A DNA stretch of 64,000 bases from Plantibacter sp. PA-3-X8 (GTDB lineage Bacteria > Actinomycetota > Actinomycetes > Actinomycetales > Microbacteriaceae): NCBI RefSeq assembly GCF_003856975.1, contig NZ_CP033107.1:682001-746000 (forward strand), in the 5' to 3' direction. Below, piece after piece: positions 1-64,000 of the stretch; the stretch's first letter is position 1, and every line of letters begins with the position of its first letter. A program made the position numbers and the translations under genes. The notes beneath the pieces were generated by a model. That model was given only the letters and a program-made list of their open reading frames with translations. It had not been told where the DNA came from and did no database searches.

Positions 1-1
1 G

Positions 2-2749
2 GTCGCGGTCGGAGGCGCCGACCTCCGTGTCGGGAACGCGGATCTCATCCTGCTCGGCGGTGGCGCCGACGAGCCGGACGTCGCCCTCACGGCGGACCTG
101 GACCGGAACGTGATGCTCGGCGGCCCCGGCTACCCCGGCGGCCGTCCCGGACTCAGCCATCACGCCGGCGGAGCCGCGGAGATCGTCTTCTGCGTCCGCG
201 ATCGCGGATGGACCCACCTGTACGCCATCGGCACCGACGGCAACGGCATCCGCACGGTGATCGCGAACGAGGACGAGGTGGTCTCCGCCCTGTCCGTCGC
301 CCGCGACGCCCGCCGCGCTTCGGTGATCCTGACGACGCAGTCGAGCTTCGGCGAGGTGGCCGTCGTCGATCTGGACACCGGCGAGGTGTCGGTCCTCACG
401 ACGCTCACCGCGGACGCCCTGCCCGACGTCACGGTCCTCGCCGCCGAGCAGCGCGAGTTCCCGATCTCCGACGGCGGCACGGTGCACGGGTGGCTGCTCT
501 CCGCTCCCGAGACCGACGGCGCCGCTCCACTCCTGCTCGACATCCACGGCGGACCCCACAACTCGTGGACCGGCGTCGCGGACAGCGCCCACCTGTACCA
601 CCAGGTGCTCGCGGCCGCGGGCTGGCGGATCCTCACGCTGAACCCGCGCGGTTCCGACGGCTACGGCGAGGAGTTCATGCGCGCCGTCATCGGCGGCTGG
701 GGCAGTGCCGACGGCCCCGACTTCCACGAACCGATCGACGCGCTGATCGCGGAGGGTCTCGTCGACGCCGACCGCCTCGCGGTGACCGGCTACAGCTACG
801 GCGGTTTCAGCACCGCGTACCTCACCGCTCACAGTGACCGGTTCGCGGCGGCCGTCGCGGGCGGTCTGGTCTGCGACTTCACGGCGGTGGCCGGGGCGTC
901 CGACGCCGGAGGCTACCTCGCGAAGATCTCCGTCGGCGGCACGGTCGTCGACGACGCCGAGAAGTTCCTCGCCGCATCGCCGATCAGCGCGGTCGGGAAT
1001 GTGACGACGCCGACGCTCATCCTGCACGGCGCCGAAGACCAGCGCTGCCCGCTCAACCAGGCCGAGCAGTGGTTCTCGGGCCTGCGATCGCAGGAGGTGC
1101 CCGTGCGTCTGGTCTCGTACCCCGGCGCCACCCACGCGTTCGTCGTCACGGGATCGCTCAGCCAGCGGATGGATTACAACCGTCGCGTCATCGACTGGGT
1201 CGAGCGCTACACGCCGCCCGTGCCCGCCCGCTCCGTCGGTCCCGCCCGCGCCGCCCTCGACACCGCCGCCTGGCAGTCCGAGCTCGACGTGCTGCGTGAG
1301 CGATACGGCGTCACCGGCGCGCAGTTCGGCATCGTCGAACTGACCGCGGAGGGTCGACCGCTCTCCCGCACCACGGTCGCCTCCGGAGTCCTGAACGCCG
1401 CGACGGGCGCACCGGCCGGTGTGGACGCCATCTTCCAGATCGGTTCCATCACCAAGGTCTGGACCACCACGCTCATCATGCAGCTCGTGGACGAGGGGCT
1501 GCTGTCGCTGGAGGACACCGTCCGATCCGTGCTGCCCGACTTCGCGCTCGACGACGAGGAGACCGCGGCGAACGTCACCATCAGGTCGCTGCTCTCCCAC
1601 CGGAGCGGCATCGACGGCGACCTGTTCACGAACACGGGGCGCGGCGACGACTGCATCGAGCTGTACGTCGCGACGCTGCAGACCGCCCGCCAGGTCCACG
1701 CCCTCGACGACGGCTTCTCCTACTGCAACTCCGGCTTCGTCATCCTCGGTCGGATCGTCGAGGTGCTCCGCGACGGGCAGTACGACGCGATCCTGCGCGA
1801 GCGGCTCATCCAGCCGCTCGGTCTCGAGCACACCGTGACGCTCCTGGAGGACGTCCCCCGGTTCGCTGCGGCCGCCGGACACCGCCCAGACGGCGTTCCC
1901 GCGTCGGTCTGGCCGATCACCCGTTCGATGGGGGCGGCCGGCAACATCGTGGCGAGCATCGGCGACCTGCTCACCTTCGCCGAGTTGGGGCTCCGCCTGG
2001 GCGAGACCGCCGACGGGACGCGGATCCTCTCCCGCGAGTCCGCCGTGCTGATGCAGCAGGAGCAGATCGACCTGACCGACATCTACCCGTCGCTCACCGG
2101 CTGGGGACTCGGCTGGTTCCTCGAGGAATGGTCCGGTGCACGCGTGTACGGCCACGACGGTGGCACGATCGGTCAGCGTGCCTACCTCCGGGTGTTCCCC
2201 GAGCAGCAGCTCGCGATCGGTCTCCTCACGACGGGTGGCCGCCCGGACGGGCTCTACCATGACCTCTTCGAGAGCGCCGCGTCGACCATCGCCGGGCTGC
2301 ACGCACCGGCGGGAGCCAGTCCGATCGACCGCGCCGAGGTCCCCGCGGAGGTGGCGCTCGGCACCTACGGGACCAGCGGCCTCGGCATCGAGATCCGCGA
2401 GGCCGAGGAGCACCTCGAGATGGTCGTCACCGAGCGGGTCCAGGTGGTGCCTTCGGAGAGCGAACCGGAGGTCGCCACCGCGGCGGCCGAGGCGGCGAGC
2501 GCCGTCACCGAACCAGCGGACCAGAGCGCGGTGGATGCGACCGACGATTCGACGGACGACACCCAGACCGCCGACCCGACACCGACGCCGGCGAACGTCG
2601 TCAAGCTGATGCCGTCCTCCCTTCCCGGCGTCTGGGTGATGCGGGCACCGGGCAGCGCCGGGTGGGCGCAGGTGCGACCGCACCGCGGCGGTACCTACGT
2701 CGGCCTGCGATTCCTGCCGCGTGAGGTCCGTGACGAGGTCGAGGTATGA
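2..2749 (+). CDS. S9 prolyl-oligopeptidase-family peptidase fused to a serine beta-lactamase-like domain (5' partial)
   Basis: The frame is open to the first base, so the start lies upstream. Residue numbers here count from the Met at 110. The upstream part looks like the end of a beta-propeller. An S9 catalytic domain covers about 110-370, with nucleophile Ser229 in GYSYGG, Asp310 (HGAED) and His342 (GATHAF). A class C beta-lactamase/DD-peptidase fold covers about 385-760: SxxK (S446-K449 in GSITK), a YxN triad as Y538-C-N540, and an HDGG motif near 682. A Thr/Ala/Asp/Pro-rich linker and a short tail finish the protein. S9 enzymes cut short peptides. The second domain may act on D-amino-acid peptides or esters; that part is inference. 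The stop overlaps the next start by 4 bp, so it is the first visible gene of an operon. Both catalytic sets look intact, and the fusion is unusual. Confidence 0.85.
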   Translation, partial: VAVGGADLRVGNADLILLGGGADEPDVALTADLDRNVMLGGPGYPGGRPGLSHHAGGAAEIVFCVRDRGWTHLYAIGTDGNGIRTVIANEDEVVSALSVARDARRASVILTTQSSFGEVAVVDLDTGEVSVLTTLTADALPDVTVLAAEQREFPISDGGTVHGWLLSAPETDGAAPLLLDIHGGPHNSWTGVADSAHLYHQVLAAAGWRILTLNPRGSDGYGEEFMRAVIGGWGSADGPDFHEPIDALIAEGLVDADRLAVTGYSYGGFSTAYLTAHSDRFAAAVAGGLVCDFTAVAGASDAGGYLAKISVGGTVVDDAEKFLAASPISAVGNVTTPTLILHGAEDQRCPLNQAEQWFSGLRSQEVPVRLVSYPGATHAFVVTGSLSQRMDYNRRVIDWVERYTPPVPARSVGPARAALDTAAWQSELDVLRERYGVTGAQFGIVELTAEGRPLSRTTVASGVLNAATGAPAGVDAIFQIGSITKVWTTTLIMQLVDEGLLSLEDTVRSVLPDFALDDEETAANVTIRSLLSHRSGIDGDLFTNTGRGDDCIELYVATLQTARQVHALDDGFSYCNSGFVILGRIVEVLRDGQYDAILRERLIQPLGLEHTVTLLEDVPRFAAAAGHRPDGVPASVWPITRSMGAAGNIVASIGDLLTFAELGLRLGETADGTRILSRESAVLMQQEQIDLTDIYPSLTGWGLGWFLEEWSGARVYGHDGGTIGQRAYLRVFPEQQLAIGLLTTGGRPDGLYHDLFESAASTIAGLHAPAGASPIDRAEVPAEVALGTYGTSGLGIEIREAEEHLEMVVTERVQVVPSESEPEVATAAAEAASAVTEPADQSAVDATDDSTDDTQTADPTPTPANVVKLMPSSLPGVWVMRAPGSAGWAQVRPHRGGTYVGLRFLPREVRDEVEV

Positions 2750-3627
2750 GCAGCCGGACGACCGCGGAGGTACCGCGGTCGTCACCATCACCCGCGTCCG
2801 TCCTCGACGAGGCGCAGACGACGGCGGGTCGATACGCCGAGCAGAGCGGGGTCGTCGTCCGCCTGCTCGCGTCGCCCGCCGAGATGGCGGCGGCTGCCGC
2901 CCTCTTGGCCGACGTCTGGGGCATGGAGGCGAAGCACTCGAGGCTCGATCCCAGCATGCTCGTCGCCATGGTGCACTCCGGCAACTACGTCGCAGGAGCG
3001 TTCGTCGACGACGCGCTCGTCGCCGCGTCGGTCGGGTTCTTCCACCCGCCGCTCGCCCACGCGATGCACTCCCACATCACGGGTGTGCTGCGTGCGTACT
3101 CGGGACACGGGATCGGCGCGGCGCTGAAGTTCCACCAGCGCGCCTGGTGCCTTCAGCGATCGGTCACCACCATGACGTGGACGTTCGACCCGCTCGTCGC
3201 CCGCAACGCGTATTTCAACCTCCGCAAACTCGGCGGGCGGGCGGTGGCATACCTGCCCGACTTCTACGGGCCGATGCTCGACGAGCTGAACCTGGGCCAA
3301 CCGAGCGACCGCATGCTGCTCGAATGGGACCTGGCGTCGCCGGTCGTGCGAGCCGCTCCGCTCGAGCAACCGGCGGTCGCGTTGCTGCTCCGCGGTCCCG
3401 AGGGGCCGATCATCGGCTCAGCACCCGCAGACGGCGTCGACGCCATCCGCATCGACCTCCCGGAGGACGTCGAAGCCCTCCGGGCGCGGGACGCGACGAC
3501 CGCTCGTGCCTGGCGCGACGCGTTGCGCTCGGTCACGACAGGACTGCTCGCCGACGGCTGGCAGCTCACCGATTTCGACCGCCGCGGGTTTTACCGCGCG
3601 GAGAGGACCACCCATGCACATCCTTGA
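2746..3627 (+). CDS. GNAT-family N-acyltransferase (COG3375-like)
   Basis: A 293-residue protein with a GNAT core at about 36-200. The acyl-CoA loop has the R/Q-x-x-G-x-G/A pattern in YSGHGIGAALKFHQR, and WTFDPL-x-x-RNAYFNL follows, which is typical of the predicted acetyltransferases of COG3375. The start overlaps the upstream stop (ATGA), and the end runs 14 bp into the next gene. Genes of this class often sit beside N-acylamino acid racemases; in Geobacillus a GNAT member succinylates D-amino acids for the racemase. The same role here is inferred from context. Acyl donor and substrate cannot be read from the sequence. Confidence 0.82.
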   Translation: MSSRTTAEVPRSSPSPASVLDEAQTTAGRYAEQSGVVVRLLASPAEMAAAAALLADVWGMEAKHSRLDPSMLVAMVHSGNYVAGAFVDDALVAASVGFFHPPLAHAMHSHITGVLRAYSGHGIGAALKFHQRAWCLQRSVTTMTWTFDPLVARNAYFNLRKLGGRAVAYLPDFYGPMLDELNLGQPSDRMLLEWDLASPVVRAAPLEQPAVALLLRGPEGPIIGSAPADGVDAIRIDLPEDVEALRARDATTARAWRDALRSVTTGLLADGWQLTDFDRRGFYRAERTTHAHP

Positions 3628-4744
3628 CGTCGAGCTCATCACCGTCCGGCTCCCCCTGGTCAGCCCGTTCACCACCTCCTTCAGCACCCAGACCGAGCGG
3701 ACCCCGCTCCTCGTCAAGGTCACGGCGCTCGAGGACGGCGTCCGCACCGTCGGGTGGGGCGAGTGCGTCGCCCTGAACGACCCGGTGTACTCCGAGGAGT
3801 ACCTCGACGGCGCGCGGTCGATGCTCGAGGGCTATCTGATCCCGATCCTGTTCGCGGCGCAGGCGGCCGGGACGGACATCACCGCGGAGCGGGTCGGCCA
3901 CGTCCTCCGGCACATCGTCGGACACCGCATGGCGAAATCCGCCCTCGAGATGGCCGTGCTGGACGCACAGCTGCGCGCAGCGGGCCGCTCCTTCGCGGAC
4001 TTCTTCGGCGCAACAGTCGACCGGGTGCCCTCCGGGGTGTCCGTCGGTATCCACGAGTCCACCGCGCAACTGCTCGACGCGGTCGGAGGCTACCTCGACG
4101 AGGGCTACGTGCGCATCAAGCTGAAGATCAAGCCCGGCTGGGACATCGAACCCGTGCGCGCCGTGCGCGAGCGGTTCGGCGACATCCCCCTGCAGGTCGA
4201 CGCGAACGCCGCCTACACGCTGCTCGACGCGCCGCTGCTCCGGCGCCTCGACGCCTTCGACCTCCTCCTGATCGAGCAGCCGCTCGCCGAGGACGACCTC
4301 CGGCAGCACGCGCAGTTGGCGACGCTGATGACCACCCCCATGTGCCTCGACGAGTCAATCGTCTCCGCGGCACGCGCCGCCGACGCCATCGCGTGGGGCG
4401 CGGCCGCCATTATCAACATCAAACCCGGCCGGGTGGGCGGGTACCTGGAGGCGAAACGCATCCACGACATCGCGAGCGCGAACGGGGTCGCGGTCTGGTG
4501 CGGCGGCATGCTCGAGACCGGCATCGGGAGAGCGGCCAATGCGGCGCTGGCCGGCATGCCGGGCTTCACGCTACCCGGCGACATCTCCGCGTCCGACCGC
4601 TTCTACCGCGAGGACATCACGGCGCCGTTCGTCCTCGACGGCGGCGACATCGCGATCCCGACCGGTCCAGGTCTCGGGGTCGAGCCGATCCCCGAGGTCC
4701 TCGCCGACGTGACGGTGCACACGGTCACCCTGCGCGCCTCGTGA
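3614..4744 (+). CDS. N-acylamino acid racemase / o-succinylbenzoate synthase family enzyme
   Basis: A 376-residue enolase-superfamily member of the MenC/NAAAR group. The catalytic set is complete and correctly spaced: KxK as K169/K171 (RIKLKIKPG), metal ligands D196 (QVDAN), E221 (IEQPL) and D246 (LDES), and the second base K270 (NIKPGRVGG). The ATG at 3614 is chosen because GAGAGG precedes it and it begins the conserved MHILDVELI. Longer upstream frames are only overlap with the GNAT gene. No other menaquinone gene is nearby, while a GNAT and an M20 hydrolase flank it. N-acylamino acid racemization is therefore more likely than menaquinone synthesis, although many members do both reactions. 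Confidence 0.88.
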   Translation: MHILDVELITVRLPLVSPFTTSFSTQTERTPLLVKVTALEDGVRTVGWGECVALNDPVYSEEYLDGARSMLEGYLIPILFAAQAAGTDITAERVGHVLRHIVGHRMAKSALEMAVLDAQLRAAGRSFADFFGATVDRVPSGVSVGIHESTAQLLDAVGGYLDEGYVRIKLKIKPGWDIEPVRAVRERFGDIPLQVDANAAYTLLDAPLLRRLDAFDLLLIEQPLAEDDLRQHAQLATLMTTPMCLDESIVSAARAADAIAWGAAAIINIKPGRVGGYLEAKRIHDIASANGVAVWCGGMLETGIGRAANAALAGMPGFTLPGDISASDRFYREDITAPFVLDGGDIAIPTGPGLGVEPIPEVLADVTVHTVTLRAS

Positions 4745-5874
4745 CGAACGCGTCGAAGGTCTCCCCGGGGCGGCCGACGGGCGTCGCCCCCGGGAGCTTC
4801 CCCGTGATCGACGGACACAACGACCTGCCCTGGGCGGCCAGGGAGGGTTCCGGGTACGCCGTCGCCGGCTTGGACGGCGACGGCGGCGCATCCGCTTTCC
4901 AGACCGACCTCGCGCGGCTCGAACGCGGCGGCGTCCGAGGGCAGTTCTGGTCCGTCTACGTCCCGGTCGAACTCGCTCCCGGCGATGCGGTCCAGGCCAC
5001 CCTCGAGCAGATCGACTTCGTACACCGGCTGATCGCCCAGTACCCCGAGCGCCTGTCCCTCGCCCGCACCGCCGATGACGTCAGGCACGCCTGGGCGACC
5101 GGACGCATCGCCTCACTCCTCGGCGCGGAGGGTGGACACAGCATCGGCGACTCGCTCCCGACCCTGCGTATGCTCGCACGGCTCGGTGTCCGGTACCTCA
5201 CGCTGACCCACAACGACAACACCCCCTGGGCGGACTCGGCGACGGATGAGCCGGTGCACGGTGGACTCACCGAACGCGGGAGGGAGATCGTCGCCGAGAT
5301 GAACCGCATCGGGATGATCGTCGACCTCTCGCATGTCGCCACGAGCACGATGGAGGATGCGCTCGACGCGACGACCGCCCCCGTGATCTTCAGCCACTCG
5401 TCCTGCCGAGCGCTCTGCTCGCACGAGCGCAACGTCCCCGACGCGGTCCTCGAACGGCTCCCCGGCAACGGCGGCGTCGTCATGGTGGCGTTCGTCCCGC
5501 CCTTCCTGAGCGACGAGTACGCCGACTGGTGGCGCGGCGGTCGGCACGGGCCGAAGCCGACGGTGATCATCGACGACGTCGTCCGCCACATCGAGCATGC
5601 TCGTGATGTCGCCGGCATCGAGCACATCGGACTCGGCGGCGACTACGACGGCTTCGACGACTTCCCGGTCGGTATGGACGACGTGACCTCCTACGCCCGC
5701 GTGCGTGATGCGCTCCGCGAGCGACGGTGGAGCGACGACGACCTGGACCGGCTCGCGGGCCTGAACGCCCTCCGCGTCATCGGCGACACGGAGCGCTCAG
5801 TGCCGGGTGTCACCGACGACCTCGACCGACCGGCACCCGGGAGCGGGCGCACACCATCTCCGGAAGGACCCTGA
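4741..5874 (+). CDS. Membrane dipeptidase-family (M19) zinc dipeptidase
   Basis: A 377-residue amidohydrolase-fold protein starting at a GTG that overlaps the previous stop (GTGA). Zinc-binding motifs are visible: HxD in DGHND (H26, D28), Glu in GAEGGHS, His in FSHSSC, and the late GLGGDYDGFDD. M19 enzymes hydrolyse dipeptides and tolerate a D-residue at the C-terminal position. That fits an operon that appears to process D-amino acids. There is no signal peptide, so it is likely cytoplasmic. It belongs to the same tightly packed transcript as its neighbours. Confidence 0.9.
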   Translation: MTNASKVSPGRPTGVAPGSFPVIDGHNDLPWAAREGSGYAVAGLDGDGGASAFQTDLARLERGGVRGQFWSVYVPVELAPGDAVQATLEQIDFVHRLIAQYPERLSLARTADDVRHAWATGRIASLLGAEGGHSIGDSLPTLRMLARLGVRYLTLTHNDNTPWADSATDEPVHGGLTERGREIVAEMNRIGMIVDLSHVATSTMEDALDATTAPVIFSHSSCRALCSHERNVPDAVLERLPGNGGVVMVAFVPPFLSDEYADWWRGGRHGPKPTVIIDDVVRHIEHARDVAGIEHIGLGGDYDGFDDFPVGMDDVTSYARVRDALRERRWSDDDLDRLAGLNALRVIGDTERSVPGVTDDLDRPAPGSGRTPSPEGP

Positions 5875-5876
5875 CC

Positions 5877-7019
5877 ATGCCAGCGAACGAGACGACGGTC
5901 CTCGACGACACGACCCTGCGACTGCCCGAGATGCTCTCCGACCTGCAACGCCTCGTCGAGACCGAGTCTCCGTCGGGGGATCACGCAGCGGTCGCAGCGA
6001 GCGCCGCCGTCGTCGCGGAGCTGGTCGAGCAGCGACTGGGCCGCACGCCCGAGATGCTCGTGGAGAACGGCTGCACCCATGTCCGACTGCGGTTCGGCGC
6101 GCCTCGGGTGCTCCTGCTCGCCCATCACGACACGGTGTGGCCGCTCGGCTCCCTCGCCGCCCAGCCGTTCTCCATCGTGGACGGGGTCATCCGGGGTCCC
6201 GGGTGCTTCGACATGAAGGTCGGGCTCGTGCAGGCCATCCACGCCATGGCGACGCTCCGCGACCGCGGCGGCGACGAGGCACTCGACGGGATCGAGCTGC
6301 TGGTGACCGGCGATGAGGAGCTCGGCTCCCCCGATTCGCGCGAACTCATCGAGGCGGACGCAGCCGGCTGTTCGGCCGCGCTCGTCCTGGAGGCCTCCGG
6401 TGACGGCGGTGCGCTGAAGATCGGACGCAAGGGCGTCGCGGTGTACCGCCTGGACATCACCGGGCGGGCCGCCCATGCCGGGCTCGAGCCGGAGCTGGGC
6501 GTCAACGCCGGTGTCGAGTTGGCGCACCAGATCCTCCGGATCAGCGGGTTCGGCCGGTCGGCCCTCGGGACCACCGTCACCCCCACCGCCGCCGGTGTCG
6601 GCACCACGTCGAACACCGTTCCGGCAGCCGCGCACCTGCTCGTGGACTCGCGTGCGACGAGTCTCGACGAACAGTCGCGTGTCGATGCCGAGATGCACGC
6701 ACTCACACCGGTCCTGGCCGGGGCGCTGGTCACGGTGGACGGTGCACCGAACCGACCGCCCATGGACCACGAGCACACCGGACCGGTGTTCGCCCGAGCG
6801 CTCCGACTCGCAGGAGAGCACGACCTCGGCCCGCTGACGGGGATCGATGTCGGCGGCGGTTCCGACGGCAACTTCACCGCGGGGATCGGGGTACCCACGC
6901 TGGACGGTCTCGGCGCGGTCGGTGGCGGCGCTCACGCGGCCGACGAGCACGCGCTCGTGGACTCGATCGCCCCGCGGACGGCGCTCCTGGTTCATCTCGT
7001 CGCGGACCTCCTCCCCTGA
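5877..7019 (+). CDS. M20-family metallohydrolase (carboxypeptidase G2 / desuccinylase-like)
   Basis: A 380-residue di-zinc hydrolase. Ligands and catalytic residues: H83-x-D85 (LAHHDTVWP), D112 (GCFDMK), E147/E148 (GDEELGS) and a late His in GGAHAADEHA. The ATG at 5877 is chosen from GGAAGG about 9 nt upstream, 2 nt after the M19 stop. The family includes glutamate carboxypeptidases and N-acyl-L-amino-acid deacylases. With the GNAT and racemase upstream, an L-specific deacylase is the most economical role; that is inference. The gene ends the operon and converges on the polymerase gene. Confidence 0.88.
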   Translation: MPANETTVLDDTTLRLPEMLSDLQRLVETESPSGDHAAVAASAAVVAELVEQRLGRTPEMLVENGCTHVRLRFGAPRVLLLAHHDTVWPLGSLAAQPFSIVDGVIRGPGCFDMKVGLVQAIHAMATLRDRGGDEALDGIELLVTGDEELGSPDSRELIEADAAGCSAALVLEASGDGGALKIGRKGVAVYRLDITGRAAHAGLEPELGVNAGVELAHQILRISGFGRSALGTTVTPTAAGVGTTSNTVPAAAHLLVDSRATSLDEQSRVDAEMHALTPVLAGALVTVDGAPNRPPMDHEHTGPVFARALRLAGEHDLGPLTGIDVGGGSDGNFTAGIGVPTLDGLGAVGGGAHAADEHALVDSIAPRTALLVHLVADLLP

Positions 7020-7026
7020 GCAGGCT

Positions 7027-7090
7027 CGCGAACTGTCACTTCGGCACAGTGCGGGCCGCGCACACCCGCATCAACTGACAGTTCGCGGGC
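7027..7090. repeat. Intergenic inverted repeat, family A, copy 1
   Basis: CGCGAACTGTCA (7027-7038) and its exact reverse complement (7076-7087) flank about 37 bases between two convergent genes. The same 15-nt arm, GCCCGCGAACTGTCA, recurs at 17854-17920. Here it could serve as a two-way terminator, but the second copy sits between tandem genes, so a dispersed repeat is also possible. Confidence 0.6.
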
Positions 7091-8811
7091 TACTTGGCGT
7101 CGGCGTAGGAGGTGACGACAGCGGTGGTGACCGGGAACTCGACCGGCGCGGTGCCGAAGATCAGGCGACCGGCCTCGGCCGCCGCCTCGCGCACGAGGGC
7201 CACGACCCGCTCCGTCTGCTGCTCGGGGCAGTGGACGACGATCTCGTCGTGGAGGAAGAAGACGAGGTGGGCCGACTCGGTGAGCGCGGCCGCCGGACCG
7301 ACCGTCTCTGCGGCGAGCGCCTGCAACCGCGTCCGGAGGCCGGCCATCCAGCACAGCGCCCATTCGGCGGCAGTGCCCTGCACGACGAAGTTGCGGGTGA
7401 AGCGACCCCAGCTGCGCGCCTCCATGCGGGCGCGCTGGGTCGCGGCGGCGTTCGCGCCCTCCATCGATGCGGCCGACTGGATCTCACGCCAGGTCTCGCC
7501 GGGCAGCGGTGACGTACGACCGAGCCTGGTGCTGACCCGCTCGCCGCGTTCACCGGCCCTGGCGGCCGTCTCGACGAACTCGATCGCCCGAGGGAACGCC
7601 CGCGTGAGCCGGGGCAGGAGGCGCCCGCTCTCCCCCGTCGTCGCGCCGTACATCGCGCCGAGCATCGCGATCTTCGCGTGCGGCCTGGTGTCGACCGCGC
7701 CGACGTCGACCATGCCCTGGTAGAGGTCGACGCCGCGTCCGGCATCGGCCATCGCGCGGTCGCCGGACATCGCGGTGAGGATGCGTGGCTCGAGCTGGGC
7801 GGCGTCGGCGACGACGAAGCACCAGCCCTCGTCCGCGAGGACGGCACCGCGGACCTGGTGCGGCAGCTGGAGGGCACCGCCACCGTCGGACGCCCAGCGC
7901 CCGGTGACGACCCCGCCGGGAACGTAGGTGGGACGGAAGCGTCCGTCCTTCACCCAGGTCTCGACCCACGTCCAACCGTTCGCGGTGAGGAGACGCGACA
8001 ACTTCTTGTACCGGAGCAGTGGCTCGATGACGGGGTGCTCGATCTCCTGCAGCTCCCACTGCCGGGTGGAGGTCGCGTTGATGCCGGCACGCTGGAGCGC
8101 CTTGAGGAGTTCGCCCGGTGACTCGGGGCTGAGCTCCTGCACCCCGAGGGCGGCCTTGACCTCCTCGAGGACCGCGGCCAGCTTCGCCGGACGGACACCG
8201 GGCGGCACCTTGGGGCCGAGGGCTTCCGCGAGGATGCGGTCGTGGGCCTCGGCGTCCCACGGGAGACCGGCGAAGGTCATCTCCGTGGCGATGAGGGCAC
8301 CGGCGGACTCGGCGGCGAGGAGGAGTCCGAGCTGCGAGCGTCCCTGCGGTGTCGCGCCGTCGACGGCGTCACGCTGGAGCGTGAACTCGGCGACGGGATC
8401 GCGTTCGCCGCCCGGGAGGTCGAGGTCGAAGAGGGTCCCGACCGCCTCCGCACGCTGGGCGACGCGCGGATCGAGGACCTCGTCCCACGGGCCGGCCGGA
8501 GCCGTCGCGAGGGAAGAGTCGGCGGTGAAGGCGGCGTTGCGGAGGAGGTTGTGGGAGAGCCGGAGGTCGACGCAGCGGGCGACCCGGACACCCGCGGCGA
8601 GGAGCGCCGGGTACCAGAGTGTGGTGTCGTCCCACACCCAGCGCGGCGGGTTCGGCTCGGCTTCGAGACGCCGGACGAAGGCCGCGAGGTCGGCCCGCGG
8701 GATGGTGGTCTCGGAGACCGGAGGTGGCTCGCCGGATGAAGTGGGACGGTCCTCGAGGTGCACGACGCGCACACGGGCGCCGTCGAGCTGCTGGAGGACG
8801 ATGTGCACCAC
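7090..8811 (-). CDS. Family A DNA polymerase (bifunctional 3'-5' exonuclease/polymerase type)
   Basis: A 573-residue stand-alone polymerase related to the Klenow part of Pol I. No 5' nuclease domain is present. Motif A is VADAAQLEPR (the usual DYSQIELR varied), motif B lies around HAKIAMLGAMYGATTG, and motif C is FFLHDEIVVHCP. The N-terminal exonuclease-like region is poorly conserved and may be inactive. Start is GTG at 8811 or the adjacent GTG at 8808; the latter lies 6 nt from a CAGACT hexamer, which would fit leaderless translation. It likely serves repair or gap filling beside a full-length Pol I elsewhere in the genome. Confidence 0.88.
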   Translation of the reverse strand: MVHIVLQQLDGARVRVVHLEDRPTSSGEPPPVSETTIPRADLAAFVRRLEAEPNPPRWVWDDTTLWYPALLAAGVRVARCVDLRLSHNLLRNAAFTADSSLATAPAGPWDEVLDPRVAQRAEAVGTLFDLDLPGGERDPVAEFTLQRDAVDGATPQGRSQLGLLLAAESAGALIATEMTFAGLPWDAEAHDRILAEALGPKVPPGVRPAKLAAVLEEVKAALGVQELSPESPGELLKALQRAGINATSTRQWELQEIEHPVIEPLLRYKKLSRLLTANGWTWVETWVKDGRFRPTYVPGGVVTGRWASDGGGALQLPHQVRGAVLADEGWCFVVADAAQLEPRILTAMSGDRAMADAGRGVDLYQGMVDVGAVDTRPHAKIAMLGAMYGATTGESGRLLPRLTRAFPRAIEFVETAARAGERGERVSTRLGRTSPLPGETWREIQSAASMEGANAAATQRARMEARSWGRFTRNFVVQGTAAEWALCWMAGLRTRLQALAAETVGPAAALTESAHLVFFLHDEIVVHCPEQQTERVVALVREAAAEAGRLIFGTAPVEFPVTTAVVTSYADAK

Positions 8812-8957
8812 CCCAGTCTGCCGTCACCCGCCGACCTCGCCCGACGCGCGCACTCGCTGGAGACACGAGACCCGGACGGAATCGCGCGTTCCATCCGGGT
8901 CTCGTGCACTCCGCGAGGTACGGGCCAGCGTCTGCAGAGCGCCGACCGCGATGGGAT

Positions 8958-9023
8958 CGGTCCCTGAGCCTGTCGAAGGGCCATCAGTCTCATCGCTTGC
9001 ACTTCGACAAGCTCAGTGACCGG
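8958..9023. repeat. Dispersed inverted repeat, family B, copy 1 (paired arms)
   Basis: Two arms, 8958-8980 (CGGTCCCTGAGCCTGTCGAA...) and 9001-9023 (ACTTCGACAAGCTCAGTGAC...), form an imperfect inverted repeat of about 23 bp. The sequence type CCCTTCGACA(A/G)GCTCAGGGACC is a widespread bacterial intergenic repeat and recurs in this window at 21216 and 22464. The rest of the 8812-9106 gap holds only the short upstream regions of the two divergent genes; no gene is seen there. Confidence 0.6.
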
Positions 9024-9106
9024 GGAAAGGTCGGTGACCGCGGTAAGGCCCTGGAGACGGGACATCCCCCCTATGGGGGTGGGCGCAGCGGTGCCAGACT
9101 GCGAGC

Positions 9107-9421
9107 ATGCTGATCTCGACGATGAACGATGTCCCCGGCCGCCAGGTCACCGAGGTGCTGGGCGAAGTGACCGGCCTCACGGTCCGTGCACGCAACGCGG
9201 GCGTGCAACTCGGCGCCAACTTCAAGGCACTGCTGGGCGGTGAGCTCTCCGGGCTCACCAAGCAGCTCGCTGAGAGCCGCGAGGAGGCGAAGCAGCGACT
9301 CATCGAGGCGGCCACCGCGCTCGGTGCCGACGCGGTACTCGCGATGCGGTTCGACGCGGCCGAGGTCGGCCAGAACTACCAGGAGGTCGTGGCCTACGGC
9401 ACCGCCGTCAAGCTCGGCTGA
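9107..9421 (+). CDS. YbjQ family (UPF0145) protein
   Basis: A 104-residue YbjQ/DUF74-type protein with the family pattern: an N-terminal strand, RARNAGVQLGANFKALLGGEL, a helix with EAKQRLIEAA, then GADAVLAMRFD and a final YGTAVKL strand. The family forms pentamers of unknown function. No ribosome binding site is visible. CAGACT lies exactly 6 nt before the ATG, as in several other genes here, so a leaderless transcript is possible. It stands alone and converges on the ABC operon. Confidence 0.85.
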   Translation: MLISTMNDVPGRQVTEVLGEVTGLTVRARNAGVQLGANFKALLGGELSGLTKQLAESREEAKQRLIEAATALGADAVLAMRFDAAEVGQNYQEVVAYGTAVKLG

Positions 9422-9458
9422 GGTCACAGACCACCGCTTGGCAACAGGAGAAGCGACT

Positions 9459-9496
9459 GAGGGCAGGACCCGAACGCGACGTTCGATCCTGCCCTC
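9459..9496. terminator. Bidirectional hairpin terminator
   Basis: GAGGGCAGGA (9459-9468) pairs perfectly with TCCTGCCCTC (9487-9496) across an 18-base loop, between the ends of the convergent YbjQ gene and the dipeptide transporter ATPase gene. There is no U-run, as is common in high-GC actinobacteria. Confidence 0.65.
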
Positions 9497-9513
9497 GTCC
9501 AGATCTCCTGCTG

Positions 9514-11235
9514 TCAGGCGCGGAGGCGCTTGAGCTCCTCGCGACGGACGGCCTGCTCGGCCGGATCTGGCACGGGGAGAGACGCGAGGAGACGACGCGT
9601 GTAGACGTCGCTCGGCGCACCGAGCACCGCTGAGCCGGGCCCCTCCTCCACGATGTCGCCGCGATACAGCACGACGATACGGTCGGCGAGGATGTCGACG
9701 ACGGCGAGGTCGTGGCTGATGAACAGCGACGCGAACCCGAACTCACGCTGCAGCTCGGCGAAGAGCTCCAGCACGCGGGCCTGCACGGACACGTCGAGCG
9801 CCGAGGTCGGTTCGTCGGCGACCAGCAGTGCCGGTTCGAGCGCCAACGCCCGCGCAAGCGAAGCGCGCTGCCGCTGCCCACCGGACAGCTCGTGCGGGAA
9901 CCGGTCGCCGAACGCCTTCGGCAGCTGGACCGCTTCGAGCAGCTCGTCCACCCGACGCCGGGCCGCCCGTGCGTCGCCGAAGCGGCCGTGCACGATGAGC
10001 GGCTCCGCCACGCACTCGGCGATCGTGAGCAGTGGGTTGAAGCTCGTCGCCGGGTCCTGGAACACGAACCCGATCTCGCGGCGCTTCGGAGCGAACTCCC
10101 GCTCCTTCACCCGGTTCATCTCCACACCGAGCACCGACAGCGAGCCGCCGGTCACCTTGGTGAGCCCGGCGATCGCGCGGCCGATCGTGGTCTTGCCCGA
10201 CCCCGACTCCCCCACCAGGCCGAGGACCTCGCCCGCGTGGATCGTGAAGTCGACGCCCTTGACCGCCCGGAACCCGGCACGACCGAAGCGGCCGGGGTAC
10301 TCGATCTCGAGCCCCTTCGCGACCACCACCGGCTCACCGAGCTGCAGCTGCTTCCCGCGCTCGACCTCGGCGGGCGCGGAGCTCTTGCCACGGCCGACGT
10401 GCGGCACCGACGACAGGAGCTTCTTGGTGTACTCGGCCTTCGGTGAGGAGAACAGCTCCTGGACGGGAGCCTCCTCGACGATGTCGCCCTGGTACATGAC
10501 CACGACGCGGTCGGCGAGGTCGGCGACGACGCCCATGTTGTGCGTGATGAGGACGATGGCCGTCCCGAACTCGTCGCGGCACCGACGCAGGAGGTCGAGG
10601 ATCTCCGCCTGCACCGTGACGTCGAGCGCGGTCGTCGGCTCGTCGGCCACGATCAGTCCGGGGTCGAGCACGAGCGCCATCGCGATCACGATGCGCTGCT
10701 TCTGTCCGCCGGAGAACTGGTGCGGGAAGTAGTCGACCCGCTCCTCCGGCTCCGGGATGCCGACGCGACGCAGGATGTCGATGGCCTTGGCCCGTGCCTC
10801 GGCCTTCGTGTACGACCCGTGCGCGCGGAGACCTTCGGCGATCTGCCACCCCACCTTGTAGACGGGGTTGAGGGCCGTGGACGGCTCCTGGAACACCATC
10901 GCCGCGTCGCTGCCGCGGATGGACCGCAGCTGCTCCGCCGACGCCGTGACGACGTCCTGCTCGGTCGAACCGTCGCGCGAGCGCAGGACGACCGCGCCGG
11001 AGGCCGTGGCCGTCTCCGGGAGCAGACCGAGGATGGTCTTGGCCGTGACCGTCTTGCCCGAGCCGGACTCACCGACGATCGCGACGATCTCGCGCGGTGC
11101 GACCGACAGCGAGATGTCGTTGATCGCCTTCACGGCGCCGGCGTCGGTCGAGAACGAGACCCCGAGGTCGCGGATGCTGACGATGTCCTTGGTGCCGAGG
11201 TCGCGTGGACCGGTGGTCGGCGTCGACTGGCTCAT
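9514..11235 (-). CDS. Dipeptide/oligopeptide ABC transporter, fused double ATPase
   Basis: A 573-residue protein holding two complete ABC ATPase domains, equivalent to DppD and DppF in one chain. Each half has a Walker A (GESGSGKT), a signature (FSGGQKQR in the first, LSGGQRQR in the second) and a Walker B ending in ADEPT. Each half also has the oligopeptide-family C-terminal segment. It powers peptide uptake with the permeases encoded upstream on the same strand, and its start overlaps the permease stop by 4 bp. The second peptide system in this window (24499-29653) keeps the two ATPases separate. Confidence 0.93.
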   Translation of the reverse strand: MSQSTPTTGPRDLGTKDIVSIRDLGVSFSTDAGAVKAINDISLSVAPREIVAIVGESGSGKTVTAKTILGLLPETATASGAVVLRSRDGSTEQDVVTASAEQLRSIRGSDAAMVFQEPSTALNPVYKVGWQIAEGLRAHGSYTKAEARAKAIDILRRVGIPEPEERVDYFPHQFSGGQKQRIVIAMALVLDPGLIVADEPTTALDVTVQAEILDLLRRCRDEFGTAIVLITHNMGVVADLADRVVVMYQGDIVEEAPVQELFSSPKAEYTKKLLSSVPHVGRGKSSAPAEVERGKQLQLGEPVVVAKGLEIEYPGRFGRAGFRAVKGVDFTIHAGEVLGLVGESGSGKTTIGRAIAGLTKVTGGSLSVLGVEMNRVKEREFAPKRREIGFVFQDPATSFNPLLTIAECVAEPLIVHGRFGDARAARRRVDELLEAVQLPKAFGDRFPHELSGGQRQRASLARALALEPALLVADEPTSALDVSVQARVLELFAELQREFGFASLFISHDLAVVDILADRIVVLYRGDIVEEGPGSAVLGAPSDVYTRRLLASLPVPDPAEQAVRREELKRLRA

Positions 11236-12356
11236 GAGCGCTCGTCCTCTCGTCGGTTCTCCAGATCGCTGTCCGCCGCGGCGTCGCTCACGGCTCCCAG
11301 CGACTCGGCGTCCATCATCCCGGCGCCACCGGGGCTGTCGGGCGTGCCACCGGTGGTCGTGATGCTCGACGTCGCAGCGACCGATCCGCTCGACGCGCCG
11401 ACACGACGACGGCTGCGCAGACGCGGGTCGGACAGGTCGTTGAGGCTCTCACCGACGAGCGTGATGCCGAGCACGACGAGGACGATCGCGAGGCCGGGGA
11501 ACAGCGCGGTCCACCAGATCCCGCTCGTGACGTCGGAGACGGACCGGTTGAGGTCGTAGCCCCACTCGGCGGCCGCAGTCGGCTCGATGCCGAACCCGAG
11601 GAAGCCGAGCCCCGCGAGCGTGAGGATGGCCTCGGAGGCGTTGAGGGTGATGATGAGCGGCAGGGTCCGCGTCGCGTTCCGCAGCACGTGACGGAACATG
11701 ATGCGGGAGCTCGACGCACCGATGACCTTCGCCGACTCGACGAACGCCTCGCTCTTGATGCGCACGACCTCGGAGCGGATCACCCGGAAGTACTGCGGGA
11801 TGAAGACCACGGTGATCGAGATCGCGGCGGCGAGGATGCCACCCCAGAGACTCGACTGGCCCCGGCTGATGACGATCGACATGACGATCGCGAGCAGCAG
11901 CGACGGGAAGGCATAGACCGCGTCGCACACGACCACGAGCACGCGGTCGAGCCAGCCACCGAAGTACCCGGCGACGAGCCCGAGCAGGACGCCGATGAAG
12001 ATCGACAGGATGATCGCGGACACGATGACGAAGAGCGCGGTCTGGGCGCCCCAGAGCACCCGGGACAGGACGTCGTACCCACCGACGGTCGTGCCGAGGA
12101 GGTTCGTCGCGTTCGGCGCCTGCTGCGTACCGAACGAACCGTCGTCGCCGCGCAGCTGGTTGTAGCGGTACGGCGCGACGAGCGGCGCGAGGATCGCGAT
12201 GAGCACAAACACGCCCGTGACGACGAGACCGATGACGAGCATCGCCCGCTGCAGCCCGACCGACTGGCGGAACTGCTTGACGACGGGCAGGCGGTCGCGC
12301 AGCGGACGCTTCGCCGGCGCGGTCTGCACGGCGGTGGTGGCTGTCGGAGCACTCAT
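11232..12356 (-). CDS. Peptide ABC transporter permease, DppC type
   Basis: A 374-residue inner-membrane permease. The first membrane segment is near residues 35-60 (AMLVIGLVVTGVFVLIAILA). The N-terminal OppC-like stretch and the TLLGTTVGGYDVLSRV-type loop are clear, and the EAA-type cytoplasmic loop lies around 255-275 (ILTLAGLGFLGFGIEP). A long hydrophilic Ser/Thr/Asp-rich C-terminal tail (about 325-374) is unusual for the family. Two bases separate it from the DppB-type gene, and it overlaps the ATPase gene by 4 bp. Confidence 0.92.
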   Translation of the reverse strand: MSAPTATTAVQTAPAKRPLRDRLPVVKQFRQSVGLQRAMLVIGLVVTGVFVLIAILAPLVAPYRYNQLRGDDGSFGTQQAPNATNLLGTTVGGYDVLSRVLWGAQTALFVIVSAIILSIFIGVLLGLVAGYFGGWLDRVLVVVCDAVYAFPSLLLAIVMSIVISRGQSSLWGGILAAAISITVVFIPQYFRVIRSEVVRIKSEAFVESAKVIGASSSRIMFRHVLRNATRTLPLIITLNASEAILTLAGLGFLGFGIEPTAAAEWGYDLNRSVSDVTSGIWWTALFPGLAIVLVVLGITLVGESLNDLSDPRLRSRRRVGASSGSVAATSSITTTGGTPDSPGGAGMMDAESLGAVSDAAADSDLENRREDERS

Positions 12357-12358
12357 GC

Positions 12359-13432
12359 TCAGTACCTCACCCTCGGGTCGATGATCGCCGCGATGATGTC
12401 GACGATGAAGTTGGTCAGGGCGACGATGACGGCCAGCAGCGCGACGATCCCCTGGACGGCGACGAAGTCACGCGCCTTCAGGTACTCGCTCAGCATGAAG
12501 CCGAGGCCCTTCCATTCGAACGTCGTCTCGGTGAGGACCGCGCCCGCGAGGAGGAGCGCGATCTGCAGGCCGATGACCGTGATGATCGGGATGAGCGCCG
12601 GACGATAGGCGTGCTTCGTCACGAGCCGGAACTCGCTGACGCCGCGCGACCGGGCCGCGTCGACGTAGCCGGAACCGAGCGTGCCGATGACGTTGGTGCG
12701 GACCAGCCGCAGGAACACGCCCGCCGTCAGCAGGCCGAGGGCGATCGCCGGGAGCACCGCGTGGGCGAGGACGTCGCTGATCGCCGTCGGGTCGCCGAGG
12801 CGGATCGCGTCGATCAGGTAGATGCCGGACGGGTTGGAGATGGTCTGGAGGGTCAGCTCGGTGCCGGTGCTGGCTCGACCGGCGACCGGGAGGATCCCGA
12901 GCCAGACGGAGAAGACGAGCTTGAGCAGCAGGCCGGCGAAGAACACCGGGGTGGCGTAGCTGAGGATGGCGAAGACGCGGAGGCCCGCGTCCTGCCAGCG
13001 GTCGCGGCGGGCCGCGGCGAGCATGCCGAGCGGGATGCCGACGATGAACGCGACGATGAGGGCGTAGATCGCGAGTTCGAGGGTCGCGGAGCCGTACGTG
13101 AGGAGGACCTCGATGACCGGCCGGTTGTCGGAGATCGTCGTGCCGAAGTTGCCGACGGCGATCTGCCCGAGGAACTCGAAGTACTGGACGAAGAGCGGCC
13201 GGTCGTAGCCGGCGGCGCTGATGCGTTCCGCGAGCTGATCGGCCGGGAGGCGGCCTCCGAGCGCCGCGGTGATCGGGTCACCGGTCAGGCGCATCAGGAA
13301 GAAGACCATGGTGACGAGGATGAACACCGTCGGGATGATCAGCAGGAAGCGGATGACGAGGTACCGCCAGAGTCCGCCACCTCCGGAACGTCTGGCCGCC
13401 TTGGGGGGTGGGGTTGCGACAGCTGCCGTCAT
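12359..13432 (-). CDS. Peptide ABC transporter permease, DppB type
   Basis: A 357-residue permease with the first transmembrane segment at about 26-48 (YLVIRFLLIIPTVFILVTMV) followed by the DppB periplasmic domain. The EAA loop is around DAARSRGVSEFRLVTKH, and the C-terminus is the family-typical IIAAIIDPRVRY. The start at 13432 is chosen because CGAGGAGGA stands about 9 nt upstream; an in-frame extension to 13504 lacks this support and covers the intergenic hairpin. It pairs with the DppC-type subunit. Confidence 0.92.
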   Translation of the reverse strand: MTAAVATPPPKAARRSGGGGLWRYLVIRFLLIIPTVFILVTMVFFLMRLTGDPITAALGGRLPADQLAERISAAGYDRPLFVQYFEFLGQIAVGNFGTTISDNRPVIEVLLTYGSATLELAIYALIVAFIVGIPLGMLAAARRDRWQDAGLRVFAILSYATPVFFAGLLLKLVFSVWLGILPVAGRASTGTELTLQTISNPSGIYLIDAIRLGDPTAISDVLAHAVLPAIALGLLTAGVFLRLVRTNVIGTLGSGYVDAARSRGVSEFRLVTKHAYRPALIPIITVIGLQIALLLAGAVLTETTFEWKGLGFMLSEYLKARDFVAVQGIVALLAVIVALTNFIVDIIAAIIDPRVRY

Positions 13433-13478
13433 TGCAGTGGATCCTCCTCGATCACCGACTCGGTAGAGCCCGGACAGA

Positions 13479-13512
13479 CGATCGGGGCGGCTCTGTGGAG
13501 CCACCCCGATCG
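13479..13512. terminator. Intra-operon hairpin between binding protein and permease genes
   Basis: CGATCGGGGCGGCTC (13479-13493) and GAGCCACCCCGATCG (13498-13512) form a 15-bp stem with one mismatch and a 4-base loop. It lies in the 124-base gap between the binding protein and the first permease. Such hairpins often stabilise the binding-protein transcript or partly stop transcription, giving more binding protein than transporter. Confidence 0.65.
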
Positions 13513-13556
13513 CGACGTCCGACTCACCATAGTCGGATATCAGTTGGTCAGGCTAC

Positions 13557-15185
13557 TCAGCCCTTGGTGATGGGTGCGTAGCGGAACTTGAACGACGCGT
13601 CGAGGACGGTGCCCTCGATGTCCTTGCCGACGACCGCCACCTGAGCGCCCTGGAGCAGCGGGATGGTCGACAGGTCGGCCGCCTCCGTGTCCTGGATCTG
13701 CTCGATGAGCTTCGTCCGCGCATCGGCGTCCGTCGTCGAGCGCTGCTCGTTGATCAGATCGTTGACGGCCGGGTTGTCGTAGTGGTTCGCGAGGAAGTTG
13801 TCCGTGGCGAAGAACGGCGACAGGTAGTTGTCGGCGTCGGAGTAGTCCGGGAACCAACCCAGCTGGTAGGCCGGGTAGACGTCCGTCGTGCGGTCCTTCG
13901 AGTACTGCACCCACTCGGTCTGCTGCAGGTTGACGGTGAACAGGCCGTCGGCCTCGAGCTGGTCCTTGATGAGCGCGTACTCGTCGCCGGAGCCGGAACC
14001 GTAGTGGTCACCGTTGTACTGGAGGTTGAGCGCGACCGGAACGGTCACACCGGCTGCCTCGAGCGTCTCCTTGGCCTTCGCGGCGTCCGGGCCGCCGTCG
14101 CCGTCGCCGTAGAGGCCCTTGAGGGACTCGGTGGCACCGGTCAGGCCGGCGGGCACGTAGGAGTAGAGCGGCGTGTAGGTGTCTTTGTAGACGTCCTTGG
14201 CGATCGCAGCGCGGTCGATCAAGTCGGCAGCGGCCTGGCGGACGGCGAGCGCCTTCGCGGCGTCGGCGTCAGCGGTGGTCGCTCCGTAGGGCATCGTGTC
14301 GAAGTTGAAGACGAAGTAGCGGATCTCGCCACCGGGGCCGTCGACGACCTTGACGTTCTTGTCCTTCTTCAGGTCTTCGATGTCGGTCGCGGAGAGGCTG
14401 CGCGACGCGACGTCGATGTTGCCCTGCTTGACGTCGAGCTTCAGGTTGGACTCGTCGGTGTAGTACTTCACGTTGACGGTGTCGTTCTTCGCCTCGCCGA
14501 GGAGGCCCTGGTAGTCGGCGTACTTCTTGTACGAGATGAGCTCGTTGAACTTGTAGCTGTCGATCGTGTACTGACCGGCGAACGCCTTGCCCTTGACGAT
14601 GTCGTTGTCAGGCGTGAGCTCGGTGGCGGAGAAGACGTCCTCGTCGACGATCGGACCGACGGGGCTCGAGAGCACCTGCGGGAAGGTCTGGTCGTTCTCG
14701 GTCTTCAGCGTGAAGACGACGGTGAGGTCGTCGGGCGCATCGGTCTTCTCGAGGTTGCCGAGGAGCGACGACGGGCCGTTGTCGTCGGCGATGGCGAGCT
14801 GACGGTCGAAGCTGAACTTCACGTCGGACGAGGTGAGGTCGTTGCCGTTGGCCCACTTGAGGCCCTTCTTGAGCTTCACCGTGTACTCGGTCGGCGAGGT
14901 GAACTCGGCCGACTCGGCGATGTCGGGCTCGACGTCCGGGCTGTTGTACGGCGTGTTCAGGAGGAAGGGGTAGACCTGGTTCATGACGGCGAAGGAGCCG
15001 TTGTCGTAGGATCCGGCCGGGTCGAGCGTCGTGACCTTGTCGGTCGTGCCGATGACGATCGTGCCGCTGGCACCGCTGCTGGAGCCGCTGCCACCGGCGG
15101 CGCAGCCGGCGAGGGCGAGGGCGGTGATGGACAGACCCGCGAGCGCGACGGCGCTCTTCCGGAATCCACTACGTGGGGATGACAT
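13557..15185 (-). CDS. Peptide ABC transporter substrate-binding lipoprotein (family 5)
   Basis: A 542-residue lipoprotein. The N-terminus has Arg/Lys, a hydrophobic stretch and a lipobox ending LALAGC, followed by a Gly/Ser linker. The body has the SBP family 5 features: TTDKVTTLDPAGSYDNG, a VKLKKGLKWANG-type strand and FSFDRQL-like regions. ATG at 15185 is preferred to the ATG at 15200 because GAGG stands at good spacing before it and nothing suitable precedes the earlier one. It captures peptides outside the membrane and feeds the DppBC-type permeases downstream. Confidence 0.92.
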   Translation of the reverse strand: MSSPRSGFRKSAVALAGLSITALALAGCAAGGSGSSSGASGTIVIGTTDKVTTLDPAGSYDNGSFAVMNQVYPFLLNTPYNSPDVEPDIAESAEFTSPTEYTVKLKKGLKWANGNDLTSSDVKFSFDRQLAIADDNGPSSLLGNLEKTDAPDDLTVVFTLKTENDQTFPQVLSSPVGPIVDEDVFSATELTPDNDIVKGKAFAGQYTIDSYKFNELISYKKYADYQGLLGEAKNDTVNVKYYTDESNLKLDVKQGNIDVASRSLSATDIEDLKKDKNVKVVDGPGGEIRYFVFNFDTMPYGATTADADAAKALAVRQAAADLIDRAAIAKDVYKDTYTPLYSYVPAGLTGATESLKGLYGDGDGGPDAAKAKETLEAAGVTVPVALNLQYNGDHYGSGSGDEYALIKDQLEADGLFTVNLQQTEWVQYSKDRTTDVYPAYQLGWFPDYSDADNYLSPFFATDNFLANHYDNPAVNDLINEQRSTTDADARTKLIEQIQDTEAADLSTIPLLQGAQVAVVGKDIEGTVLDASFKFRYAPITKG

Positions 15186-15245
15186 TGATGTCGACCTCAT
15201 TTTCTGTGTGTGAGAGACGGCACGGCTGTGTGCAGGTTCTTCGCA

Positions 15246-15270
15246 CGTGCTTGTAGAGGATTACAGCACG
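15246..15270. promoter_or_regulatory. Short inverted repeat upstream of the dipeptide operon
   Basis: CGTGCT (15246-15251) and AGCACG (15265-15270) are inverted, about 60 bases upstream of the binding protein start, inside the AT-richer stretch 15186-15427 that must hold the operon promoter. A regulator site is possible. I cannot place -35 and -10 boxes with confidence. Nothing else is seen in this gap. Confidence 0.25.
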
Positions 15271-15427
15271 CTCCGAACAAATCACTCAAACCGAGAAGGC
15301 TTCCGGTGCAGATTCGTTACGAGCACGAAACGTGCGCGAGCGACATCTGTAGCGCAATGACCGCGCGTTTCGTCCGGTTCGGACGCTACCGAGATCCCGC
15401 GCCCGACAGACGCACAGCCGGGGTCGG

Positions 15428-16447
15428 TCAGTACCCGCGCTCGGCGTCGAACCGGTTCAGCAGTGGTTCGCCTGCGCGGTAACGGGCGAGGTTCTCGATG
15501 AACAGTGCCGTGAGTGTCGCGTTCTCGCTCTCGACCGTGGACGCCGAGTGGGGCGAGATGAGCACGTTGTCGAGGTCCCAGAGCGGTGAGTCCGAGGGCA
15601 GCGGCTCCTCGCGGAAGACGTCGAGCGCCGCGCCACCCAGCTTGCCCGAGCGGAGCGCCTCGATCAGCGCGTCCTCGTCGACGACCTGCCCACGGGAGAT
15701 GTTGACGATGGCGGCGCCGTCGCGCAGGAGCGCGATCCGGTCGGCGCCGATGAGGTTCTCGGTCTCGGGCGTGAGCGCCGTGCAGAGCACGAGCACGTCG
15801 GTGCCCGGCAGCACCTCGTCGAGCCGGTCCACATCGCTCAGCTCGACGCCGTCGGGGAGCTCATAGGTGCCGCCGACCCGACCCACCGCGGTCACCCGTG
15901 CGCCGATGGTGTCGAAGGTCCGCACCACGTTCGACCCCATGCCGCCGACGCCGACGACGGTGACGCGCATCCCGGCCAACTGTCTGGTCGTGTATCGCTC
16001 GAACCGGCGCTCCCGCTGCCGGCGCTGGAGGAACGGAACACCCTTCACGACGAAGAGCGCACCGGTGAGGGCGAACTCGGCGAGTGGGACGGCATGCACG
16101 CCACCTGCCGTCGTGACGGTGATGCCGCTGCGGTCGAGTCCGGTGCGACGCATGAACGCACCGATGCCGGCGCTCGTCGCCTGGATCCATCTCAGGTTCG
16201 GGGCGCGCTGCGGGAGCGCGGCCGGGTCCTGCCAGTCGAAGTCGAACGCGACGTCCGCCCGGGCGAGCATGTCCTCCCACCGCTGCTGGTCCGCTGCGGA
16301 CAGCTCGGGTGACGGCCCGCGGTGATCGGCGACGTACTGCGGGACCGCGACGAGCGTCGGGTCGTACAGCACCTCGACATCGGGGAGGGAGGCGCTGATC
16401 GCCTCGACGTGCTCAGGCTCGAGGTGGCTCGCGATGAGGATCCGCAT
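15428..16447 (-). CDS. NAD(P)-dependent D-2-hydroxyacid dehydrogenase
   Basis: A 339-residue dehydrogenase of the D-isomer-specific 2-hydroxyacid family. The Rossmann motif GVGGMGS is near residue 165, and the catalytic set is present: Arg in NISRGQVVDE, Glu in FREEPLP and His in ISPHSAS. It likely reduces a 2-keto acid or oxidises the matching D-hydroxyacid; the substrate is unknown. It lies 38 bases downstream of the orphan sugar-type binding protein on the same strand, so the two may be co-transcribed. A perfect 17-bp palindrome overlaps its start codon. Confidence 0.88.
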   Translation of the reverse strand: MRILIASHLEPEHVEAISASLPDVEVLYDPTLVAVPQYVADHRGPSPELSAADQQRWEDMLARADVAFDFDWQDPAALPQRAPNLRWIQATSAGIGAFMRRTGLDRSGITVTTAGGVHAVPLAEFALTGALFVVKGVPFLQRRQRERRFERYTTRQLAGMRVTVVGVGGMGSNVVRTFDTIGARVTAVGRVGGTYELPDGVELSDVDRLDEVLPGTDVLVLCTALTPETENLIGADRIALLRDGAAIVNISRGQVVDEDALIEALRSGKLGGAALDVFREEPLPSDSPLWDLDNVLISPHSASTVESENATLTALFIENLARYRAGEPLLNRFDAERGY

Positions 16448-16461
16448 GATGGTCCATCATG
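16445..16461. promoter_or_regulatory. Perfect 17-bp palindrome over the start of the hydroxyacid dehydrogenase gene
   Basis: CATGATGGTCCATCATG is symmetric about base 16453. Its left end is the ATG start codon of the dehydrogenase on the minus strand. The size and central TGG-n-CCA suggest a dimeric regulator of GntR type, but no regulator gene is adjacent. A role in translation initiation is another option. Confidence 0.45.
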
Positions 16462-16485
16462 CCCTGCGATGCCCTGCGCCCGGGG

Positions 16486-17802
16486 TCAGTCGTTGATGGC
16501 GGCGTTGGCCGCCTCCTGCGCCTTCTTGAGGCCGTCGGCGACGGGCGTCGTGCCGGCGAAGATCTCCTTGAAGATCGGGTCGTAGGCGGCGAGTCCCTTC
16601 GCGTACCCGGCACCCGTCGGCGGCGCGATGGTCTTCGCGTCGTCGGCGATCACGTCGAAGAAGGGCTGCACGTCGACGTCCTGGCCCTTCCAGTAATCGA
16701 AGTACTGCTTCTGGGCCGCGGTGACGGCGGGGACCGCCGAGCCGGACGAACCGACGGGAGCGTTGCCCTCGGTGCTGCCCAACCAGGCGAGCACCTTCTT
16801 CACCTGGTCGGGGTGCTTCGTGGCCGCGTTGCCCGCTGCGGCGATCCCGTTCGTGACGCTGACCTTGCCCGCAGGGCCGGCAGGGAGCTCGGCGACACCC
16901 CAGCGGAAGTCGGCACCGTCGTGCACGGCCTTCAGGCTGTAGAGCCCCGACTGGAACATCGCGACCTTGCCCTGGAGGAAGGCGTCGCGGGAGAAGTCAC
17001 CGTCGGCGTTCGTGGAGGCGGCCGGTGGGGCGACCTTGGCGCCGTTGATCGCGTTGACGAGGTAGCTCACGGACTCGCTCGTCTTCGGGTCGTTGAACGC
17101 GAAGTCGTCGCCGTCCTGGTACTTCCCGCCGTTCGAGCCGATGAACGGGAGGAGCACGGCCTGCAGGTCGTACCCGAGGCCGGTGCCGTAGGTCGCGGGC
17201 GCCGCCGGGTTGAAGCCGGGCTGGTCGGCCGAGACCCCGGCCGCGTCCTTCGTCAGCTTCTTCGCCAGGGGCAGGAACGTGTCCTTCGTCGCGTCGGGCG
17301 ACCAGGTCGCGTCCTCGAGCTCGGCGGGCTTCACGCCGGCCGCGTCGAGGAGGTCGGCGTTGTAGTAGACCGCGATGCCGGCGTCGGACAGCTGCGGGAC
17401 GGCCCAGAGCTTGTCGTTCCGGGTGAACTGGCTGACCACGCTCGGTGCCCAGTCCTTCGAGGCGTCCTTGCCGAGCGTCTGCCCGACGTCGAGGACGCTC
17501 CCGCTGTCCGCGTACCCGGCGAGGTAGGAGTTGTTCAACCAGAAGACGTCGGGAGCGGTGTCCGCCGCGACGTCGGTGCGGAGCTTCGTCCAGTAGTCGG
17601 CCCACTCGACGACGTCGACGCGGACGCGGATGTCGGGGTTCTCGCGCTCGAAGGCGGCGAATGAGGTCTCATAGGCGTCGGCGACGGCGGCATCCCAGAC
17701 GCGCACCGTGACCGTCGTGCGCTCCGTGGATCCGGCGGCGCAACCGCTCAGCATCAGGGCGGAGGCGGCCGCGATCGCGAGGGCGGCGTGGCGCTTGAGC
17801 AT
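16486..17802 (-). CDS. Extracellular solute-binding lipoprotein, family 1 (sugar type)
   Basis: A 438-residue lipoprotein: the N-terminus MLKRHAALAIAAASAL leads to the lipobox LSGC near residue 20. The body has the SBP family 1 pattern: VRVWDAAVADAYETSFAAFE, then DVVEWADYWTKLRTDVAAD and APDVFWLNN. GAAGGA at normal spacing supports the ATG. Family 1 proteins bring sugars or sugar derivatives to carbohydrate ABC permeases. No permease or ATPase lies beside it, so its partners are elsewhere or it is a spare receptor. The D-2-hydroxyacid dehydrogenase follows it. Confidence 0.9.
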   Translation of the reverse strand: MLKRHAALAIAAASALMLSGCAAGSTERTTVTVRVWDAAVADAYETSFAAFERENPDIRVRVDVVEWADYWTKLRTDVAADTAPDVFWLNNSYLAGYADSGSVLDVGQTLGKDASKDWAPSVVSQFTRNDKLWAVPQLSDAGIAVYYNADLLDAAGVKPAELEDATWSPDATKDTFLPLAKKLTKDAAGVSADQPGFNPAAPATYGTGLGYDLQAVLLPFIGSNGGKYQDGDDFAFNDPKTSESVSYLVNAINGAKVAPPAASTNADGDFSRDAFLQGKVAMFQSGLYSLKAVHDGADFRWGVAELPAGPAGKVSVTNGIAAAGNAATKHPDQVKKVLAWLGSTEGNAPVGSSGSAVPAVTAAQKQYFDYWKGQDVDVQPFFDVIADDAKTIAPPTGAGYAKGLAAYDPIFKEIFAGTTPVADGLKKAQEAANAAIND

Positions 17803-17853
17803 GAGAATCCTTCGTTCCGTGAACCTCAGGGAGGCTAGCAGTTCAGTCTGAAC

Positions 17854-17920
17854 GCCCGCGAGCTGTCAGAAACGGCCAGTGTGACGCCGTCTGACTGTGC
17901 GTTTGTGACAGTTCGCGGGC
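17854..17920. repeat. Intergenic inverted repeat, family A, copy 2
   Basis: GCCCGCGAGCTGTCA (17854-17868) and TGACAGTTCGCGGGC (17906-17920) are inverted with one mismatch and a spacer of about 37 bases. The arm is the same as at 7027-7090. Here it lies between two minus-strand genes, downstream of the CCA enzyme's neighbour and upstream of the sugar-type binding protein. A plain terminator for convergent genes therefore does not explain both copies. Confidence 0.6.
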
Positions 17921-17931
17921 AGGTGGGGCTG

Positions 17932-19383
17932 TCACCGGGAGGACCACCAGTCGAGGAGGCGGCGGGTGGCCTCCTCCTCGCCGAGCGGGCCCTCGTCGAG
18001 GCGCAGCTCCAGCAGCCAGCGGTACGCCTCGCCGACCTCGCGACCGGGTGCGATGCCCAACACCTCCTGGATGCGGTTGCCGTCGAGGTCGGGCCGGACG
18101 GACTCGAGCTCCTCCTGCTCCTGGAGCTCGACGATGCGCTGCTCGAGGTCGTCGTAGGCGAAGCCGAGGCGGTCGGCCTTGCGCCGGTTGCGGGTCGTGA
18201 CATCGGCGCGGACGAGCATGTGCAGCCGCTCGAGCAGCGGACCGGCGTCGCGGACGTAGCGCCGCACCGCTGAATCGGCCCACACGCCCTCGGAGTACCC
18301 GAAGAACCGCATGTGCAGCTCGACGAGCCGCGCGACGCTCTTGATCGTGTCGCCGTCGTAGCGGAGCGCGGTGAGGCGTTTCTTCGCCAGCTTCGCACCC
18401 ACGAGGTCGTGGTGGTAGAAGGTGACGGCTGCGCCGGGGCCGGTCTTCTTCGTCGCCGGCTTGCCGATGTCATGGAGCAGCGCGGCCCAACGCAGAACGA
18501 GGTCGGGCGCCTCGCCGGGGTGCCGCGAGTGCTCGTAGCCGATCGCCTGCTCGAGCACCGTGAGCGAGTGCTGGTAGACGTCCTTGTGGTGGTGGTGCTC
18601 GTCGGGCTCGAGTCGCAGCGCCGGCAGCTCGGGCAGCACGATATCGGCGATGCCGGTGTCGACGAGGAGCTCGAGGCCCGCGCGCGGGTGGTCGGTCGCG
18701 AGCAGCTTGCCGAGCTCCGCCTGGATCCGTTCCGGACTCACGATGGAGATGGTCTCGCGACGCTCCTCCATCGCCTCGATCACGTCGTCGGTGGGCCGGA
18801 AGCCGAGCTGCGAAGCGAACCGCGCGGCTCGGAGCATACGCAACGGGTCGTCGCCGAAGGAGACCTCGGGCGAGCTCGGCGTCCGCAGCAGGTGGGCGAC
18901 GAGGTCCTCGACGCCGCCGGACGGGTCGACGAGGGTGATCTCGGGGATGCGGAGCGCCATCGAGTTGACGGTGAAGTCGCGCCGACGCAGATCGTCTTCG
19001 AGGGTGTCGCCGAACGCGACGACCGGCTTGCGGGTCACGCCGTCGTAGGCGTCGGCCCGATAGGTCGTGATCTCGACCGTGTCGGCGTGCTCGACGCCGT
19101 CGTCGTCGGTGACGGTGACCTTCGCGCCGATCGTCCCGAAGTCGCGGCCGACGTCCCACCAGGCGCTCGCCATCGGCTTGAGGACCGCGAGGATCTGGTC
19201 GGGCGAGGCGTTCGACGTGAAGTCGAGGTCGCTCACGGTGCGACCGAGCATCGCATCGCGAACCGGTCCGCCGACGAGGGCCAGTTCGTACCCGGCTTCG
19301 GCGAACGCCGACGCCACCCGAGCGACCACGGGCGACGAGGCCAGGTCCTGCAGGCGCACCAAGGATTCCGCCACGCTCACCAT
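17932..19383 (-). CDS. CCA tRNA nucleotidyltransferase
   Basis: A 483-residue class II CCA-adding enzyme that builds or repairs the CCA end of tRNAs. The head shows LVGGPVRDAMLGR and the paired carboxylates in SDLDFTSNA. The neck shows RRRDFTVNSMALR and DPLRMLRAARFASQLGF. A C-terminal HD-type domain (ALLHDIGKPATKK, about 300-315) marks the actinobacterial form. Start ATG at 19383; TACGAT lies 7 nt upstream and suggests a leaderless message. Confidence 0.95.
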   Translation of the reverse strand: MVSVAESLVRLQDLASSPVVARVASAFAEAGYELALVGGPVRDAMLGRTVSDLDFTSNASPDQILAVLKPMASAWWDVGRDFGTIGAKVTVTDDDGVEHADTVEITTYRADAYDGVTRKPVVAFGDTLEDDLRRRDFTVNSMALRIPEITLVDPSGGVEDLVAHLLRTPSSPEVSFGDDPLRMLRAARFASQLGFRPTDDVIEAMEERRETISIVSPERIQAELGKLLATDHPRAGLELLVDTGIADIVLPELPALRLEPDEHHHHKDVYQHSLTVLEQAIGYEHSRHPGEAPDLVLRWAALLHDIGKPATKKTGPGAAVTFYHHDLVGAKLAKKRLTALRYDGDTIKSVARLVELHMRFFGYSEGVWADSAVRRYVRDAGPLLERLHMLVRADVTTRNRRKADRLGFAYDDLEQRIVELQEQEELESVRPDLDGNRIQEVLGIAPGREVGEAYRWLLELRLDEGPLGEEEATRRLLDWWSSR

Positions 19384-19466
19384 GGGGTCAATCGTACCCG
19401 GACGCCGCCTGCGACCCCGTCGCCGTCAAGCCGCGAGCGGTCCCGGGCGACGGCCGTACAATAACG

Positions 19467-21212
19467 ATGAACCCACTCCCCAGCAGACCAGAGGCGGACA
19501 CGATCACGAACGAACTCGACGACCAGCGGCCAACCGTCGGCACTCAGGCACCGACGGCCTTCACCAGTACCGTGAAGGACCCGATTCCGCCGGAACTCCC
19601 GTTCACCACCGCCCCTGAGCTCGTCCTCGTGACCGGTGGCTCCCGATCGCAGCGCTTCGACCGCCCCGACGTCGTGCAGCGCAAGGGCGTGTACACCCTC
19701 ATCAACGGTCACCTGACCCCACAGCAGTCGATGGTGGAGGACCTGCTCGCCGTCGCCGACGTGCTCGACGCGGCCGAGATCGAATACCTCCTCATCCGGG
19801 GCGAGCACGACCGCCCCGTCATCGTCGTCGACCGCTCCCTGCGCAAGCGCTTGCAGACCGCACTCGCGGAGGCGTTCGCCGACGAGCCCTTCTACAGCGT
19901 GCCGCTCAAAGCGCGCATGTCGACGGTGAAGCCGGCCGGCGATCCTCACCTCCTCTCCGACGGCCTGCTCACCGGCGCCCGCAAGGCCGAGGTGTTCCGG
20001 CTGTACCGGCCGCGCATCGAACCGCTCGGCCGCCTCCGCTACGGCATGGAGACCGCCCTGCAGCTCGAACTCTGGCGCTTCGGCGACGAGGAGATCACCG
20101 CTCCCGTGGAGAACGTCCTCATGCGGACGTACATGCCGCGGACGGAGGCCGTCGAGACGACCGTGGAACGATACGGCCGCAGCTGGCGGACGCTCGAGCA
20201 CATGTTCGGCGCGCTCGCGAGCGACGTCACCTTCGACATCGACCTCGTCTTCTCGTGGGTGGACGGCTCCTCCGAGGAGTTCCAGCGCGCCCGCGCCAAG
20301 CGGATGCAGAGCTACGTCGTCGGCGACGGCGACGACTCCGACGCCCGCTTCCGCCAGATCAACGAGCTCAAGTACGCCCTCCGGAGCGTGCACACCTTCG
20401 CCCCCTGGATCCGGCGCATCTTCATCGCGACCGACTCCCCCGCGCCCGAATGGCTGGCGGAGCACCCGAAGGTCACCATCGTTCGCAGCGAGGAGTTCTT
20501 CGGCGACCTCGACGCTCTCCCGACGCACAACTCCATGGCCGTCGAGAGCCAGCTGCATCGCATCGAGGGGCTGTCGGAGCACTTCCTCTACTCCAACGAC
20601 GACATGTTCCTCGGCCGACCGATCAGTCCCGAACTGTTCTTCTCACCGGGCGGCATCAGCAAGTTCGTGGAGGCGACCACCCGCATCGGCCTCGGGGCGA
20701 ACGACCCCTCGCGCAGCGGCTTCGAGAACGCGGCCCGCGTGAACCGCCGGCTCCTGCACGAGCGCTTCGGCCGCGTCACCACCCGTCACCTCGAGCACTG
20801 CGCCGCGCCCCTCCGCCGGAGCATCATGGCGGAGATGGAGCAGGAGTTCGCCGAGGAGTTCCGCGCGACCTCCCACAGCGCGTTCCGTGCGGCGGACAAC
20901 ATCTCGGTGACGAACTCGTTCTACCACTACTACGGCCTCATGACGGGTCGCGCGGTGCAGCAGACCCAGGCGAAGGTCCGCTACATCGAGACGACCCTCA
21001 AGCAGTCGCTCGGGCAGATGGAGCGACTCCTCAAGCGACGCGACCAGGACATGTTCTGCTTGAACGACGGCAGCAGGCCGGAGATCTCGGTGGAACAGCG
21101 CACCACCGCGGTGATCGACTTCCTCGAGCGGTACTTCCCGTTCCCGGCCCCGTGGGAGCGCGAGGCCGCCGTGCCGAACGCGCTCGAGGTCGAGCCCGCC
21201 AAGCTCAGCTGA
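19467..21212 (+). CDS. Stealth family protein (sugar-phosphate transferase type)
   Basis: A 581-residue Stealth protein. Four conserved regions can be seen: CR1 near 257-268 (DIDLVFSWVDGS), CR2 about 292-323 (INELKYALRSVHTFAPWIRR, FIATDS), CR3 about 345-380 (HNSMAVESQLHRI, FLYSNDDMFLG) and CR4 near 470 (NSFYHYYGL). Known members transfer hexose-1-phosphate in capsular or cell-wall polymers. The first 250 residues are a less conserved extension. Start is uncertain: the ATG at 19467 lies only 4 nt after TACAAT, so the message may be leaderless. No other glycan gene is adjacent. Confidence 0.9.
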   Translation: MNPLPSRPEADTITNELDDQRPTVGTQAPTAFTSTVKDPIPPELPFTTAPELVLVTGGSRSQRFDRPDVVQRKGVYTLINGHLTPQQSMVEDLLAVADVLDAAEIEYLLIRGEHDRPVIVVDRSLRKRLQTALAEAFADEPFYSVPLKARMSTVKPAGDPHLLSDGLLTGARKAEVFRLYRPRIEPLGRLRYGMETALQLELWRFGDEEITAPVENVLMRTYMPRTEAVETTVERYGRSWRTLEHMFGALASDVTFDIDLVFSWVDGSSEEFQRARAKRMQSYVVGDGDDSDARFRQINELKYALRSVHTFAPWIRRIFIATDSPAPEWLAEHPKVTIVRSEEFFGDLDALPTHNSMAVESQLHRIEGLSEHFLYSNDDMFLGRPISPELFFSPGGISKFVEATTRIGLGANDPSRSGFENAARVNRRLLHERFGRVTTRHLEHCAAPLRRSIMAEMEQEFAEEFRATSHSAFRAADNISVTNSFYHYYGLMTGRAVQQTQAKVRYIETTLKQSLGQMERLLKRRDQDMFCLNDGSRPEISVEQRTTAVIDFLERYFPFPAPWEREAAVPNALEVEPAKLS

Positions 21213-21215
21213 CCG

Positions 21216-21300
21216 CCCTTCGACAGGCTCAGGGACCGGACGGGCGCCCAGGGACCGGACGGGTGCCCAGGGGCCGGAAGGGCGCCCGGGGACCGGGGCC
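21216..21300. repeat. Family B repeat copy 2 leading into a 19-bp tandem repeat
   Basis: CCCTTCGACAGGCTCAGGGA... at 21216-21239 matches the family B arm. From 21231 its end is expanded as a 19-bp tandem unit AGGGACCGGACGGGCGCCC: copies at 21231-21249, 21250-21268 (one change) and 21269-21287 (two changes), then a partial fourth. It fills the gap between the convergent Stealth and reductase genes, almost touching both stop codons. Confidence 0.75.
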
Positions 21301-21302
21301 GG

Positions 21303-22382
21303 TCAGGGGACGATGCGCTCTGCGCGGAGGCGGTCGAAGATCGCGGTGAAGGCGTCCAGCGTCCGCCGGTAGCCGGTGAAGCCGGCGAGTCGGCTCTTGC
21401 TCATGTCGGTGACCACCTCGATGTCCCGGCCGAGATCGCCGTCGGTGTGCCACCACGACGCCACGCGGGAGAGATCGGCCTCGACGAGACCGTGTTCGGC
21501 CACCAGCTCGGCCCAGGTGCCCTCGACGCCCGCCATCTGCTGCTCGAGCGGACGCGGCTCGGTGTCGAAACCCTCCGGCTCGACGCCGAGGTGCGCAGCC
21601 AGTCGCGGCCACATCCAGCGCCAGCGGAAGACGTCGCCGTTGACGATGTTGAACGCCTCGTCCGCACCGGCCGGTGAGGTCGCAGCCCAGAGCATCTGCT
21701 CGGCGAGGAGTCCGGCGTCGGTCATGTCGGTGAGGCCGTTCCACTGGGTCTCGGAACCGGGGAACACGAACGGTCGGTCGAGCCGCTTGCAGAGCGCCGC
21801 CTGCACCGCGAGCGTGGACGCCATGTTCATCGCGTTGCCGACCGCATGTCCGATCACGGTGTGGGAGCGGTGTACCGACCAGGTGAACCCCGCTCGCGCA
21901 GCCGCGGCGAAGAGCTCGTCCTCCTGCTCGTAGTAGAAGTTGGGCGTGTCGAGTCGGTCCTCGTCCTCGTGGAACGGGGTGTCGGGCATCTCGCCCGCCG
22001 CATAGGCCTCGAACGGGCCGAGGTAGTGCTTCAGGCCGGTGACCAGGGCGACGTGCTGAACGGGCTCGGCGGAGAGGGCTGCCAGCAGGTCGCGGACCAT
22101 GCCGCCGTTGACCCGGATGTTCTCGGCCTCGGTGTCCTGACGTGACCAGGCGGTGAAGAACACGTGGGTGACGCCGGTGCCGCCGAGGGCGCGCGCGAGG
22201 TCGTCCGCGTCCCGGAGGTCGGCCGCGACGTGCTCGACCTGCGGGTGGGCCGCCGGCGCTCGGCGAGCGAGGGCGAGGATCCGCCAGCCACCGTCCTCGA
22301 GGAGCTGCGACACGATCGCGGAACCGGTGATGCCGCTGGCGCCGACGACGAGTGCGGTGCGTGGTGCTTCTGGGGAGGTCAT
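21303..22382 (-). CDS. PRISE-type SDR reductase (progesterone 5-beta-reductase/iridoid synthase-like)
   Basis: A 359-residue extended short-chain dehydrogenase. The N-terminal NADP fold shows VVGASGITGSAI. The PRISE signatures follow: GLKHYLGPF (catalytic Lys) and NFYYEQEDELF (catalytic Tyr), with HRSHTVIGHA and GSETQWN further on. These enzymes reduce activated double bonds of enones. The bacterial substrate is unknown. Start ATG at 22382; TATCGT stands exactly 6 nt before it and no ribosome site is seen. The gene stands alone between repeats. Confidence 0.87.
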   Translation of the reverse strand: MTSPEAPRTALVVGASGITGSAIVSQLLEDGGWRILALARRAPAAHPQVEHVAADLRDADDLARALGGTGVTHVFFTAWSRQDTEAENIRVNGGMVRDLLAALSAEPVQHVALVTGLKHYLGPFEAYAAGEMPDTPFHEDEDRLDTPNFYYEQEDELFAAAARAGFTWSVHRSHTVIGHAVGNAMNMASTLAVQAALCKRLDRPFVFPGSETQWNGLTDMTDAGLLAEQMLWAATSPAGADEAFNIVNGDVFRWRWMWPRLAAHLGVEPEGFDTEPRPLEQQMAGVEGTWAELVAEHGLVEADLSRVASWWHTDGDLGRDIEVVTDMSKSRLAGFTGYRRTLDAFTAIFDRLRAERIVP

Positions 22383-22463
22383 CCGTCCACGATAGGCGCG
22401 TCGGTCTGGGGAGGCTCCCGGAACGGCGGACCCGCCGGGCTGCGGTACCCTGCCCGGCTGCGG

Positions 22464-22487
22464 CCCTTCGACAAGTTCGGGGACCGG
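22464..22487. repeat. Dispersed repeat, family B, copy 3
   Basis: CCCTTCGACAAGTTCGGGGA followed by CCGG, one arm of the family B repeat, with a shorter echo (AAGTTCAGGGACCGG) about 5 bases on. It lies between two minus-strand genes. Confidence 0.55.
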
Positions 22488-22518
22488 AGGGAAGTTCAGG
22501 GACCGGGGAGGTGCCGCC

Positions 22519-23457
22519 CTAGACGAGGACGCCGATCGGCATCGTCAGCGGCGGCTCCGGCTGCACGGGCACCGTGTCGGACACGGGCAGCTCGATGCCG
22601 TCGCGAGCGAGCAGGCGCGCACTCTCCTCGGCGTCGATGTAGTGCAACGGCGGGGTCTCACCCAGCGGCACCACCGAGTGCAGGACCGTCTTGCCGTAGA
22701 CGTGGACGAGGTTGAACGCCCGCGCGCCGTCGCGACCACGCGTCCCGCCGACGGGCACGTTGAGGTCCTGCGTGTAGCACGTGGCCGAGGCGACCGACAC
22801 CGGGATGCCCGCGAAGGTCGCGGTCGAGGAGTAGTGCAGGTGCCCGGCGATGATGCTCCGGACGTCGGATCCCTCGAGCACTTCGGCGAGCTTCGCCTGA
22901 TCGCGCAGCTCGACGCTCACGGCGAGGTCGAGCACGCTCGGGACGGGCGGGTGGTGCATCGCGAGGATCGTGCCGTGGGGCGCCTTCGTCGAGAGTTCCT
23001 CGGCGAGCCAGTCGAGCTGCTCGTCCGACACCTCACCGTGGTGGTGCCCGGGGACGCTCGAGTCGAGGGTGATGACGCGGAGGCCGTTGACGTCGTAGAC
23101 GCGGTCGACCGGACGGGTGGTCGGCACTTCACCGAACAGCCCGGCCCGGAACGCCTGGCGGTCGTCGTGGTTGCCCATCACCCAGATGATCTGCGATCCG
23201 AGGCGCTCGGCGACCGGCTCGACGATCGAGCGGATGCGGTCGTACGCGTCGGGTTCGCCCTTGTCGGCGAGGTCACCCGTGAAGACGATCGCTTCGGGCC
23301 GACCGCCGGACGCCTCGAACTCGGCGAACAGGCGACGCAGGTGCGTCTCGCTGTCGACACTGTCGTAGAGGCTCCCCCCGCCGGCGAGGAGGTGCGTGTC
23401 GCTCACATGGAGCAGGAAGTGATCGGGCCTCGGGTACTCGGCCGTGCGAAGACTCAC
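22519..23457 (-). CDS. Metallophosphoesterase (class III cyclic-nucleotide phosphodiesterase-like)
   Basis: A 312-residue calcineurin-type phosphoesterase. The five metal motifs are in order: SDTH near residue 19, FTGDL, MGNHDD, MHHPP and GHLH. This set and length fit CpdA-like phosphodiesterases, but phospholipid or nucleotide substrates are also possible. The GTG at 23457 is chosen because GAGAG lies 7 nt upstream and the conserved domain begins soon after; an ATG at 23538 in the same frame has poor support. The Arg/Pro-rich tail is variable. Confidence 0.87.
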   Translation of the reverse strand: MSLRTAEYPRPDHFLLHVSDTHLLAGGGSLYDSVDSETHLRRLFAEFEASGGRPEAIVFTGDLADKGEPDAYDRIRSIVEPVAERLGSQIIWVMGNHDDRQAFRAGLFGEVPTTRPVDRVYDVNGLRVITLDSSVPGHHHGEVSDEQLDWLAEELSTKAPHGTILAMHHPPVPSVLDLAVSVELRDQAKLAEVLEGSDVRSIIAGHLHYSSTATFAGIPVSVASATCYTQDLNVPVGGTRGRDGARAFNLVHVYGKTVLHSVVPLGETPPLHYIDAEESARLLARDGIELPVSDTVPVQPEPPLTMPIGVLV

Positions 23458-23636
23458 GTGACAACTCTCGTTCGAGCGATGCTCTCCGAACCGCATCGCA
23501 GCTGTTTGACCATCTGACCAGACTCGGTTGAACGGCAACGGAACGCCACGCTACGACGCGGGAAACTCGTGAGCAAGGTCAGGAGCCGACATCCAGGGGA
23601 CTCACACCTGACGGTGGGCTGCGGGAGGATGTCCGC

Positions 23637-24404
23637 ATGCCCTACCTCGACGACGATGAGCAGCCGCTGCAGCGGATCGATCTGGCGCAGATCCCCCCGA
23701 CCGGACGCCGGTTCCGGCTCGAGCGGCGGATCGGGTTCCAGGAGCACGCTCCTGACGGTCCCGTCGTGTGGGCACCGGCGTCCGACGACGGGCACGACGG
23801 CGACCGGGCGGAGGGATGGACCGACCTCGCGTCCGTCCCGGGCGTCCTGTGGAGCTTCATCGGCAGCTACGGCCGGCAATCCGCGCCGGCCGTCGTGCAC
23901 GACCACCGGGCACTCCTCGCGCTCGGGCTCCCGCCGGACCAGGCACTCGAGCAGCGGTTCGAGGACGACCGACAGTTCCGCGTCGGCCTCCGCCACCAGC
24001 GGGTGCCGCTCCTCCGGGCCTGGCTCATGTGGGCCGTCGTGTCGGTCGAGCGGTACGTCCGACACGCTCCTGGCGTCGCCGCCGTGCTGATCGGGCAGTC
24101 GGTCCTCGGCGTCCTGGCCGTCTGGGTCGCGACGATCGGACTCGTCACGCCCGTGCTCGGCGCTCCGACGCCCGGGTGGCTCGGCCTCGCGATGGCACCC
24201 GCCGTCCTCGCCGTGTGCTGGCGGGAGGAACGGAGACTCCTCGTCTGGTTGCCGTACGCCGGTGCACTCCTCGGGCCGCTCCTCCTCGTCCAGCTCGCAG
24301 CGGTCGGCGCGTTCCGCCTCCTCGAACTCCTCGTGCGGGAGACCATCGACCGCCCGTTCATCGACGACTCCCCCGGCCCCGTCGGCCCGCCGACCCTCCG
24401 CTGA
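23637..24404 (+). CDS. DUF1353 protein with C-terminal membrane helices
   Basis: A 255-residue protein. The first 120 residues look like DUF1353: WTDLASVPGVLWSFIG and a HDHRALLALG-type segment, a domain best known from phage proteins of unknown function. From about 135 there are four hydrophobic stretches (for example GVAAVLIGQSVLGVLAVWVA and LLVWLPYAGALLGPLLLVQL), which should anchor it in the membrane. GGGAGGA upstream of the ATG supports the start. No phage genes lie nearby. The function is unknown. Confidence 0.75.
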   Translation: MPYLDDDEQPLQRIDLAQIPPTGRRFRLERRIGFQEHAPDGPVVWAPASDDGHDGDRAEGWTDLASVPGVLWSFIGSYGRQSAPAVVHDHRALLALGLPPDQALEQRFEDDRQFRVGLRHQRVPLLRAWLMWAVVSVERYVRHAPGVAAVLIGQSVLGVLAVWVATIGLVTPVLGAPTPGWLGLAMAPAVLAVCWREERRLLVWLPYAGALLGPLLLVQLAAVGAFRLLELLVRETIDRPFIDDSPGPVGPPTLR

Positions 24405-24409
24405 CCCGT

Positions 24410-24482
24410 TCCCTGACTCAGGAACGCCTCGGCGTGTCGAGCGCGGGGGACCCGACACGCCGAGACGCTCCTGAGACAGGGA
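24410..24482. terminator. Long bidirectional hairpin
   Basis: The arms 24410-24439 and 24453-24482 are inverted over about 30 bp with few mismatches (core CTCGGCGTGTCG / CGACACGCCGAG) around a 13-base loop. The hairpin sits exactly between the convergent DUF1353 gene and the second peptide transporter operon. Confidence 0.75.
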
Positions 24483-24498
24483 CGGAGCAGGGGTCCGG

Positions 24499-25278
24499 CT
24501 AGGCGCCGGGGAGGGTGCCGAGTCCGTCGACGACCGGGATCGCCGCGAGGAGCCGCTGCGTGTAGGCGTCCTGCGGGTCGGACCAGACGCGGTCGACCGG
24601 ACCGTGCTCGACGATGCGACCGGCGCTCATGACCGCCACGTCGTCCGCGATGACCCGCACGACGGACAGGTCGTGGCTGATGAAGAGGAGCGCCGCGCCC
24701 GTCTCGACCGCCAGCTTCCGCATGAGCTTCGCCACCCGTGCCTGCAGGGAGGCGTCGAGCGACGCGATCGGCTCATCGCCGATGAGCAGCTCGGGGCCCG
24801 CTGCGATGGCCCGGGCGATCGCGATGCGCTGCCGCTGGCCGCCCGAGAACTGGTGCGGGTAGCGGGTGCGGCTGGCGGCGTCGAGCTCGACGTGCTCGAG
24901 CAGCTGACCGACGTCCCAGGCGTCGCGCACCGGGTTGACCCGGAGGCCGTCCTCGATCTGGCTCCCGATCGTGCGTCGCGGGTTCAGCGAGGCGTACGGG
25001 TTCTGGAAGACCATCTGGATCCGCAGCAGTTCGGGTGCGCGCTTCCGGAGACCCAGCTTGCCGATGGGCGTCCCGTTGAACGTGATCGCGCCACCCGAGG
25101 TCGGTTCCAGGCCGCAGACCGCTCGCGCCAGGGTCGACTTGCCGCAGCCCGACTCCCCCACCAGCCCGAGCACCTGTCGGGGTTCGAGGTCGAAGCTCAC
25201 GCCGTCGACCGCGTTCAGCGTGCCGCGACCGGGCAGCTTGTACGTCACGTGGACGTCGTCGAGGTGCAGCAGCGTCAT
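24499..25278 (-). CDS. Peptide ABC transporter ATPase, DppF type
   Basis: A 259-residue ATPase with Walker A GESGCGKS, signature FSGGQRQR, Walker B ELLIGDEP and the switch His in LLFISHD. The DppF-type FQNPYASLNPRR loop is present. The start at 25278 overlaps the preceding stop (ATGA); a longer in-frame reading upstream is only the shadow of the neighbour. It is the last gene of the second peptide transporter operon. One variation is ELLIGDEPIAS, where most relatives have DEPVSA or DEPTSA. Confidence 0.92.
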   Translation of the reverse strand: MTLLHLDDVHVTYKLPGRGTLNAVDGVSFDLEPRQVLGLVGESGCGKSTLARAVCGLEPTSGGAITFNGTPIGKLGLRKRAPELLRIQMVFQNPYASLNPRRTIGSQIEDGLRVNPVRDAWDVGQLLEHVELDAASRTRYPHQFSGGQRQRIAIARAIAAGPELLIGDEPIASLDASLQARVAKLMRKLAVETGAALLFISHDLSVVRVIADDVAVMSAGRIVEHGPVDRVWSDPQDAYTQRLLAAIPVVDGLGTLPGA

Positions 25279-26096
25279 GACGCCGCCTCCGTTCCCGTGT
25301 CGGGCAGCGCGTCGATGAGCGCCTTGGTGTACTCGTGCTGCGGATCGGTGATGACCTGGTACCGGCTGCCGTGCTCGACGATCTCGCCGAGCCGCATGAC
25401 CGCGATCGTGTCGGCGAGCGCCGACATCACCCCGAGGTCGTGGGTGACGAGGATGATCGCGATCCCGAGCTCGTCGCACAGCTTCCGCAGCAGGCGGAGG
25501 ATGCCGGCCTGGACCGTGACGTCGAGGGCGGTGGTCGGTTCGTCGGCGATGAGCACGGAGGGCTCGCACATGAGCGCCGAGGCGATCGCGATGCGCTGCA
25601 GCTGTCCGCCCGAGAACTGGTGCGGGTACTTGCGCAGCGCCGCCTCCGGGTTCGGGACGGCGACGAGGCCGAGCATCTCGAGCGCCCGCGCGTGGGCGGC
25701 CGCCTTCGAAGCCCCCGTGTGGTGCCGGTAGTGGTCGACGAGCTGGGCCTCGACCGTGAGCATGGGGTGCAGGCTCGCGGTCGGGTCCTGGAAGATCATC
25801 GCGATCTCCGTGCCGCGGTACCGGTTCATGGAGCGCTGCTTGAGCCCCACGAGTTCGGTGCCGTCGAAGCGGATGCTGCCGCCGAGGTCCGCGCCGGCCG
25901 GCAGGAGCCCGCAGATCGCGAGCCCGGTCATGGTCTTGCCGGACCCCGACTCACCGGCCAGCCCGGTGATGCGACCGGCGGGCACCTCGAGGTCGATGCC
26001 GCGGAGGATCTGCTTGGCGGCGGCGCCGCGACCGAAGCCGAGCGTGAGCCCCTCGATGACGATCCCGCCACCGCTGCCGCCTGCTGCCTGCGTCAT
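25275..26096 (-). CDS. Peptide ABC transporter ATPase, DppD type
   Basis: A 273-residue ATPase with Walker A GESGSGKT, signature FSGGQLQR, Walker B SVLIADEPTTALD and switch His in VTHD. The ATG at 26096 has AAAGGA 6 nt upstream. A GTG at 26138 that overlaps the permease stop is an alternative and would add 14 residues. It forms the ATPase pair with the DppF-type gene. The two proteins are separate here, unlike in the first system at 9514. Confidence 0.92.
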   Translation of the reverse strand: MTQAAGGSGGGIVIEGLTLGFGRGAAAKQILRGIDLEVPAGRITGLAGESGSGKTMTGLAICGLLPAGADLGGSIRFDGTELVGLKQRSMNRYRGTEIAMIFQDPTASLHPMLTVEAQLVDHYRHHTGASKAAAHARALEMLGLVAVPNPEAALRKYPHQFSGGQLQRIAIASALMCEPSVLIADEPTTALDVTVQAGILRLLRKLCDELGIAIILVTHDLGVMSALADTIAVMRLGEIVEHGSRYQVITDPQHEYTKALIDALPDTGTEAAS

Positions 26097-26134
26097 GTCG
26101 CGTCCTTTCGGATCGGTCACTCCGTGCTCGCCGC

Positions 26135-27016
26135 TCACAGCGCGCGCCCCTGTACGGCTTCCTGCGACCGGGGGTCGAGGGCGTCGCGGAGGGCGTCGCC
26201 GAGGAAGTTGAAGGCGAGCACCACCGTGAGGATGGCGAGTCCCGGGAAGACCGCGATCCACCAGGAGGAGAAGTTCTGCACCCCGTCGGACACCATCGCG
26301 CCCCAGTCCGGCGTCGGCGGGACGGCACCGAGGCCGAGGAACGAGAGACCCGACAGCAGCAGGATGGCCGTACCGACGTCGAGTGTGGCGAGCACGACGA
26401 CCGGCGACACGACGTTCGGCAGGATGTCCTTGCCGAGCGAGGTGAACGGCCCGTTGCCGAGCAGACGACCGGCGATGACGTACTCAGCGCCTCGTGCCCC
26501 GATGACGAGCGAACGCGTCACGCGGGCGTACGCCGGCCACGACACGATGAGCATCGCGATGACGGCGTTCGTGAGGCTCGGGCCGAGCGCAGCGGCGATG
26601 ACCATCGCGAGGATGATCGTCGGGAACGCGAACACGAGGTCGGCGATCCGCATGATGGTCTCGTCGAGGGCCTTGCCGAAGTAGCCGGCGATCGCCCCGA
26701 GGAGCGAACCGATGAGCATCGCGAAGATCACGAGCATGAGGGCGAGCGGGATCGAGACCTGCGCGCCACTGATGACCCGGGACAGGACGTCGCGGCCCAC
26801 CTGGTCGGTGCCGAACCAGTGCGCGGCACTCGGGGCCTGCAGCCGGTCGAAGTCCTGGGCGAGCGGGTCGAACGGCCGGATCCACGGCGCGAGCACCGCG
26901 ACGAGCAACCAGAAGAGCACGATGACACCACCCGCGACGGCGAGCGGGGTGCGCAGCTGCTTCGAGATGCGGAGGCGGCCCTTGCGCTTGGTCTGGACGG
27001 CGAGGACGTCGGTCAT
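26135..27016 (-). CDS. Peptide ABC transporter permease, DppC type
   Basis: A 293-residue permease. The first membrane helix is near 24-48 (LAVAGGVIVLFWLLVAVLAP), the loop HWFGTDQVGRDVLSRVISG is typical of DppC/OppC, and the EAA loop is near ILLLSGLSFLGLGAVPPT. The start at 27016 overlaps the DppB-type stop by 4 bp. Its C-terminus FLGDALRDALDPRSQ is the family-typical ending. Confidence 0.93.
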   Translation of the reverse strand: MTDVLAVQTKRKGRLRISKQLRTPLAVAGGVIVLFWLLVAVLAPWIRPFDPLAQDFDRLQAPSAAHWFGTDQVGRDVLSRVISGAQVSIPLALMLVIFAMLIGSLLGAIAGYFGKALDETIMRIADLVFAFPTIILAMVIAAALGPSLTNAVIAMLIVSWPAYARVTRSLVIGARGAEYVIAGRLLGNGPFTSLGKDILPNVVSPVVVLATLDVGTAILLLSGLSFLGLGAVPPTPDWGAMVSDGVQNFSSWWIAVFPGLAILTVVLAFNFLGDALRDALDPRSQEAVQGRAL

Positions 27017-28086
27017 GCCACCCTCACTCTCGGGTCGATGAAGCCGTACAGCACGTCGACCAGGAAGTTCAGGCCGATGTACACGAAGCCGACGATGAGC
27101 CCGACGCCCATGATCGCGGGCAGGTCGAGTTTGGTCGCCGCGGAGTACGCGTACTCGCCGAGGCCGTGCCACGAGTACACCTTCTCGACGAGGACCGTCC
27201 CGGACAGCAGCGACCCGAACGCGACGCCGAGCACGGTGATGATGGGCACGAGTGCCCCGCGGAGGACGTACCGGGTCACGACGACGTGGCCGGGAAGGCC
27301 CTTCGCCCGCGCTGCACGCACGTAATCGAGGTCGAGCACCTCGAGGATCGCCGACCGTGCGAACCGGGTGAGCAGACCGATCGTGTAGAGCGCCAGGACC
27401 GAGGCGGGCAGGATCAGGTGGGCGATGGCGTCGCCGAAGGTCGACCACTGGCCGGCGAGCAACGCGTCGATCGTGTACATCCCGGTGACCTTCGGCGGCG
27501 GGATCGCCGCGGGCGAGAGCCGCCCGGAGCCCGGGAACCAGTGCAGCTGGGAGAAGAACACGAAGTAGACGACGAGTGCGAGCCAGAACGACGGCACCGA
27601 GATGCCGATGAGGCTCACGACCCGGATGACCTGGTCGGTGATCGTCTTGCGGCGCAGCGCGGCCCACATGCCGAGACCGACGCCGATGATGATCGAGATG
27701 ACGATGGCGGTGAGCGCCAGCTCGGCCGTGGCCGGGAAGGCACGACCGAGTTCGTCCGCGACGGCGCCGCGGGTCTGCTGCGAAGTCCCGAGGTCACCCT
27801 GGAACAGGTTCGCGACGTACGTGACGTACTGGACGGGCAGTGGCTTGTCGAGGCCGGCGCTCTCGCGGAACTGCGCGACGATCGTCGGATCAGCCGCGGC
27901 CTGCTCACCGAGCGCCGCCTGCACGGGGTCCGCGGGGACGAGGTTGGTCAGCGTGAAGGTGACGAGCGTCACCCCGAACATCAGGAGGACCGTGAGTCCG
28001 AGCCGGATGCCGAGGTAGCGCGCGAGCGGGTGGAGACCCGCTCGCGCGCTGGACGTCGTCGGTGCGACGCTACTTGATTCCGGCAA
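27013..28086 (-). CDS. Peptide ABC transporter permease, DppB type
   Basis: A 357-residue permease with a first helix at about 28-50 (IRLGLTVLLMFGVTLVTFTL), then TNLVPADPVQAALG. The EAA-type loop is at RAARAKGLPGHVVVTRYVL and the end reads YGFIDPRVRVA. The only plausible start is a TTG at 28086 inside the end of the binding protein gene (17-bp overlap). Its ribosome site is weak, so translation is probably coupled to the gene upstream. Confidence 0.9.
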   Translation of the reverse strand: MPESSSVAPTTSSARAGLHPLARYLGIRLGLTVLLMFGVTLVTFTLTNLVPADPVQAALGEQAAADPTIVAQFRESAGLDKPLPVQYVTYVANLFQGDLGTSQQTRGAVADELGRAFPATAELALTAIVISIIIGVGLGMWAALRRKTITDQVIRVVSLIGISVPSFWLALVVYFVFFSQLHWFPGSGRLSPAAIPPPKVTGMYTIDALLAGQWSTFGDAIAHLILPASVLALYTIGLLTRFARSAILEVLDLDYVRAARAKGLPGHVVVTRYVLRGALVPIITVLGVAFGSLLSGTVLVEKVYSWHGLGEYAYSAATKLDLPAIMGVGLIVGFVYIGLNFLVDVLYGFIDPRVRVA

Positions 28087-29653
28087 GATCGACGGTCCAC
28101 GTCGGGTTCAGCGGAACCTCGGTGATCGTGGTCGCGGTGACCACGTTCTGCGCCGGCTGCAGGAGCGGGATGAACGGTCCGCTCGCGTTCTGCGCCTTCT
28201 GGAGGTCCTGGTACGCGGCGGCACGGGCGTCCGTGTCGGTCGCGGCGAGCGCCGCGTTCGCGAGGTCGGTCACGGTCGGGTCGGCGCCGGCCGGCCAGCC
28301 CGCGCGGAGGCCGACGAGCTCACCCGGCGTGAACGCGAGGTAGTTCGACGGGTCCGGGAAGTCCGGGCCCCAGTACCAGAGACCCACGGTCTCCTTGCCG
28401 TCGCGGTAGGCGTCCAGCTCGGTGGCGACCGGAGCCGGGGCCAGCGTGATGGTGATGCCGACCGACTTCAGCTGCGCCTGGACCGACTCGGCGATGCTCT
28501 GGAGCGACAGCCCCTGCACCGTGATGTCGTTCGGGAAGTTCAGCGTGACGGCTTCACCGGCGTAGCCGGACTCCTTGAGGGCCGCCTTCGCCGCATCGGC
28601 GTCGAACTGGTTGCCGTCGGCCGCGTCGAGCGCCCCGTTGAAGATCGAGGGGATGAAGCCACCGGGACGGACGGAACCGTCGCCGGCGAGGTCGACGATC
28701 TTGTCGTAGTCGATGCCGAGCTTGACGGCCTCGAGGAACTTCGGGTTGCTCGTGATGTCGCTGATCGCGGGGTCCTGGTTGAGCATGAGGAAGATCATGT
28801 AGCGCGAGGGGTTCGCGATGATCTTCACCTTCGAGTCGTCGAGCTCGGAGACCTGGTCGGGGTTCAGGTCGAGGGCGACCTGCGAGTCACCGGCCTCGAC
28901 GTTGAGCTTCTGGGTCGGGCCCTGCACGTTGCGGAGGACGACGCGCTCGTACGCGGGCTTGGTCCCCGTGTACTCGGGGTTCGCCGTGAAGACGACCTGC
29001 GAGGCGGCGTCGAAGGATTCGAGCTTGTACGGGCCGGAGCCCGCGGAAGTGGTGTTGAGGAACGACTCGGCCGCGTCGTCGGCGGTCGCGCTGCCACCGT
29101 TCTCTTCGACGACCTTCTTGTTCACGACGCCGAGGGCTGGGTTCGGCAGGATGAACGGGAGGGCGGGGTTCGGCGTCGCCGAGGTGAGCGTGAGGGTCGT
29201 GTCCGAGGTCTTCTCGATCGTGACGCCGTCGAGCAGGAAGGACGGGTTGCCCTTCACGCCCTGGACGCGCTGCAGCGAGAACACCGCGTCGTCGACGGTC
29301 ACGTCGGAGCCGTCGGAGAACTTCTTGCCGTCCTTCATCGTGAGGGTCATCACCGTGTTGTCGGCGTTCATCTCGTAGCTCGCGAGGCCGTCGACGGGGG
29401 CGGTGACGTCGTCGCCCTTGAAGGTGAGGAGGGTCTCGTAGAGCGCCTTCGCGACGATCGAGCCGGTCGTCTCGTACTCGCGGTTCGGGTCGGCGGTCTT
29501 GAGGTCGAAGGACGCGTCGACGACGAGCGACTTGCCCGCGCTGTCATCGGAGCCACCTGAGGGGGAGCAGGCGCTGAGCGCGAGGCCGGCGGCGAGGGCG
29601 AGGCCGAGGGCCGCCATGCCGCGCCGGCTCGTGCGGCTGAAGGATCGTGACAA
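28070..29653 (-). CDS. Peptide ABC transporter substrate-binding lipoprotein (family 5)
   Basis: A 527-residue lipoprotein with an Arg-rich N-terminus (SRSFSRTSRRG), a hydrophobic stretch and the lipobox LSAC near residue 29. The body shows family 5 features: LVVDASFDLKTADPNREYET and SDGSDVTVDDAVFSLQRV. The start is a TTG at 29653 with a strong AAGGAG 7 nt upstream. It is the first gene of a five-gene peptide uptake operon and lies back to back with an Lrp-family regulator gene. Confidence 0.92.
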   Translation of the reverse strand: MSRSFSRTSRRGMAALGLALAAGLALSACSPSGGSDDSAGKSLVVDASFDLKTADPNREYETTGSIVAKALYETLLTFKGDDVTAPVDGLASYEMNADNTVMTLTMKDGKKFSDGSDVTVDDAVFSLQRVQGVKGNPSFLLDGVTIEKTSDTTLTLTSATPNPALPFILPNPALGVVNKKVVEENGGSATADDAAESFLNTTSAGSGPYKLESFDAASQVVFTANPEYTGTKPAYERVVLRNVQGPTQKLNVEAGDSQVALDLNPDQVSELDDSKVKIIANPSRYMIFLMLNQDPAISDITSNPKFLEAVKLGIDYDKIVDLAGDGSVRPGGFIPSIFNGALDAADGNQFDADAAKAALKESGYAGEAVTLNFPNDITVQGLSLQSIAESVQAQLKSVGITITLAPAPVATELDAYRDGKETVGLWYWGPDFPDPSNYLAFTPGELVGLRAGWPAGADPTVTDLANAALAATDTDARAAAYQDLQKAQNASGPFIPLLQPAQNVVTATTITEVPLNPTWTVDLAGIK

Positions 29654-29688
29654 GGTGGAGCTCCTTATCTGGTTGGAGGGATGAGCTG

Positions 29689-29718
29689 AAAGTAGTGCGA
29701 TACGCGATCATTCGTCAA
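29689..29718 (-). promoter_or_regulatory. Candidate promoter of the second peptide transporter operon
   Basis: On the minus strand TTGACG (29713-29718) and TACTTT (29689-29694) are separated by 18 bases, about 36 bases from the TTG start, leaving room for the AAGGAG site. The 29654-29827 gap is clearly AT-richer than its surroundings and should also hold the promoter of the divergent regulator. Confidence 0.45.
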
Positions 29719-29827
29719 TCCACAAGCCGTTACCAAAGAAGAATTGTCTCGATTTCGCGGCGAATCTGCCATATCCTCTCAATCGACCGCCAGGACCACC
29801 GCTGAATCTGGACGTTTGGAGCAATCG

Positions 29828-30388
29828 ATGCAACTCGACGACACCCACATCCGCATGTTGGAGCTGCTCCGGGAGGACGGGCGGGCTTCGGTCGCCGCAC
29901 TCGCGGAGGAACTCGGGATCTCCCGCTCGAACGCCTACTCGCGCTACGAGGCGATGCTCCGCGCCGGCGTCCTGAAGGGGGTCCACGCGGAGATCGAGCC
30001 GGCCACGGTCGGGCTCGGTGTCGCGGCCATGGTCTTCATCACGCTGCGCCAGAGCCAATGGGCGGACTTCCGCGCGCGGCTGTCCTCGGTCCCGGAGCTG
30101 GAGTACTTCGCCGTCACGACCGGCGAGCACGACGCGATGATGCTGATCCGGGCCCCCGACGTGGCGGCGATCCACGAACTGGTCGCCACCCGGCTCGCGC
30201 AGTGGCCGTCCATCAAGGCGACGACGACCGTCTTCCTCATGGACGAGGAGCGGTCGAACGTGTCGCTCCGCATGACGAGGTCCGAGCGCACGAGCGTCGA
30301 GGACTCCGGCGAGCGCTTCGGCATGACGCGGTTCGTCCGCACGAGCGACGAGCGCGCCCAGCGGGTGCCGGAGCGACGCGGACGCTGA
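29828..30388 (+). CDS. Lrp/AsnC family transcriptional regulator
   Basis: A 186-residue regulator. The helix-turn-helix is at about 5-50 (MLELLREDGRASVAALAEEL, GISRSNAYSRYEAM), and the ligand-binding RAM domain runs to about 145. The tail of about 35 residues is rich in Arg and Glu and longer than usual. ATG at 29828 has GGAG 7 nt upstream. It is divergent from the peptide ABC operon, so control of that operon in response to an amino acid is the natural inference. Confidence 0.9.
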   Translation: MQLDDTHIRMLELLREDGRASVAALAEELGISRSNAYSRYEAMLRAGVLKGVHAEIEPATVGLGVAAMVFITLRQSQWADFRARLSSVPELEYFAVTTGEHDAMMLIRAPDVAAIHELVATRLAQWPSIKATTTVFLMDEERSNVSLRMTRSERTSVEDSGERFGMTRFVRTSDERAQRVPERRGR

Positions 30389-30411
30389 CCCAGCGAGGGT
30401 GGCTGGCCGGT

Positions 30412-30795
30412 TCAGGCGGCGGCGATCTCCCGACAGACGCTGACGTGGGCCTGCCCGTCCGGGCCGATGAAGTCCTCGGTGAGGACGAACGAGCCGTCCT
30501 CGGCGCGGGAGATGATCGAGCTCGCTTCGCCGCGCGTCGTCAGGTCGCCGGCACGATTGCGGTGCACGAACGAGATGTCGATGCGTTCGCCGGTGCGCAC
30601 CCCGCAGAACCGTCCGACGGAGACGGTGTCGCCGACGTATTCGCCCCAGAGCACGCCGTGCGTCTCGTGGTAGACGAATCGCGTGGGCGCGTCGGCGTCG
30701 ACGACGCTCGCGGACGACGACACCATGTCGAACACCTTCGCGTCGAGGTTGAAATCGAGCGTGGCGCTGGTGCCGGTGTCGGCGGTTCCTGTCAT
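30412..30795 (-). CDS. Small beta-rich conserved protein (N-acetylglutamate synthase-like annotation family)
   Basis: A 127-residue protein that seems to be almost all beta strand: FNLDAKVFDMVSSSASVVD, RFVYHETHGVLWGEYVGDTV, then RIDISFVHRNRAGD and SSIISRAEDGSFVLTEDF. I recognise the pattern YHET-GV-WGEY from small proteins labelled N-acetylglutamate synthase in databases, but it has no acetyltransferase fold and that label looks wrong. A lipocalin- or avidin-like barrel is more likely. The start is uncertain (ATG at 30795 or 30831). The function is unknown. Confidence 0.6.
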   Translation of the reverse strand: MTGTADTGTSATLDFNLDAKVFDMVSSSASVVDADAPTRFVYHETHGVLWGEYVGDTVSVGRFCGVRTGERIDISFVHRNRAGDLTTRGEASSIISRAEDGSFVLTEDFIGPDGQAHVSVCREIAAA

Positions 30796-30976
30796 GCCGT
30801 CATTCTGCGGAGGCGTCCGAACAGGTGTCAACCTGCCGACGATCCGTCCATCCCGCCGGTCGCCTGAGCCGGTCGGACAGGACGAAACGCCGGATCAGAC
30901 GGTACGGACGAGATGTTCCGGTGGCTCCGGGACCCGCAGCTTGACGGCGTCCACCTCGGGTGGCTTACTGATCTCC

Positions 30977-32389
30977 ATGTGTCCAGACAGCCTGCAGTTC
31001 CGCGACCCCCGCACCCAGCCACTCCCCCGGGACGACGCGTTCCGCGAGTACCTCGCGACGGGCTGGGGCGCAGTGGACCGCTCCGTCGACCTCGCCGAGG
31101 GTGCCGGCGCAGCCGCCGGGCGTCACCGCGACGTCGTCAGCGCGCAGTTCCCCGGCCAGTGGCTCGTGGTCACCGCGGGACGCGCCGTGACGCGCGCGAA
31201 CGACACCGAGTTCCCGTTCCGGCCCGACAGCGATTTCGTGTGGCTCACCTCCTGTCAGGCGGAGGGCTCGGTCCTCGTCATGCAGCCGACCGCCGGTGGG
31301 CACGACGCGACGCTGTACCTCGCCGAGCCCGTCGGTCCCGGTGAGGAGGCGTTCTACGCCGACGCCATGCGCGGCGAGCTCTGGATCGGCCCGTCCGCCG
31401 GACTCCCCCAGTGGGCGGAGGCGCTCGGCATCGAGGTCCGCTCACTCGAGGTGCTGGAGGAGTCCCTCGCGCTCGTGCCCGCCGACGCGCTCCGCGCAGG
31501 CGCCCCGGAACCCCGGGTCGACGGTCGATTCGCGGCGTCGCGAGCGCTCCTCATCGCCCTGTCCGCCGCGAAGCTCGTCAAGGACGACTGGGAGATCGCG
31601 CAGCTCCGCGCCGCCGTGGACGCCACGGTCGGCGGGTTCCGCTCCGTGGCACGCGAACTGTCCGCCGCCATCGAGTTCGGCGGCGAACGCTGGTTGCAGT
31701 CGACCTTCGAGCGCCACGCCCGCACCTTCGGCAACGGTGTCGGGTACTCGACCATCATCGGCAGCGGACCACACGCTCCCACGCTGCACTGGACGCGCTG
31801 CGACGGTCCGGTCCTCCCCGAGCACCTCATCCTCATGGACGCCGGTGTCGAAGCGCGCTCGCTGTACACAGCCGACGTCACGAGGACCTTCCCGGCGAGC
31901 GGGTCCTACACCGCGGCCCAGCGCGAGGTCCACGACCACGTCGAGCGGGCCCACCGCGCCGCGATGTCACAGGTCGGCCCCGGCCGGTCGTTCATCGACA
32001 TGCGGAACACGGCCTACGAGCAGATCGCCACGAGCCTCCGCGACCTCGGCATCCTGCAGGTGTCGGTCGACGAGGCGATGTCGCCGAACGGCCAGCAGCA
32101 CCGCCGCTACCTGCCGAGCGGCACCGGCCACCATCTCGGACTCGACGTGCACGACTGCGCCCGCATCGGTGACGAGCGGTACCTCGACGGGCCGTTGCAA
32201 CCGGGCGCCGTCCTGACGGTCGAACCCGGCCTCTACTTCCACGCGAACGACCTCACCGTGCCGCCGGAGCTGCGCGGCATCGGCGTCCGCATCGAGGACG
32301 ACCTGCTCGTGACCGCCACCGGCCACGAGGTCCTCTCCGCAGCGCTCCCGATCAGCGCGGACGGTCTCGAGGCCTGGTTGCGGAGCTGA
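30977..32389 (+). CDS. Xaa-Pro aminopeptidase family (aminopeptidase P, M24B)
   Basis: A 470-residue pita-bread metallopeptidase. The N-terminal control domain (about 1-190) has FPFRPDSDFVWLTSCQ. The M24 domain holds the metal ligands: Asp in LILMDAG, Asp in YTADVTRTFP, His in GTGHHLGLDVHD, and Glu in TVEPGLYF and VRIEDDLL. It removes an N-terminal residue before proline and so suits peptide use next to the peptide importer. ATG at 30977 has no clear ribosome site; TTACTG ends 6 nt before it and TTGACG lies about 18 bases further up, which fits a leaderless message. Confidence 0.9.
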   Translation: MCPDSLQFRDPRTQPLPRDDAFREYLATGWGAVDRSVDLAEGAGAAAGRHRDVVSAQFPGQWLVVTAGRAVTRANDTEFPFRPDSDFVWLTSCQAEGSVLVMQPTAGGHDATLYLAEPVGPGEEAFYADAMRGELWIGPSAGLPQWAEALGIEVRSLEVLEESLALVPADALRAGAPEPRVDGRFAASRALLIALSAAKLVKDDWEIAQLRAAVDATVGGFRSVARELSAAIEFGGERWLQSTFERHARTFGNGVGYSTIIGSGPHAPTLHWTRCDGPVLPEHLILMDAGVEARSLYTADVTRTFPASGSYTAAQREVHDHVERAHRAAMSQVGPGRSFIDMRNTAYEQIATSLRDLGILQVSVDEAMSPNGQQHRRYLPSGTGHHLGLDVHDCARIGDERYLDGPLQPGAVLTVEPGLYFHANDLTVPPELRGIGVRIEDDLLVTATGHEVLSAALPISADGLEAWLRS

Positions 32390-32395
32390 CCGACG

Positions 32396-32481
32396 GTTCA
32401 CGACTCAGGACGGTCGCCGCGTGTCGCGGCCCTTCCGTTCGGCGCGAGCAGCGACTCGCCGGGGCGTCCTGCGTTGTGAAC
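32396..32481. terminator. Large imperfect inverted repeat after the aminopeptidase gene
   Basis: GTTCACGACTCAGGACG (from 32396) is matched by CGTCCTGCGTTGTGAAC (ending 32481), with further pairing inside. The GACTCAGGA core also appears in the hairpin at 24410. It lies in a tandem gap, ending about 6 bases before the -10-like box of the next gene. Confidence 0.5.
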
Positions 32482-32498
32482 GCGCCTAGGCTTGCACG

Positions 32499-33998
32499 GT
32501 GAGTCAGCCCGACGCGCCCATGCGCACCGCCGTCCGCCCGAGCCCCGGCGTCATCGCGACCCTGCGGAACCCCAGGGCTTTCAGTGTCGAGATCCTCGCC
32601 GGGATCGTGACGACGCTGGCGCTCATCCCCGAGGTCATCTCCTTCTCGATCATCGCCGGCGTCGACCCGAAGGTCAGCCTTATCGCCTCCGTCGTCCTCG
32701 CGATCTCGATGTCGATCCTCGGCGGGCGCCCGGCGATGATCACGGCCGCCGCGGGAGCCGTCGCCCTGGTCGTCGCGCCGCTCGTCAAGGATCACGGCGT
32801 GGAGTACCTGCTCCCCGCGGTGATCCTCGCGGGCCTCATCCAGATCGTGTTCGGCGTGACCGGTCTCTCCCGACTCATGCGGTTCATCCCCCGCTCGGTG
32901 ATGATCGGCTTCGTCAACGCGCTCGGCATCCTCATCTTCGTCGCCCAGGTCCCCCACCTGCTCGGCGTCCCGTGGCTCGTCTACCCGCTGTTCGTCATCA
33001 CGGTGCTGATCGTCCTGCTGCTCCCCAAGCTCACCACCGCGGTGCCGGCGCCGCTCGTCGCCATCGTCGTCGTCACCGCGATCACGATGATCGCGCACGC
33101 CGCCGTGCCGACCGTCGGCGACCAGGGCGACGTCTCCGGCGGCCTCCCCGGGCTGACCGCGCTGCTCGTGCCGCTGAACCTCGAGACGCTCGGCATCATC
33201 TGGCCGACCGCGCTGAGCGTCGCGTTCGTGGGGCTCATGGAGACCCTCCTCACGGCGAAACTCGTCGACGACATCACCGACACGACGTCGTCGAAGGGGC
33301 GCGAGTCGTGGGCACTCGGCGTCGCCAACATCCTGGCCGGTTGGTACGGCGGGATCGCCGGCTGCGCGATGATCGGTCAGACGGTCGTGAACGTCAAACT
33401 GGGCCGCGCTCGGACGAGGATCTCCACCTTCATCGCCGGCGTCTTCCTCCTGCTGCTCGTGACCGCGCTCAGCCCGGTGATGGCGCAGATCCCGATGGTC
33501 GCGCTGGCCGCCGTGATGATGATCGTCGCCATCAAGACCGTCGACTGGCACAGCGTGCGCCCGTCGACCCTGCGACGGATGCCGATCCCCGAGACGGTCG
33601 TGATGGTGGTGACCGTCGCGGTGGTCGTCATCACCCACAATCTCGCGATCGGCGTCGCTGCAGGAGCCGTCCTCGCGATGGTGCTCTTCGCGCGGCGCGT
33701 GGCCCACGTGATCCGCGTCCGCCGGGTCCTCGCGGACGACGCCGCCTCCGTCCGCTACAGCGTCATCGGCCCCCTGTTCTTCGGCAGCAGCAACGACCTG
33801 GTCGAACAGTTCGACTACGCGGCCGATCCCGCGGACGTCGTCGTCGACTTCACCGCCTCGCAGATCTGGGACGCCTCGAGCGTCGCCGTCCTCGATGCTG
33901 TGCAGGAGAAGTACGCCGCGCACGGCAAGGAGGTCGTGTTCACCGGACTCGACGAACGCAGCTCGGCCTTCCACGGGAAGCTCACCGGCCACCTCTGA
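32499..33998 (+). CDS. SulP family anion transporter with STAS domain
   Basis: A 499-residue permease with about 10-12 membrane helices from residue 30 to 400. It has the SulP signature LALIPEVISFSIIAGVDP, GGRPAMITAAAGAVALVVAP and GIAGCAMIGQTVVNVKLG. A STAS domain fills about 415-495 (VIGPLFFGSSNDL, WDASSVAVLD). The family carries sulfate, bicarbonate, dicarboxylates or other anions. GTG start at 32499; TAGGCT stands exactly 6 nt upstream and no ribosome site is visible, so the message is probably leaderless. Confidence 0.92.
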   Translation: MSQPDAPMRTAVRPSPGVIATLRNPRAFSVEILAGIVTTLALIPEVISFSIIAGVDPKVSLIASVVLAISMSILGGRPAMITAAAGAVALVVAPLVKDHGVEYLLPAVILAGLIQIVFGVTGLSRLMRFIPRSVMIGFVNALGILIFVAQVPHLLGVPWLVYPLFVITVLIVLLLPKLTTAVPAPLVAIVVVTAITMIAHAAVPTVGDQGDVSGGLPGLTALLVPLNLETLGIIWPTALSVAFVGLMETLLTAKLVDDITDTTSSKGRESWALGVANILAGWYGGIAGCAMIGQTVVNVKLGRARTRISTFIAGVFLLLLVTALSPVMAQIPMVALAAVMMIVAIKTVDWHSVRPSTLRRMPIPETVVMVVTVAVVVITHNLAIGVAAGAVLAMVLFARRVAHVIRVRRVLADDAASVRYSVIGPLFFGSSNDLVEQFDYAADPADVVVDFTASQIWDASSVAVLDAVQEKYAAHGKEVVFTGLDERSSAFHGKLTGHL

Positions 33999-34019
33999 GC
34001 CGATCGCTCCGGCACCACC

Positions 34020-34367
34020 TCAGAGGTGCAGCACTCGCCGGAGCCCCGCGTCCAGATCCAGTGACAGGGTGACGGGCACCCTTCCGGCGGCCGGACCGAG
34101 GTCGTCCTCATCGAGGGTGAGCAGCTGCGTGGTGTTCACGACCGAGTCCTTCGGCAGGCCGGAAGCCGTCGCAGGGAGGAACACGTTGCCCGGGAGCTCG
34201 GCGAGCGCCGTGTTCGATGTGACGACCGCGACGATCACGGTCCGGAGTGCGCTCCGCGTGTAGGCGTCATGTTGGACGACGACGACCGGGCGCCGACCGG
34301 CGGGCGCACCCCCCCGTTCGCGAGGGCCGATATCGACCCACCGGATGTCACCGCGGCGGATCACCAA
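34020..34367 (-). CDS. MazF/PemK-type toxin (mRNA interferase)
   Basis: A 115-residue PemK/MazF-fold protein: RRGDIRWVDIGPRERGG, RRPVVVVQHDAYTRSALRTV, VAVVTSNTALAELPGNVFLP, then KDSVVNTTQLLTLD. The conserved R (RRPVVVVQ) and the S/T pair (TSNT) of the active site are present. MazF toxins cut mRNA at short motifs. It follows its antitoxin gene with a 7-bp overlap, the standard layout. Confidence 0.9.
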   Translation of the reverse strand: MVIRRGDIRWVDIGPRERGGAPAGRRPVVVVQHDAYTRSALRTVIVAVVTSNTALAELPGNVFLPATASGLPKDSVVNTTQLLTLDEDDLGPAAGRVPVTLSLDLDAGLRRVLHL

Positions 34368-34618
34368 TCGTCTCCGGCAGTGAGTTCGGCAAGGCGGTCG
34401 CGTCCGGCCGCGGCGACGCCCCGTGCTTCCTCCGCCGAAGCGACTCCCGCATGCCGCAGCGCGGTGTCCACTGCGTCAGTGAGACCGGCGGCATCGGTCT
34501 CGTCGAGATACCGACTCGCCGCCGCCGCGAAGAACTCGGACCGGTTGACACCGAGCTCGGCGGCGCGAGCCTCGACGCGGGTGAACAGTTCATCGGGCAA
34601 CGAGATGGCGGTCTTCAC
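34361..34618 (-). CDS. MazE-type ribbon-helix-helix antitoxin
   Basis: An 85-residue antitoxin. The N-terminal ribbon-helix-helix (VKTAISLPDELFTRVEARAA, then ELGVNRSEFF) binds DNA and the helical, acidic tail should bind the toxin. GTG at 34618 is chosen because the conserved strand KTAISLPDELF starts there; TATACT lies 7 nt upstream, so the message may be leaderless. The pair should repress its own promoter, which carries direct repeats. Confidence 0.85.
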   Translation of the reverse strand: MKTAISLPDELFTRVEARAAELGVNRSEFFAAAASRYLDETDAAGLTDAVDTALRHAGVASAEEARGVAAAGRDRLAELTAGDDW

Positions 34619-34626
34619 AGGTGAGA

Positions 34627-34643
34627 GTATAACCGGGTATAAC
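34627..34643. promoter_or_regulatory. Direct repeat in the mazEF-type promoter
   Basis: GTATAAC is repeated with a 3-base spacer (34627-34633 and 34637-34643), overlapping the TATACT -10-like box. This is the place and form expected for autoregulation by a ribbon-helix-helix antitoxin. Confidence 0.5.
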
Positions 34644-34819
34644 TTGGGTTGCGACCCTGGGCTGAAGATGTCGACGGCGTGACTGGGCATGCGACCACGG
34701 TACGCAGCCCAGGTCGGTCACGGCCTGGCCGGCGCAGCCGCGGTGGAGAGGAGCCCCGCAAGCCGGGCTGTGGAGGACTGAAGTCGCCGATTCGCAGGCC
34801 ACCAGAGGATGATGGAGTC

Positions 34820-35905
34820 ATGGCAGAAACCGGAACGCCCAGAGTCGCGGTCTACATCGACTTCGACAACATCGTCATCTCGCGCTACAACCAGCTCTAC
34901 GGGAAGGCGGCGTTCAGCCGGGATCGCGCGCGGTCCCACGTGCCCTCCGCCGCACCCGAAGGCGACGAGATCTCCGAGCGCCTGCAGGCCGCTCGCGTCG
35001 ACGTGGGCGCCATCCTCGACTACACCTCGTCGTTCGGCAACATCGTCATCAGCCGTTCCTACGCCGACTGGTCCGAGCCGGTCAACTCCGCGTACCAGAA
35101 GGACCTCGTGGACCGCGCGGTCGACCTGACGCAGATGTTCCCCACGACGAAGGCGATGAAGAACGGTGCCGACATCCGCCTCGCCGTCGACGTCGTCGAG
35201 GACCTCTTCCGCCTCCCCGACCTCACCCACATCGTGATCGTCGCCGGTGACTCGGACTACATCTCCCTCGCGCAGCGCTGCCGACGCCTCGGTCGCCACG
35301 TCATCGGGATCGGTGTCGCCGGTGCGACGAGTCGTGCGCTCATGGCGGCGTGCGACGAGTTCTCCGACTACGACGACATCCCCGGGATCGTCCGGCCGGT
35401 CGTCACGCGCACGCCCCGGACTCCTGCCGCCGTCGAGAGCACGGCGGAGGTCTCCTTGGGGGAGGCGCCGAAGTCCGCGCCCAAGTCCGGCGGGCGTCGT
35501 CGCGCCTCGTCCGGGTCCACGCCGACGGCCGAAGCGCCGGTCGCCCAGACACCTCCGCGGATCGGGGGCCTCTTCACCGAGCCGGTCTTCAGCCACCGTG
35601 ACGCCGACGACCTGGACGACACCGACGACGAGACCGCGGACCCCTCCGGCCCCGACGCACAGCGCGCGGCGACCGAGCTCCTCGTTCGTGCGCTCCGCCT
35701 CGTGCACGCCAAGAACGACGACGAGGACTGGCTCCTGAACGCCGAGGTGAAGAACCAGATGATCCGCATGGATCCGGCGTTCAAGGAGAAGCCGCTCGGC
35801 TACCGCTCGTTCAGCGACTTCATCAACTCCCGCTCCGACCTCGTCGAGGTGAACCCGGACGCGAGCCCCGACGGACGTCGTCTGCGACTGCGCGAACTGG
35901 GCTGA
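34820..35905 (+). CDS. NYN domain protein with C-terminal LOTUS/OST-HTH domain
   Basis: A 361-residue protein. The NYN (PIN-like) nuclease domain is at about 8-185, with the acidic residues expected: YIDFDN (D13, D15), NGADIRLAVDVVEDLF and AGDSDY. A disordered linker (about 195-285) is rich in Pro, Ser and Asp. The C-terminal 75 residues (AEVKNQMIRMDPAFKEK, GYRSFSDFINSR) fit the LOTUS/OST-HTH domain, which binds RNA. The likely role is RNA processing or decay. ATG at 34820 has AGAGGA 9 nt upstream. It neighbours an mRNA-cutting toxin pair on the opposite strand. Confidence 0.88.
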   Translation: MAETGTPRVAVYIDFDNIVISRYNQLYGKAAFSRDRARSHVPSAAPEGDEISERLQAARVDVGAILDYTSSFGNIVISRSYADWSEPVNSAYQKDLVDRAVDLTQMFPTTKAMKNGADIRLAVDVVEDLFRLPDLTHIVIVAGDSDYISLAQRCRRLGRHVIGIGVAGATSRALMAACDEFSDYDDIPGIVRPVVTRTPRTPAAVESTAEVSLGEAPKSAPKSGGRRRASSGSTPTAEAPVAQTPPRIGGLFTEPVFSHRDADDLDDTDDETADPSGPDAQRAATELLVRALRLVHAKNDDEDWLLNAEVKNQMIRMDPAFKEKPLGYRSFSDFINSRSDLVEVNPDASPDGRRLRLRELG

Positions 35906-35927
35906 GGCCGGCCCCGCAGCCGGAGAT

Positions 35928-35995
35928 CAGCGCCGCAGCAGGACCGTCCGCCTTCGGGCGTCCTGTTCCCGCGCGGATGTCCTGCTGCGGCGCTG
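35928..35995. terminator. Bidirectional terminator hairpin
   Basis: A perfect 17-bp inverted repeat CAGCGCCGCAGCAGGAC (35928-35944) / complement (35979-35995), with a smaller hairpin in the loop, lies between the convergent NYN and M18 genes. Confidence 0.75.
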
Positions 35996-35996
35996 C

Positions 35997-37280
35997 TCAG
36001 GCGCCTCGGAAGAACGCCTGGACCGCTGCACTCAGGGCGGTCGGATCGTCGATGTGGCACAGCTCGCGGGCGGAATGCATCGACAGCAGCGGCGTCCCGA
36101 CGTCGACCGTCCGGATGCCGAGCCGTGTCGCGGTGAGTGGACCGATGGTCGAGCCGCACGGCACCGTGTTGTTCGACACGAAGTCCTGCGAGGGCACACC
36201 TGCGGCGGCGCAGCTCCGGGCCCACAGCGCGGCCCCGAGGGCGTCGGTCGCGTAGCGTTGGTTCGCGTTGATCTTGAGCAGTGGCCCGCCACCGGCGATC
36301 GGCCGATTGGCCGGGTCGTGGCGCTCCGGGTAGTTCGGGTGGATCGCGTGGCCGGCGTCTGCTGACAGGCACCAGGAGGCCGCATAGGCCTGGAGCCGTT
36401 CGGACGTCGTCCCGCCCAGCGATGCGCCGATGCGGGTGAGGACGTCGTCGAGGAACGGACCGCTGGCACCGGACGTCGAGGCCGAACCGAGCTCCTCGTG
36501 GTCGAAGGCGGCGAAGACCGTGATGTGTGCGGCGTCGTCGGTCGCTCTCCCGTCACTCGCGGCCAGCAGCGCCGCGAGTCCGGCGTGGACCGAGGTCAGG
36601 TTGTCCATGCGTCCGGCGGCGAACAGCTGACCGTCGAGACCGAATAGCCGGGGCTCCTGGGTGTCGGCCACGAGCACGTCGTACCCGGCGATCGCGGTGG
36701 GATCGATGCCTGCGATCGCCGCCAGGTGCGCGAGCACGTCGGCGTGGGCGAGGTCACCGACCCCGTACACCGGCTGCAGGTGGCGCTGGCGATCAAGGAC
36801 GAGGCCGTCGTTGACACCTCGATCGAGGTGCACGGCGAGCTGCGGGATGCGGAGGAACGGGCCGGTCCGGACGAGGTGCACGGTCCCGTCGAGCGTCACC
36901 AGGCGTCCGGCGAGTTCGAGCTCGCGGTCGAGCCAGGAGTTGAGGAGCGGTCCGCCGTAGACCTCCACCCCGGCCTGCAGCCACCCGTGGGCGCCGGTCG
37001 TCGGCTTCGGCTTGAGCTTGAAGCTCGGCGAGTCCGTGTGCGAGCCGAGAATGCGGAACGGCGTCGTGGCGTGGGCCTGCTCAGGTTGCACCCAGGCGAT
37101 CACCGCGCCCTCGCGTTCGACGAAGAACCGGCCGGCGCCGCCGTCCCAGGACTCGGTCTCGAGCCGCCGGGTGAAGCCGGCCGCCGTGAGGCGCCGAGCA
37201 CTCTCCGCGACCGCGTGATACGAGGTGGGTGAGGCGACGATGAAGTCGGCAAGGTCGGTGATGTGGGCGACGGAGTCCAT
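35997..37280 (-). CDS. M18 family aminopeptidase (aspartyl aminopeptidase type)
   Basis: A 427-residue zinc aminopeptidase. Its motifs are LGSHTDSPSFKLKP (metal His and Asp), AAGRMDNLTS, FDHEELGS (catalytic Glu) and the late MHSARE metal His. It removes acidic or other N-terminal residues from peptides in the cytoplasm. The ATG at 37280 is chosen from GGGAGGA about 8 nt upstream and the standard N-terminus; a much longer open frame upstream on the same strand is the shadow of the divergent gene. Confidence 0.92.
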   Translation of the reverse strand: MDSVAHITDLADFIVASPTSYHAVAESARRLTAAGFTRRLETESWDGGAGRFFVEREGAVIAWVQPEQAHATTPFRILGSHTDSPSFKLKPKPTTGAHGWLQAGVEVYGGPLLNSWLDRELELAGRLVTLDGTVHLVRTGPFLRIPQLAVHLDRGVNDGLVLDRQRHLQPVYGVGDLAHADVLAHLAAIAGIDPTAIAGYDVLVADTQEPRLFGLDGQLFAAGRMDNLTSVHAGLAALLAASDGRATDDAAHITVFAAFDHEELGSASTSGASGPFLDDVLTRIGASLGGTTSERLQAYAASWCLSADAGHAIHPNYPERHDPANRPIAGGGPLLKINANQRYATDALGAALWARSCAAAGVPSQDFVSNNTVPCGSTIGPLTATRLGIRTVDVGTPLLSMHSARELCHIDDPTALSAAVQAFFRGA

Positions 37281-37343
37281 CCCACCATCCTCCCACCACC
37301 CACGCACCCGGCACGTGGATGCACCAGGCCCTACCCTGGACGG

Positions 37344-38708
37344 GTGACGAAGACCCGGAGCGACCTCATCGGGCCCGCAAGCGGCCTGTCCGAGGATCGT
37401 CGCGGACGGATCGCACGCATCGTCGACGGTTGGTTCTTCGCCTTCGGCACGGCGGCGGCCGTCTTCCTGGCGTACGTGCTGCTCACCGAGGCGTTCGCCC
37501 GCGGTTGGGCCCAAGCCTGGTTCATCCTCGTCATCTACCTCGTCATCGCCTACCTGATCCTCCCCCGCCTGCACACCGTGCTGTCGCGCGTCTACCTGCC
37601 CGACTACTTCATCGGACGCACCCGCACGCGCGAGGGCATCCTCGGTGATCCCGTGAACCTCGGCCTCCGAGGTCGGGAGGAGCAGATCCACATGGCGATG
37701 CTCTCGGCGGGCTGGACGCTCGCCGACGACCTCGGCCTGCGCGCGAACCTGCGGATCGTGACCTCGACGCTGACCAGGCGCAGCTACTCCGAGGCACCCG
37801 TCTCGTCGCTCTACCTGTTCGGTCGTCCCCAGGCGTTCTGCTACCAGCAGGAGGTCGACGGCAGTCCGGGGAAGCGGCACCACGTCCGGTTCTGGCCGAC
37901 CCCCGAGGGCTGGCTGCTCCCGGGCGGCTACCAGGCGGATTGGCTGGCCGCCGGGACGTACGACAGATCGGTCGGCATCAGCGTCTTCACCCTGCAGGTG
38001 ACCCATCGGATCGCCGACGACGTCGACGACGAACGCGATCACATCGTCGCGTCGATCGCGGCCGCGGACCTCGGGGCGTCGACGTCCGTGATCGACAACT
38101 TCTCCACCGGCTACCACTCGCGGAACGGCGGAGGCGACGCGATCGTCACCGACGGCGACCTGCCGATCATCGATCTCAGCGCCGTGGTCGTGCCGCCGGC
38201 GGCGACCCTGCCGGCCGCCGACGCTCCCCCGACGCGCTCCCTCATCCGGGCCGGCGACCCGCGGCCCCTGGACACCACCGTCGGTGTGGTCCTCATGGTC
38301 GTCGCGGCACTGTCCACCGTGCTCTCCGGTGTCCTCCTGGTCTCCGATTGGAAGCAGGTCATCTCGGAGGCCCGCGCGACGGCCGCGACGGCCGACGACG
38401 TCGTCCTCATCCCGTGGGTCGTCGGAGCCGTGCTGGCCCTGTCGGCCGTGGTGACGCTCTGCTACCTCGTCCTCGCCTGGCGGGTCCATCGGGGAGGTAA
38501 CCTCGCGCGCCTGCTCGCCATGACCTTCAGCTCGACGTCCATCGCCACCCTCGCCGCGAGCTATGTCGCCGGCGCCGGCGGATTGACGCTGCAGACCAAC
38601 CTGATCGGCTTCGCGGTCGACTGTTCCATCATCCTCGCCCTCTCCGGAACCGAGGCCCGTGACTGGGCCCGTGGGCGACAACGACGCACCCGGAGGACGA
38701 AAGCATGA
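37344..38708 (+). CDS. Membrane protein with LssY C-terminal-like domain
   Basis: A 454-residue protein with two helices near 30-75 (FGTAAAVFLAYVLL and WFILVIYLVIAYLIL), a soluble domain at about 105-260 and three or four helices at the end. The soluble part has the LssY_C pattern: MAMLSAGWTLADDL, SLYLFGRPQAFCYQQE and HHVRFWPTPEG. The family's function is not known; it often occurs with membrane phosphatases. GTG at 37344 with TACCCT exactly 6 nt upstream fits a leaderless message. It overlaps the next gene by 4 bp. Confidence 0.82.
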   Translation: MTKTRSDLIGPASGLSEDRRGRIARIVDGWFFAFGTAAAVFLAYVLLTEAFARGWAQAWFILVIYLVIAYLILPRLHTVLSRVYLPDYFIGRTRTREGILGDPVNLGLRGREEQIHMAMLSAGWTLADDLGLRANLRIVTSTLTRRSYSEAPVSSLYLFGRPQAFCYQQEVDGSPGKRHHVRFWPTPEGWLLPGGYQADWLAAGTYDRSVGISVFTLQVTHRIADDVDDERDHIVASIAAADLGASTSVIDNFSTGYHSRNGGGDAIVTDGDLPIIDLSAVVVPPAATLPAADAPPTRSLIRAGDPRPLDTTVGVVLMVVAALSTVLSGVLLVSDWKQVISEARATAATADDVVLIPWVVGAVLALSAVVTLCYLVLAWRVHRGGNLARLLAMTFSSTSIATLAASYVAGAGGLTLQTNLIGFAVDCSIILALSGTEARDWARGRQRRTRRTKA

Positions 38709-39202
38709 CCGACGCACCCGACCAGACGGACGAGGGGCCACGCCCCGCCACCTCGCTCAAGCGCGCGCTGCTCCTCGGCGCAGCCATCATCACGATCGTC
38801 GCCGGGCTGACGGTGCACTGGTCGGTGGCAGCGGCCTGGGCGAACCCCGTGACCAACGCGCTCTACACGGTGCTCGTCGCGCTCCTCCTGGCCTTCGCCG
38901 CCCCACGGCGTCCGCTGTGGCAGATCGCCCTCGGCGCGTTCGGCTTCTCGGCGGCGATCGAGTGCTTCCAGGCCACGGGCGTGCCGGCCGCACTCGCGGA
39001 CCAGTGGCCGCCCTCGGCGCTCGTGCTCGGCACGACGTTCATCCCGACGGACTTCATCTCCTACGCCCTGGGCGCGGCGGCGTTCCTGTTCCTGTCGCTC
39101 GCCATGTCGCTGGTGATCCGTTGGGTTCGCAACGACATCCTCGAACGACGCGCACGGGCGGACCGGGCGGCGCGGCGCCGATCGGACTCCGGACCCGCCT
39201 GA
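38705..39202 (+). CDS. DUF2809-like small integral membrane protein
   Basis: A 165-residue protein with four hydrophobic helices (starting ALLLGAAIITIVAGL, NALYTVLVALLLAFA, IALGAFGFSAAIECFQ and FISYALGAAAFLFLSLAM). The conserved spots AIECFQ and TDFISYALG resemble DUF2809 proteins, whose function is unknown. The start overlaps the LssY_C-like gene (ATGA), so the two are co-translated and may form one membrane unit. Confidence 0.72.
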   Translation: MTDAPDQTDEGPRPATSLKRALLLGAAIITIVAGLTVHWSVAAAWANPVTNALYTVLVALLLAFAAPRRPLWQIALGAFGFSAAIECFQATGVPAALADQWPPSALVLGTTFIPTDFISYALGAAAFLFLSLAMSLVIRWVRNDILERRARADRAARRRSDSGPA

Positions 39203-39210
39203 CGGGTGCC

Positions 39211-40428
39211 CTAGCCGCGAGTCGTCTCCCCGTACTGGACGTGCTCGAGGTCGAAGACGGCCTCCGCCAACGCCGACCTCGCCGCTTCGAACTCGACGTC
39301 GTCGGGGTGACCCACCACCCGTGCGTGCTCGAGGTGCCAGGTGGCACTGCGCAGGAGTTCGACGGTCGTCGGAGCGGGGGAGGGCGCTCGCGTCGAGGCT
39401 GCGGGTGACGCGTCGGCGTTCGCCGCTCCGCCGGGGACGAACTCGATCGTGTTCGATTCCGCCGGAGCGTCGTCCTGAGCGTATGCCTTCTTCTTCATAT
39501 GTCCTTCGTTGAGCTCGTGGTCTGTCATGGGTTGCCGGGAGATTGGCTCCAGCGGCGGCGAAGATGCCTGCTGTGGAGCCGAAGTGGAATATGCCCCGAT
39601 TGGAATGTCCGGTTTGGAGCGCTGTTCGGGTCGCGCCATCGCGAGGAGCGTCGGAACACGCCCACGGACGTCCGGAGCATCCGAGGCACCGAGGACCTGG
39701 AACCGTTCGAGCCCCCAACGGGACCAAGCGGATGCCGTCCACGCGCAGATGGCCGCGTCGATGAGGTCCTCGCGGTGCTTGTGCGCCGATTCCTTCAGCG
39801 GCGACGGTTCCGCGACGAGGAGCGCCGTCACCGGGTGGGTGTCGAGGTCGAGTGGCGGAGTCGCCGAGGTCAGCGCCTGCAGGCGCGAGATGAGGTCGTC
39901 ACAGACCTCCGCGCGGCGTCGCCGTCGCTCGGCGACGGGGAGACCGGGGTCGAGGCGTTTGTAGCGGGGCCGCGCATCCGGATACCCGAACTCCTCGGCA
40001 CCCACCAACGTGGTGTGGGGATAGGCCTCGAAGAACACGACGGCATCCGCCGCCGGCGTGCTCAGTCCGTCGAAGTATTGGAACCCCGCCGCCTCCAGCG
40101 CCGTGAAGAGCGCGACACCACCGAGCGCGGGCAGGCCGAGGTTCGACGGGTAGGCCGAGACCTGCCAGCGCCCGTACCGCTGCCCGACCTCACGTTCACA
40201 GAGACGCATGCCGGTCTCGTTCTGGACGAGCAGAGGGGCGTCGACCGCGATCACGGAGCCCGGTGAGGCGGTGGCGACGATCCAGGCGACGACGGCGTCG
40301 ATCCCCACGGCCCACCCGGCCTCGATGACGGTCCCGGTCTCGTCGATGCACACCAGTCCCGACTCGTTCGCCGCGCGGGAGCCGGTCCCCTCGCCCCAGG
40401 CGAGGTCGACTCCGAGGAAGCGGGTCAC
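39211..40428 (-). CDS. DUF429 (RNase H-fold) protein with unusual C-terminal extension
   Basis: A 405-residue protein. The first 260 residues are DUF429: FLGVDLAWGEGT, VIAVDAPLLVQNETGMR and EDLIDAAICAWTA carry the acidic residues of a predicted RNase H-like nuclease. After it comes a disordered stretch and a helical, acidic tail. Inside that tail an ATG at 39498 (MKKKAYAQ) has a strong GAAGGA site, so a separate 95-residue product may start there. GTG at 40428 follows GGAAGGA. Typical DUF429 proteins end near residue 250. Confidence 0.8.
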   Translation of the reverse strand: MTRFLGVDLAWGEGTGSRAANESGLVCIDETGTVIEAGWAVGIDAVVAWIVATASPGSVIAVDAPLLVQNETGMRLCEREVGQRYGRWQVSAYPSNLGLPALGGVALFTALEAAGFQYFDGLSTPAADAVVFFEAYPHTTLVGAEEFGYPDARPRYKRLDPGLPVAERRRRRAEVCDDLISRLQALTSATPPLDLDTHPVTALLVAEPSPLKESAHKHREDLIDAAICAWTASAWSRWGLERFQVLGASDAPDVRGRVPTLLAMARPEQRSKPDIPIGAYSTSAPQQASSPPLEPISRQPMTDHELNEGHMKKKAYAQDDAPAESNTIEFVPGGAANADASPAASTRAPSPAPTTVELLRSATWHLEHARVVGHPDDVEFEAARSALAEAVFDLEHVQYGETTRG

Positions 40429-40488
40429 GAGCGGTTCCTTCCGGTGGACGCGGCGAGGCACCGCCTCCCGAGCCTACTGGGCAGACGT

Positions 40489-40535
40489 CGACGACTCCTC
40501 GGATCCGGCGGCGGGCCGGAGGTGAGGAGTCGTCG
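40489..40535. terminator. Hairpin terminator after the HtrA-type gene
   Basis: CGACGACTCCTC (40489-40500) pairs perfectly with GAGGAGTCGTCG (40524-40535), 19 bases past the protease stop on the minus strand. Confidence 0.6.
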
Positions 40536-40553
40536 AGCGTCCCGACCACGCGA

Positions 40554-42104
40554 TCAGCCGACCGGGCCCTCGATCAGCGTCACGTCAGCGGTCTGAGAGG
40601 TTCCACTCGCCGTGGTCCAGGTGACGGAGACCGTCTGCCCGGGCTCGAGCGTCGCCATCGTCGCCGTCAGGGTCTGAGCGGAGTCGATGGCGACACCGTT
40701 GAGGCCGGTGATGACATCGCCGGCTGCGAGGCCGATCGACGCCGCCGGCGTGTTCTCGATCACCGAACCGACCACGGCACCCGGCACGGTCTGGGCTGCG
40801 CCGGACGCTGCCAGACCGATCCCGATGAAGGCCGGGTAGCCGATCGTGACGGTGTCGGTCTCGACGCCGGTGCGGATCTGGTCGACGATGGACAACGCGT
40901 CGTCGATCGGGATGGCGAATCCGTCGATGTCGGTCCCACCGGAGGAGGCAGCGGTGTCGACGCCGACGACCTCGCCCTCCGAGTCGTAGAGCGGCCCGCC
41001 GGAGTCGCCCGATTGGATGTCCGCGTCCGTCTGGATCAATCCGGTCAGCTGCTTGCCCGCCCCGGTCGCCTCATCCTGGACCGTGATGTCCTGCTCGAGG
41101 GCGGTCACGGACCCGTCCGCCGCGCTGGGCGTCCCACCCGTGCCGCCGGCGTTCCCGACCCCGGTGACGGCGTCACCGACGGCTGCGCCGCCGTCGTCGT
41201 CGATCGTGACGGTGTCCAGCCCTGAGGCGCCGTCGAGCTGCAGGAGCGCGACGTCGTTCGTGGCATCCGTCCCGACGACGCGTGCGTCGTACTTCTCTCC
41301 GGTCGCCACGACGGTGACGACGATGCTCGTCGCTCCCGCGACGACGTGGTTGTTGGTCAGGATCTGGCCATCGGCGGTGAGGATCATCCCGGTTCCCGCG
41401 GCGGCGGCCCCCTGGTAGGCCAGCTCGGTGTCGATGTCGACGACTCCCACGGATTCAGCGGCGGTGGCACTCCGGGTGTTCGCCGTCGCGGCATCCGGCG
41501 TCGCCTGCTGCGGCCCAGGCTGCCCACCGGGAGCGCGGAAGCTCTGACCGCCGTCGTCCGGCACCGTCTCCGTCACCTGTGAGGAGGCGGCGACGCTCTG
41601 GAACGCGCCGGCCGCCAGCGAAGCGAGGCCGAGGCCACCGGTCACGAGGGACACGACCGTGGCGGCCGTCGCGGCGGCGATGATCCAGCCGATGGGCTGC
41701 TTCTTCGCGGGAGTACCCGTGGTCGACAGCGGCTGAGGGATCGTCTGCTGTCCGTACGGTTGGGGCTGCCAGGTGCCGGAGGGCGCGTACTGGCCCTGGC
41801 CGGCGGCGTACGGTCCGTACTGACCCTGCGGGCCCTGGTGATGACCGGGCCACACTTGACCGCTCGTCGCGTGGGGAGCCGTCGCGTAACCGAAGGGCGT
41901 CGTGGGCTCGCGTCGTTGACCACCCGCGGCCGTGTTCCCGGGGTAGCCGGCCGGGGGAGTGACGTCCACACCGGGCTGGGGCTGGTACGAGCCGGTGGGC
42001 GGCTGGTACGGATCGAGAGCGGGGGACGACTGCGGCGTCTCCGCCGCTCGAGTGCCGTCCGTTGGACGCGGCTCAGGGCGTTCTGGGTCTGGGGTGGTGT
42101 TCAC
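40554..42104 (-). CDS. HtrA/DegP-type membrane-anchored serine protease with PDZ domain
   Basis: A 516-residue protease. A Pro/Gln/Gly-rich cytoplasmic part (1-135) is followed by one membrane helix at about 139-169 (IGWIIAAATAATVVSLVTGG) and an extracellular trypsin-like domain with the triad H253 (NNHVV), D284 (NDVALL) and S368 (GDSGGP). A PDZ domain follows at about 415-505. It should degrade or check misfolded proteins outside the membrane. GTG at 42104 has AGAGGA about 7 nt upstream. The 143-base gap upstream must hold its promoter; I see no clear boxes. Confidence 0.93.
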   Translation of the reverse strand: MNTTPDPERPEPRPTDGTRAAETPQSSPALDPYQPPTGSYQPQPGVDVTPPAGYPGNTAAGGQRREPTTPFGYATAPHATSGQVWPGHHQGPQGQYGPYAAGQGQYAPSGTWQPQPYGQQTIPQPLSTTGTPAKKQPIGWIIAAATAATVVSLVTGGLGLASLAAGAFQSVAASSQVTETVPDDGGQSFRAPGGQPGPQQATPDAATANTRSATAAESVGVVDIDTELAYQGAAAAGTGMILTADGQILTNNHVVAGATSIVVTVVATGEKYDARVVGTDATNDVALLQLDGASGLDTVTIDDDGGAAVGDAVTGVGNAGGTGGTPSAADGSVTALEQDITVQDEATGAGKQLTGLIQTDADIQSGDSGGPLYDSEGEVVGVDTAASSGGTDIDGFAIPIDDALSIVDQIRTGVETDTVTIGYPAFIGIGLAASGAAQTVPGAVVGSVIENTPAASIGLAAGDVITGLNGVAIDSAQTLTATMATLEPGQTVSVTWTTASGTSQTADVTLIEGPVG

Positions 42105-42247
42105 GGGGATTCCTCTCGGCGGGGGTGCTGAGATCATCTGACTCCCGCAATCCGAGTGAATCGTCTGGTTCGACCATGAACGACCTTTGAGCTTCCCGAC
42201 CGTTTCCCGGATGACGATCGTGTACAGGCTCCATGCGAGACGCCACC

Positions 42248-42829
42248 TCAGGGTCGCGTGAGCAACGCCTCCAGCGCAGGGCGGGCCGCTGCCTCGGAGA
42301 TGTGTCCGGCGACGACGAGTTCCGCGAGCCCGTGGACCGCCGCCCAGACCGCCGTGGTCAGGGCGGCGATGACCTGCGGCTCGGCGCCGGGGGCCAGCGA
42401 CGCCGTCGTCTCGGCGAGCAGCGCCTCGACGCCTCCGATGAGTGGCGCCATAGCCTCACTCGGTGAGCCGGGGACACAGACTTCGGGGTCGTAAATCAGG
42501 CGGAACCGCTCCGGGTGCTGCGCCGCGTAGTGCACATACGTCGAACCGATCCGGACGGCCGCCTCCCGTGGGTCTCGACCCGCCGTCGCCTCCCGCTCTT
42601 CGCGCATGGCGTCCAAGAGCTCGGCCATGCCGCGTTCACTCAGCCGCTTCAGGAGCGCGGTCCGGTCGCCGAAGTGGTGGTACGGCGCGTTGTGACTGAC
42701 CCCGGCACGGCGTGCGACCTCCCGCAGGCTCAACGAAGCATGGCCCTGCGTCCGCATGAGTTCGAGTGCAGCGTCCTCGAGCGCCGGCCCGAGGTTGCCG
42801 TGGTGGTACGTCGTCGTCGATCTTGACAC
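42248..42829 (-). CDS. TetR/AcrR family regulator
   Basis: A 193-residue repressor with an N-terminal helix-turn-helix (SLREVARRAGVSHNAPYHHF, about 28-50) and a C-terminal domain of the TetR_C type with FRLIYDPEVC. Start is a GTG at 42829 with TACGAT 7 nt upstream; an ATG at 42838 would add three residues. It is divergent from a quinone-oxidoreductase-like gene, and the shared gap contains a TetR-like palindrome. Control of that gene and itself is inferred. Confidence 0.88.
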   Translation of the reverse strand: MSRSTTTYHHGNLGPALEDAALELMRTQGHASLSLREVARRAGVSHNAPYHHFGDRTALLKRLSERGMAELLDAMREEREATAGRDPREAAVRIGSTYVHYAAQHPERFRLIYDPEVCVPGSPSEAMAPLIGGVEALLAETTASLAPGAEPQVIAALTTAVWAAVHGLAELVVAGHISEAAARPALEALLTRP

Positions 42830-42868
42830 AAGCAACATCGTACCCGTAGAGTCGGTTCCAGCCGGAAG

Positions 42869-42899
42869 TGGACAGTGTCCAGATTCTTGGCACTGTCCA
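42869..42899. promoter_or_regulatory. Candidate TetR operator, two sites
   Basis: A perfect 13-bp palindrome TGGACAGTGTCCA (42869-42881) is followed by a weaker match TGGCACTGTCCA (42888-42899). They lie in the 93-base gap between the divergent TetR and oxidoreductase genes, where a repressor controlling both would bind. Confidence 0.6.
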
Positions 42900-42922
42900 G
42901 ACCTACAACTGTTGGAGAACTC

Positions 42923-43546
42923 ATGCCCGCCCTCGTCATCGACGGACACCCGAACCCCGGGTCCCTCTGCGCCGCCCTCGCCACCAGCTACGCGGAGGCG
43001 CACGGCGACGCCACCGTCCTCGCCGTCCGCGACCTCGCGTTCGACCCGAACCTCCGCCTCGGTTACACCCGCCGTCAAGACCTGGAACCCGACCTCGAAC
43101 GGGCGTGGGAGCAGATCCTCGCCGCGGACCACATCGTGATCGTGGCTCCGGTCTGGTGGGGATCGGTGCCCGCACTGCTCAAGGGGTTCTTCGATCGCCT
43201 GCTGCTGCCCCGTCGCGCCTACCGGATGAAGTCCAACGGCCTCCCTGAGGGGCTGCTGGCGGGCCGTACCGGTCGGGTGATCGTCACGTCGGACTCGCCC
43301 TCGTGGTACCTGCCGCTCGTCGGCGACACGACGGTGAAGCAACTCCGTACCACCACCCTCCGGTTCTGCGGGATCAAGCCGGTCGCCGTGAACCGGTTCG
43401 GTCGGGTGAAGGATTCGACCGTGGAGCAGCGTCAGCGGTGGCTCGCGAAGGCGGCGCAGAACGGTCGCACCGACGCGGCGCGACGGAATCCTCGCCCCTC
43501 CGCAGCCCCGGCGGAGCTGGTCAGTGGCCGTCGACCAACCGGATGA
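42923..43546 (+). CDS. NAD(P)H dehydrogenase (quinone)-like flavoprotein
   Basis: A 207-residue flavodoxin-fold protein of the KefF/MdaB/NQO type. LVIDGHPNPGSLCAALA near the start binds the FMN phosphate, and HIVIVAPVWWGSVPALLKGF with FDRLLLP is the family's central motif. It likely reduces quinones or nitro compounds by two electrons, as a defence enzyme induced when the divergent TetR repressor is released. ATG at 42923 has GGAG 7 nt upstream. Its last 26 bases overlap the end of the convergent helicase gene. Confidence 0.88.
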   Translation: MPALVIDGHPNPGSLCAALATSYAEAHGDATVLAVRDLAFDPNLRLGYTRRQDLEPDLERAWEQILAADHIVIVAPVWWGSVPALLKGFFDRLLLPRRAYRMKSNGLPEGLLAGRTGRVIVTSDSPSWYLPLVGDTTVKQLRTTTLRFCGIKPVAVNRFGRVKDSTVEQRQRWLAKAAQNGRTDAARRNPRPSAAPAELVSGRRPTG

Positions 43547-46500
43547 AGGCACTGAGCTCGGCCACGCCCTCCGGCGTGACCGGCAGGTACTCGGTGAGCG
43601 CGGGGGAGTGCACGAGGTACGCCGCCCACTGGGCGCGGGAGATCCCGACGTTCAGTCGGTTCTTCATCAAGAGGAACGACATGCCCCGCGGGACGTCGGC
43701 AGGGGAGGACGCGGCCAGCGACACGATCGCGATGACGGCCTCCTGACCCTGGAACTTGTCGACGGTCCCGACGCGCACCCCGTCGAACCCGGCCGCGTCG
43801 AGCGTCGCTCGGACGACGGCGACGTGGGCGTTGTAGGGACAGACGACGATGATGTCGGCCTCGCCCACCGGGTCGTCGATGCGGCCGGCATCCGGATCGG
43901 TCCAGCGGAGCCCGATGCTCGACCGGACGAGCTCGGCGACGCGGTCGGCCTCCTCCTGCGAACTCGTCGCGTTTCCGACGTGGTGGACCGGGACGACGTG
44001 CAGTCCCGGCGCACGACCCTCCAGACGCCGCTTCGTCGTGGCCGCTGCTGAGCGCAGCTCGCCGCCGTACGACAACCGCGAGACCGGCTCGGTGACCGCG
44101 GCATCCATCCGCCAGGTCTCGTGGAGAAAGTAGCCGAGTTCCGGAGGGAGGACGTCGCGACCGTCGGCCACGAATCCGAGGGCCGAGGTGTCGATCGGTT
44201 CGGGATGCGTCCCCTGGCTCACCTGCGGCAGCTGCTGCGGGTCGCCCAGGAGCAGGAGGTTCCGCGCGGCGACGCTCGCCGCGATCGTGTAGGCGAGCGA
44301 GAACTGACCGGCTTCGTCGACGACGAGCAGGTCGAGCGACCTCCGGTCGAACCGGTTGGGATTGCTGAAGTCCCAGGCCGTCCCGCCGATGACGAAGCCG
44401 CCGGTCTGCTCGGCCATGAACGCGCCATGACCATTGGCCGGGAGGACCGTGTAGCCGCGCTCAGCATCCGGGTCGGCACCGGATCGTAGGGTCTTCGCCA
44501 CGAGCGCGGGGGAGAGCCCCGCCTTCACCACACGCTCGAGGAGGTTCTCGACGACGTCGTGCGACTGCGCCACGACCCCGATCCGCCAGCCGTGCTGCTG
44601 CACGAGGGCCGTGATGACGTGCGAGGCGACGTAGGTCTTGCCGGTTCCGGGCGGCCCCTGGACGGCGAGCGCCGAGTCGTCGAGGTCGAGCAACGCGGCG
44701 GTCACGTCCTCGATCGTCCGCCCGTCTCCGCGGTGGGGGAGCGGCTCACCCGAGCTCGTGCGGGGCGGCCGTCGCCGCAGGATGTCGACGACGCCGTCGT
44801 CCGGCCACCCTGGAGAGGCGTCGAGGACCGCTTGCCCCCACTCGGCGATCGCGTCGACCTGTGTTCCGGGTCGCGGGGGAGGAGACGGCGTGAGCGCGAC
44901 CGGCAGCTCCGTGTAGGGCTCACGATCCGTCTTGAGCGTCTCCTGGATGAGCAGGGAGTCGTCGTCGACCTCGAGGACCGTGATCTGCCCCGCCGGTCGC
45001 GAGCCGGGCTCGGCGCGGGGGAGCGTGTACGGTCCCGGGTGGTCGTAGACCGCGAACGGGTCGGCGCCGACCTTCACACTGCTGCCGGGAGCCCATCGGC
45101 CGCGGAGTCGGACGTGACGGCGGTCGCTGCGCTGCCGTCCCTCGCGGAACCAGTCGCGCTCGACGATTCCCGAGGTGACGGTGAAGACGTTCCGGGTGTC
45201 CTCCCATTCGTCGCGCGCGGCGATGAGTCGGGAGAAGTGCTCCTGCCAGAACGATTTGTGCTCACGCCGGTGGTAGTCGATGGCGGCCGCCGCGAGCGCA
45301 TACGCGGTGGCGTCGTCGGAGCGTTCGGGGTCGAGGGGGTCTCCGGCCAACGCCGTCAGCGCGTCGTGGAGCGGCGTCGGTTCGTCCACCAGGGGCTCAG
45401 GTGCGTCGGTGACGAAGGTGCCCGGCAGCACGCCCCGTTCCGCACCGAGGTCGAGCAACCAGTTCCGCAGCCGACGGGTCGACTCGCAGTCGTACGCGTT
45501 GTACTCGGCGATCTCGGCGAGCTTCCGTTCGCCTTCGGCGACGAGCTCCGGGTCGCCGCTCCGACTCAGCTCGCGCGCCTCCGCGTAGGCGGTGATGGAT
45601 GCCGCGGCGTCGGTGACGTCGCTGTCGCGGTGGTCCTCACCCATGTAGAGCGGCTCGAGCTTCTTGATCGAGTACGACCGCGATCCGACACGCACCGTCT
45701 TGCGGACGAACGGGTAGAGGTCGAACAGCACGGCCTCGCGGAGGAGGTCGTCGATCGTGTCCTCCCCGACCCCGTGCCGGGCGGCCAGCGAGAGCAGGTG
45801 CGTCCGCTCGTAGGCGGCGTAGTGGTACACGTGCATGCCCGGGAACTCGGCACGGCGGGCGGTGAGGTAGGCGAGGAAGTCGATCAGGGCCGTGCGCTCC
45901 TCATGGAAGTCGTGCGCCCACCAGGATCGGAACCGGCCGTCGGTGTCGACCAGGCCGAACAGGTAGTCGATGCCCCACCTCGTGCGGTCGCCCCGTCGGG
46001 CGTCGCCCGGCTCGCCCTCGGTGTACAGCGGGTCGCCCTCGAAATCGAAGAAGACGTCGCCCGGATCGGGTTGCGGCAGGAGCCCGAGCGCCGCGGCGTC
46101 GTGCACGCGGAACGCCGGCACGCCGGCGGCGGGTGACGGCTCGAGCTGCAGGTGCGCCTGCTCGCGCAGCGCAGCGAGCGTGCTCTCGGCGATGCCGTCG
46201 ACCGTCCCGCCGGCGCCACCCGACGGCCCGTGCGGCCCTGGTCGCTCGGTCGACCCGGTGAGCGTGAGCGACGCCAGATCGTCGATCGTGGCGATGCCGG
46301 CCGCCAGCAGGCGGTCGCGCTGCGTCAACCGGAGCCCGGCCACCAGCAGGACGTCGCGTGAGGCTGTGATCTCGGCGTCGCACCACGCGCATCGTCCGCA
46401 GACGCTGTAGCGCTGATCGCCCCAGGCCACCGGGGCGTCGGCTTCGAGCCGTTCGGCGACGATCCGCAGCAGGCGCGCACGGCGGCGACGGTACACCGGC

Positions 46501-47054
46501 AGGATGTCGGCCACCGCGTGGGTGCTGACGGTGCCGTCTCCCAGGATGAGGTCGACGTCGTCGTCGACCGGGATCCCGGCCGTCTCCAGCTGCTCCACGT
46601 AGGCGGCGAGCTGGAGGAGGGCGGTCACCTTCGGTGAGCGCGCGAGTTTGGTGTCCTGCACGCGATACCGGCCGTCGGGCCGGCGCACGATGAAGTCGGC
46701 GAAGCCGATGAACGATCCGTCGAAGAACGCGGCCTGGAAGACGACCGGGGCTCCGTCGCGGAACGCCGTGATCGTCGACTCGACGGCTGCGGCGAGCGCC
46801 ACCGCGTCTCGGACGTCGGGGCGGTCGAGCTCGACGACGCCGGTGCCGAACTCGGCGCGGTACGACTCGAGGACGCGCAGCTCGTGCTGGTCGCCGAGCT
46901 TGGAGGTGCGCATCAGCATCTCGTCCTCGGGCTCGACGATCGGTTCGATCCGACCGAGCTTCGCGTCGACCGTGCGCAGGAAGGCGAACTCGCAGTAGGA
47001 GGCGTTGGAGAGGTCGCTGGCGCTCGTGATGGCGGAACCGTCGAGGAGGAACAT
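43521..47054 (-). CDS. TM0106 family RecB-like nuclease fused to superfamily 1 helicase
   Basis: An 1177-residue protein. The N-terminal third is a RecB-like (PD-D/ExK) nuclease region with ADFIVRRPDGRY and VQDTKLA, and a Cys cluster in VCGRCAWCD that may hold an iron-sulfur cluster. An RNase H/RecB-like middle part has VFFDFEGDPLY and NAYDCESTRRL. The C-terminal third is a Dna2/Upf1-type helicase: Walker A GPPGTGKTY, Walker B VVDEAGQF, motif III GDPQQLPQV and motif V TVDKFQGQE. It probably acts in DNA repair or recombination. The tail overlaps the convergent oxidoreductase gene by 26 bp. Confidence 0.9.
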   Translation of the reverse strand: MFLLDGSAITSASDLSNASYCEFAFLRTVDAKLGRIEPIVEPEDEMLMRTSKLGDQHELRVLESYRAEFGTGVVELDRPDVRDAVALAAAVESTITAFRDGAPVVFQAAFFDGSFIGFADFIVRRPDGRYRVQDTKLARSPKVTALLQLAAYVEQLETAGIPVDDDVDLILGDGTVSTHAVADILPVYRRRRARLLRIVAERLEADAPVAWGDQRYSVCGRCAWCDAEITASRDVLLVAGLRLTQRDRLLAAGIATIDDLASLTLTGSTERPGPHGPSGGAGGTVDGIAESTLAALREQAHLQLEPSPAAGVPAFRVHDAAALGLLPQPDPGDVFFDFEGDPLYTEGEPGDARRGDRTRWGIDYLFGLVDTDGRFRSWWAHDFHEERTALIDFLAYLTARRAEFPGMHVYHYAAYERTHLLSLAARHGVGEDTIDDLLREAVLFDLYPFVRKTVRVGSRSYSIKKLEPLYMGEDHRDSDVTDAAASITAYAEARELSRSGDPELVAEGERKLAEIAEYNAYDCESTRRLRNWLLDLGAERGVLPGTFVTDAPEPLVDEPTPLHDALTALAGDPLDPERSDDATAYALAAAAIDYHRREHKSFWQEHFSRLIAARDEWEDTRNVFTVTSGIVERDWFREGRQRSDRRHVRLRGRWAPGSSVKVGADPFAVYDHPGPYTLPRAEPGSRPAGQITVLEVDDDSLLIQETLKTDREPYTELPVALTPSPPPRPGTQVDAIAEWGQAVLDASPGWPDDGVVDILRRRPPRTSSGEPLPHRGDGRTIEDVTAALLDLDDSALAVQGPPGTGKTYVASHVITALVQQHGWRIGVVAQSHDVVENLLERVVKAGLSPALVAKTLRSGADPDAERGYTVLPANGHGAFMAEQTGGFVIGGTAWDFSNPNRFDRRSLDLLVVDEAGQFSLAYTIAASVAARNLLLLGDPQQLPQVSQGTHPEPIDTSALGFVADGRDVLPPELGYFLHETWRMDAAVTEPVSRLSYGGELRSAAATTKRRLEGRAPGLHVVPVHHVGNATSSQEEADRVAELVRSSIGLRWTDPDAGRIDDPVGEADIIVVCPYNAHVAVVRATLDAAGFDGVRVGTVDKFQGQEAVIAIVSLAASSPADVPRGMSFLLMKNRLNVGISRAQWAAYLVHSPALTEYLPVTPEGVAELSAFIRLVDGH

Positions 47055-47268
47055 CGGTGCGGTGGGTGCCTTTCGAGACGACTACTGCGGGGGCTGGTCC
47101 GCCTCCGATCGCTGTCAGTCTGGCACGCACCACCGACCACGGCGCCGCCGCGGGACGCAGGCTGTCGTCAGCCGAGGGGGAGCCGTCTGTGGAGCGGCGT
47201 CGGGCGTCCTCGATCCCGCGTCCCCTAGCCTGGACAGCGACCACGACGCCACGGGACAGGAGCGCATG

Positions 47269-47661
47269 ATGACCACCACGATCCAGGTCGTCGCGGGTGT
47301 CGCCTCACAGGACGACACCGTGCTCGCATGTCGGCGGGCACCCGGGCGGGCGTCCGGTGGACTGTGGGAGTTCCCCGGCGGCAAGGTCGAGCCCGGCGAG
47401 CAACCGCAGGACGCGCTGGCTCGTGAGCTGCGCGAGGAGCTCGACGCCGACGTCGCTGTGGGGGCGCTGCTGGACCGCTCCACCGTCACCGTGGGCGAGC
47501 TCGTCATCGACCTCGCCTGCTACGAGGTCGTCTTCCGAGGGGCACCCCCGGTCCACAGCACGGACCATGACGAACTGCGCTGGGTCACCCGCGAACAGCT
47601 CCTCGGACTGGACTGGGCGACCCCCGACCTCCCGATGGTCAGGCGACTCACCGCGAGCTGA
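47269..47661 (+). CDS. Nudix hydrolase (MutT/8-oxo-dGTP diphosphatase-like)
   Basis: A 130-residue MutT-type protein with a full Nudix box starting GGKVEPGEQPQDALAREL and ending REELDAD. The preceding GRASGGLWEFPGGK is typical of enzymes that clean 8-oxo-dGTP. Two ATGs are adjacent (47266 and 47269); the AGGAG site at 47258-47262 is better placed for the second. It is divergent from the large helicase gene. Confidence 0.9.
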   Translation: MTTTIQVVAGVASQDDTVLACRRAPGRASGGLWEFPGGKVEPGEQPQDALARELREELDADVAVGALLDRSTVTVGELVIDLACYEVVFRGAPPVHSTDHDELRWVTREQLLGLDWATPDLPMVRRLTAS

Positions 47662-47679
47662 CCCCGGAGACGCGGCGTG

Positions 47680-48555
47680 TCAGTCGGCCGCGTGGAGCGG
47701 AATGCGCGCGAGCGTGCGTCCACTGAGCACGAGATCGTCGTTGGTCGAGGTGATCGCCAGCTCGGTGACCGTCCACTCGAACAGGGTGACGTCGCGCCAA
47801 CGCTCGAGGAATGCGGCGAGCGCCGCGGTCTCGGCAGCGTCGAGCTCATCGCGGAAGTGGTGCAGGCCCACCCCGACGAGCGGTGATGGACGCCCACCGA
47901 CGGCCCGCTGGATGGGGCCGAAGGCGTCCGCGATGGCGGGGAGGTAACAGCGTCCGCGGTTGAAGCCGCCGATGACGGGGCCCGCCAGCCTGACCCGGAA
48001 GGGCGTGAACGCGCCGACGCTCGTCCGCAGCCCGTCGAGGAACCCGGAGTCCGCATCGATGGAGGAGAGCGTCGCGTGCAAGCGGTGGGCGCGTCGGAGC
48101 TCGATGCCTCGTGCGAGTTTGGGGGCGAAGGGTGCCGAGGCGAGATCGGCCTCGTAGCTCAGGAAGATCGGATCGACGAACAGTCGTTCGATCGGGACGG
48201 GGACGACGACCGCCAGGCGCGCCTCGGCGTACCGCCCGCCACGGTAGACGCCGTCAGGACTCGCCGCGAGCGCGAGCGGGTGGTCGGCGTCGATCAGGGG
48301 GAGCTGGGCGTACCGGTAGCGCTCGTCGAAGGTCAGGGCCTCACCTGGTCGGAAGGTGGAGCGGACGACGTCCCAGCTGCGGAGGGCGTCGTGCGAGTGC
48401 GACGACGTGTCCGCAGCGCTCGAGGCTGTTTCGGGGACATCGACCTCGAACGCCCGGTCGGCGGATCCACCGGTCACCGTCCGGATCAGACCCGTCGCGA
48501 CGCCGGTCGGCAGCGCGCCGATCGTGTTTCCGGTCGCACCGGCGGGAGAAGGCAT
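47680..48555 (-). CDS. Conserved hypothetical protein, possibly 2H phosphoesterase-like
   Basis: A 291-residue soluble protein I do not recognise with certainty. Visible segments are RAHRLHATLSSIDAD near residue 155 and LVGVGLHHFRDELD near 232. An HxTL motif and a later His-rich strand are compatible with the 2H (LigT-like) phosphoesterase fold, but the second motif does not match HxT/S well. There is no signal peptide or membrane segment. ATG at 48555 has TAACCT exactly 6 nt upstream and no ribosome site, suggesting a leaderless message. Confidence 0.6.
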   Translation of the reverse strand: MPSPAGATGNTIGALPTGVATGLIRTVTGGSADRAFEVDVPETASSAADTSSHSHDALRSWDVVRSTFRPGEALTFDERYRYAQLPLIDADHPLALAASPDGVYRGGRYAEARLAVVVPVPIERLFVDPIFLSYEADLASAPFAPKLARGIELRRAHRLHATLSSIDADSGFLDGLRTSVGAFTPFRVRLAGPVIGGFNRGRCYLPAIADAFGPIQRAVGGRPSPLVGVGLHHFRDELDAAETAALAAFLERWRDVTLFEWTVTELAITSTNDDLVLSGRTLARIPLHAAD

Positions 48556-48664
48556 GTCGTGAGGTTAGTGGAGCCGTCAGCCCAGCGCGTCGGGGACACC
48601 CCGAATTCGGGCGATCGACCCAATTAGCGGCGAGGTCGACCAGAACGCCGACACCAGCGGCCGA

Positions 48665-49498
48665 TCAGTGCGCCTTGCCGGCCTTCCAGTAGCCACAGAA
48701 CATGACACGGTCCTTCGGCATGCCACCACGGACCCAGAGCCGACGCACGTTCGCGGCCAGGGACTGCTCTCCGACGACCCATCCGTAGCACGGGCTGGGC
48801 GGCACGCCGAGGGCCGTCGCGGCCGCCAGCGCCGCTCGTCCAGGGATGTCGTGCGGATCCTCTCGGACCACCCATCGCAGCTCGACCCCGTCCGGGACTC
48901 GCACGTCCTGCGCGTCGGCGGCGGAGGGGATCTCGACGATCGCCGTCCCGACGGTCGACGCCGGAAGCGAGGTCAGGATGCCTGCGACGGCGGGGAGTCC
49001 GGTCTCGTCCGCGACCAGCAGCACCCGGTCGACGTCGGCCGGGAGGTTGAACATGCGCCCCTCGTCCAGCAGTGCCACCGCATCGCCCACCTCGCATGAC
49101 TGGGCCCAGCTCGCCGCAGGCCCCGCAGTCCCCTCGGCGGCCGACCCGTGGATGACGAAGTCGACGTCCAGCTCCGGCCCGTCGGGCCCGTCGCGCCGGA
49201 AATCCCGCACCGTGTAGTTCCGGAGCACCGGTCGCACGGACTTGGAGATCGCGAGGTACTTGGCGTAGGCCAGCATGTCGAGCTTGGTCGGCAGCCGCTC
49301 GAGCCCGCCCTCGGAGACCGGGATGAAGAACCGGAACCACTGGTCGTAACCGAGGAACGTGAAGTCGGCGATGTCACCGCCACCGAGGGTGACCCTGGCG
49401 ATGTTCGGCGAGATACGCGAGCGGCGGACGACCCGCAGCGTGAGGAGTGTCGCCGCCTCGGGTTTGATGCGCGCCGTCTCGGCATTCGTGCGAGCCAC
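48665..49498 (-). CDS. Siderophore-interacting protein (NAD(P)H ferric reductase family)
   Basis: A 277-residue flavoprotein of the SIP/ViuB family. The FAD site appears in VLRNYTVRDF, and the C-terminal domain has LLVADETGLPAVAGIL and CYGWVVGEQS. It releases iron from imported siderophores by reduction. GTG at 49498 has a strong GGAGGAAGG upstream. A DtxR/IdeR-like iron box lies 38-55 bases before the start, so repression by iron is likely. It follows an MFS transporter on the same strand. Confidence 0.92.
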   Translation of the reverse strand: MARTNAETARIKPEAATLLTLRVVRRSRISPNIARVTLGGGDIADFTFLGYDQWFRFFIPVSEGGLERLPTKLDMLAYAKYLAISKSVRPVLRNYTVRDFRRDGPDGPELDVDFVIHGSAAEGTAGPAASWAQSCEVGDAVALLDEGRMFNLPADVDRVLLVADETGLPAVAGILTSLPASTVGTAIVEIPSAADAQDVRVPDGVELRWVVREDPHDIPGRAALAAATALGVPPSPCYGWVVGEQSLAANVRRLWVRGGMPKDRVMFCGYWKAGKAH

Positions 49499-49535
49499 TC
49501 GAGCCCCTTCCTCCGGCGGCTCCGGCGGCCGCGAC

Positions 49536-49553
49536 TGAGGCTACCCTAACTCA
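49536..49553. promoter_or_regulatory. DtxR/IdeR-like iron box
   Basis: TGAGGCTACCCTAACTCA matches the DtxR/IdeR consensus type (TTAGGTTAGSCTAACCTAA) at about 13 of 19 positions by eye. It is placed between the MFS gene and the siderophore-interacting protein gene, where it would control the latter. Confidence 0.6.
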
Positions 49554-49561
49554 GGTCACCC

Positions 49562-51040
49562 TTACTTGGAGGATTCGGGTGCGACGGCGTTGACCTTCCG
49601 CGAACGGGTGTCGAGCAGCGCGAAGACGAGCGCCACGACGACGAAGCCGATCGTCACGAGGGTGCTGTTGCGGTACGCGTCGTGATAGACGTCGAGCGAG
49701 GCGCCCGACGCATCGCCGCCGTTCTCCGAGTACACGGTCGCGTAGAAGGTGGCCGTCGCGGCGGCGAGCCCGACCGCGGTGCCGATGCGCTGGCCGAGCT
49801 GACCGATCGATCCGGCGACACCACCGGAGGCCACGGGGATGTCCGCGAGCATCAGCGTCTGGTTGGGAGAGATCACCGCGCCGCCGCCGATGCCGGCCAG
49901 GAGCATCGCGGCACCCATCGCGTACGGCGTGATCTCCGGGGGCGTGATGAACGCGAGGAGCGAGTTGAGACTGAACCCCACCACGACCAGTACGAGCCCA
50001 CCGACGACCAGGGGGCGTCCGAGGCGGTCGACGACCCGCCCGCTCAACCACGAGCTGACGGCCGAGGCGAGGGCGAAGGGGATCGTGATCATGCCCGCGA
50101 AGACCGGCTCGAGCCCGAGCCCCTGCTGCACGAACAGCGTGAGCGTGAGGAAGGTGGCCGGCATCGCCGCGAAGTACGTCGTGGAGATCAGGACGCCGTT
50201 GCGGTAGCTGCCGAGCTTGAACAGGGAGAAGTCGACGACGGGTGTCTTCCCGGCGCGTTGGTAGCGACCCTCCCACCAGGCGAAGAGGCCGGCGAAGACG
50301 GCGAACGCGACCAGCAACCACCAACGCGCCGGGTCGTCGCCCGGGGAACCGGTCGTCAGGACGAACGGCAGCATGAGCGACAGCACGGCGAGACCGAGGA
50401 ACACGATGCCCACCGGGTCGAGCGATCCGGCACCCGCCTCGTGCGGCTGCTGCTTGGGCAGCAATCGGGCGGCGATCGGCAACAGAATGATCGCGAGCGG
50501 GACGTTCATCCAGAAGAGCAGGCGCCAGCCGTCCTCCGGGCCGCCGATGGCGATGAGCAGACCGCCGAGCGTCGGTCCGAACGCCGTCGAGAGGCCGATG
50601 ATGGCTCCGAAGAGCCCGAAGGCGCGGCCGCGCTCCTTCCCCACGAACAACTGCTGGATGAGCCCGATGACCTGCGGCATCAGCAGACCCGCGGCGATGC
50701 CCTGGAGGATCCGCCCGCCGATGAGGATGCCGACGCTCGGTGCGACGGCGCACGCGAGACTGGCCGCCCCGAACACGCTCAGGCCGATCATGAACATGCG
50801 ACGCCGCGAGTGCAGGTCGCCGTAACGCCCGGCGGGCACGAGGATGAGACCGAAGGCCAGGGCGTACCCGGCGACGATCAGCTGCAGGGCGGTCGGGCCG
50901 GCGTCGAGCGCCTGCTCGATCGACGGCAGTCCGACATTGACCTTCGAGAGGTCGAGGATCGTGAGGGCGGCGACCGACACGCAGATGGCGAACGCGCGCC
51001 ACTTCGTCCGGTCGTCGGGGGCGGTTCGCTCGTCAGTCAT
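49562..51040 (-). CDS. MFS multidrug/siderophore-type exporter (DHA2, 14-helix)
   Basis: A 492-residue major facilitator with about 14 hydrophobic helices. Motif A appears as LVPAGRYGDLHSRRRMF, motif C region as FGPTLGGLLIA, and GRILQGIAAGLLMPQ is typical of the EmrB/QacA group. It should export drugs or, given the neighbour, perhaps a siderophore; the latter is inference. The gap to the siderophore-interacting protein gene is 63 bases and contains the iron box, so that gene may also have its own promoter. TAGGCT lies 7 nt before the ATG at 51040. Confidence 0.9.
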   Translation of the reverse strand: MTDERTAPDDRTKWRAFAICVSVAALTILDLSKVNVGLPSIEQALDAGPTALQLIVAGYALAFGLILVPAGRYGDLHSRRRMFMIGLSVFGAASLACAVAPSVGILIGGRILQGIAAGLLMPQVIGLIQQLFVGKERGRAFGLFGAIIGLSTAFGPTLGGLLIAIGGPEDGWRLLFWMNVPLAIILLPIAARLLPKQQPHEAGAGSLDPVGIVFLGLAVLSLMLPFVLTTGSPGDDPARWWLLVAFAVFAGLFAWWEGRYQRAGKTPVVDFSLFKLGSYRNGVLISTTYFAAMPATFLTLTLFVQQGLGLEPVFAGMITIPFALASAVSSWLSGRVVDRLGRPLVVGGLVLVVVGFSLNSLLAFITPPEITPYAMGAAMLLAGIGGGAVISPNQTLMLADIPVASGGVAGSIGQLGQRIGTAVGLAAATATFYATVYSENGGDASGASLDVYHDAYRNSTLVTIGFVVVALVFALLDTRSRKVNAVAPESSK

Positions 51041-51176
51041 CCTGGCCAGCCTAGGCCCGCGTCAACCCGGGCCACGCCGGCTTGACGGGCACGGATCCGC
51101 CGTCCTGTGCAGCATCTTCACCCTCAGAACCGGCTCAGACGATGACGGGGCAGCCGTCACGGGCTACGCTCGGAAG

Positions 51177-51812
51177 ATGCATATGGATGCCCCTCGCGGG
51201 CTGCAAGACCCCGACGAACTGGCCGAACGACACCGCATGCTGGCCGAGTCGCCGGCACTCGCGCCGCTGCGCGACTGGTCGGACGCGATGATGACCCGCC
51301 GAGGACGGCGGCAGGCGGACCTCGTCCTCCCGCTCGTCGACCCGGCCGATGCGGCCGTCAACGCGAAGACACTGATCCTCCTCGACGCCCCGGGGACCCT
51401 GGCCCCCGACAGCCTCGACGCCCCGGGATCCGGCTTCGCCTCGGTCGACAACGACGACCCGATCGCCGAGAGCCTCTGGAATCTGCGGAACGACATCGGC
51501 TTCGACGACGTCATGGTGTGGAACATCGTCCCGTGGTACCTGAGCGCCGGGCGGAAGAAGCCGAACGCGCCCGAGGTCGCTCAGGGAGCGATGGAACTGC
51601 GTGCCCTCCTGCCCCTCCTCAAGAACCTGCGCGTCGTCGTCCTCTGCGGACCCCACGCCCAGGACGGTTGGTGGAAGCACGTCGAGCCCCTGCTCGGCAA
51701 CACCTACAGCGCCTTCAACGCTCCGCACCCCTCGCCGTTGTCCCTGAAGCAGCCGGGTCGTCGTGAGGAGATCGAGAAGGTCTTCGCCCGCGCCAAACAG
51801 GTCGCCGGCTGA
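51177..51812 (+). CDS. Uracil-DNA glycosylase-like protein
   Basis: A 211-residue protein of the uracil-DNA glycosylase fold. VMVWNIVPWYLS fits the region that holds the water-activating residue in the superfamily, and FNAPHPSPLS fits the DNA-binding HPSPL motif. LVLPLVDPADAAVNAKTLIL forms the first strands. The active site differs from E. coli Ung, so the substrate is not certain. ATG at 51177 has TACGCT exactly 6 nt upstream and ATGACG 17 bases further (51142-51147), a good leaderless promoter. Confidence 0.75.
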   Translation: MHMDAPRGLQDPDELAERHRMLAESPALAPLRDWSDAMMTRRGRRQADLVLPLVDPADAAVNAKTLILLDAPGTLAPDSLDAPGSGFASVDNDDPIAESLWNLRNDIGFDDVMVWNIVPWYLSAGRKKPNAPEVAQGAMELRALLPLLKNLRVVVLCGPHAQDGWWKHVEPLLGNTYSAFNAPHPSPLSLKQPGRREEIEKVFARAKQVAG

Positions 51813-51828
51813 TCACACACCCCGTTCC

Positions 51829-51861
51829 GCAACCCCCTCGCCCGTCGGGCGAGGGGGTTGC
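51829..51861. terminator. Strong hairpin terminator
   Basis: GCAACCCCCTCGCCC (51829-51843) pairs perfectly with GGGCGAGGGGGTTGC (51847-51861) across a 3-base loop, just after the glycosylase-like gene. Confidence 0.85.
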
Positions 51862-51910
51862 GTGCATCTGAGGCCTCGTTAGGGTCGATGGACGAGGAGA
51901 GGAGCATCAC

Positions 51911-52123
51911 ATGGACATCGGCACCATCGTCATCCTCGCCGCGCTCGTCCTCCTGGCGATCGCGGCCGTCTGGTACGTGTCACGGCGAGACCGCGCCGCG
52001 CGCTCGGCCGACGAACACCATTCGCACGACAACGACGCGGAGGTCGAGCGCGAACGCGCGAGAGGCCTGGCCGAAGGCACCGGCGGCGTTCCGCGCCGTG
52101 GTGGCGGCCCGATGGGCGTCTGA
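51911..52123 (+). CDS. Small single-span membrane protein
   Basis: A 70-residue protein with one N-terminal membrane helix (IVILAALVLLAIAAVWYVS) and a charged, His/Asp/Glu/Arg-rich cytoplasmic tail ending in a Gly-rich stretch. The ATG is preceded by GAGGAGAGGAG. It has its own terminators before and after, so it is a separate unit. I know of no function. Confidence 0.7.
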   Translation: MDIGTIVILAALVLLAIAAVWYVSRRDRAARSADEHHSHDNDAEVERERARGLAEGTGGVPRRGGGPMGV

Positions 52124-52139
52124 ACCCACGAGATCGCAG

Positions 52140-52174
52140 AAACGGTCGCCATCCGCAAAGGATGGCGACCGTTT
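52140..52174. terminator. Bidirectional hairpin terminator
   Basis: AAACGGTCGCCATCC (52140-52154) and its exact complement (52160-52174) enclose a GCAAA loop between the small membrane protein gene and the convergent catalase gene. Confidence 0.85.
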
Positions 52175-52195
52175 CCGCGTGTTCGGCGGTGAGCT

Positions 52196-53653
52196 CTAGA
52201 CGAGCGGCGGGAGGCCGGCTGCGACGCGCGCGCCCAGCGTGCCGTCGACGGCGGTCCAGTAGGCGATGACCCGCGCACGGAGCTCGGGGCGCGTCACCTT
52301 CGAGACGTGGCCGATGATGTTGCCGACGAGACGGTCGCGGGCGGCGTCGTCGAGCACCTCGCGCACGAGGGTCCCGGCCTGGCCGAAGTCGTCGTCCTCG
52401 GCGTGCAGCGTCGCGGCTGCCCGCACGAGCTCGCCGTCGGACTGCCAGCCGTTGGATTCAGCGGCACGCGCAGGGTCGGCGTGGGCGCCACCGACCGAGT
52501 TGGGTGCGTAGACCGGCGCGTCCGCGTCGTTGAAGGTGTAGCGCATGGCGCCTTCCTTCGAGTACGTGTGCACCGGCGCGTGCGGCGCGTTGACCGGCAG
52601 CTGTGCGTGGTTGGTGCCCACGCGGTAGCGGTGTGCGTCCGCGTAGCTGAAGATGCGGGCCAGGAGCATCTTGTCGGGGCTCGCAGCGATTCCGGGGACG
52701 AAGTTCGACGGCGCGAAGGTCGCCTGCTCGATCTGCGCGAAGTAGTTCTCCGGGTTGCGGTCGAGGGTCATCTTGCCGACCTCGATGAGCGGGTAGTCGC
52801 TGTGCGGCCAGACCTTGGTGAGGTCGAACGGGTTGAAGCGGTAGCCCGCGGCGTCGGCGTAGGGCATGACCTGCACGGAGAGCGTCCAGCTCGGGTGCTC
52901 CCCTCGCGTGATGGCCTCGGAGAGGTCGCGAATGTGGAAGTCGGCGTCCTCGCCGGCGATCTGGTCGGCCTGGTCCTGCGTGAGGATCTCGATGCCCTGG
53001 TCGGTCTTGAAGTGGTACTTCACCCAGAACCGCTCGCCTGCGGCGTTGACCCACTGGTAGGTGTGCGACCCGAAGCCGTCCATGTGGCGCCAGGAGCCCG
53101 GCAGACCGCGGTCGCCCATGAGCCAGGTGACCTGGTGCGCGCTCTCGGGGGAGAGCGTCCAGAAGTCCCACTGCATGTCGTGGTCGCGCAGGTGCGAGCC
53201 CGGGAGACGCTTCTGCGAGCGGATGAAGTCGGGGAACTTGATGCCGTCGCGGATGAAGAACACCGGCGTGTTGTTGCCGACGAGGTCGTAGTTGCCCTCG
53301 CTCGTGTAGAACTTCAGCGCGAAGCCACGGGGGTCGCGCCAGGTGTCGGGGCTGCCCTGCTCACCGGCGACGGTGGAGAAACGTGCGAGCATCTCGGTCT
53401 CGACGCCCGGCTGGAACAGCGCGGCGCGCGTGAACTGGGAGACGTCGCCGGTCGTGACGAACCGTCCGAACGCACCGCCGCCCTTGGCGTGCACGACGCG
53501 CTCCGGCACCCGTTCGCGGTTGAACTGCGCGAGCTTCTCGACCAGGTAGTGGTCGTGGAGCGCGATCGCTCCGTCGGCGCCGACGCTCTGCGAATGCTCG
53601 TCGCTCGCGACGGGTGCTCCGCTGTTGGTGGTGGTGTAGCTGGTCTCGGACAT
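52196..53653 (-). CDS. katA: Catalase (haem, small-subunit clade)
   Basis: A 485-residue monofunctional catalase. The catalytic His is in [12 protein letters not shown], the Asn in [11 protein letters not shown], and the haem-binding Tyr in [14 protein letters not shown]. The length of about 485 is that of small-subunit catalases. It removes hydrogen peroxide. It lies 115 bases downstream of a Fur-family regulator gene on the same strand, the common actinobacterial furA-catalase layout, and should be induced by peroxide. The gene symbol is used for the family. Confidence 0.95.
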
Positions 53654-53768
53654 GTCTCTCCTCGAGGGTGGGGCTGGTCGGACGGTCGGATGGATTCAGC
53701 ACTGCCACCTTGGCGGTGACAGCTGACGATCGGCATGGAGGTGCCGTCGAGTGGTCTGTGGAACGGCG

Positions 53769-54215
53769 TCAGGCAGCATCCGCCTGGCACGCGGGGCATA
53801 CGCCCCAGAACGTGATCTCGGCCGTGTCGATGACGTACCCCGCCGTGTCGTCGGGGTGCATACATGGCGCCGCACCCTGCGTGCAGTCGACGTCGACCAC
53901 GGCGCCGCACGAGCTGCACACCAGGTGATGGTGGTTGTCGTCGACGCGCAGCTCGTACCGGCCGGGATGGCCGTCCGGTTCGATCCTGCGCACGAGACCG
54001 GCTGCGACGAAGGCGTTGAGCACGCTGTACACGGCCTGTGGGGAGGTCTGCGGGGCTCGCGGCTTCAAGGACGCGACCACCTGCTCCACATCGGCGTGCG
54101 GTGTCCGGGCGAGGATCTCGAGGACGGCGAGGCGTCCCGTGGTCACCCGCAGCCCGGCTGCGCGGATCCTCGTGTTGAAATCGTTCGTCGCCGACTCCAC
54201 CTCCGATCCGTTCAT
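53769..54215 (-). CDS. furA: Fur family regulator (peroxide-sensing FurA/CatR/PerR type)
   Basis: A 148-residue Fur-family protein. The winged helix covers about 15-85 (GLRVTTGRLAVLEIL, QTSPQAVYSVLNAFVAAGL). The metal sites show DDNHHHLVCSSCGAVVDVDC and the second CPAC pair near the end. It sits directly upstream of the catalase gene and probably represses both until peroxide inactivates it. ATG at 54215 lies 6 nt after TACGGT, with a clean -35, so the message is very likely leaderless. Confidence 0.92.
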   Translation of the reverse strand: MNGSEVESATNDFNTRIRAAGLRVTTGRLAVLEILARTPHADVEQVVASLKPRAPQTSPQAVYSVLNAFVAAGLVRRIEPDGHPGRYELRVDDNHHHLVCSSCGAVVDVDCTQGAAPCMHPDDTAGYVIDTAEITFWGVCPACQADAA

Positions 54216-54221
54216 GCAGTC

Positions 54222-54252
54222 ACCGTACCGAGTTGTTTTGAATTAGTCAAAA
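54222..54252 (-). promoter_or_regulatory. furA-katA promoter with overlapping inverted repeat
   Basis: On the minus strand TTGACT (54245-54250), a 17-base spacer and TACGGT (54222-54227) end exactly 6 nt before the furA ATG. An inverted repeat TTTTGA-ATTAG-TCAAAA (54236-54252) covers the -35 box, where an autoregulating Fur-type repressor would bind. This is the best promoter in the window. Confidence 0.65.
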
Positions 54253-54304
54253 TAAGGACTTCCCCTTCGCGTTGTCCCGCAGCCCCACAACTCTAATATC
54301 AGAT

Positions 54305-54484
54305 ATGAGTGATGGGCCGACGGGTGATGCCGTATGTGGAGAACTCCCGGTCACGGCGGGGGAGCGTCGGTCTACAGCTCGACGGTCAACAGGGGCCGCA
54401 GCGAACGTCGGGTCTCCTCGGCCATGTCGACCGAGTCGCGATCGAGCAACCACTGCAACTGGAGACCGTCCATCATCGCGATGA
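54305..54484 (+). CDS. Possible leaderless small ORF, or antisense RNA start, across the tetR 3' end
   Basis: A good promoter reads rightward here: TTGTCC (54272-54277), a 16-base spacer and TAATAT (54294-54299), with an ATG 5 nt later. The 59-codon frame that follows is Arg/Thr/Gly-rich and low in complexity, and about two-thirds of it is antisense to the end of the TetR gene. The transcript may matter as an antisense RNA more than the peptide does. The coding call is weak. Confidence 0.2.
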   Translation: MSDGPTGDAVCGELPVTAGERRSTARRSTGAAANVGSPRPCRPSRDRATTATGDRPSSR

Positions 54485-54983
54485 GCATGCGCGCCGCGCT
54501 CGCGGGCTCGACGCCGGCCACCAGCTGGCCCTCGCGCGCCATCACCTCGAAGGAGACGGTCATCCCGTCGATCAACCAGCTGTACCGCCGGACGAAGTGC
54601 TCGTGCGCCGGGTGGTCCGGTGAGGTCGCCTCGGCGGACAGGACGCAGTGGAGCTCGACGAGACCGGGGACGCGCATGTTGTGCTCGACGAGGCGGAGGA
54701 GCCCGCGGATGCCTCCGATGCCGCTCCCGATCTCGATGCCGGACTCCTCGCGATCCCGGTCGTCGCGGAAGTCGAGGATCGCGGCGAGTAGATCGTTCTT
54801 GGTCGAGAAATGGTGGAGGAGGCCGGCCTGGCTCATGCCCACGCGCTCCGCGACCTCACGGAGCGATCCACTGCGGAACCCCTGCTCGGCGAAGACGTCC
54901 ATCCCCGCCTCGAGGATCTCCCGGCGTCTCGCCGCCGTCTTGGCGTAACTGCCGCGGGAGCGGCCCGTCTGCGTCACCGTCAT
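54372..54983 (-). CDS. TetR family regulator (BetI-like C-terminal domain)
   Basis: A 203-residue regulator with an N-terminal helix-turn-helix (SLREVAERVGMSQAGLLHHF, about 40-62) and a ligand-binding domain with the segment HCVLSAEATSPDHPAHEHF seen in the TetR_C_6/BetI-like group. ATG at 54983 has TACGAT exactly 6 nt upstream. Its neighbours are divergent or convergent, so it has no obvious operon partner; the acyltransferase gene 120 bases away on the other strand is a possible target. Confidence 0.87.
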   Translation of the reverse strand: MTVTQTGRSRGSYAKTAARRREILEAGMDVFAEQGFRSGSLREVAERVGMSQAGLLHHFSTKNDLLAAILDFRDDRDREESGIEIGSGIGGIRGLLRLVEHNMRVPGLVELHCVLSAEATSPDHPAHEHFVRRYSWLIDGMTVSFEVMAREGQLVAGVEPASAARMLIAMMDGLQLQWLLDRDSVDMAEETRRSLRPLLTVEL

Positions 54984-55038
54984 CCTGCGATCGTATCGGG
55001 CGTGCGGTCCGCCCGCGAAGGGTTCCCGAGGCGCCCCT

Positions 55039-55082
55039 AGCCCGGTACTTCCCCAGGTGTCCAGCCCGGTACTTCCCCAGGT
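55039..55082. repeat. 20-bp direct repeat before the acyltransferase gene
   Basis: AGCCCGGTACTTCCCCAGGT occurs at 55039-55058 and again, unchanged, at 55063-55082 (period 24). The second copy ends 8 bases before the -10-like TACGGT of the acyltransferase gene. Two bound regulator dimers, perhaps the divergent TetR, would fit. Confidence 0.75.
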
Positions 55083-55102
55083 CCCTGTCGTACGGTGTCG
55101 CC

Positions 55103-55876
55103 ATGAGACGCCGCATCGAGCCCGTGTACGACACCGCCGTCGGTGTCGGTCGCTCCCTCTTCGGCTTCTGGCGCCTGCGCCGTCACGCCACCGGCATCGA
55201 GCACCTCCCCGACGAGGGGGGCGCGGTGGTCGCGATGACCCACTTCGGGTACCTCGAGTTCGCACTCGTCGAGTGGGCGACCGTGCTCCACAACCGCCGC
55301 CGTATCCGCTTCATGGCCAAGCAGGGTGCCTTCGACCAGCCCATCGTGGGCCGTCTCCTCCGGAGCATGCGGCACATCGCCGTCGACATGCGTGCCGGTG
55401 CGGCCGCCTATGCCGACGCCGTCGCAGCGCTCCGCAGCGGCGAGCTGGTCGGGGTCTTCCCCGAGGCCGGTGTCAGCGCCTCGTTCACCGTCCGCGAGCT
55501 CAAGTCGGGCGCGGTGCGCCTCGCGCAGGAGGCCGGCGTGCCGATCATCCCCGTCGCGGTCTGGGGCGGTCATCGCCTCATGACGAAGAACCACCGGGTC
55601 GGCTTCCGCGAGCGGTTCGGGGTCCCCGTGCACTTCTCGTTCGGCGAGCCGATCATCGTCGCGCCCGGTGATGACGTCGGCACGAGTACCGAGCAGCTCC
55701 GCGACCGTCTGCAGGGCATGGTCGACGAGCTGCAACGCGACTATCCCGTCGATGGGACCGGGGCGTGGTGGCAACCTCGCGCCCTGGGCGGAACGGCTCC
55801 CACGCCTGCCGAGGCTGCAGCCGCCGACCTCGAACGCGAGCGCCGACGTGAGGCGCGTCGGCAGACGGCGAGCTGA
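55103..55876 (+). CDS. 1-acyl-sn-glycerol-3-phosphate acyltransferase-like protein (PlsC family)
   Basis: A 257-residue acyltransferase. The catalytic box is THFGYLE, an H-x4-E variant of the usual H-x4-D. GVFPEAGVSAS matches the glycerol-phosphate box FPEGTRS, and GVPIIPVAVWGGHRL is the later conserved block. It should acylate lysophosphatidic acid or a related lipid at the membrane. ATG at 55103 lies 6 nt after TACGGT and has no ribosome site. The C-terminal 30 residues are charged and disordered. Confidence 0.88.
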   Translation: MRRRIEPVYDTAVGVGRSLFGFWRLRRHATGIEHLPDEGGAVVAMTHFGYLEFALVEWATVLHNRRRIRFMAKQGAFDQPIVGRLLRSMRHIAVDMRAGAAAYADAVAALRSGELVGVFPEAGVSASFTVRELKSGAVRLAQEAGVPIIPVAVWGGHRLMTKNHRVGFRERFGVPVHFSFGEPIIVAPGDDVGTSTEQLRDRLQGMVDELQRDYPVDGTGAWWQPRALGGTAPTPAEAAAADLERERRREARRQTAS

Positions 55877-55907
55877 GCGCACGTCCGCCGCGGTCTATCC
55901 TGTGGAG

Positions 55908-55991
55908 GTGCCACCTCTGACCTCGTCGACCCACCCCGCAGGGCATCGTCGCTCTGCCAGCCCGCGCTCCGAGCGGAGCGTGGCACCGTGA
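55908..55991 (+). CDS. Possible 27-codon leader ORF coupled to the next gene
   Basis: TATCCT stands exactly 6 nt before a GTG that opens a 27-codon frame (VPPLTSSTHPAGHRR...). Its stop overlaps the GTG start of the DUF3320-like gene by 4 bp (GTGA). It is not a known leader and contains no run of one amino acid. It could set up translation of the downstream gene, which has no clear ribosome site. Confidence 0.35.
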   Translation: MPPLTSSTHPAGHRRSASPRSERSVAP

Positions 55992-56908
55992 GTCGCGGGT
56001 GGAACGGCTTCGTCGCGAAGTCGACATGGCTCCCGAAGGCCTGGCGCGAACGCGCTGAACGTGCGCTCTCGGAGGACCCCTCGACGCCGGCCACGCCGGA
56101 CACGAACGACGCCGAGTCCGCAGCGGACCACTCGCCACGGCGCACGCCGGATCCCACATCCCGGGCGACGCCGACACCCCCTACTCAGCAGCCCGACGAC
56201 TCGGCGCCGCTGGACGACCGCGACGCGCACGCACCCCGGACGCCCGTCGCCGGCCCGGACGTCGGCGAGGTAGCACCAGCCCATGACCGGTCCACGACCG
56301 GCCTGGTCGACCCGGTCGCCCTCCCCGTCACCGCGTCGGCCCCGGTCGTCCCCCTGAGCGTCGCCATCACCGATTTCGAGCTCGCCGACGACTCCGTCAT
56401 CGGCCCCGCGTCCGTCCTCGACAACCTCGAGCTCACGAAGGCCGCCGTGACCCGCGTCGCATCGACGATCCTCACGACCGAGGGCCCGATCGCCGTCCCG
56501 CGACTCGTGACCATCGTCGCCCGGCGCTTCGGCGTCGACCGACCGTCCGAGGAGTCCCGCACCGAGCTGTCAGCGCTGGTGACGGAGGCGTTCGTCGTCC
56601 AGAACGGCTTCGCCTGGCCCACCGGACTCGACGTCGTCACGTGGCGAGGCGTCCGCCGGGTCGTGCATCGCGATCACCGCGCGGTCACCGACATCAGTCC
56701 CGCGGAGATCTGCAACGCCATGGAGCTCGTGATCACCGCGAGCCCCGAGCACGAGGTCGACCGCGAGCAGCTGCCGATGCAGGCGGCGTCCGTGCTCGGC
56801 TACGGTCGCCTCGGCGAGACCGCTCGACGTTGGCTCGACCTCACGCTCGCCCAGGCGGTGCTCCACGGTCGTCTCGTCGAGGACGGCGAACGCATCCGCC
56901 TGCCCTGA
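55988..56908 (+). CDS. DUF3320-like free-standing protein with disordered N-terminus
   Basis: A 306-residue protein. Residues 1-115 are Pro/Asp/Thr-rich and look disordered. The C-terminal 165 residues (starting about 150: VASTILTTEGPIAVPRLVTI, VARRFGVDR, later WRGVRRVVHRDHRAVTDISP) resemble DUF3320, normally the last domain of large DUF4011-type helicases. Here no helicase is attached. The GTG start overlaps the stop of a possible leader ORF. A winged-helix role in binding nucleic acid is a guess. Confidence 0.55.
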   Translation: MSRGWNGFVAKSTWLPKAWRERAERALSEDPSTPATPDTNDAESAADHSPRRTPDPTSRATPTPPTQQPDDSAPLDDRDAHAPRTPVAGPDVGEVAPAHDRSTTGLVDPVALPVTASAPVVPLSVAITDFELADDSVIGPASVLDNLELTKAAVTRVASTILTTEGPIAVPRLVTIVARRFGVDRPSEESRTELSALVTEAFVVQNGFAWPTGLDVVTWRGVRRVVHRDHRAVTDISPAEICNAMELVITASPEHEVDREQLPMQAASVLGYGRLGETARRWLDLTLAQAVLHGRLVEDGERIRLP

Positions 56909-56918
56909 CGCCGATCGT

Positions 56919-58001
56919 TCAGCGGACGGGCGGACCCTGCTGGCCGAACGGCAGACTCGTGTCGGTGACGCCGTCGATGAAGGCGTCCATGCGCTGGAGG
57001 TTGAACCGGCCCTGGTCGTTGAGCAGGAACTGGTACTCGTGCTCGAGCCCCGGTCGGAAGTCCGGGTTGAAGATCATCGATTGCACGTCGACACCGAGGC
57101 CCTGGAGCTTCGCCTTGAACTCGACCGACTGCGGGTAGAGCGGATCCCAGTTGCCGACCGTGATGTACGTCGGTGGATACTTCGCCGTCAGATAGTCGAC
57201 GACGGACGCGGACGCCACCTCCGGTCGGGTCTTGTAGTCGCGCGCTCCGAAGTACGACCAGAGCACCGTGTCGAGGAACCACCCGAAGCTGCCCTCGGCG
57301 TTGACCAGGCTGAGGTCGTAGGCCCCGCAGGCGAGGACCACCCCGGCGAGCTGCTCCGGTTCGATCGGCGATTCGACCTTGATGGAGCTGGCGTACTCGG
57401 AACTCGTGACCACGTTCGCGACCTGGGCGGCGATCTGGGCACCGGCGGAGTCACCGGCGAGGATGAGCTTGGACGAATCCACGTTGAGCGCGCGAGCGTT
57501 GGCGTCGAGGTAGCCGAGCGAGTCGGCGACTTGCTCGATGGGCAACGGGTACTGGCCCTCTGGCGCGATCGTGTACTCGACCGCGATCGCCGTGTACCCC
57601 TCGCCGGCCAGCACGCGCATGTAGTTGGAGATGAGTTCCTTGCTGCCGGAGATCCACGCTCCACCGTGCACCCACACGATCGTCGGGAGGGCGGCACCGC
57701 TGCCGCGCACCCCGTCGGGCGTGTAGACGTCGAGCAGCGCGTCCGCGTCGCCGGAGCGGTACGGGATGTCCTGTCGGACGTCGACACCGTCTGGGACGTA
57801 CTTCACGAGGTCGGATTGCACGACCTTCGCCCGCTCGTCGAAGGCCATGCGGATGACCATCGAGCCCGGCCACGGGGTCAGCTGCAACCAGACGAAGATC
57901 ACCAGCGCGATGGCGAGGATCACGCCGATGATCCAGAACATCGTGTTGCGGACGACACGCAGGAAGCGCGCGAAGCCCGAGCGAGGGGGTGCTGTCCTCA
58001 A
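56919..58001 (-). CDS. Membrane-anchored alpha/beta hydrolase (HSL/carboxylesterase type)
   Basis: A 360-residue esterase-like protein. One membrane helix near 20-45 (FWIIGVILAIALVIFVWLQL) anchors it. The oxyanion motif is HGGAW, the nucleophile is in GDSAGAQ, and the Asp and His lie in NWDPLYP and GLEHEYQF. Start is a TTG at 58001 with a full AGGAGG 8 nt upstream; longer frames lack this. It likely hydrolyses short-chain esters or lipids outside the membrane. It converges on the DUF3320-like gene and is divergent from the CsbD gene. Confidence 0.87.
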   Translation of the reverse strand: MRTAPPRSGFARFLRVVRNTMFWIIGVILAIALVIFVWLQLTPWPGSMVIRMAFDERAKVVQSDLVKYVPDGVDVRQDIPYRSGDADALLDVYTPDGVRGSGAALPTIVWVHGGAWISGSKELISNYMRVLAGEGYTAIAVEYTIAPEGQYPLPIEQVADSLGYLDANARALNVDSSKLILAGDSAGAQIAAQVANVVTSSEYASSIKVESPIEPEQLAGVVLACGAYDLSLVNAEGSFGWFLDTVLWSYFGARDYKTRPEVASASVVDYLTAKYPPTYITVGNWDPLYPQSVEFKAKLQGLGVDVQSMIFNPDFRPGLEHEYQFLLNDQGRFNLQRMDAFIDGVTDTSLPFGQQGPPVR

Positions 58002-58195
58002 GCGATTCACCTCCTGGCGGGTCTGGACGGCGGCGCTGCCTGGCGGAACACGAACCTCCAGTCTCGCATTCGATCGCACTCCGCCGGCGCCCGGGAAGTT
58101 TTTCGACGGATTCCGTGACGAATGCCCGCCGAGCTGCGTCTTACCCGATGACCGGACATCATCACCGGTTTCCAACGCAGACGAAGGAGAACGCC

Positions 58196-58369
58196 ATGAG
58201 TGCATCGGACAAGATCCAGAACGCCGCTGAGGACCTCGCGGGCAAGGCGAAGGAAGCTCTGGGCAAGGTCACCGGCGACGACAGCAAGGTCGCAGAGGGC
58301 AAGGCCGACCAGACGAAGGCCGACGCCAAGAAGGCCGGCGAGAATGTCAAGGACGCGTTCAAGCACTAG
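58196..58369 (+). CDS. CsbD family stress protein
   Basis: A 57-residue hydrophilic protein of the CsbD/YjbJ family: SDKIQNAAEDLAGKAKEALG is the family core, followed by Lys/Ala/Asp-rich helix. Members rise during general stress and their molecular role is unclear. ATG at 58196 has GAAGGAG 6 nt upstream. A terminator follows, so it can be expressed on its own; the next gene is another stress-type membrane protein. Confidence 0.9.
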   Translation: MSASDKIQNAAEDLAGKAKEALGKVTGDDSKVAEGKADQTKADAKKAGENVKDAFKH

Positions 58370-58388
58370 TCCTCGCGATACAGTGGCT

Positions 58389-58410
58389 GCCCCCGCCCAC
58401 CGGCGGGGGC
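58389..58410. terminator. Hairpin after the CsbD gene
   Basis: GCCCCCGCC (58389-58397) pairs with GGCGGGGGC (58402-58410) over a 4-base loop. Confidence 0.7.
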
Positions 58411-58465
58411 GGTAACACGGTCGACCGGCACCCCGTTCGATCCAGTAATCACATTTGGAGACATC

Positions 58466-58729
58466 ATGAGTTTTCTCGGCTTCCTGCTGCTCGGCCTCAT
58501 CGCCGGCGCCCTCGCCAAGGCAATCCTTCCGGGCCGTCAGGGCGGCGGCTGGTTGATCACGCTGCTGCTCGGCGTCGTCGGAGCACTGCTCGGCGGCTGG
58601 CTCGGCGGCATCCTCTTCGGCGCGAACCTGCAGGAGTTCTTCTCGCTGCAGACGTGGCTCCTCGCCATCGGCGGATCGATCGTCGTGCTGCTCATCTACG
58701 GCGCACTGACCCGCAACAAGAAGGCGTAA
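58466..58729 (+). CDS. GlsB/YeaQ/YmgE family small membrane protein
   Basis: An 87-residue protein with three helices: FLGFLLLGLIAGALAKAILP, GGWLITLLLGVVGALLGGWL and LLAIGGSIVVLLIYG. The PGRQGGGW turn is the hallmark of the so-called transglycosylase-associated family, which is often stress induced. TTGGAG before the ATG supports the start. It lies between terminators beside the CsbD gene and an 18-residue peptide gene. Confidence 0.92.
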   Translation: MSFLGFLLLGLIAGALAKAILPGRQGGGWLITLLLGVVGALLGGWLGGILFGANLQEFFSLQTWLLAIGGSIVVLLIYGALTRNKKA

Positions 58730-58750
58730 GCGCCTCCACACAGCACTCGG

Positions 58751-58779
58751 ACGCCCGGCCCCTCCAAGGGGCCGGGCGT
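58751..58779. terminator. Strong GC-rich hairpin terminator
   Basis: ACGCCCGGCCCCT (58751-58763) pairs perfectly with AGGGGCCGGGCGT (58767-58779) after the GlsB/YeaQ gene. Confidence 0.85.
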
Positions 58780-58872
58780 TCGTGCGTGCTGGACGACAAC
58801 GCCGACAGCACGGTGTCCGCCGTTCCGGGGACTGTGCGACCTCCTGTGCTCTGCCAGGATGACTGATGTCCG

Positions 58873-58889
58873 ATATCAGCATCTGATAT
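58873..58889. promoter_or_regulatory. Perfect palindrome upstream of the 18-residue peptide gene
   Basis: ATATCAG-CAT-CTGATAT is a perfect 7-bp inverted repeat with a 3-base spacer, 17 bases before the start codon of the tiny gene and only 3-4 bases before its ribosome site. It is AT-rich in a very GC-rich region, so it may be an operator overlapping the promoter or an RNA hairpin near the ribosome site. Confidence 0.55.
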
Positions 58890-58905
58890 GAGAGGAGGGG
58901 GTCTC

Positions 58906-58962
58906 ATGGACTTCTACCGGAAGCTGCTCGAGCTGCTCCGCGCGATCTGCGGCTGGGTCTGA
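58906..58962 (+). CDS. 18-residue amphipathic peptide gene (too short for normal gene finding)
   Basis: ATG at 58906 opens an 18-codon frame reading MDFYRKLLELLRAICGWV. It is preceded by a very strong ribosome site (AGAGGAGGGGG) at about 5 nt and followed within 10 bases by its own terminator. As a helix, Phe3, Leu7, Leu10, Leu11, Ile14, Trp17 and Val18 fall on one face, with Asp, Arg, Lys and Glu opposite; one Cys is at position 15. Size and pattern resemble membrane-active or signal peptides, but I know no homologue. Function is unknown; the unit looks designed for expression. Confidence 0.55.
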   Translation: MDFYRKLLELLRAICGWV

Positions 58963-58971
58963 CCCGCACGG

Positions 58972-59005
58972 ACGAACGCCCGGTCCACCAGGACCGGGCG
59001 TTCGT
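58972..59005. terminator. Terminator of the 18-residue peptide gene
   Basis: ACGAACGCCCGGTCC (58972-58986) and GGACCGGGCGTTCGT (58991-59005) form a perfect 15-bp stem with a 4-base loop. It also serves the convergent DJ-1/PfpI gene. Confidence 0.85.
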
Positions 59006-59025
59006 GCGTCGCGTTGCGACCGGAG

Positions 59026-59577
59026 TCAGGCGTGCTGGCCCTCGTGCTCGCCTTCGCCGATCTCCTCGACGAGCTTCGCATTGAAGGCCGGGAGGTCGTC
59101 GGGCGTCCGGCTCGACACGAGTCCCTGGTCGACGACGACCTCCTCGTCGACCCAGGATGCACCCGCGTTGCGCAGATCCGTCTTGAGGCTCGGGTAGCTC
59201 GTGAGTTCGCGGCCGCGGACGACGTCCGCCTCGATGAGGATCCACGCGCCGTGGCAGATCACCCCGACCGGCTTGCCTTGCTCGAAGAACGCCTTCGCGA
59301 AGGCGACCGAGGTCTCGTCCACGCGGAGGTCGTCCGCATTGACGACGCCGCCTGGCAGCACGAGTGCGTGGTAGTCGTCGGAGGAGGCCTCGGCGACCGC
59401 GACGTCGACGGGCTGGACGTGTCCATTCTTCCCGGTCACGTCCTGGGTGGCGGGCGACACCAGTCGGGCGGTCGCTCCGGCTCCGGTGACCGCCTCCCAG
59501 GGGCTCGTCAGTTCACTGTCCTCGTAGCCGTCCGTGAGCAGGAAGGCCACCTGCTTGCCGTTGAGTGCTGCGCTCAT
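59026..59577 (-). CDS. DJ-1/PfpI family protein (YhbO/general stress type)
   Basis: A 183-residue class I glutamine amidotransferase-like protein. The nucleophile elbow is GVICHGAW with the reactive Cys, an early Glu lies in DGYEDSEL, and VLPGGVVNADDLR is the PfpI-type strand. Members act as glyoxalases, deglycases or stress chaperones. TTGGAG precedes the ATG at 59577. It ends the stress-type group that includes CsbD and GlsB. Confidence 0.92.
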   Translation of the reverse strand: MSAALNGKQVAFLLTDGYEDSELTSPWEAVTGAGATARLVSPATQDVTGKNGHVQPVDVAVAEASSDDYHALVLPGGVVNADDLRVDETSVAFAKAFFEQGKPVGVICHGAWILIEADVVRGRELTSYPSLKTDLRNAGASWVDEEVVVDQGLVSSRTPDDLPAFNAKLVEEIGEGEHEGQHA

Positions 59578-59686
59578 CGTCGCTCCAATCCGTCAGCGTC
59601 GAGGCACCGTCCGGCGCCTCGCCAGCGACGATACGCTCGGCTCCACCTCTCGGACCCGAGCTTCCGCCGAACGCGAACGGGGTTGC

Positions 59687-60634
59687 TCAGGCGTCGCAGG
59701 CGATGCCGTCGCCGTCCCGGTCGAGGTCGTAGACGTCGCTCCCGACGACGTACACCGGGCCGGGCGTGTACGCCGGCCCGTTGCCGCTTCCGCCGGCGCA
59801 GTCGACGTCGCTCGCGACCGGAACGCACTGCCCCTCGTAGTTCGGGTCGCACCCTCCGCCGGCCGGATCGGCGACGGGAGCGGGAGGCGGCGGAGCGGGT
59901 TGCCGCGTCCCGACGGACGTCACCTGCGCGACCGGTTGGACCGACACGAGCTGCGCGACGAGCTCTCGAGTGATCTCGACCCCGGCTCGCGTGGTGACGC
60001 GGTAGGTGTTCGTCTGCTGTCCGGGGACGCCCGTGGTCGTCACGACGACTTGGCCGACGTCGACGTTCGGGTCTTGAACCTCGGTCACAGCGAACGGGAT
60101 CTCCACGACCTCCGTCACCTCGGTGACGACGTCGGTCGGGGTGGGGGACGGCGTGGCACTCGGCTTGGCGACGGACGTCCCCTCCGGAGCCGACAGCAGT
60201 GCCGCGGGCCGGCTCCCGACCGGGTGGATGGCCGCATTGGCGCTCCCGCCCACGACGAACACGCACAGGGCCGCTCCGATCACCGCGGCCGCGATCCCGC
60301 GGTTGCGGATCCCGAGGGAGGAGACGCGACCACGGACGAGCGCGACCACGCCGATCACCACGGCCACCAGGGCGACGAGTGCGACCATCGCCCAGAACGC
60401 GCCACCGACGGCGCTGACGAGCAACAGCGCTCCGACGAGGCTGAGCAGGACGATGTGGAGCGGACCGAGGCGGCGCGTACGCGTGGCCCCGGCAGCTGCA
60501 GCTGCAGCAGGGACGGTGGCCGGGGGAGCGGGCACGGCCGTCGGCACGCGTTGCCCACCCCAGCCGACTCCGGTCCACCATCGTTGCTGGCCGGGCTGCT
60601 CAGGATCGGGATACCAGCCCGCGGGAGACGTCAT
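59687..60634 (-). CDS. DUF2510 - membrane helices - G5 - Excalibur protein
   Basis: A 315-residue envelope protein with four parts: an N-terminal DUF2510 (AGWYPDPEQPGQQRWWTG), two or three membrane helices at about 58-130 (IVLLSLVGALLLVSAVGG and following), a G5 domain at about 175-235 (VPGQQTNTYRVTTRAGVEIT) and a C-terminal Excalibur calcium-binding motif (DLDRDGDGIACDA). G5 domains bind cell-wall sugars. A role at the cell wall is likely. ATG at 60634 begins the DUF2510 domain; an in-frame ATG at 60667 is an alternative. Confidence 0.85.
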   Translation of the reverse strand: MTSPAGWYPDPEQPGQQRWWTGVGWGGQRVPTAVPAPPATVPAAAAAAGATRTRRLGPLHIVLLSLVGALLLVSAVGGAFWAMVALVALVAVVIGVVALVRGRVSSLGIRNRGIAAAVIGAALCVFVVGGSANAAIHPVGSRPAALLSAPEGTSVAKPSATPSPTPTDVVTEVTEVVEIPFAVTEVQDPNVDVGQVVVTTTGVPGQQTNTYRVTTRAGVEITRELVAQLVSVQPVAQVTSVGTRQPAPPPPAPVADPAGGGCDPNYEGQCVPVASDVDCAGGSGNGPAYTPGPVYVVGSDVYDLDRDGDGIACDA

Positions 60635-60722
60635 GCCCTGATGCTGGGGCCTGGAGCACGACGACACAAGGTCCCCGAGTGGGGCTGGAGGGGATTCCTC
60701 CCGTGCCGTGTCGCGGCGCGTG

Positions 60723-61667
60723 TCAGAGGCCGACGAAGCGGATGGTCTGCTGCAGGCGCGTGCGGATGTCGAACAGCTGGTTGCCGCCCATGCGGTCGAG
60801 GCCCGGGAGACCGGTGCGGAGGAGGTCGGCCAGGCGGGAGCGCTCGACGAGGACCGTCACCGGATGCTTGCGACCGATGAACTCCACCGACTCCGGGGTG
60901 GCGCCGTCCGGCACGACGATGACGGAGGCCGTGAACTTCACGCGGGCCGCCTTCGCGACGGTCCGCGCCGAGCGCACGATCGACCGGACGGGCTCCTCGC
61001 GAGGATCGAGCGTCTCCCCGACGACCTCTCCACGGTGCACCCGGACCGACCCACCCCAGTCCTCCGACTTGACCGCGAAGAGGCCGGTCGGGCCGAGGAC
61101 GACATGGTCGAGCTTCGCCTCGCCCGGCGCCAGGACGTCGTGCCAGACCGTGTATCCGATGCCGAGCGTCGCCACGGTGCGCGCCGTCTGCTCCTCGGCG
61201 AGCGCGTTGGCCAACTGGTGCCGGATCTCGCGCGGAGCCGAGCGCACGAGCTTCGGGTCGTAGGGGTCGTCGAGCGGGACACCACGGCCGACCCATTCGC
61301 GGATGAGCCCGAGGTAGGCCTCGCGCGAGTCTCCGCCGGGGTGTCCGTAGGCTCGAGCGCGGGGTCGTGAGTCGGCGCGCTGCGTACCCGACCGACCAGT
61401 GGTCGACGCCGACCAGGTCGGAGCGTCGTCGTCGCCCGCGTCGGAGGACGGCACGTTGCGACCGCGGTCGTAGGCGGCCCGGTCCTGCTCGGTTCCGACG
61501 CGCTCCCAGGCGAGCTGGACGGCGTTGAACTGCCGCGCGCTTCCGCCGAGGTCGGGGTGGGTCTCGCGCATGAGCCGTCGGTAGGCCCTCCGGAGCTCGT
61601 CCTGCGTCGCCGTCGTGCTCACGCCGAGCACCTCGTACGGGCTGGCTGAGAGTGGGCTCTCCGGCAT
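60723..61667 (-). CDS. DnaJ domain fused to NERD (nuclease-related) domain
   Basis: A 314-residue protein. The J domain (about 10-70) has the essential HPD in RLMRETHPDLGGSARQFN. A linker follows, then a NERD domain at about 150-290 with YTVWHDVLAPGEAKLDHVVL, GPTGLFAVKSEDWGG and VIVVPDGATPESVEF. The J domain would recruit Hsp70; NERD is a predicted nuclease fold whose D-x-K core (DHVV..AVKS) is kept. ATG at 61667 is chosen where the J domain begins; no good ribosome site is seen. Confidence 0.85.
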   Translation of the reverse strand: MPESPLSASPYEVLGVSTTATQDELRRAYRRLMRETHPDLGGSARQFNAVQLAWERVGTEQDRAAYDRGRNVPSSDAGDDDAPTWSASTTGRSGTQRADSRPRARAYGHPGGDSREAYLGLIREWVGRGVPLDDPYDPKLVRSAPREIRHQLANALAEEQTARTVATLGIGYTVWHDVLAPGEAKLDHVVLGPTGLFAVKSEDWGGSVRVHRGEVVGETLDPREEPVRSIVRSARTVAKAARVKFTASVIVVPDGATPESVEFIGRKHPVTVLVERSRLADLLRTGLPGLDRMGGNQLFDIRTRLQQTIRFVGL

Positions 61668-61766
61668 GGAGGGTGGTCGCTTTCGTCGGCGGCGTCGGTC
61701 GGTCCGACACGGCAGACTATCGCCATCACCTGGAAGACCGCCCGAACCGGCACCCTGTCGGGGCTG

Positions 61767-61804
61767 TGGACAACTCCAGCGAGCCGACGTACAGTTTGTT
61801 GTAC
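61767..61804 (+). promoter_or_regulatory. yefM-yoeB promoter and operator
   Basis: TGGACA (61767-61772), 17 bases, TACAGT (61790-61795). An inverted repeat GTACA-GTTTGT-TGTAC (61789-61804) covers the -10 box. YefM proteins are known to bind TGTACA-type cores, so self-repression fits. Confidence 0.6.
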
Positions 61805-61817
61805 TTGGAGGATGTCG

Positions 61818-62069
61818 ATGCGTACCCTCAGTTATTCGGAATCCCGCGCGAACTACGCGGCCACCCTCGATTCGGTCCTCGACGACCGCGAGGAGGTGAT
61901 CATCACCAGAGCGGGGCGCGACCCGGTCGTGATCGTCGCGCTCGACGACTACGAGTCCTTGAAGGAATCGGCGTATCTGCTCCGCACGCCGTCGAACGCA
62001 CGTCGGCTCCTCCAGGCCATCGACGACCTCGAGGCCGGCGCGGGCACCGAGCACGACCTGGTCGAGTAG
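61818..62069 (+). CDS. yefM: YefM-family antitoxin
   Basis: An 83-residue Phd/YefM antitoxin: RTLSYSESRANYAATLDSVL, EEVIITRAGRDPVVIVALDD and YESLKESAYLLRTPSNARRL match YefM over nearly the whole length. The C-terminal acidic part should bind YoeB. The second of two in-frame ATGs (61818) is chosen because GGAGG lies at correct distance from it and directly touches the first (61812). It is followed 5 bases later by the toxin gene. Confidence 0.93.
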   Translation: MRTLSYSESRANYAATLDSVLDDREEVIITRAGRDPVVIVALDDYESLKESAYLLRTPSNARRLLQAIDDLEAGAGTEHDLVE

Positions 62070-62074
62070 TCGGC

Positions 62075-62332
62075 GTGCGGCTCATCTGGTCCGACGCCGC
62101 CTGGGAGGACTACTGCCACTGGCAGCAACAGGATCGGCGCATCGTCAAACGGATCAATCTCCTCCTGAAGGACATCATCCGGAACGGCAACGAGGGCATC
62201 GGCAAACCTGAGGCGCTCAAGCACGGCTTCCAGGGATTCTGGTCACGACGGATCACCGACGAACATCGACTGGTCTACCGCCTCACGGACGACGGCGTCC
62301 TCATCGCCCAGGCACGCTTCCACTACGAGTAG
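62075..62332 (+). CDS. yoeB: YoeB-family toxin (ribosome-dependent mRNA endonuclease)
   Basis: An 85-residue toxin starting with GTG. The catalytic residues of E. coli YoeB are kept at the same numbers: E46 (KPEAL), R65 (DEHRLVY), H83 and Y84 (ARFHYE). YoeB cuts mRNA in the ribosomal A site. It forms a compact pair with YefM. It converges on the methyltransferase gene. Confidence 0.95.
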   Translation: MRLIWSDAAWEDYCHWQQQDRRIVKRINLLLKDIIRNGNEGIGKPEALKHGFQGFWSRRITDEHRLVYRLTDDGVLIAQARFHYE

Positions 62333-62352
62333 GGCCAGCGTGCCGGAACACC

Positions 62353-63891
62353 TCAGGAGCTCGGCAGGAGGATGCCGTCGTCCAGCAATGCGCGGACCCG
62401 GGGGAGGAGTTCGGCGCGGAGTTCCGCCGCATCGACCTCGACGAGCTGGGCGATCGCGTCGATGATGGCTCCCAGGGTCAACTCGCCGTCGCAGGCCCCG
62501 ACGAGCCCCGCCAGGCCTGTGTCGATGCCCACCGAGCGGGCCAAGCCGCCACCCTGCCGCAGGGTCATCGCCGTCGGGTCCTCGTCCCCGGGCCAGTAGT
62601 GGCGCTCCTCGGTGACGTCGCCCGCGAGGATGACGCGTTCGCCGAGCAGCTGCTCGTCGTCGAGCGCGACCTGCCAGTCGTGTGCGAGGAGACACACGGC
62701 GAGGTGCGCACCGGGCCCGGCGGCGTTCGAACCCGCCTGCCCGTGCAGCCGCTCGAAACGGCGCAGCGGAGTGGACGGGTCCGATCGACGGAGCAGGACA
62801 TACCCGAAGCCGACGCCGGTCACGGCCCGAGCCGCGAAGTCGTCGAGCCAGGCTCCCGCGAGGCGCTCGAACTCCGGCGTCCCGAGGCGGGTGCCACCGT
62901 CCCGGATCCAGGTCTCCGCGTATTCGGCCGGATCCTGCACCTCGCGCTCGATGACCCAGGCGTCGACCGGTTCCGGACTGCGATCCACCCACTCGGCGAC
63001 GCGCTCGAGCCCGTCGGCGCCGTCGCGGTACTCCCAGTTCCCGAGGAACTGCGCCACGCCGCCGGGCGTCAAGTGCCGGGCGGCCTCGAGGAACACGGAC
63101 TCGACGAGCGCATCGCCGACGAGACCGCCGTCGCGGTACTCGTAGCTCGGCACGCCCTCGGCACGCGGGGTGATGACGAACGGGGGGTTGGAGACGATGC
63201 GGTCGAACCGTTCACCGACGACGGGTTCGAACATGCTGCCGTGGCGGAATTCGATCGAGTCGATGCCGTTCAGGTGCGCGTTGAGTGCGGCGAGCTCGAG
63301 GGCCCGTTCGGAGATGTCCGTAGCGACCACGTGATCGGCGATCCGCGACAGGTGGAGCGCCTGGATGCCGCACCCGGTACCGAGGTCCAGTGCCGTTCCG
63401 ATCCGCTCGGGGAGGATGATGCCGCTCAGGGTCATCGATGCGCCGCCGACCCCGAGGACGTGCTCCTCGCCGAGCTCATGACCCAGAGCGAGCTCGCCCA
63501 GGTCGGAGGCGATCCACCAGGCACCGCTCCCGTTGGCGTCGACCCAGGCGTACGGACGCAGGTCGATGGCCGGGGCGACCGATCCGTCGTCGCTCAAACC
63601 GACGAGACCGAGCGCCACCGCGCCGTCGAGACCGAGCGACGGCAGAGCACGCGTCGCGTCATCGGCCCCCACGGCGACACCGAGCACGAAGAGTGTCGCC
63701 AGTGTCGCGAGCGGTTCCGCTCCCGCCGTCCGGCGGCGTTCGTCGAGCGAGCGGATCGCCACGACCCGGTTGGAGCGGTGCAGGGCGGCCTCGGCCGTCT
63801 CACCCCAGAGACCACGCACCCGTTCCACCGTGTACCCGGCCGCATCGAGGTCGGAACGGAGGAGGTCGATCAGTCGCTGGTCCACGCTCAC
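62353..63891 (-). CDS. Class I SAM-dependent methyltransferase (PrmC/RlmG-like)
   Basis: A 512-residue protein. The N-terminal 160 residues are an actinobacterial extension. The SAM domain follows at about 165-330: motif I TALDLGTGCGIQALHLS, acidic loop ATDISERAL and catalytic NPPF in IVSNPPFVITPR. NPPF/Y marks methyl transfer to a side-chain amide or an exocyclic base nitrogen, as in PrmC or 16S/23S rRNA enzymes. The last 130 residues resemble a small winged domain. Start is GTG at 63891 or GTG at 63885; neither has a ribosome site. Confidence 0.87.
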   Translation of the reverse strand: MSVDQRLIDLLRSDLDAAGYTVERVRGLWGETAEAALHRSNRVVAIRSLDERRRTAGAEPLATLATLFVLGVAVGADDATRALPSLGLDGAVALGLVGLSDDGSVAPAIDLRPYAWVDANGSGAWWIASDLGELALGHELGEEHVLGVGGASMTLSGIILPERIGTALDLGTGCGIQALHLSRIADHVVATDISERALELAALNAHLNGIDSIEFRHGSMFEPVVGERFDRIVSNPPFVITPRAEGVPSYEYRDGGLVGDALVESVFLEAARHLTPGGVAQFLGNWEYRDGADGLERVAEWVDRSPEPVDAWVIEREVQDPAEYAETWIRDGGTRLGTPEFERLAGAWLDDFAARAVTGVGFGYVLLRRSDPSTPLRRFERLHGQAGSNAAGPGAHLAVCLLAHDWQVALDDEQLLGERVILAGDVTEERHYWPGDEDPTAMTLRQGGGLARSVGIDTGLAGLVGACDGELTLGAIIDAIAQLVEVDAAELRAELLPRVRALLDDGILLPSS

Positions 63892-63940
63892 CAGTGTGCC
63901 AGCTGCGGGGTGGGCCGAGCCGCCCACCCTGCAGCCGCCG

Positions 63941-64000
63941 TCAGCGATCCGTGGTGAGGATCGCGCCGAGGTCCTCATCGGTCTGCTCGTCGTGCTCTTC
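63941..64000 (-). CDS. C-terminal end of a gene entering from the right edge
   Basis: The last 19 codons read EEHDEQTDEDLGAILTTDR and stop at 63941. The frame stays open to the window edge, the bias fits the region, and the methyltransferase start lies 50 bases on in the same direction. The acidic tail is not enough to identify the family. Confidence 0.45.
   Translation of the reverse strand, partial: EEHDEQTDEDLGAILTTDR

Follow-up and report, generated by a model that had tools for sequence, protein, structure and literature searches.

Phenol-soluble modulins and peptides of the delta-toxin type are short amphipathic helices made without a signal peptide, and SpoVM represents a further type, a short amphipathic peptide of the membrane surface. 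IbsC, from the Ibs/Sib system of E. coli, has 19 amino acids, and 15 residues of which at least 10 are hydrophobic suffice for toxicity, according to an excerpt of one account (PMC8309996). Mycobacterial cysteine-rich leader ORFs, as portrayed in an excerpt of another (PMC4633059), precede other genes on a shared mRNA and contain several Cys codons. Here, we describe an 18-codon frame which, judging from sequence comparison, is probably a real and easily overlooked small gene in one Plantibacter clade.

The frame, MDFYRKLLELLRAICGWV, runs from ATG to TGA at positions 58906-58962 on the plus strand of the window, by which we mean the whole 64-kb stretch of DNA analysed (G000:C1:682001-746000, from one 4.08-Mb contig). 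Direct reading confirmed what the first-pass annotation had reported, namely 18 codons with one Cys and a TGA ending at 58962, and the frame was present in 5/7 Plantibacter genomes (G000-G006, each a different species), which made up our genus comparison. Upstream of it lies a gene for a GlsB-like (Transgly_assoc) membrane protein of 87 amino acids (58466-58729, plus strand; Pfam PF04226; 7/7 genus genomes), itself preceded by CsbD (58196-58369; Pfam). Downstream, a convergent gene on the minus strand encodes a DJ-1/PfpI family protein of 183 amino acids (59026-59577; Pfam PF01965), whose closest matches among named records are those of Plantibacter flavus VKM Ac-2504 (99% identity) and Plantibacter sp. 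VKM Ac-2880 (96%). The Pfam assignments of these neighbours, CsbD, Transgly_assoc and DJ-1_PfpI, bear out the earlier description of a stress-type cluster.

The ribosome site, previously called very strong, consists of a Shine-Dalgarno AGGAGG at 58893-58898 with a 7-nt spacer to the ATG at 58906. The motif was retained in G001, G003 and G005, and G006 has a weaker version (AAGGGAAG). However, the site taken alone is not beyond chance, because AGGAGG-N4-9-ATG occurs three times in the 64-kb window (both strands), and 30 first-order Markov sequences had 1.5 such sites on average and 5 at most. The site at 13113 is antisense within an ABC-permease-like frame, so named from a reading of its translation. 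Another, at 33238 on the minus strand, stands at the start of an 85-codon frame. An in-frame ATG at 58888, upstream of the one at 58906, would give a 24-amino-acid form. By reading, it is in frame in four carriers, but a 1-nt gap puts it out of frame in G006, and for this reason we prefer the inner start at 58906. The ATG at 58888 is a possible start in G003, whose inner start is TTG.

The seven genomes form two clades by sequence identity in the 19.5 kb surrounding the locus, aligned parts only. Clade A (G000, G001, G003, G005 and G006) has a mutual identity of 94.4-96.1%, clade B (G002 and G004) one of 94.9%, and the two clades are 85.1-86.1% identical to each other. The frame is found between the GlsB-like and DJ-1/PfpI genes in 5/5 members of clade A and 0/2 of clade B. 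All carriers share its place, its 18-codon length and its stop, none of the five has an indel inside it, and the start is ATG in four of them and TTG in G003. The stop-to-stop spacer between the GlsB and DJ-1 genes measures 74 and 82 bases in clade B versus 287-297 bases in clade A, and in G002 and G004 it is filled by a single strong hairpin. The frame may have been gained in clade A or lost in clade B. Among the best 80 of 566 DJ-1 relatives, taken across genera, a GlsB or CsbD match accompanies only the two Plantibacter loci on the examined stretch, so the locus has no outgroup. This distribution also lends no support to the proposal that the peptide regulates its membrane-protein neighbour: G002 and G004 have GlsB at 98% identity without the peptide, and the link between the two is positional only.

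The evidence for coding comes from the four close carriers, G000, G001, G003 and G005. Codons 2-18 have undergone five inferred changes, four of them synonymous: a single Leu codon accounts for two, a second Leu codon for the third, and the fourth, at an Arg codon, is common to G001 and G003 and counted once. The single nonsynonymous change, Val to Phe, affects the last codon in G005, and the ATG-to-TTG start change of G003 was excluded from the five. Against a neutral expectation of 25-30%, at least 4/5 synonymous changes has a probability of 0.015-0.031. In addition, fewer sites differ from G000 in the frame than upstream of it: 2/57 versus 14/111 in G001 (one-sided Fisher P 0.046), 2/57 versus 16/111 in G005 (P 0.023) and 3/57 versus 35/110 in G003 (P 0.0 to four decimals). 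The synonymous excess and the slower change of the frame favour translation, within the limits of four carriers and five changes, and we consider it likely that the frame is translated.

The codon comparison, encouraging among these four species, gave a different result in G006. The frame of this genome keeps its exact length, start and stop, with four gapped columns upstream and five in the hairpin region, but 17/57 sites differ from G000, distributed 5/5/7 over the codon positions, and upstream noncoding sequence differs at 35/107 sites (P 0.42). This divergence looks neutral, with no sign of amino-acid constraint. Among the stop-free runs of a neutral simulation, at least 9/17 residues were retained in 18%, at least 10/11 hydrophobic positions in 6%, at least 8/10 strictly hydrophobic positions in 23% and at least 4/5 polar positions in 55%, and a mean hydrophobicity at or above that of the G006 peptide was reached in 26%. 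The core L7 L8 L10 L11 I14 C15 G16 survived in 0.19% of neutral runs, although this core was picked afterwards and is not a fair test. Rapid change is normal in the upstream spacer, since G003 is as divergent there as G006.

These results bear on the alternative that the locus produces a non-coding small RNA or simply a spacer transcript. The frame would then be incidental, and the conserved unit, reaching from ribosome site to hairpin, would act as RNA or only insulate GlsB from DJ-1. The hairpin behind the frame (58972-59005, arms 58972-58986 and 58991-59005) forms 15 pairs without interruption around a loop of 4 nt, and its region is as conserved as the frame, with 0/48 differences from G000 in G001 and 2/48 in each of G005 and G003, as would also be expected of a unit that acts only as RNA. 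The frame of G006, which diverges at the rate of its noncoding flank, fits such a unit as well. Against it stand the predominance of synonymous changes, the strong ribosome site and the uninterrupted frames of all five carriers, and no Rfam family reached its gathering score; seven matches of E 0.05-0.8 over 58740-59040 were far below those scores. We regard an RNA or spacer as rather unlikely. The pattern named beforehand as refuting the peptide gene, a hairpin and palindrome kept and a frame lost, is the opposite of what the relatives show.

The hairpin was earlier described as a perfect 15-bp terminator. Its 15 pairs are present, but no T-tract, and scanning 58000-60000 for terminators by their T-runs gave none, so that the word terminator is an interpretation. 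Given this lack of a T-tract and the 20 bases between its end and the stop of the DJ-1 gene on the opposite strand, the hairpin is probably common to the peptide unit and this convergent gene. G006 also has a strong hairpin behind the frame, with changed arms. A 13-bp hairpin of similar sequence lies behind the GlsB-like gene (58751-58779); the two hairpins have most of their sequence in common, and short matches to the one at 58972-59005 recur elsewhere in Plantibacter genomes. Repeated terminator hairpins of this kind could be sites of cassette gain or loss.

Upstream of the frame lies a perfect palindrome, ATATCAG-CAT-CTGATAT (58873-58889). As a string it exceeds chance expectation, the average in shuffles being 0.00 matches with up to two mismatches. 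Among the five carriers it is perfect in G000 and G005 and has one mismatched pair in G001; it was sought in G003 and G006 and is not there, G003 folding a different hairpin at this position. Its absence from these two genomes rules it out as a conserved operator. A conserved 5' hairpin was likewise rejected: G000, G001, G003 and G005 each have some hairpin 5' of the frame, with no one common form, and the one in G006 is weak (-5.7 kcal/mol). The first-pass annotation had seen in this locus a complete miniature gene with its own control elements, the palindrome among them. The gene itself holds up, in that relatives keep the frame in 5/5 clade-A species, but the AT-rich palindrome, although perfect where it was reported, is no conserved element, and a role for it as a control element of the unit is not supported.

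A better candidate for the control region is the conserved block at 58815-58860, which we infer from conservation to be the best promoter/operator candidate. At its start lies an inverted repeat, GTCCGC-N6-GGGGAC (58815-58832), a candidate operator that is recognisable as GTCCGC-N6-GSGGACTGT in 5/5 carriers and pairs, by reading, at 6/6 positions in G006 and 5/6 in the other four. It is followed by a putative plus-strand promoter (58832-58860) composed of CTGTGC (58832-58837), 17 nt and CAGGAT (58855-58860); the second hexamer is CAGGAT in three carriers, CAGAAT in G005 and CAAGAT in G003. With two mismatches allowed, the block has three matches in the window versus 1.2 expected, a number reached by 13/100 shuffles, and its own site is the only exact match there. 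A sigma-70 consensus promoter scan, which suits high-GC genomes poorly, found none in 58000-60000.

With regard to the peptide, the Eisenberg moment of the MDFYRKLLELLRAICGWV helix is 0.59, which 0.6% of shuffled versions of the peptide attain, in agreement with the amphipathic helix that had been proposed. By reading, 12/18 residues are hydrophobic, and there are five charges. The Cys is retained in 5/5 carriers. The G006 peptide shares M1 D2 R5 L7 L8 L10 L11 I14 C15 G16 with that of G000, differs at 8/18 residues and has an ordinary moment, matched by 14% of shuffles.

This size and hydrophobic content come near to those of IbsC, and several such toxins contain a Cys (PMC8309996, excerpt), as would suit a type I toxin-like membrane peptide whose overproduction would depolarise the cell and which a putative antisense RNA would hold in check. 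Nonetheless, the five charges and the amphipathic pattern are unlike a plain transmembrane stretch, and a consensus scan of both strands, weak in a high-GC genome, shows no opposing promoter. Moreover, a 98-base DNA query of the seven genus genomes gave no second full-length copy among the matches listed, which included many weak partial ones (E 0.002 and above). A toxin of this kind is improbable. We do not claim membership in the type I toxin-antitoxin systems, because no antisense RNA was seen, and toxicity stays a prediction.

The divergence of the G006 copy suggests a different alternative, an exported signal or antimicrobial peptide that exists in distinct allele types, the G006 type having been gained by exchange through conserved flanks. 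In 60-base bins compared with G000, the frame and hairpin of G006 have 74% and 69% identity inside flanks of about 95%, whereas the other three carriers have 85-100%; the G006 bins at 58680 and 59040 return to 98% and 93%, and over the aligned parts of the 19.5 kb G006 is 94.5-95.6% identical to the other four. However, the upstream region of G003 is as divergent as that of G006, so what distinguishes G006 is confined to its frame and hairpin, four species have nearly one allele, and the four neighbours tested by Pfam include no exporter, processing enzyme, receptor or immunity gene. We consider such an exported peptide very improbable. A bolder form, to which we give very little credence, would be a membrane system private to the genus and made of a single peptide, with allele types exchanged among Plantibacter strains by way of conserved flanks; its fixed features would be the length of 18 residues, the leucine core and Ile-Cys-Gly, and the rest would diversify. 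If true, the allele-type pattern would be as expected for a self-recognising signal or an antagonistic peptide. The G006 copy may be either a weakly constrained frame that drifted or a divergent copy received through the conserved flanks.

Finally, an attenuator leader peptide, to which a short frame followed by a strong hairpin would correspond, is extremely unlikely, because the next gene, DJ-1, is convergent and leaves no regulated gene downstream on the same mRNA, and the frame has one Cys and no run of regulatory codons.

Searches beyond the locus gave no confident homolog outside Plantibacter, although an 18-residue query is poorly sensitive and absence elsewhere is not proven. The G000 peptide matched 5/299 family genomes at E up to 1, namely four carriers (its own genome included) and one chance match, L042 (E 0.78), which lies in an unrelated frame and was rejected. 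The G006 peptide matched 2/299, G006 itself and, weakly, G333 (E 0.35), where the match lies within a 219-codon open frame. A model built from three peptides (A3) recovered all five carriers, with E 2.4e-12 to 4.1e-9; its best non-carrier had E 0.0237 in 398 family genomes, 48 of which had any match at E up to 1, and E 0.0211 in 396 order genomes, 60 of which had any match, the two samples overlapping and both being drawn from larger groups. The places matched outside the genus were mostly partial and within longer frames. We inspected eleven of these loci as translations, four of them also as DNA, and took all of them as chance. At L146, a frame of 159 codons overlies a 25-residue open stretch in which the match has no in-frame ATG, GTG or TTG ahead of it. 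Frames of 266, 515 and 230 codons run across L144, L147 and L154, respectively. At L144 (G028), around position 1500, a 133-codon open stretch contains 10 matches to the peptide pattern, with the 266-codon frame on the opposite strand.

Phages and plasmids gave no match at the DNA or protein level, and viral contigs no exact 24-base match; an origin from a phage or plasmid was rejected on the DNA and protein result. The 24-amino-acid in-frame form matched no family in NCBIfam, PHROGs or Pfam, whose models rarely cover 18-amino-acid peptides, and among solved structures two designed helical proteins were matched (E 0.46 and 0.59). In the portion of the P. flavus literature covered by titles and the beginnings of abstracts, no entry concerned a small peptide.

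Taken together, we propose a lineage-restricted small gene for an amphipathic peptide of the membrane surface, a reading to which we assign about even weight. In our model, the Plantibacter flavus group carries a small monocistronic gene with a short mRNA of approximately 58865-59005, on which the strong ribosome site would direct synthesis of an 18-residue peptide without a signal sequence. On contact with the membrane of its own cell, the peptide would form an amphipathic helix rich in Leu and lie along the inner face, and the conserved Cys could permit disulfide pairing into a dimer or a redox response. Transcription and translation, like membrane binding and any role in stress, are what we infer from these features, and function at the membrane surface is the more tentative part, which we would put slightly below an even chance.

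If translated, the frame would add a bacterial gene of very small size, expressed independently and supported by comparison, that one clade carries and its sister clade lacks at an otherwise intact locus. As such, it would provide a clean case in which to follow the origin or loss of tiny membrane peptides. Units of a ribosome site, a short frame and a hairpin between convergent genes would also merit a scan across Actinobacteria.

Compared with the systems described above, the proposed peptide resembles the SpoVM type as a short amphipathic helix with a possible place on the inner face of the membrane; Plantibacter is, to our knowledge, not a spore former. The phenol-soluble modulins come from a different phylum, and the Plantibacter frame has no dedicated exporter among the tested neighbours. 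With the mycobacterial cysteine-rich leader ORFs it shares being a very short actinobacterial ORF of the kind that gene finders miss, but it differs in having one Cys and no downstream gene on its strand. By working mode, IbsC-like very small membrane peptides would be the nearest analogues, with no sequence relation claimed. MDFYRKLLELLRAICGWV is like the Ibs peptides in its length, its hydrophobic content and its predicted helix at the membrane, and unlike them in being amphipathic with five charged residues, whereas Ibs/Sib pairs its peptide with an antisense antitoxin RNA.
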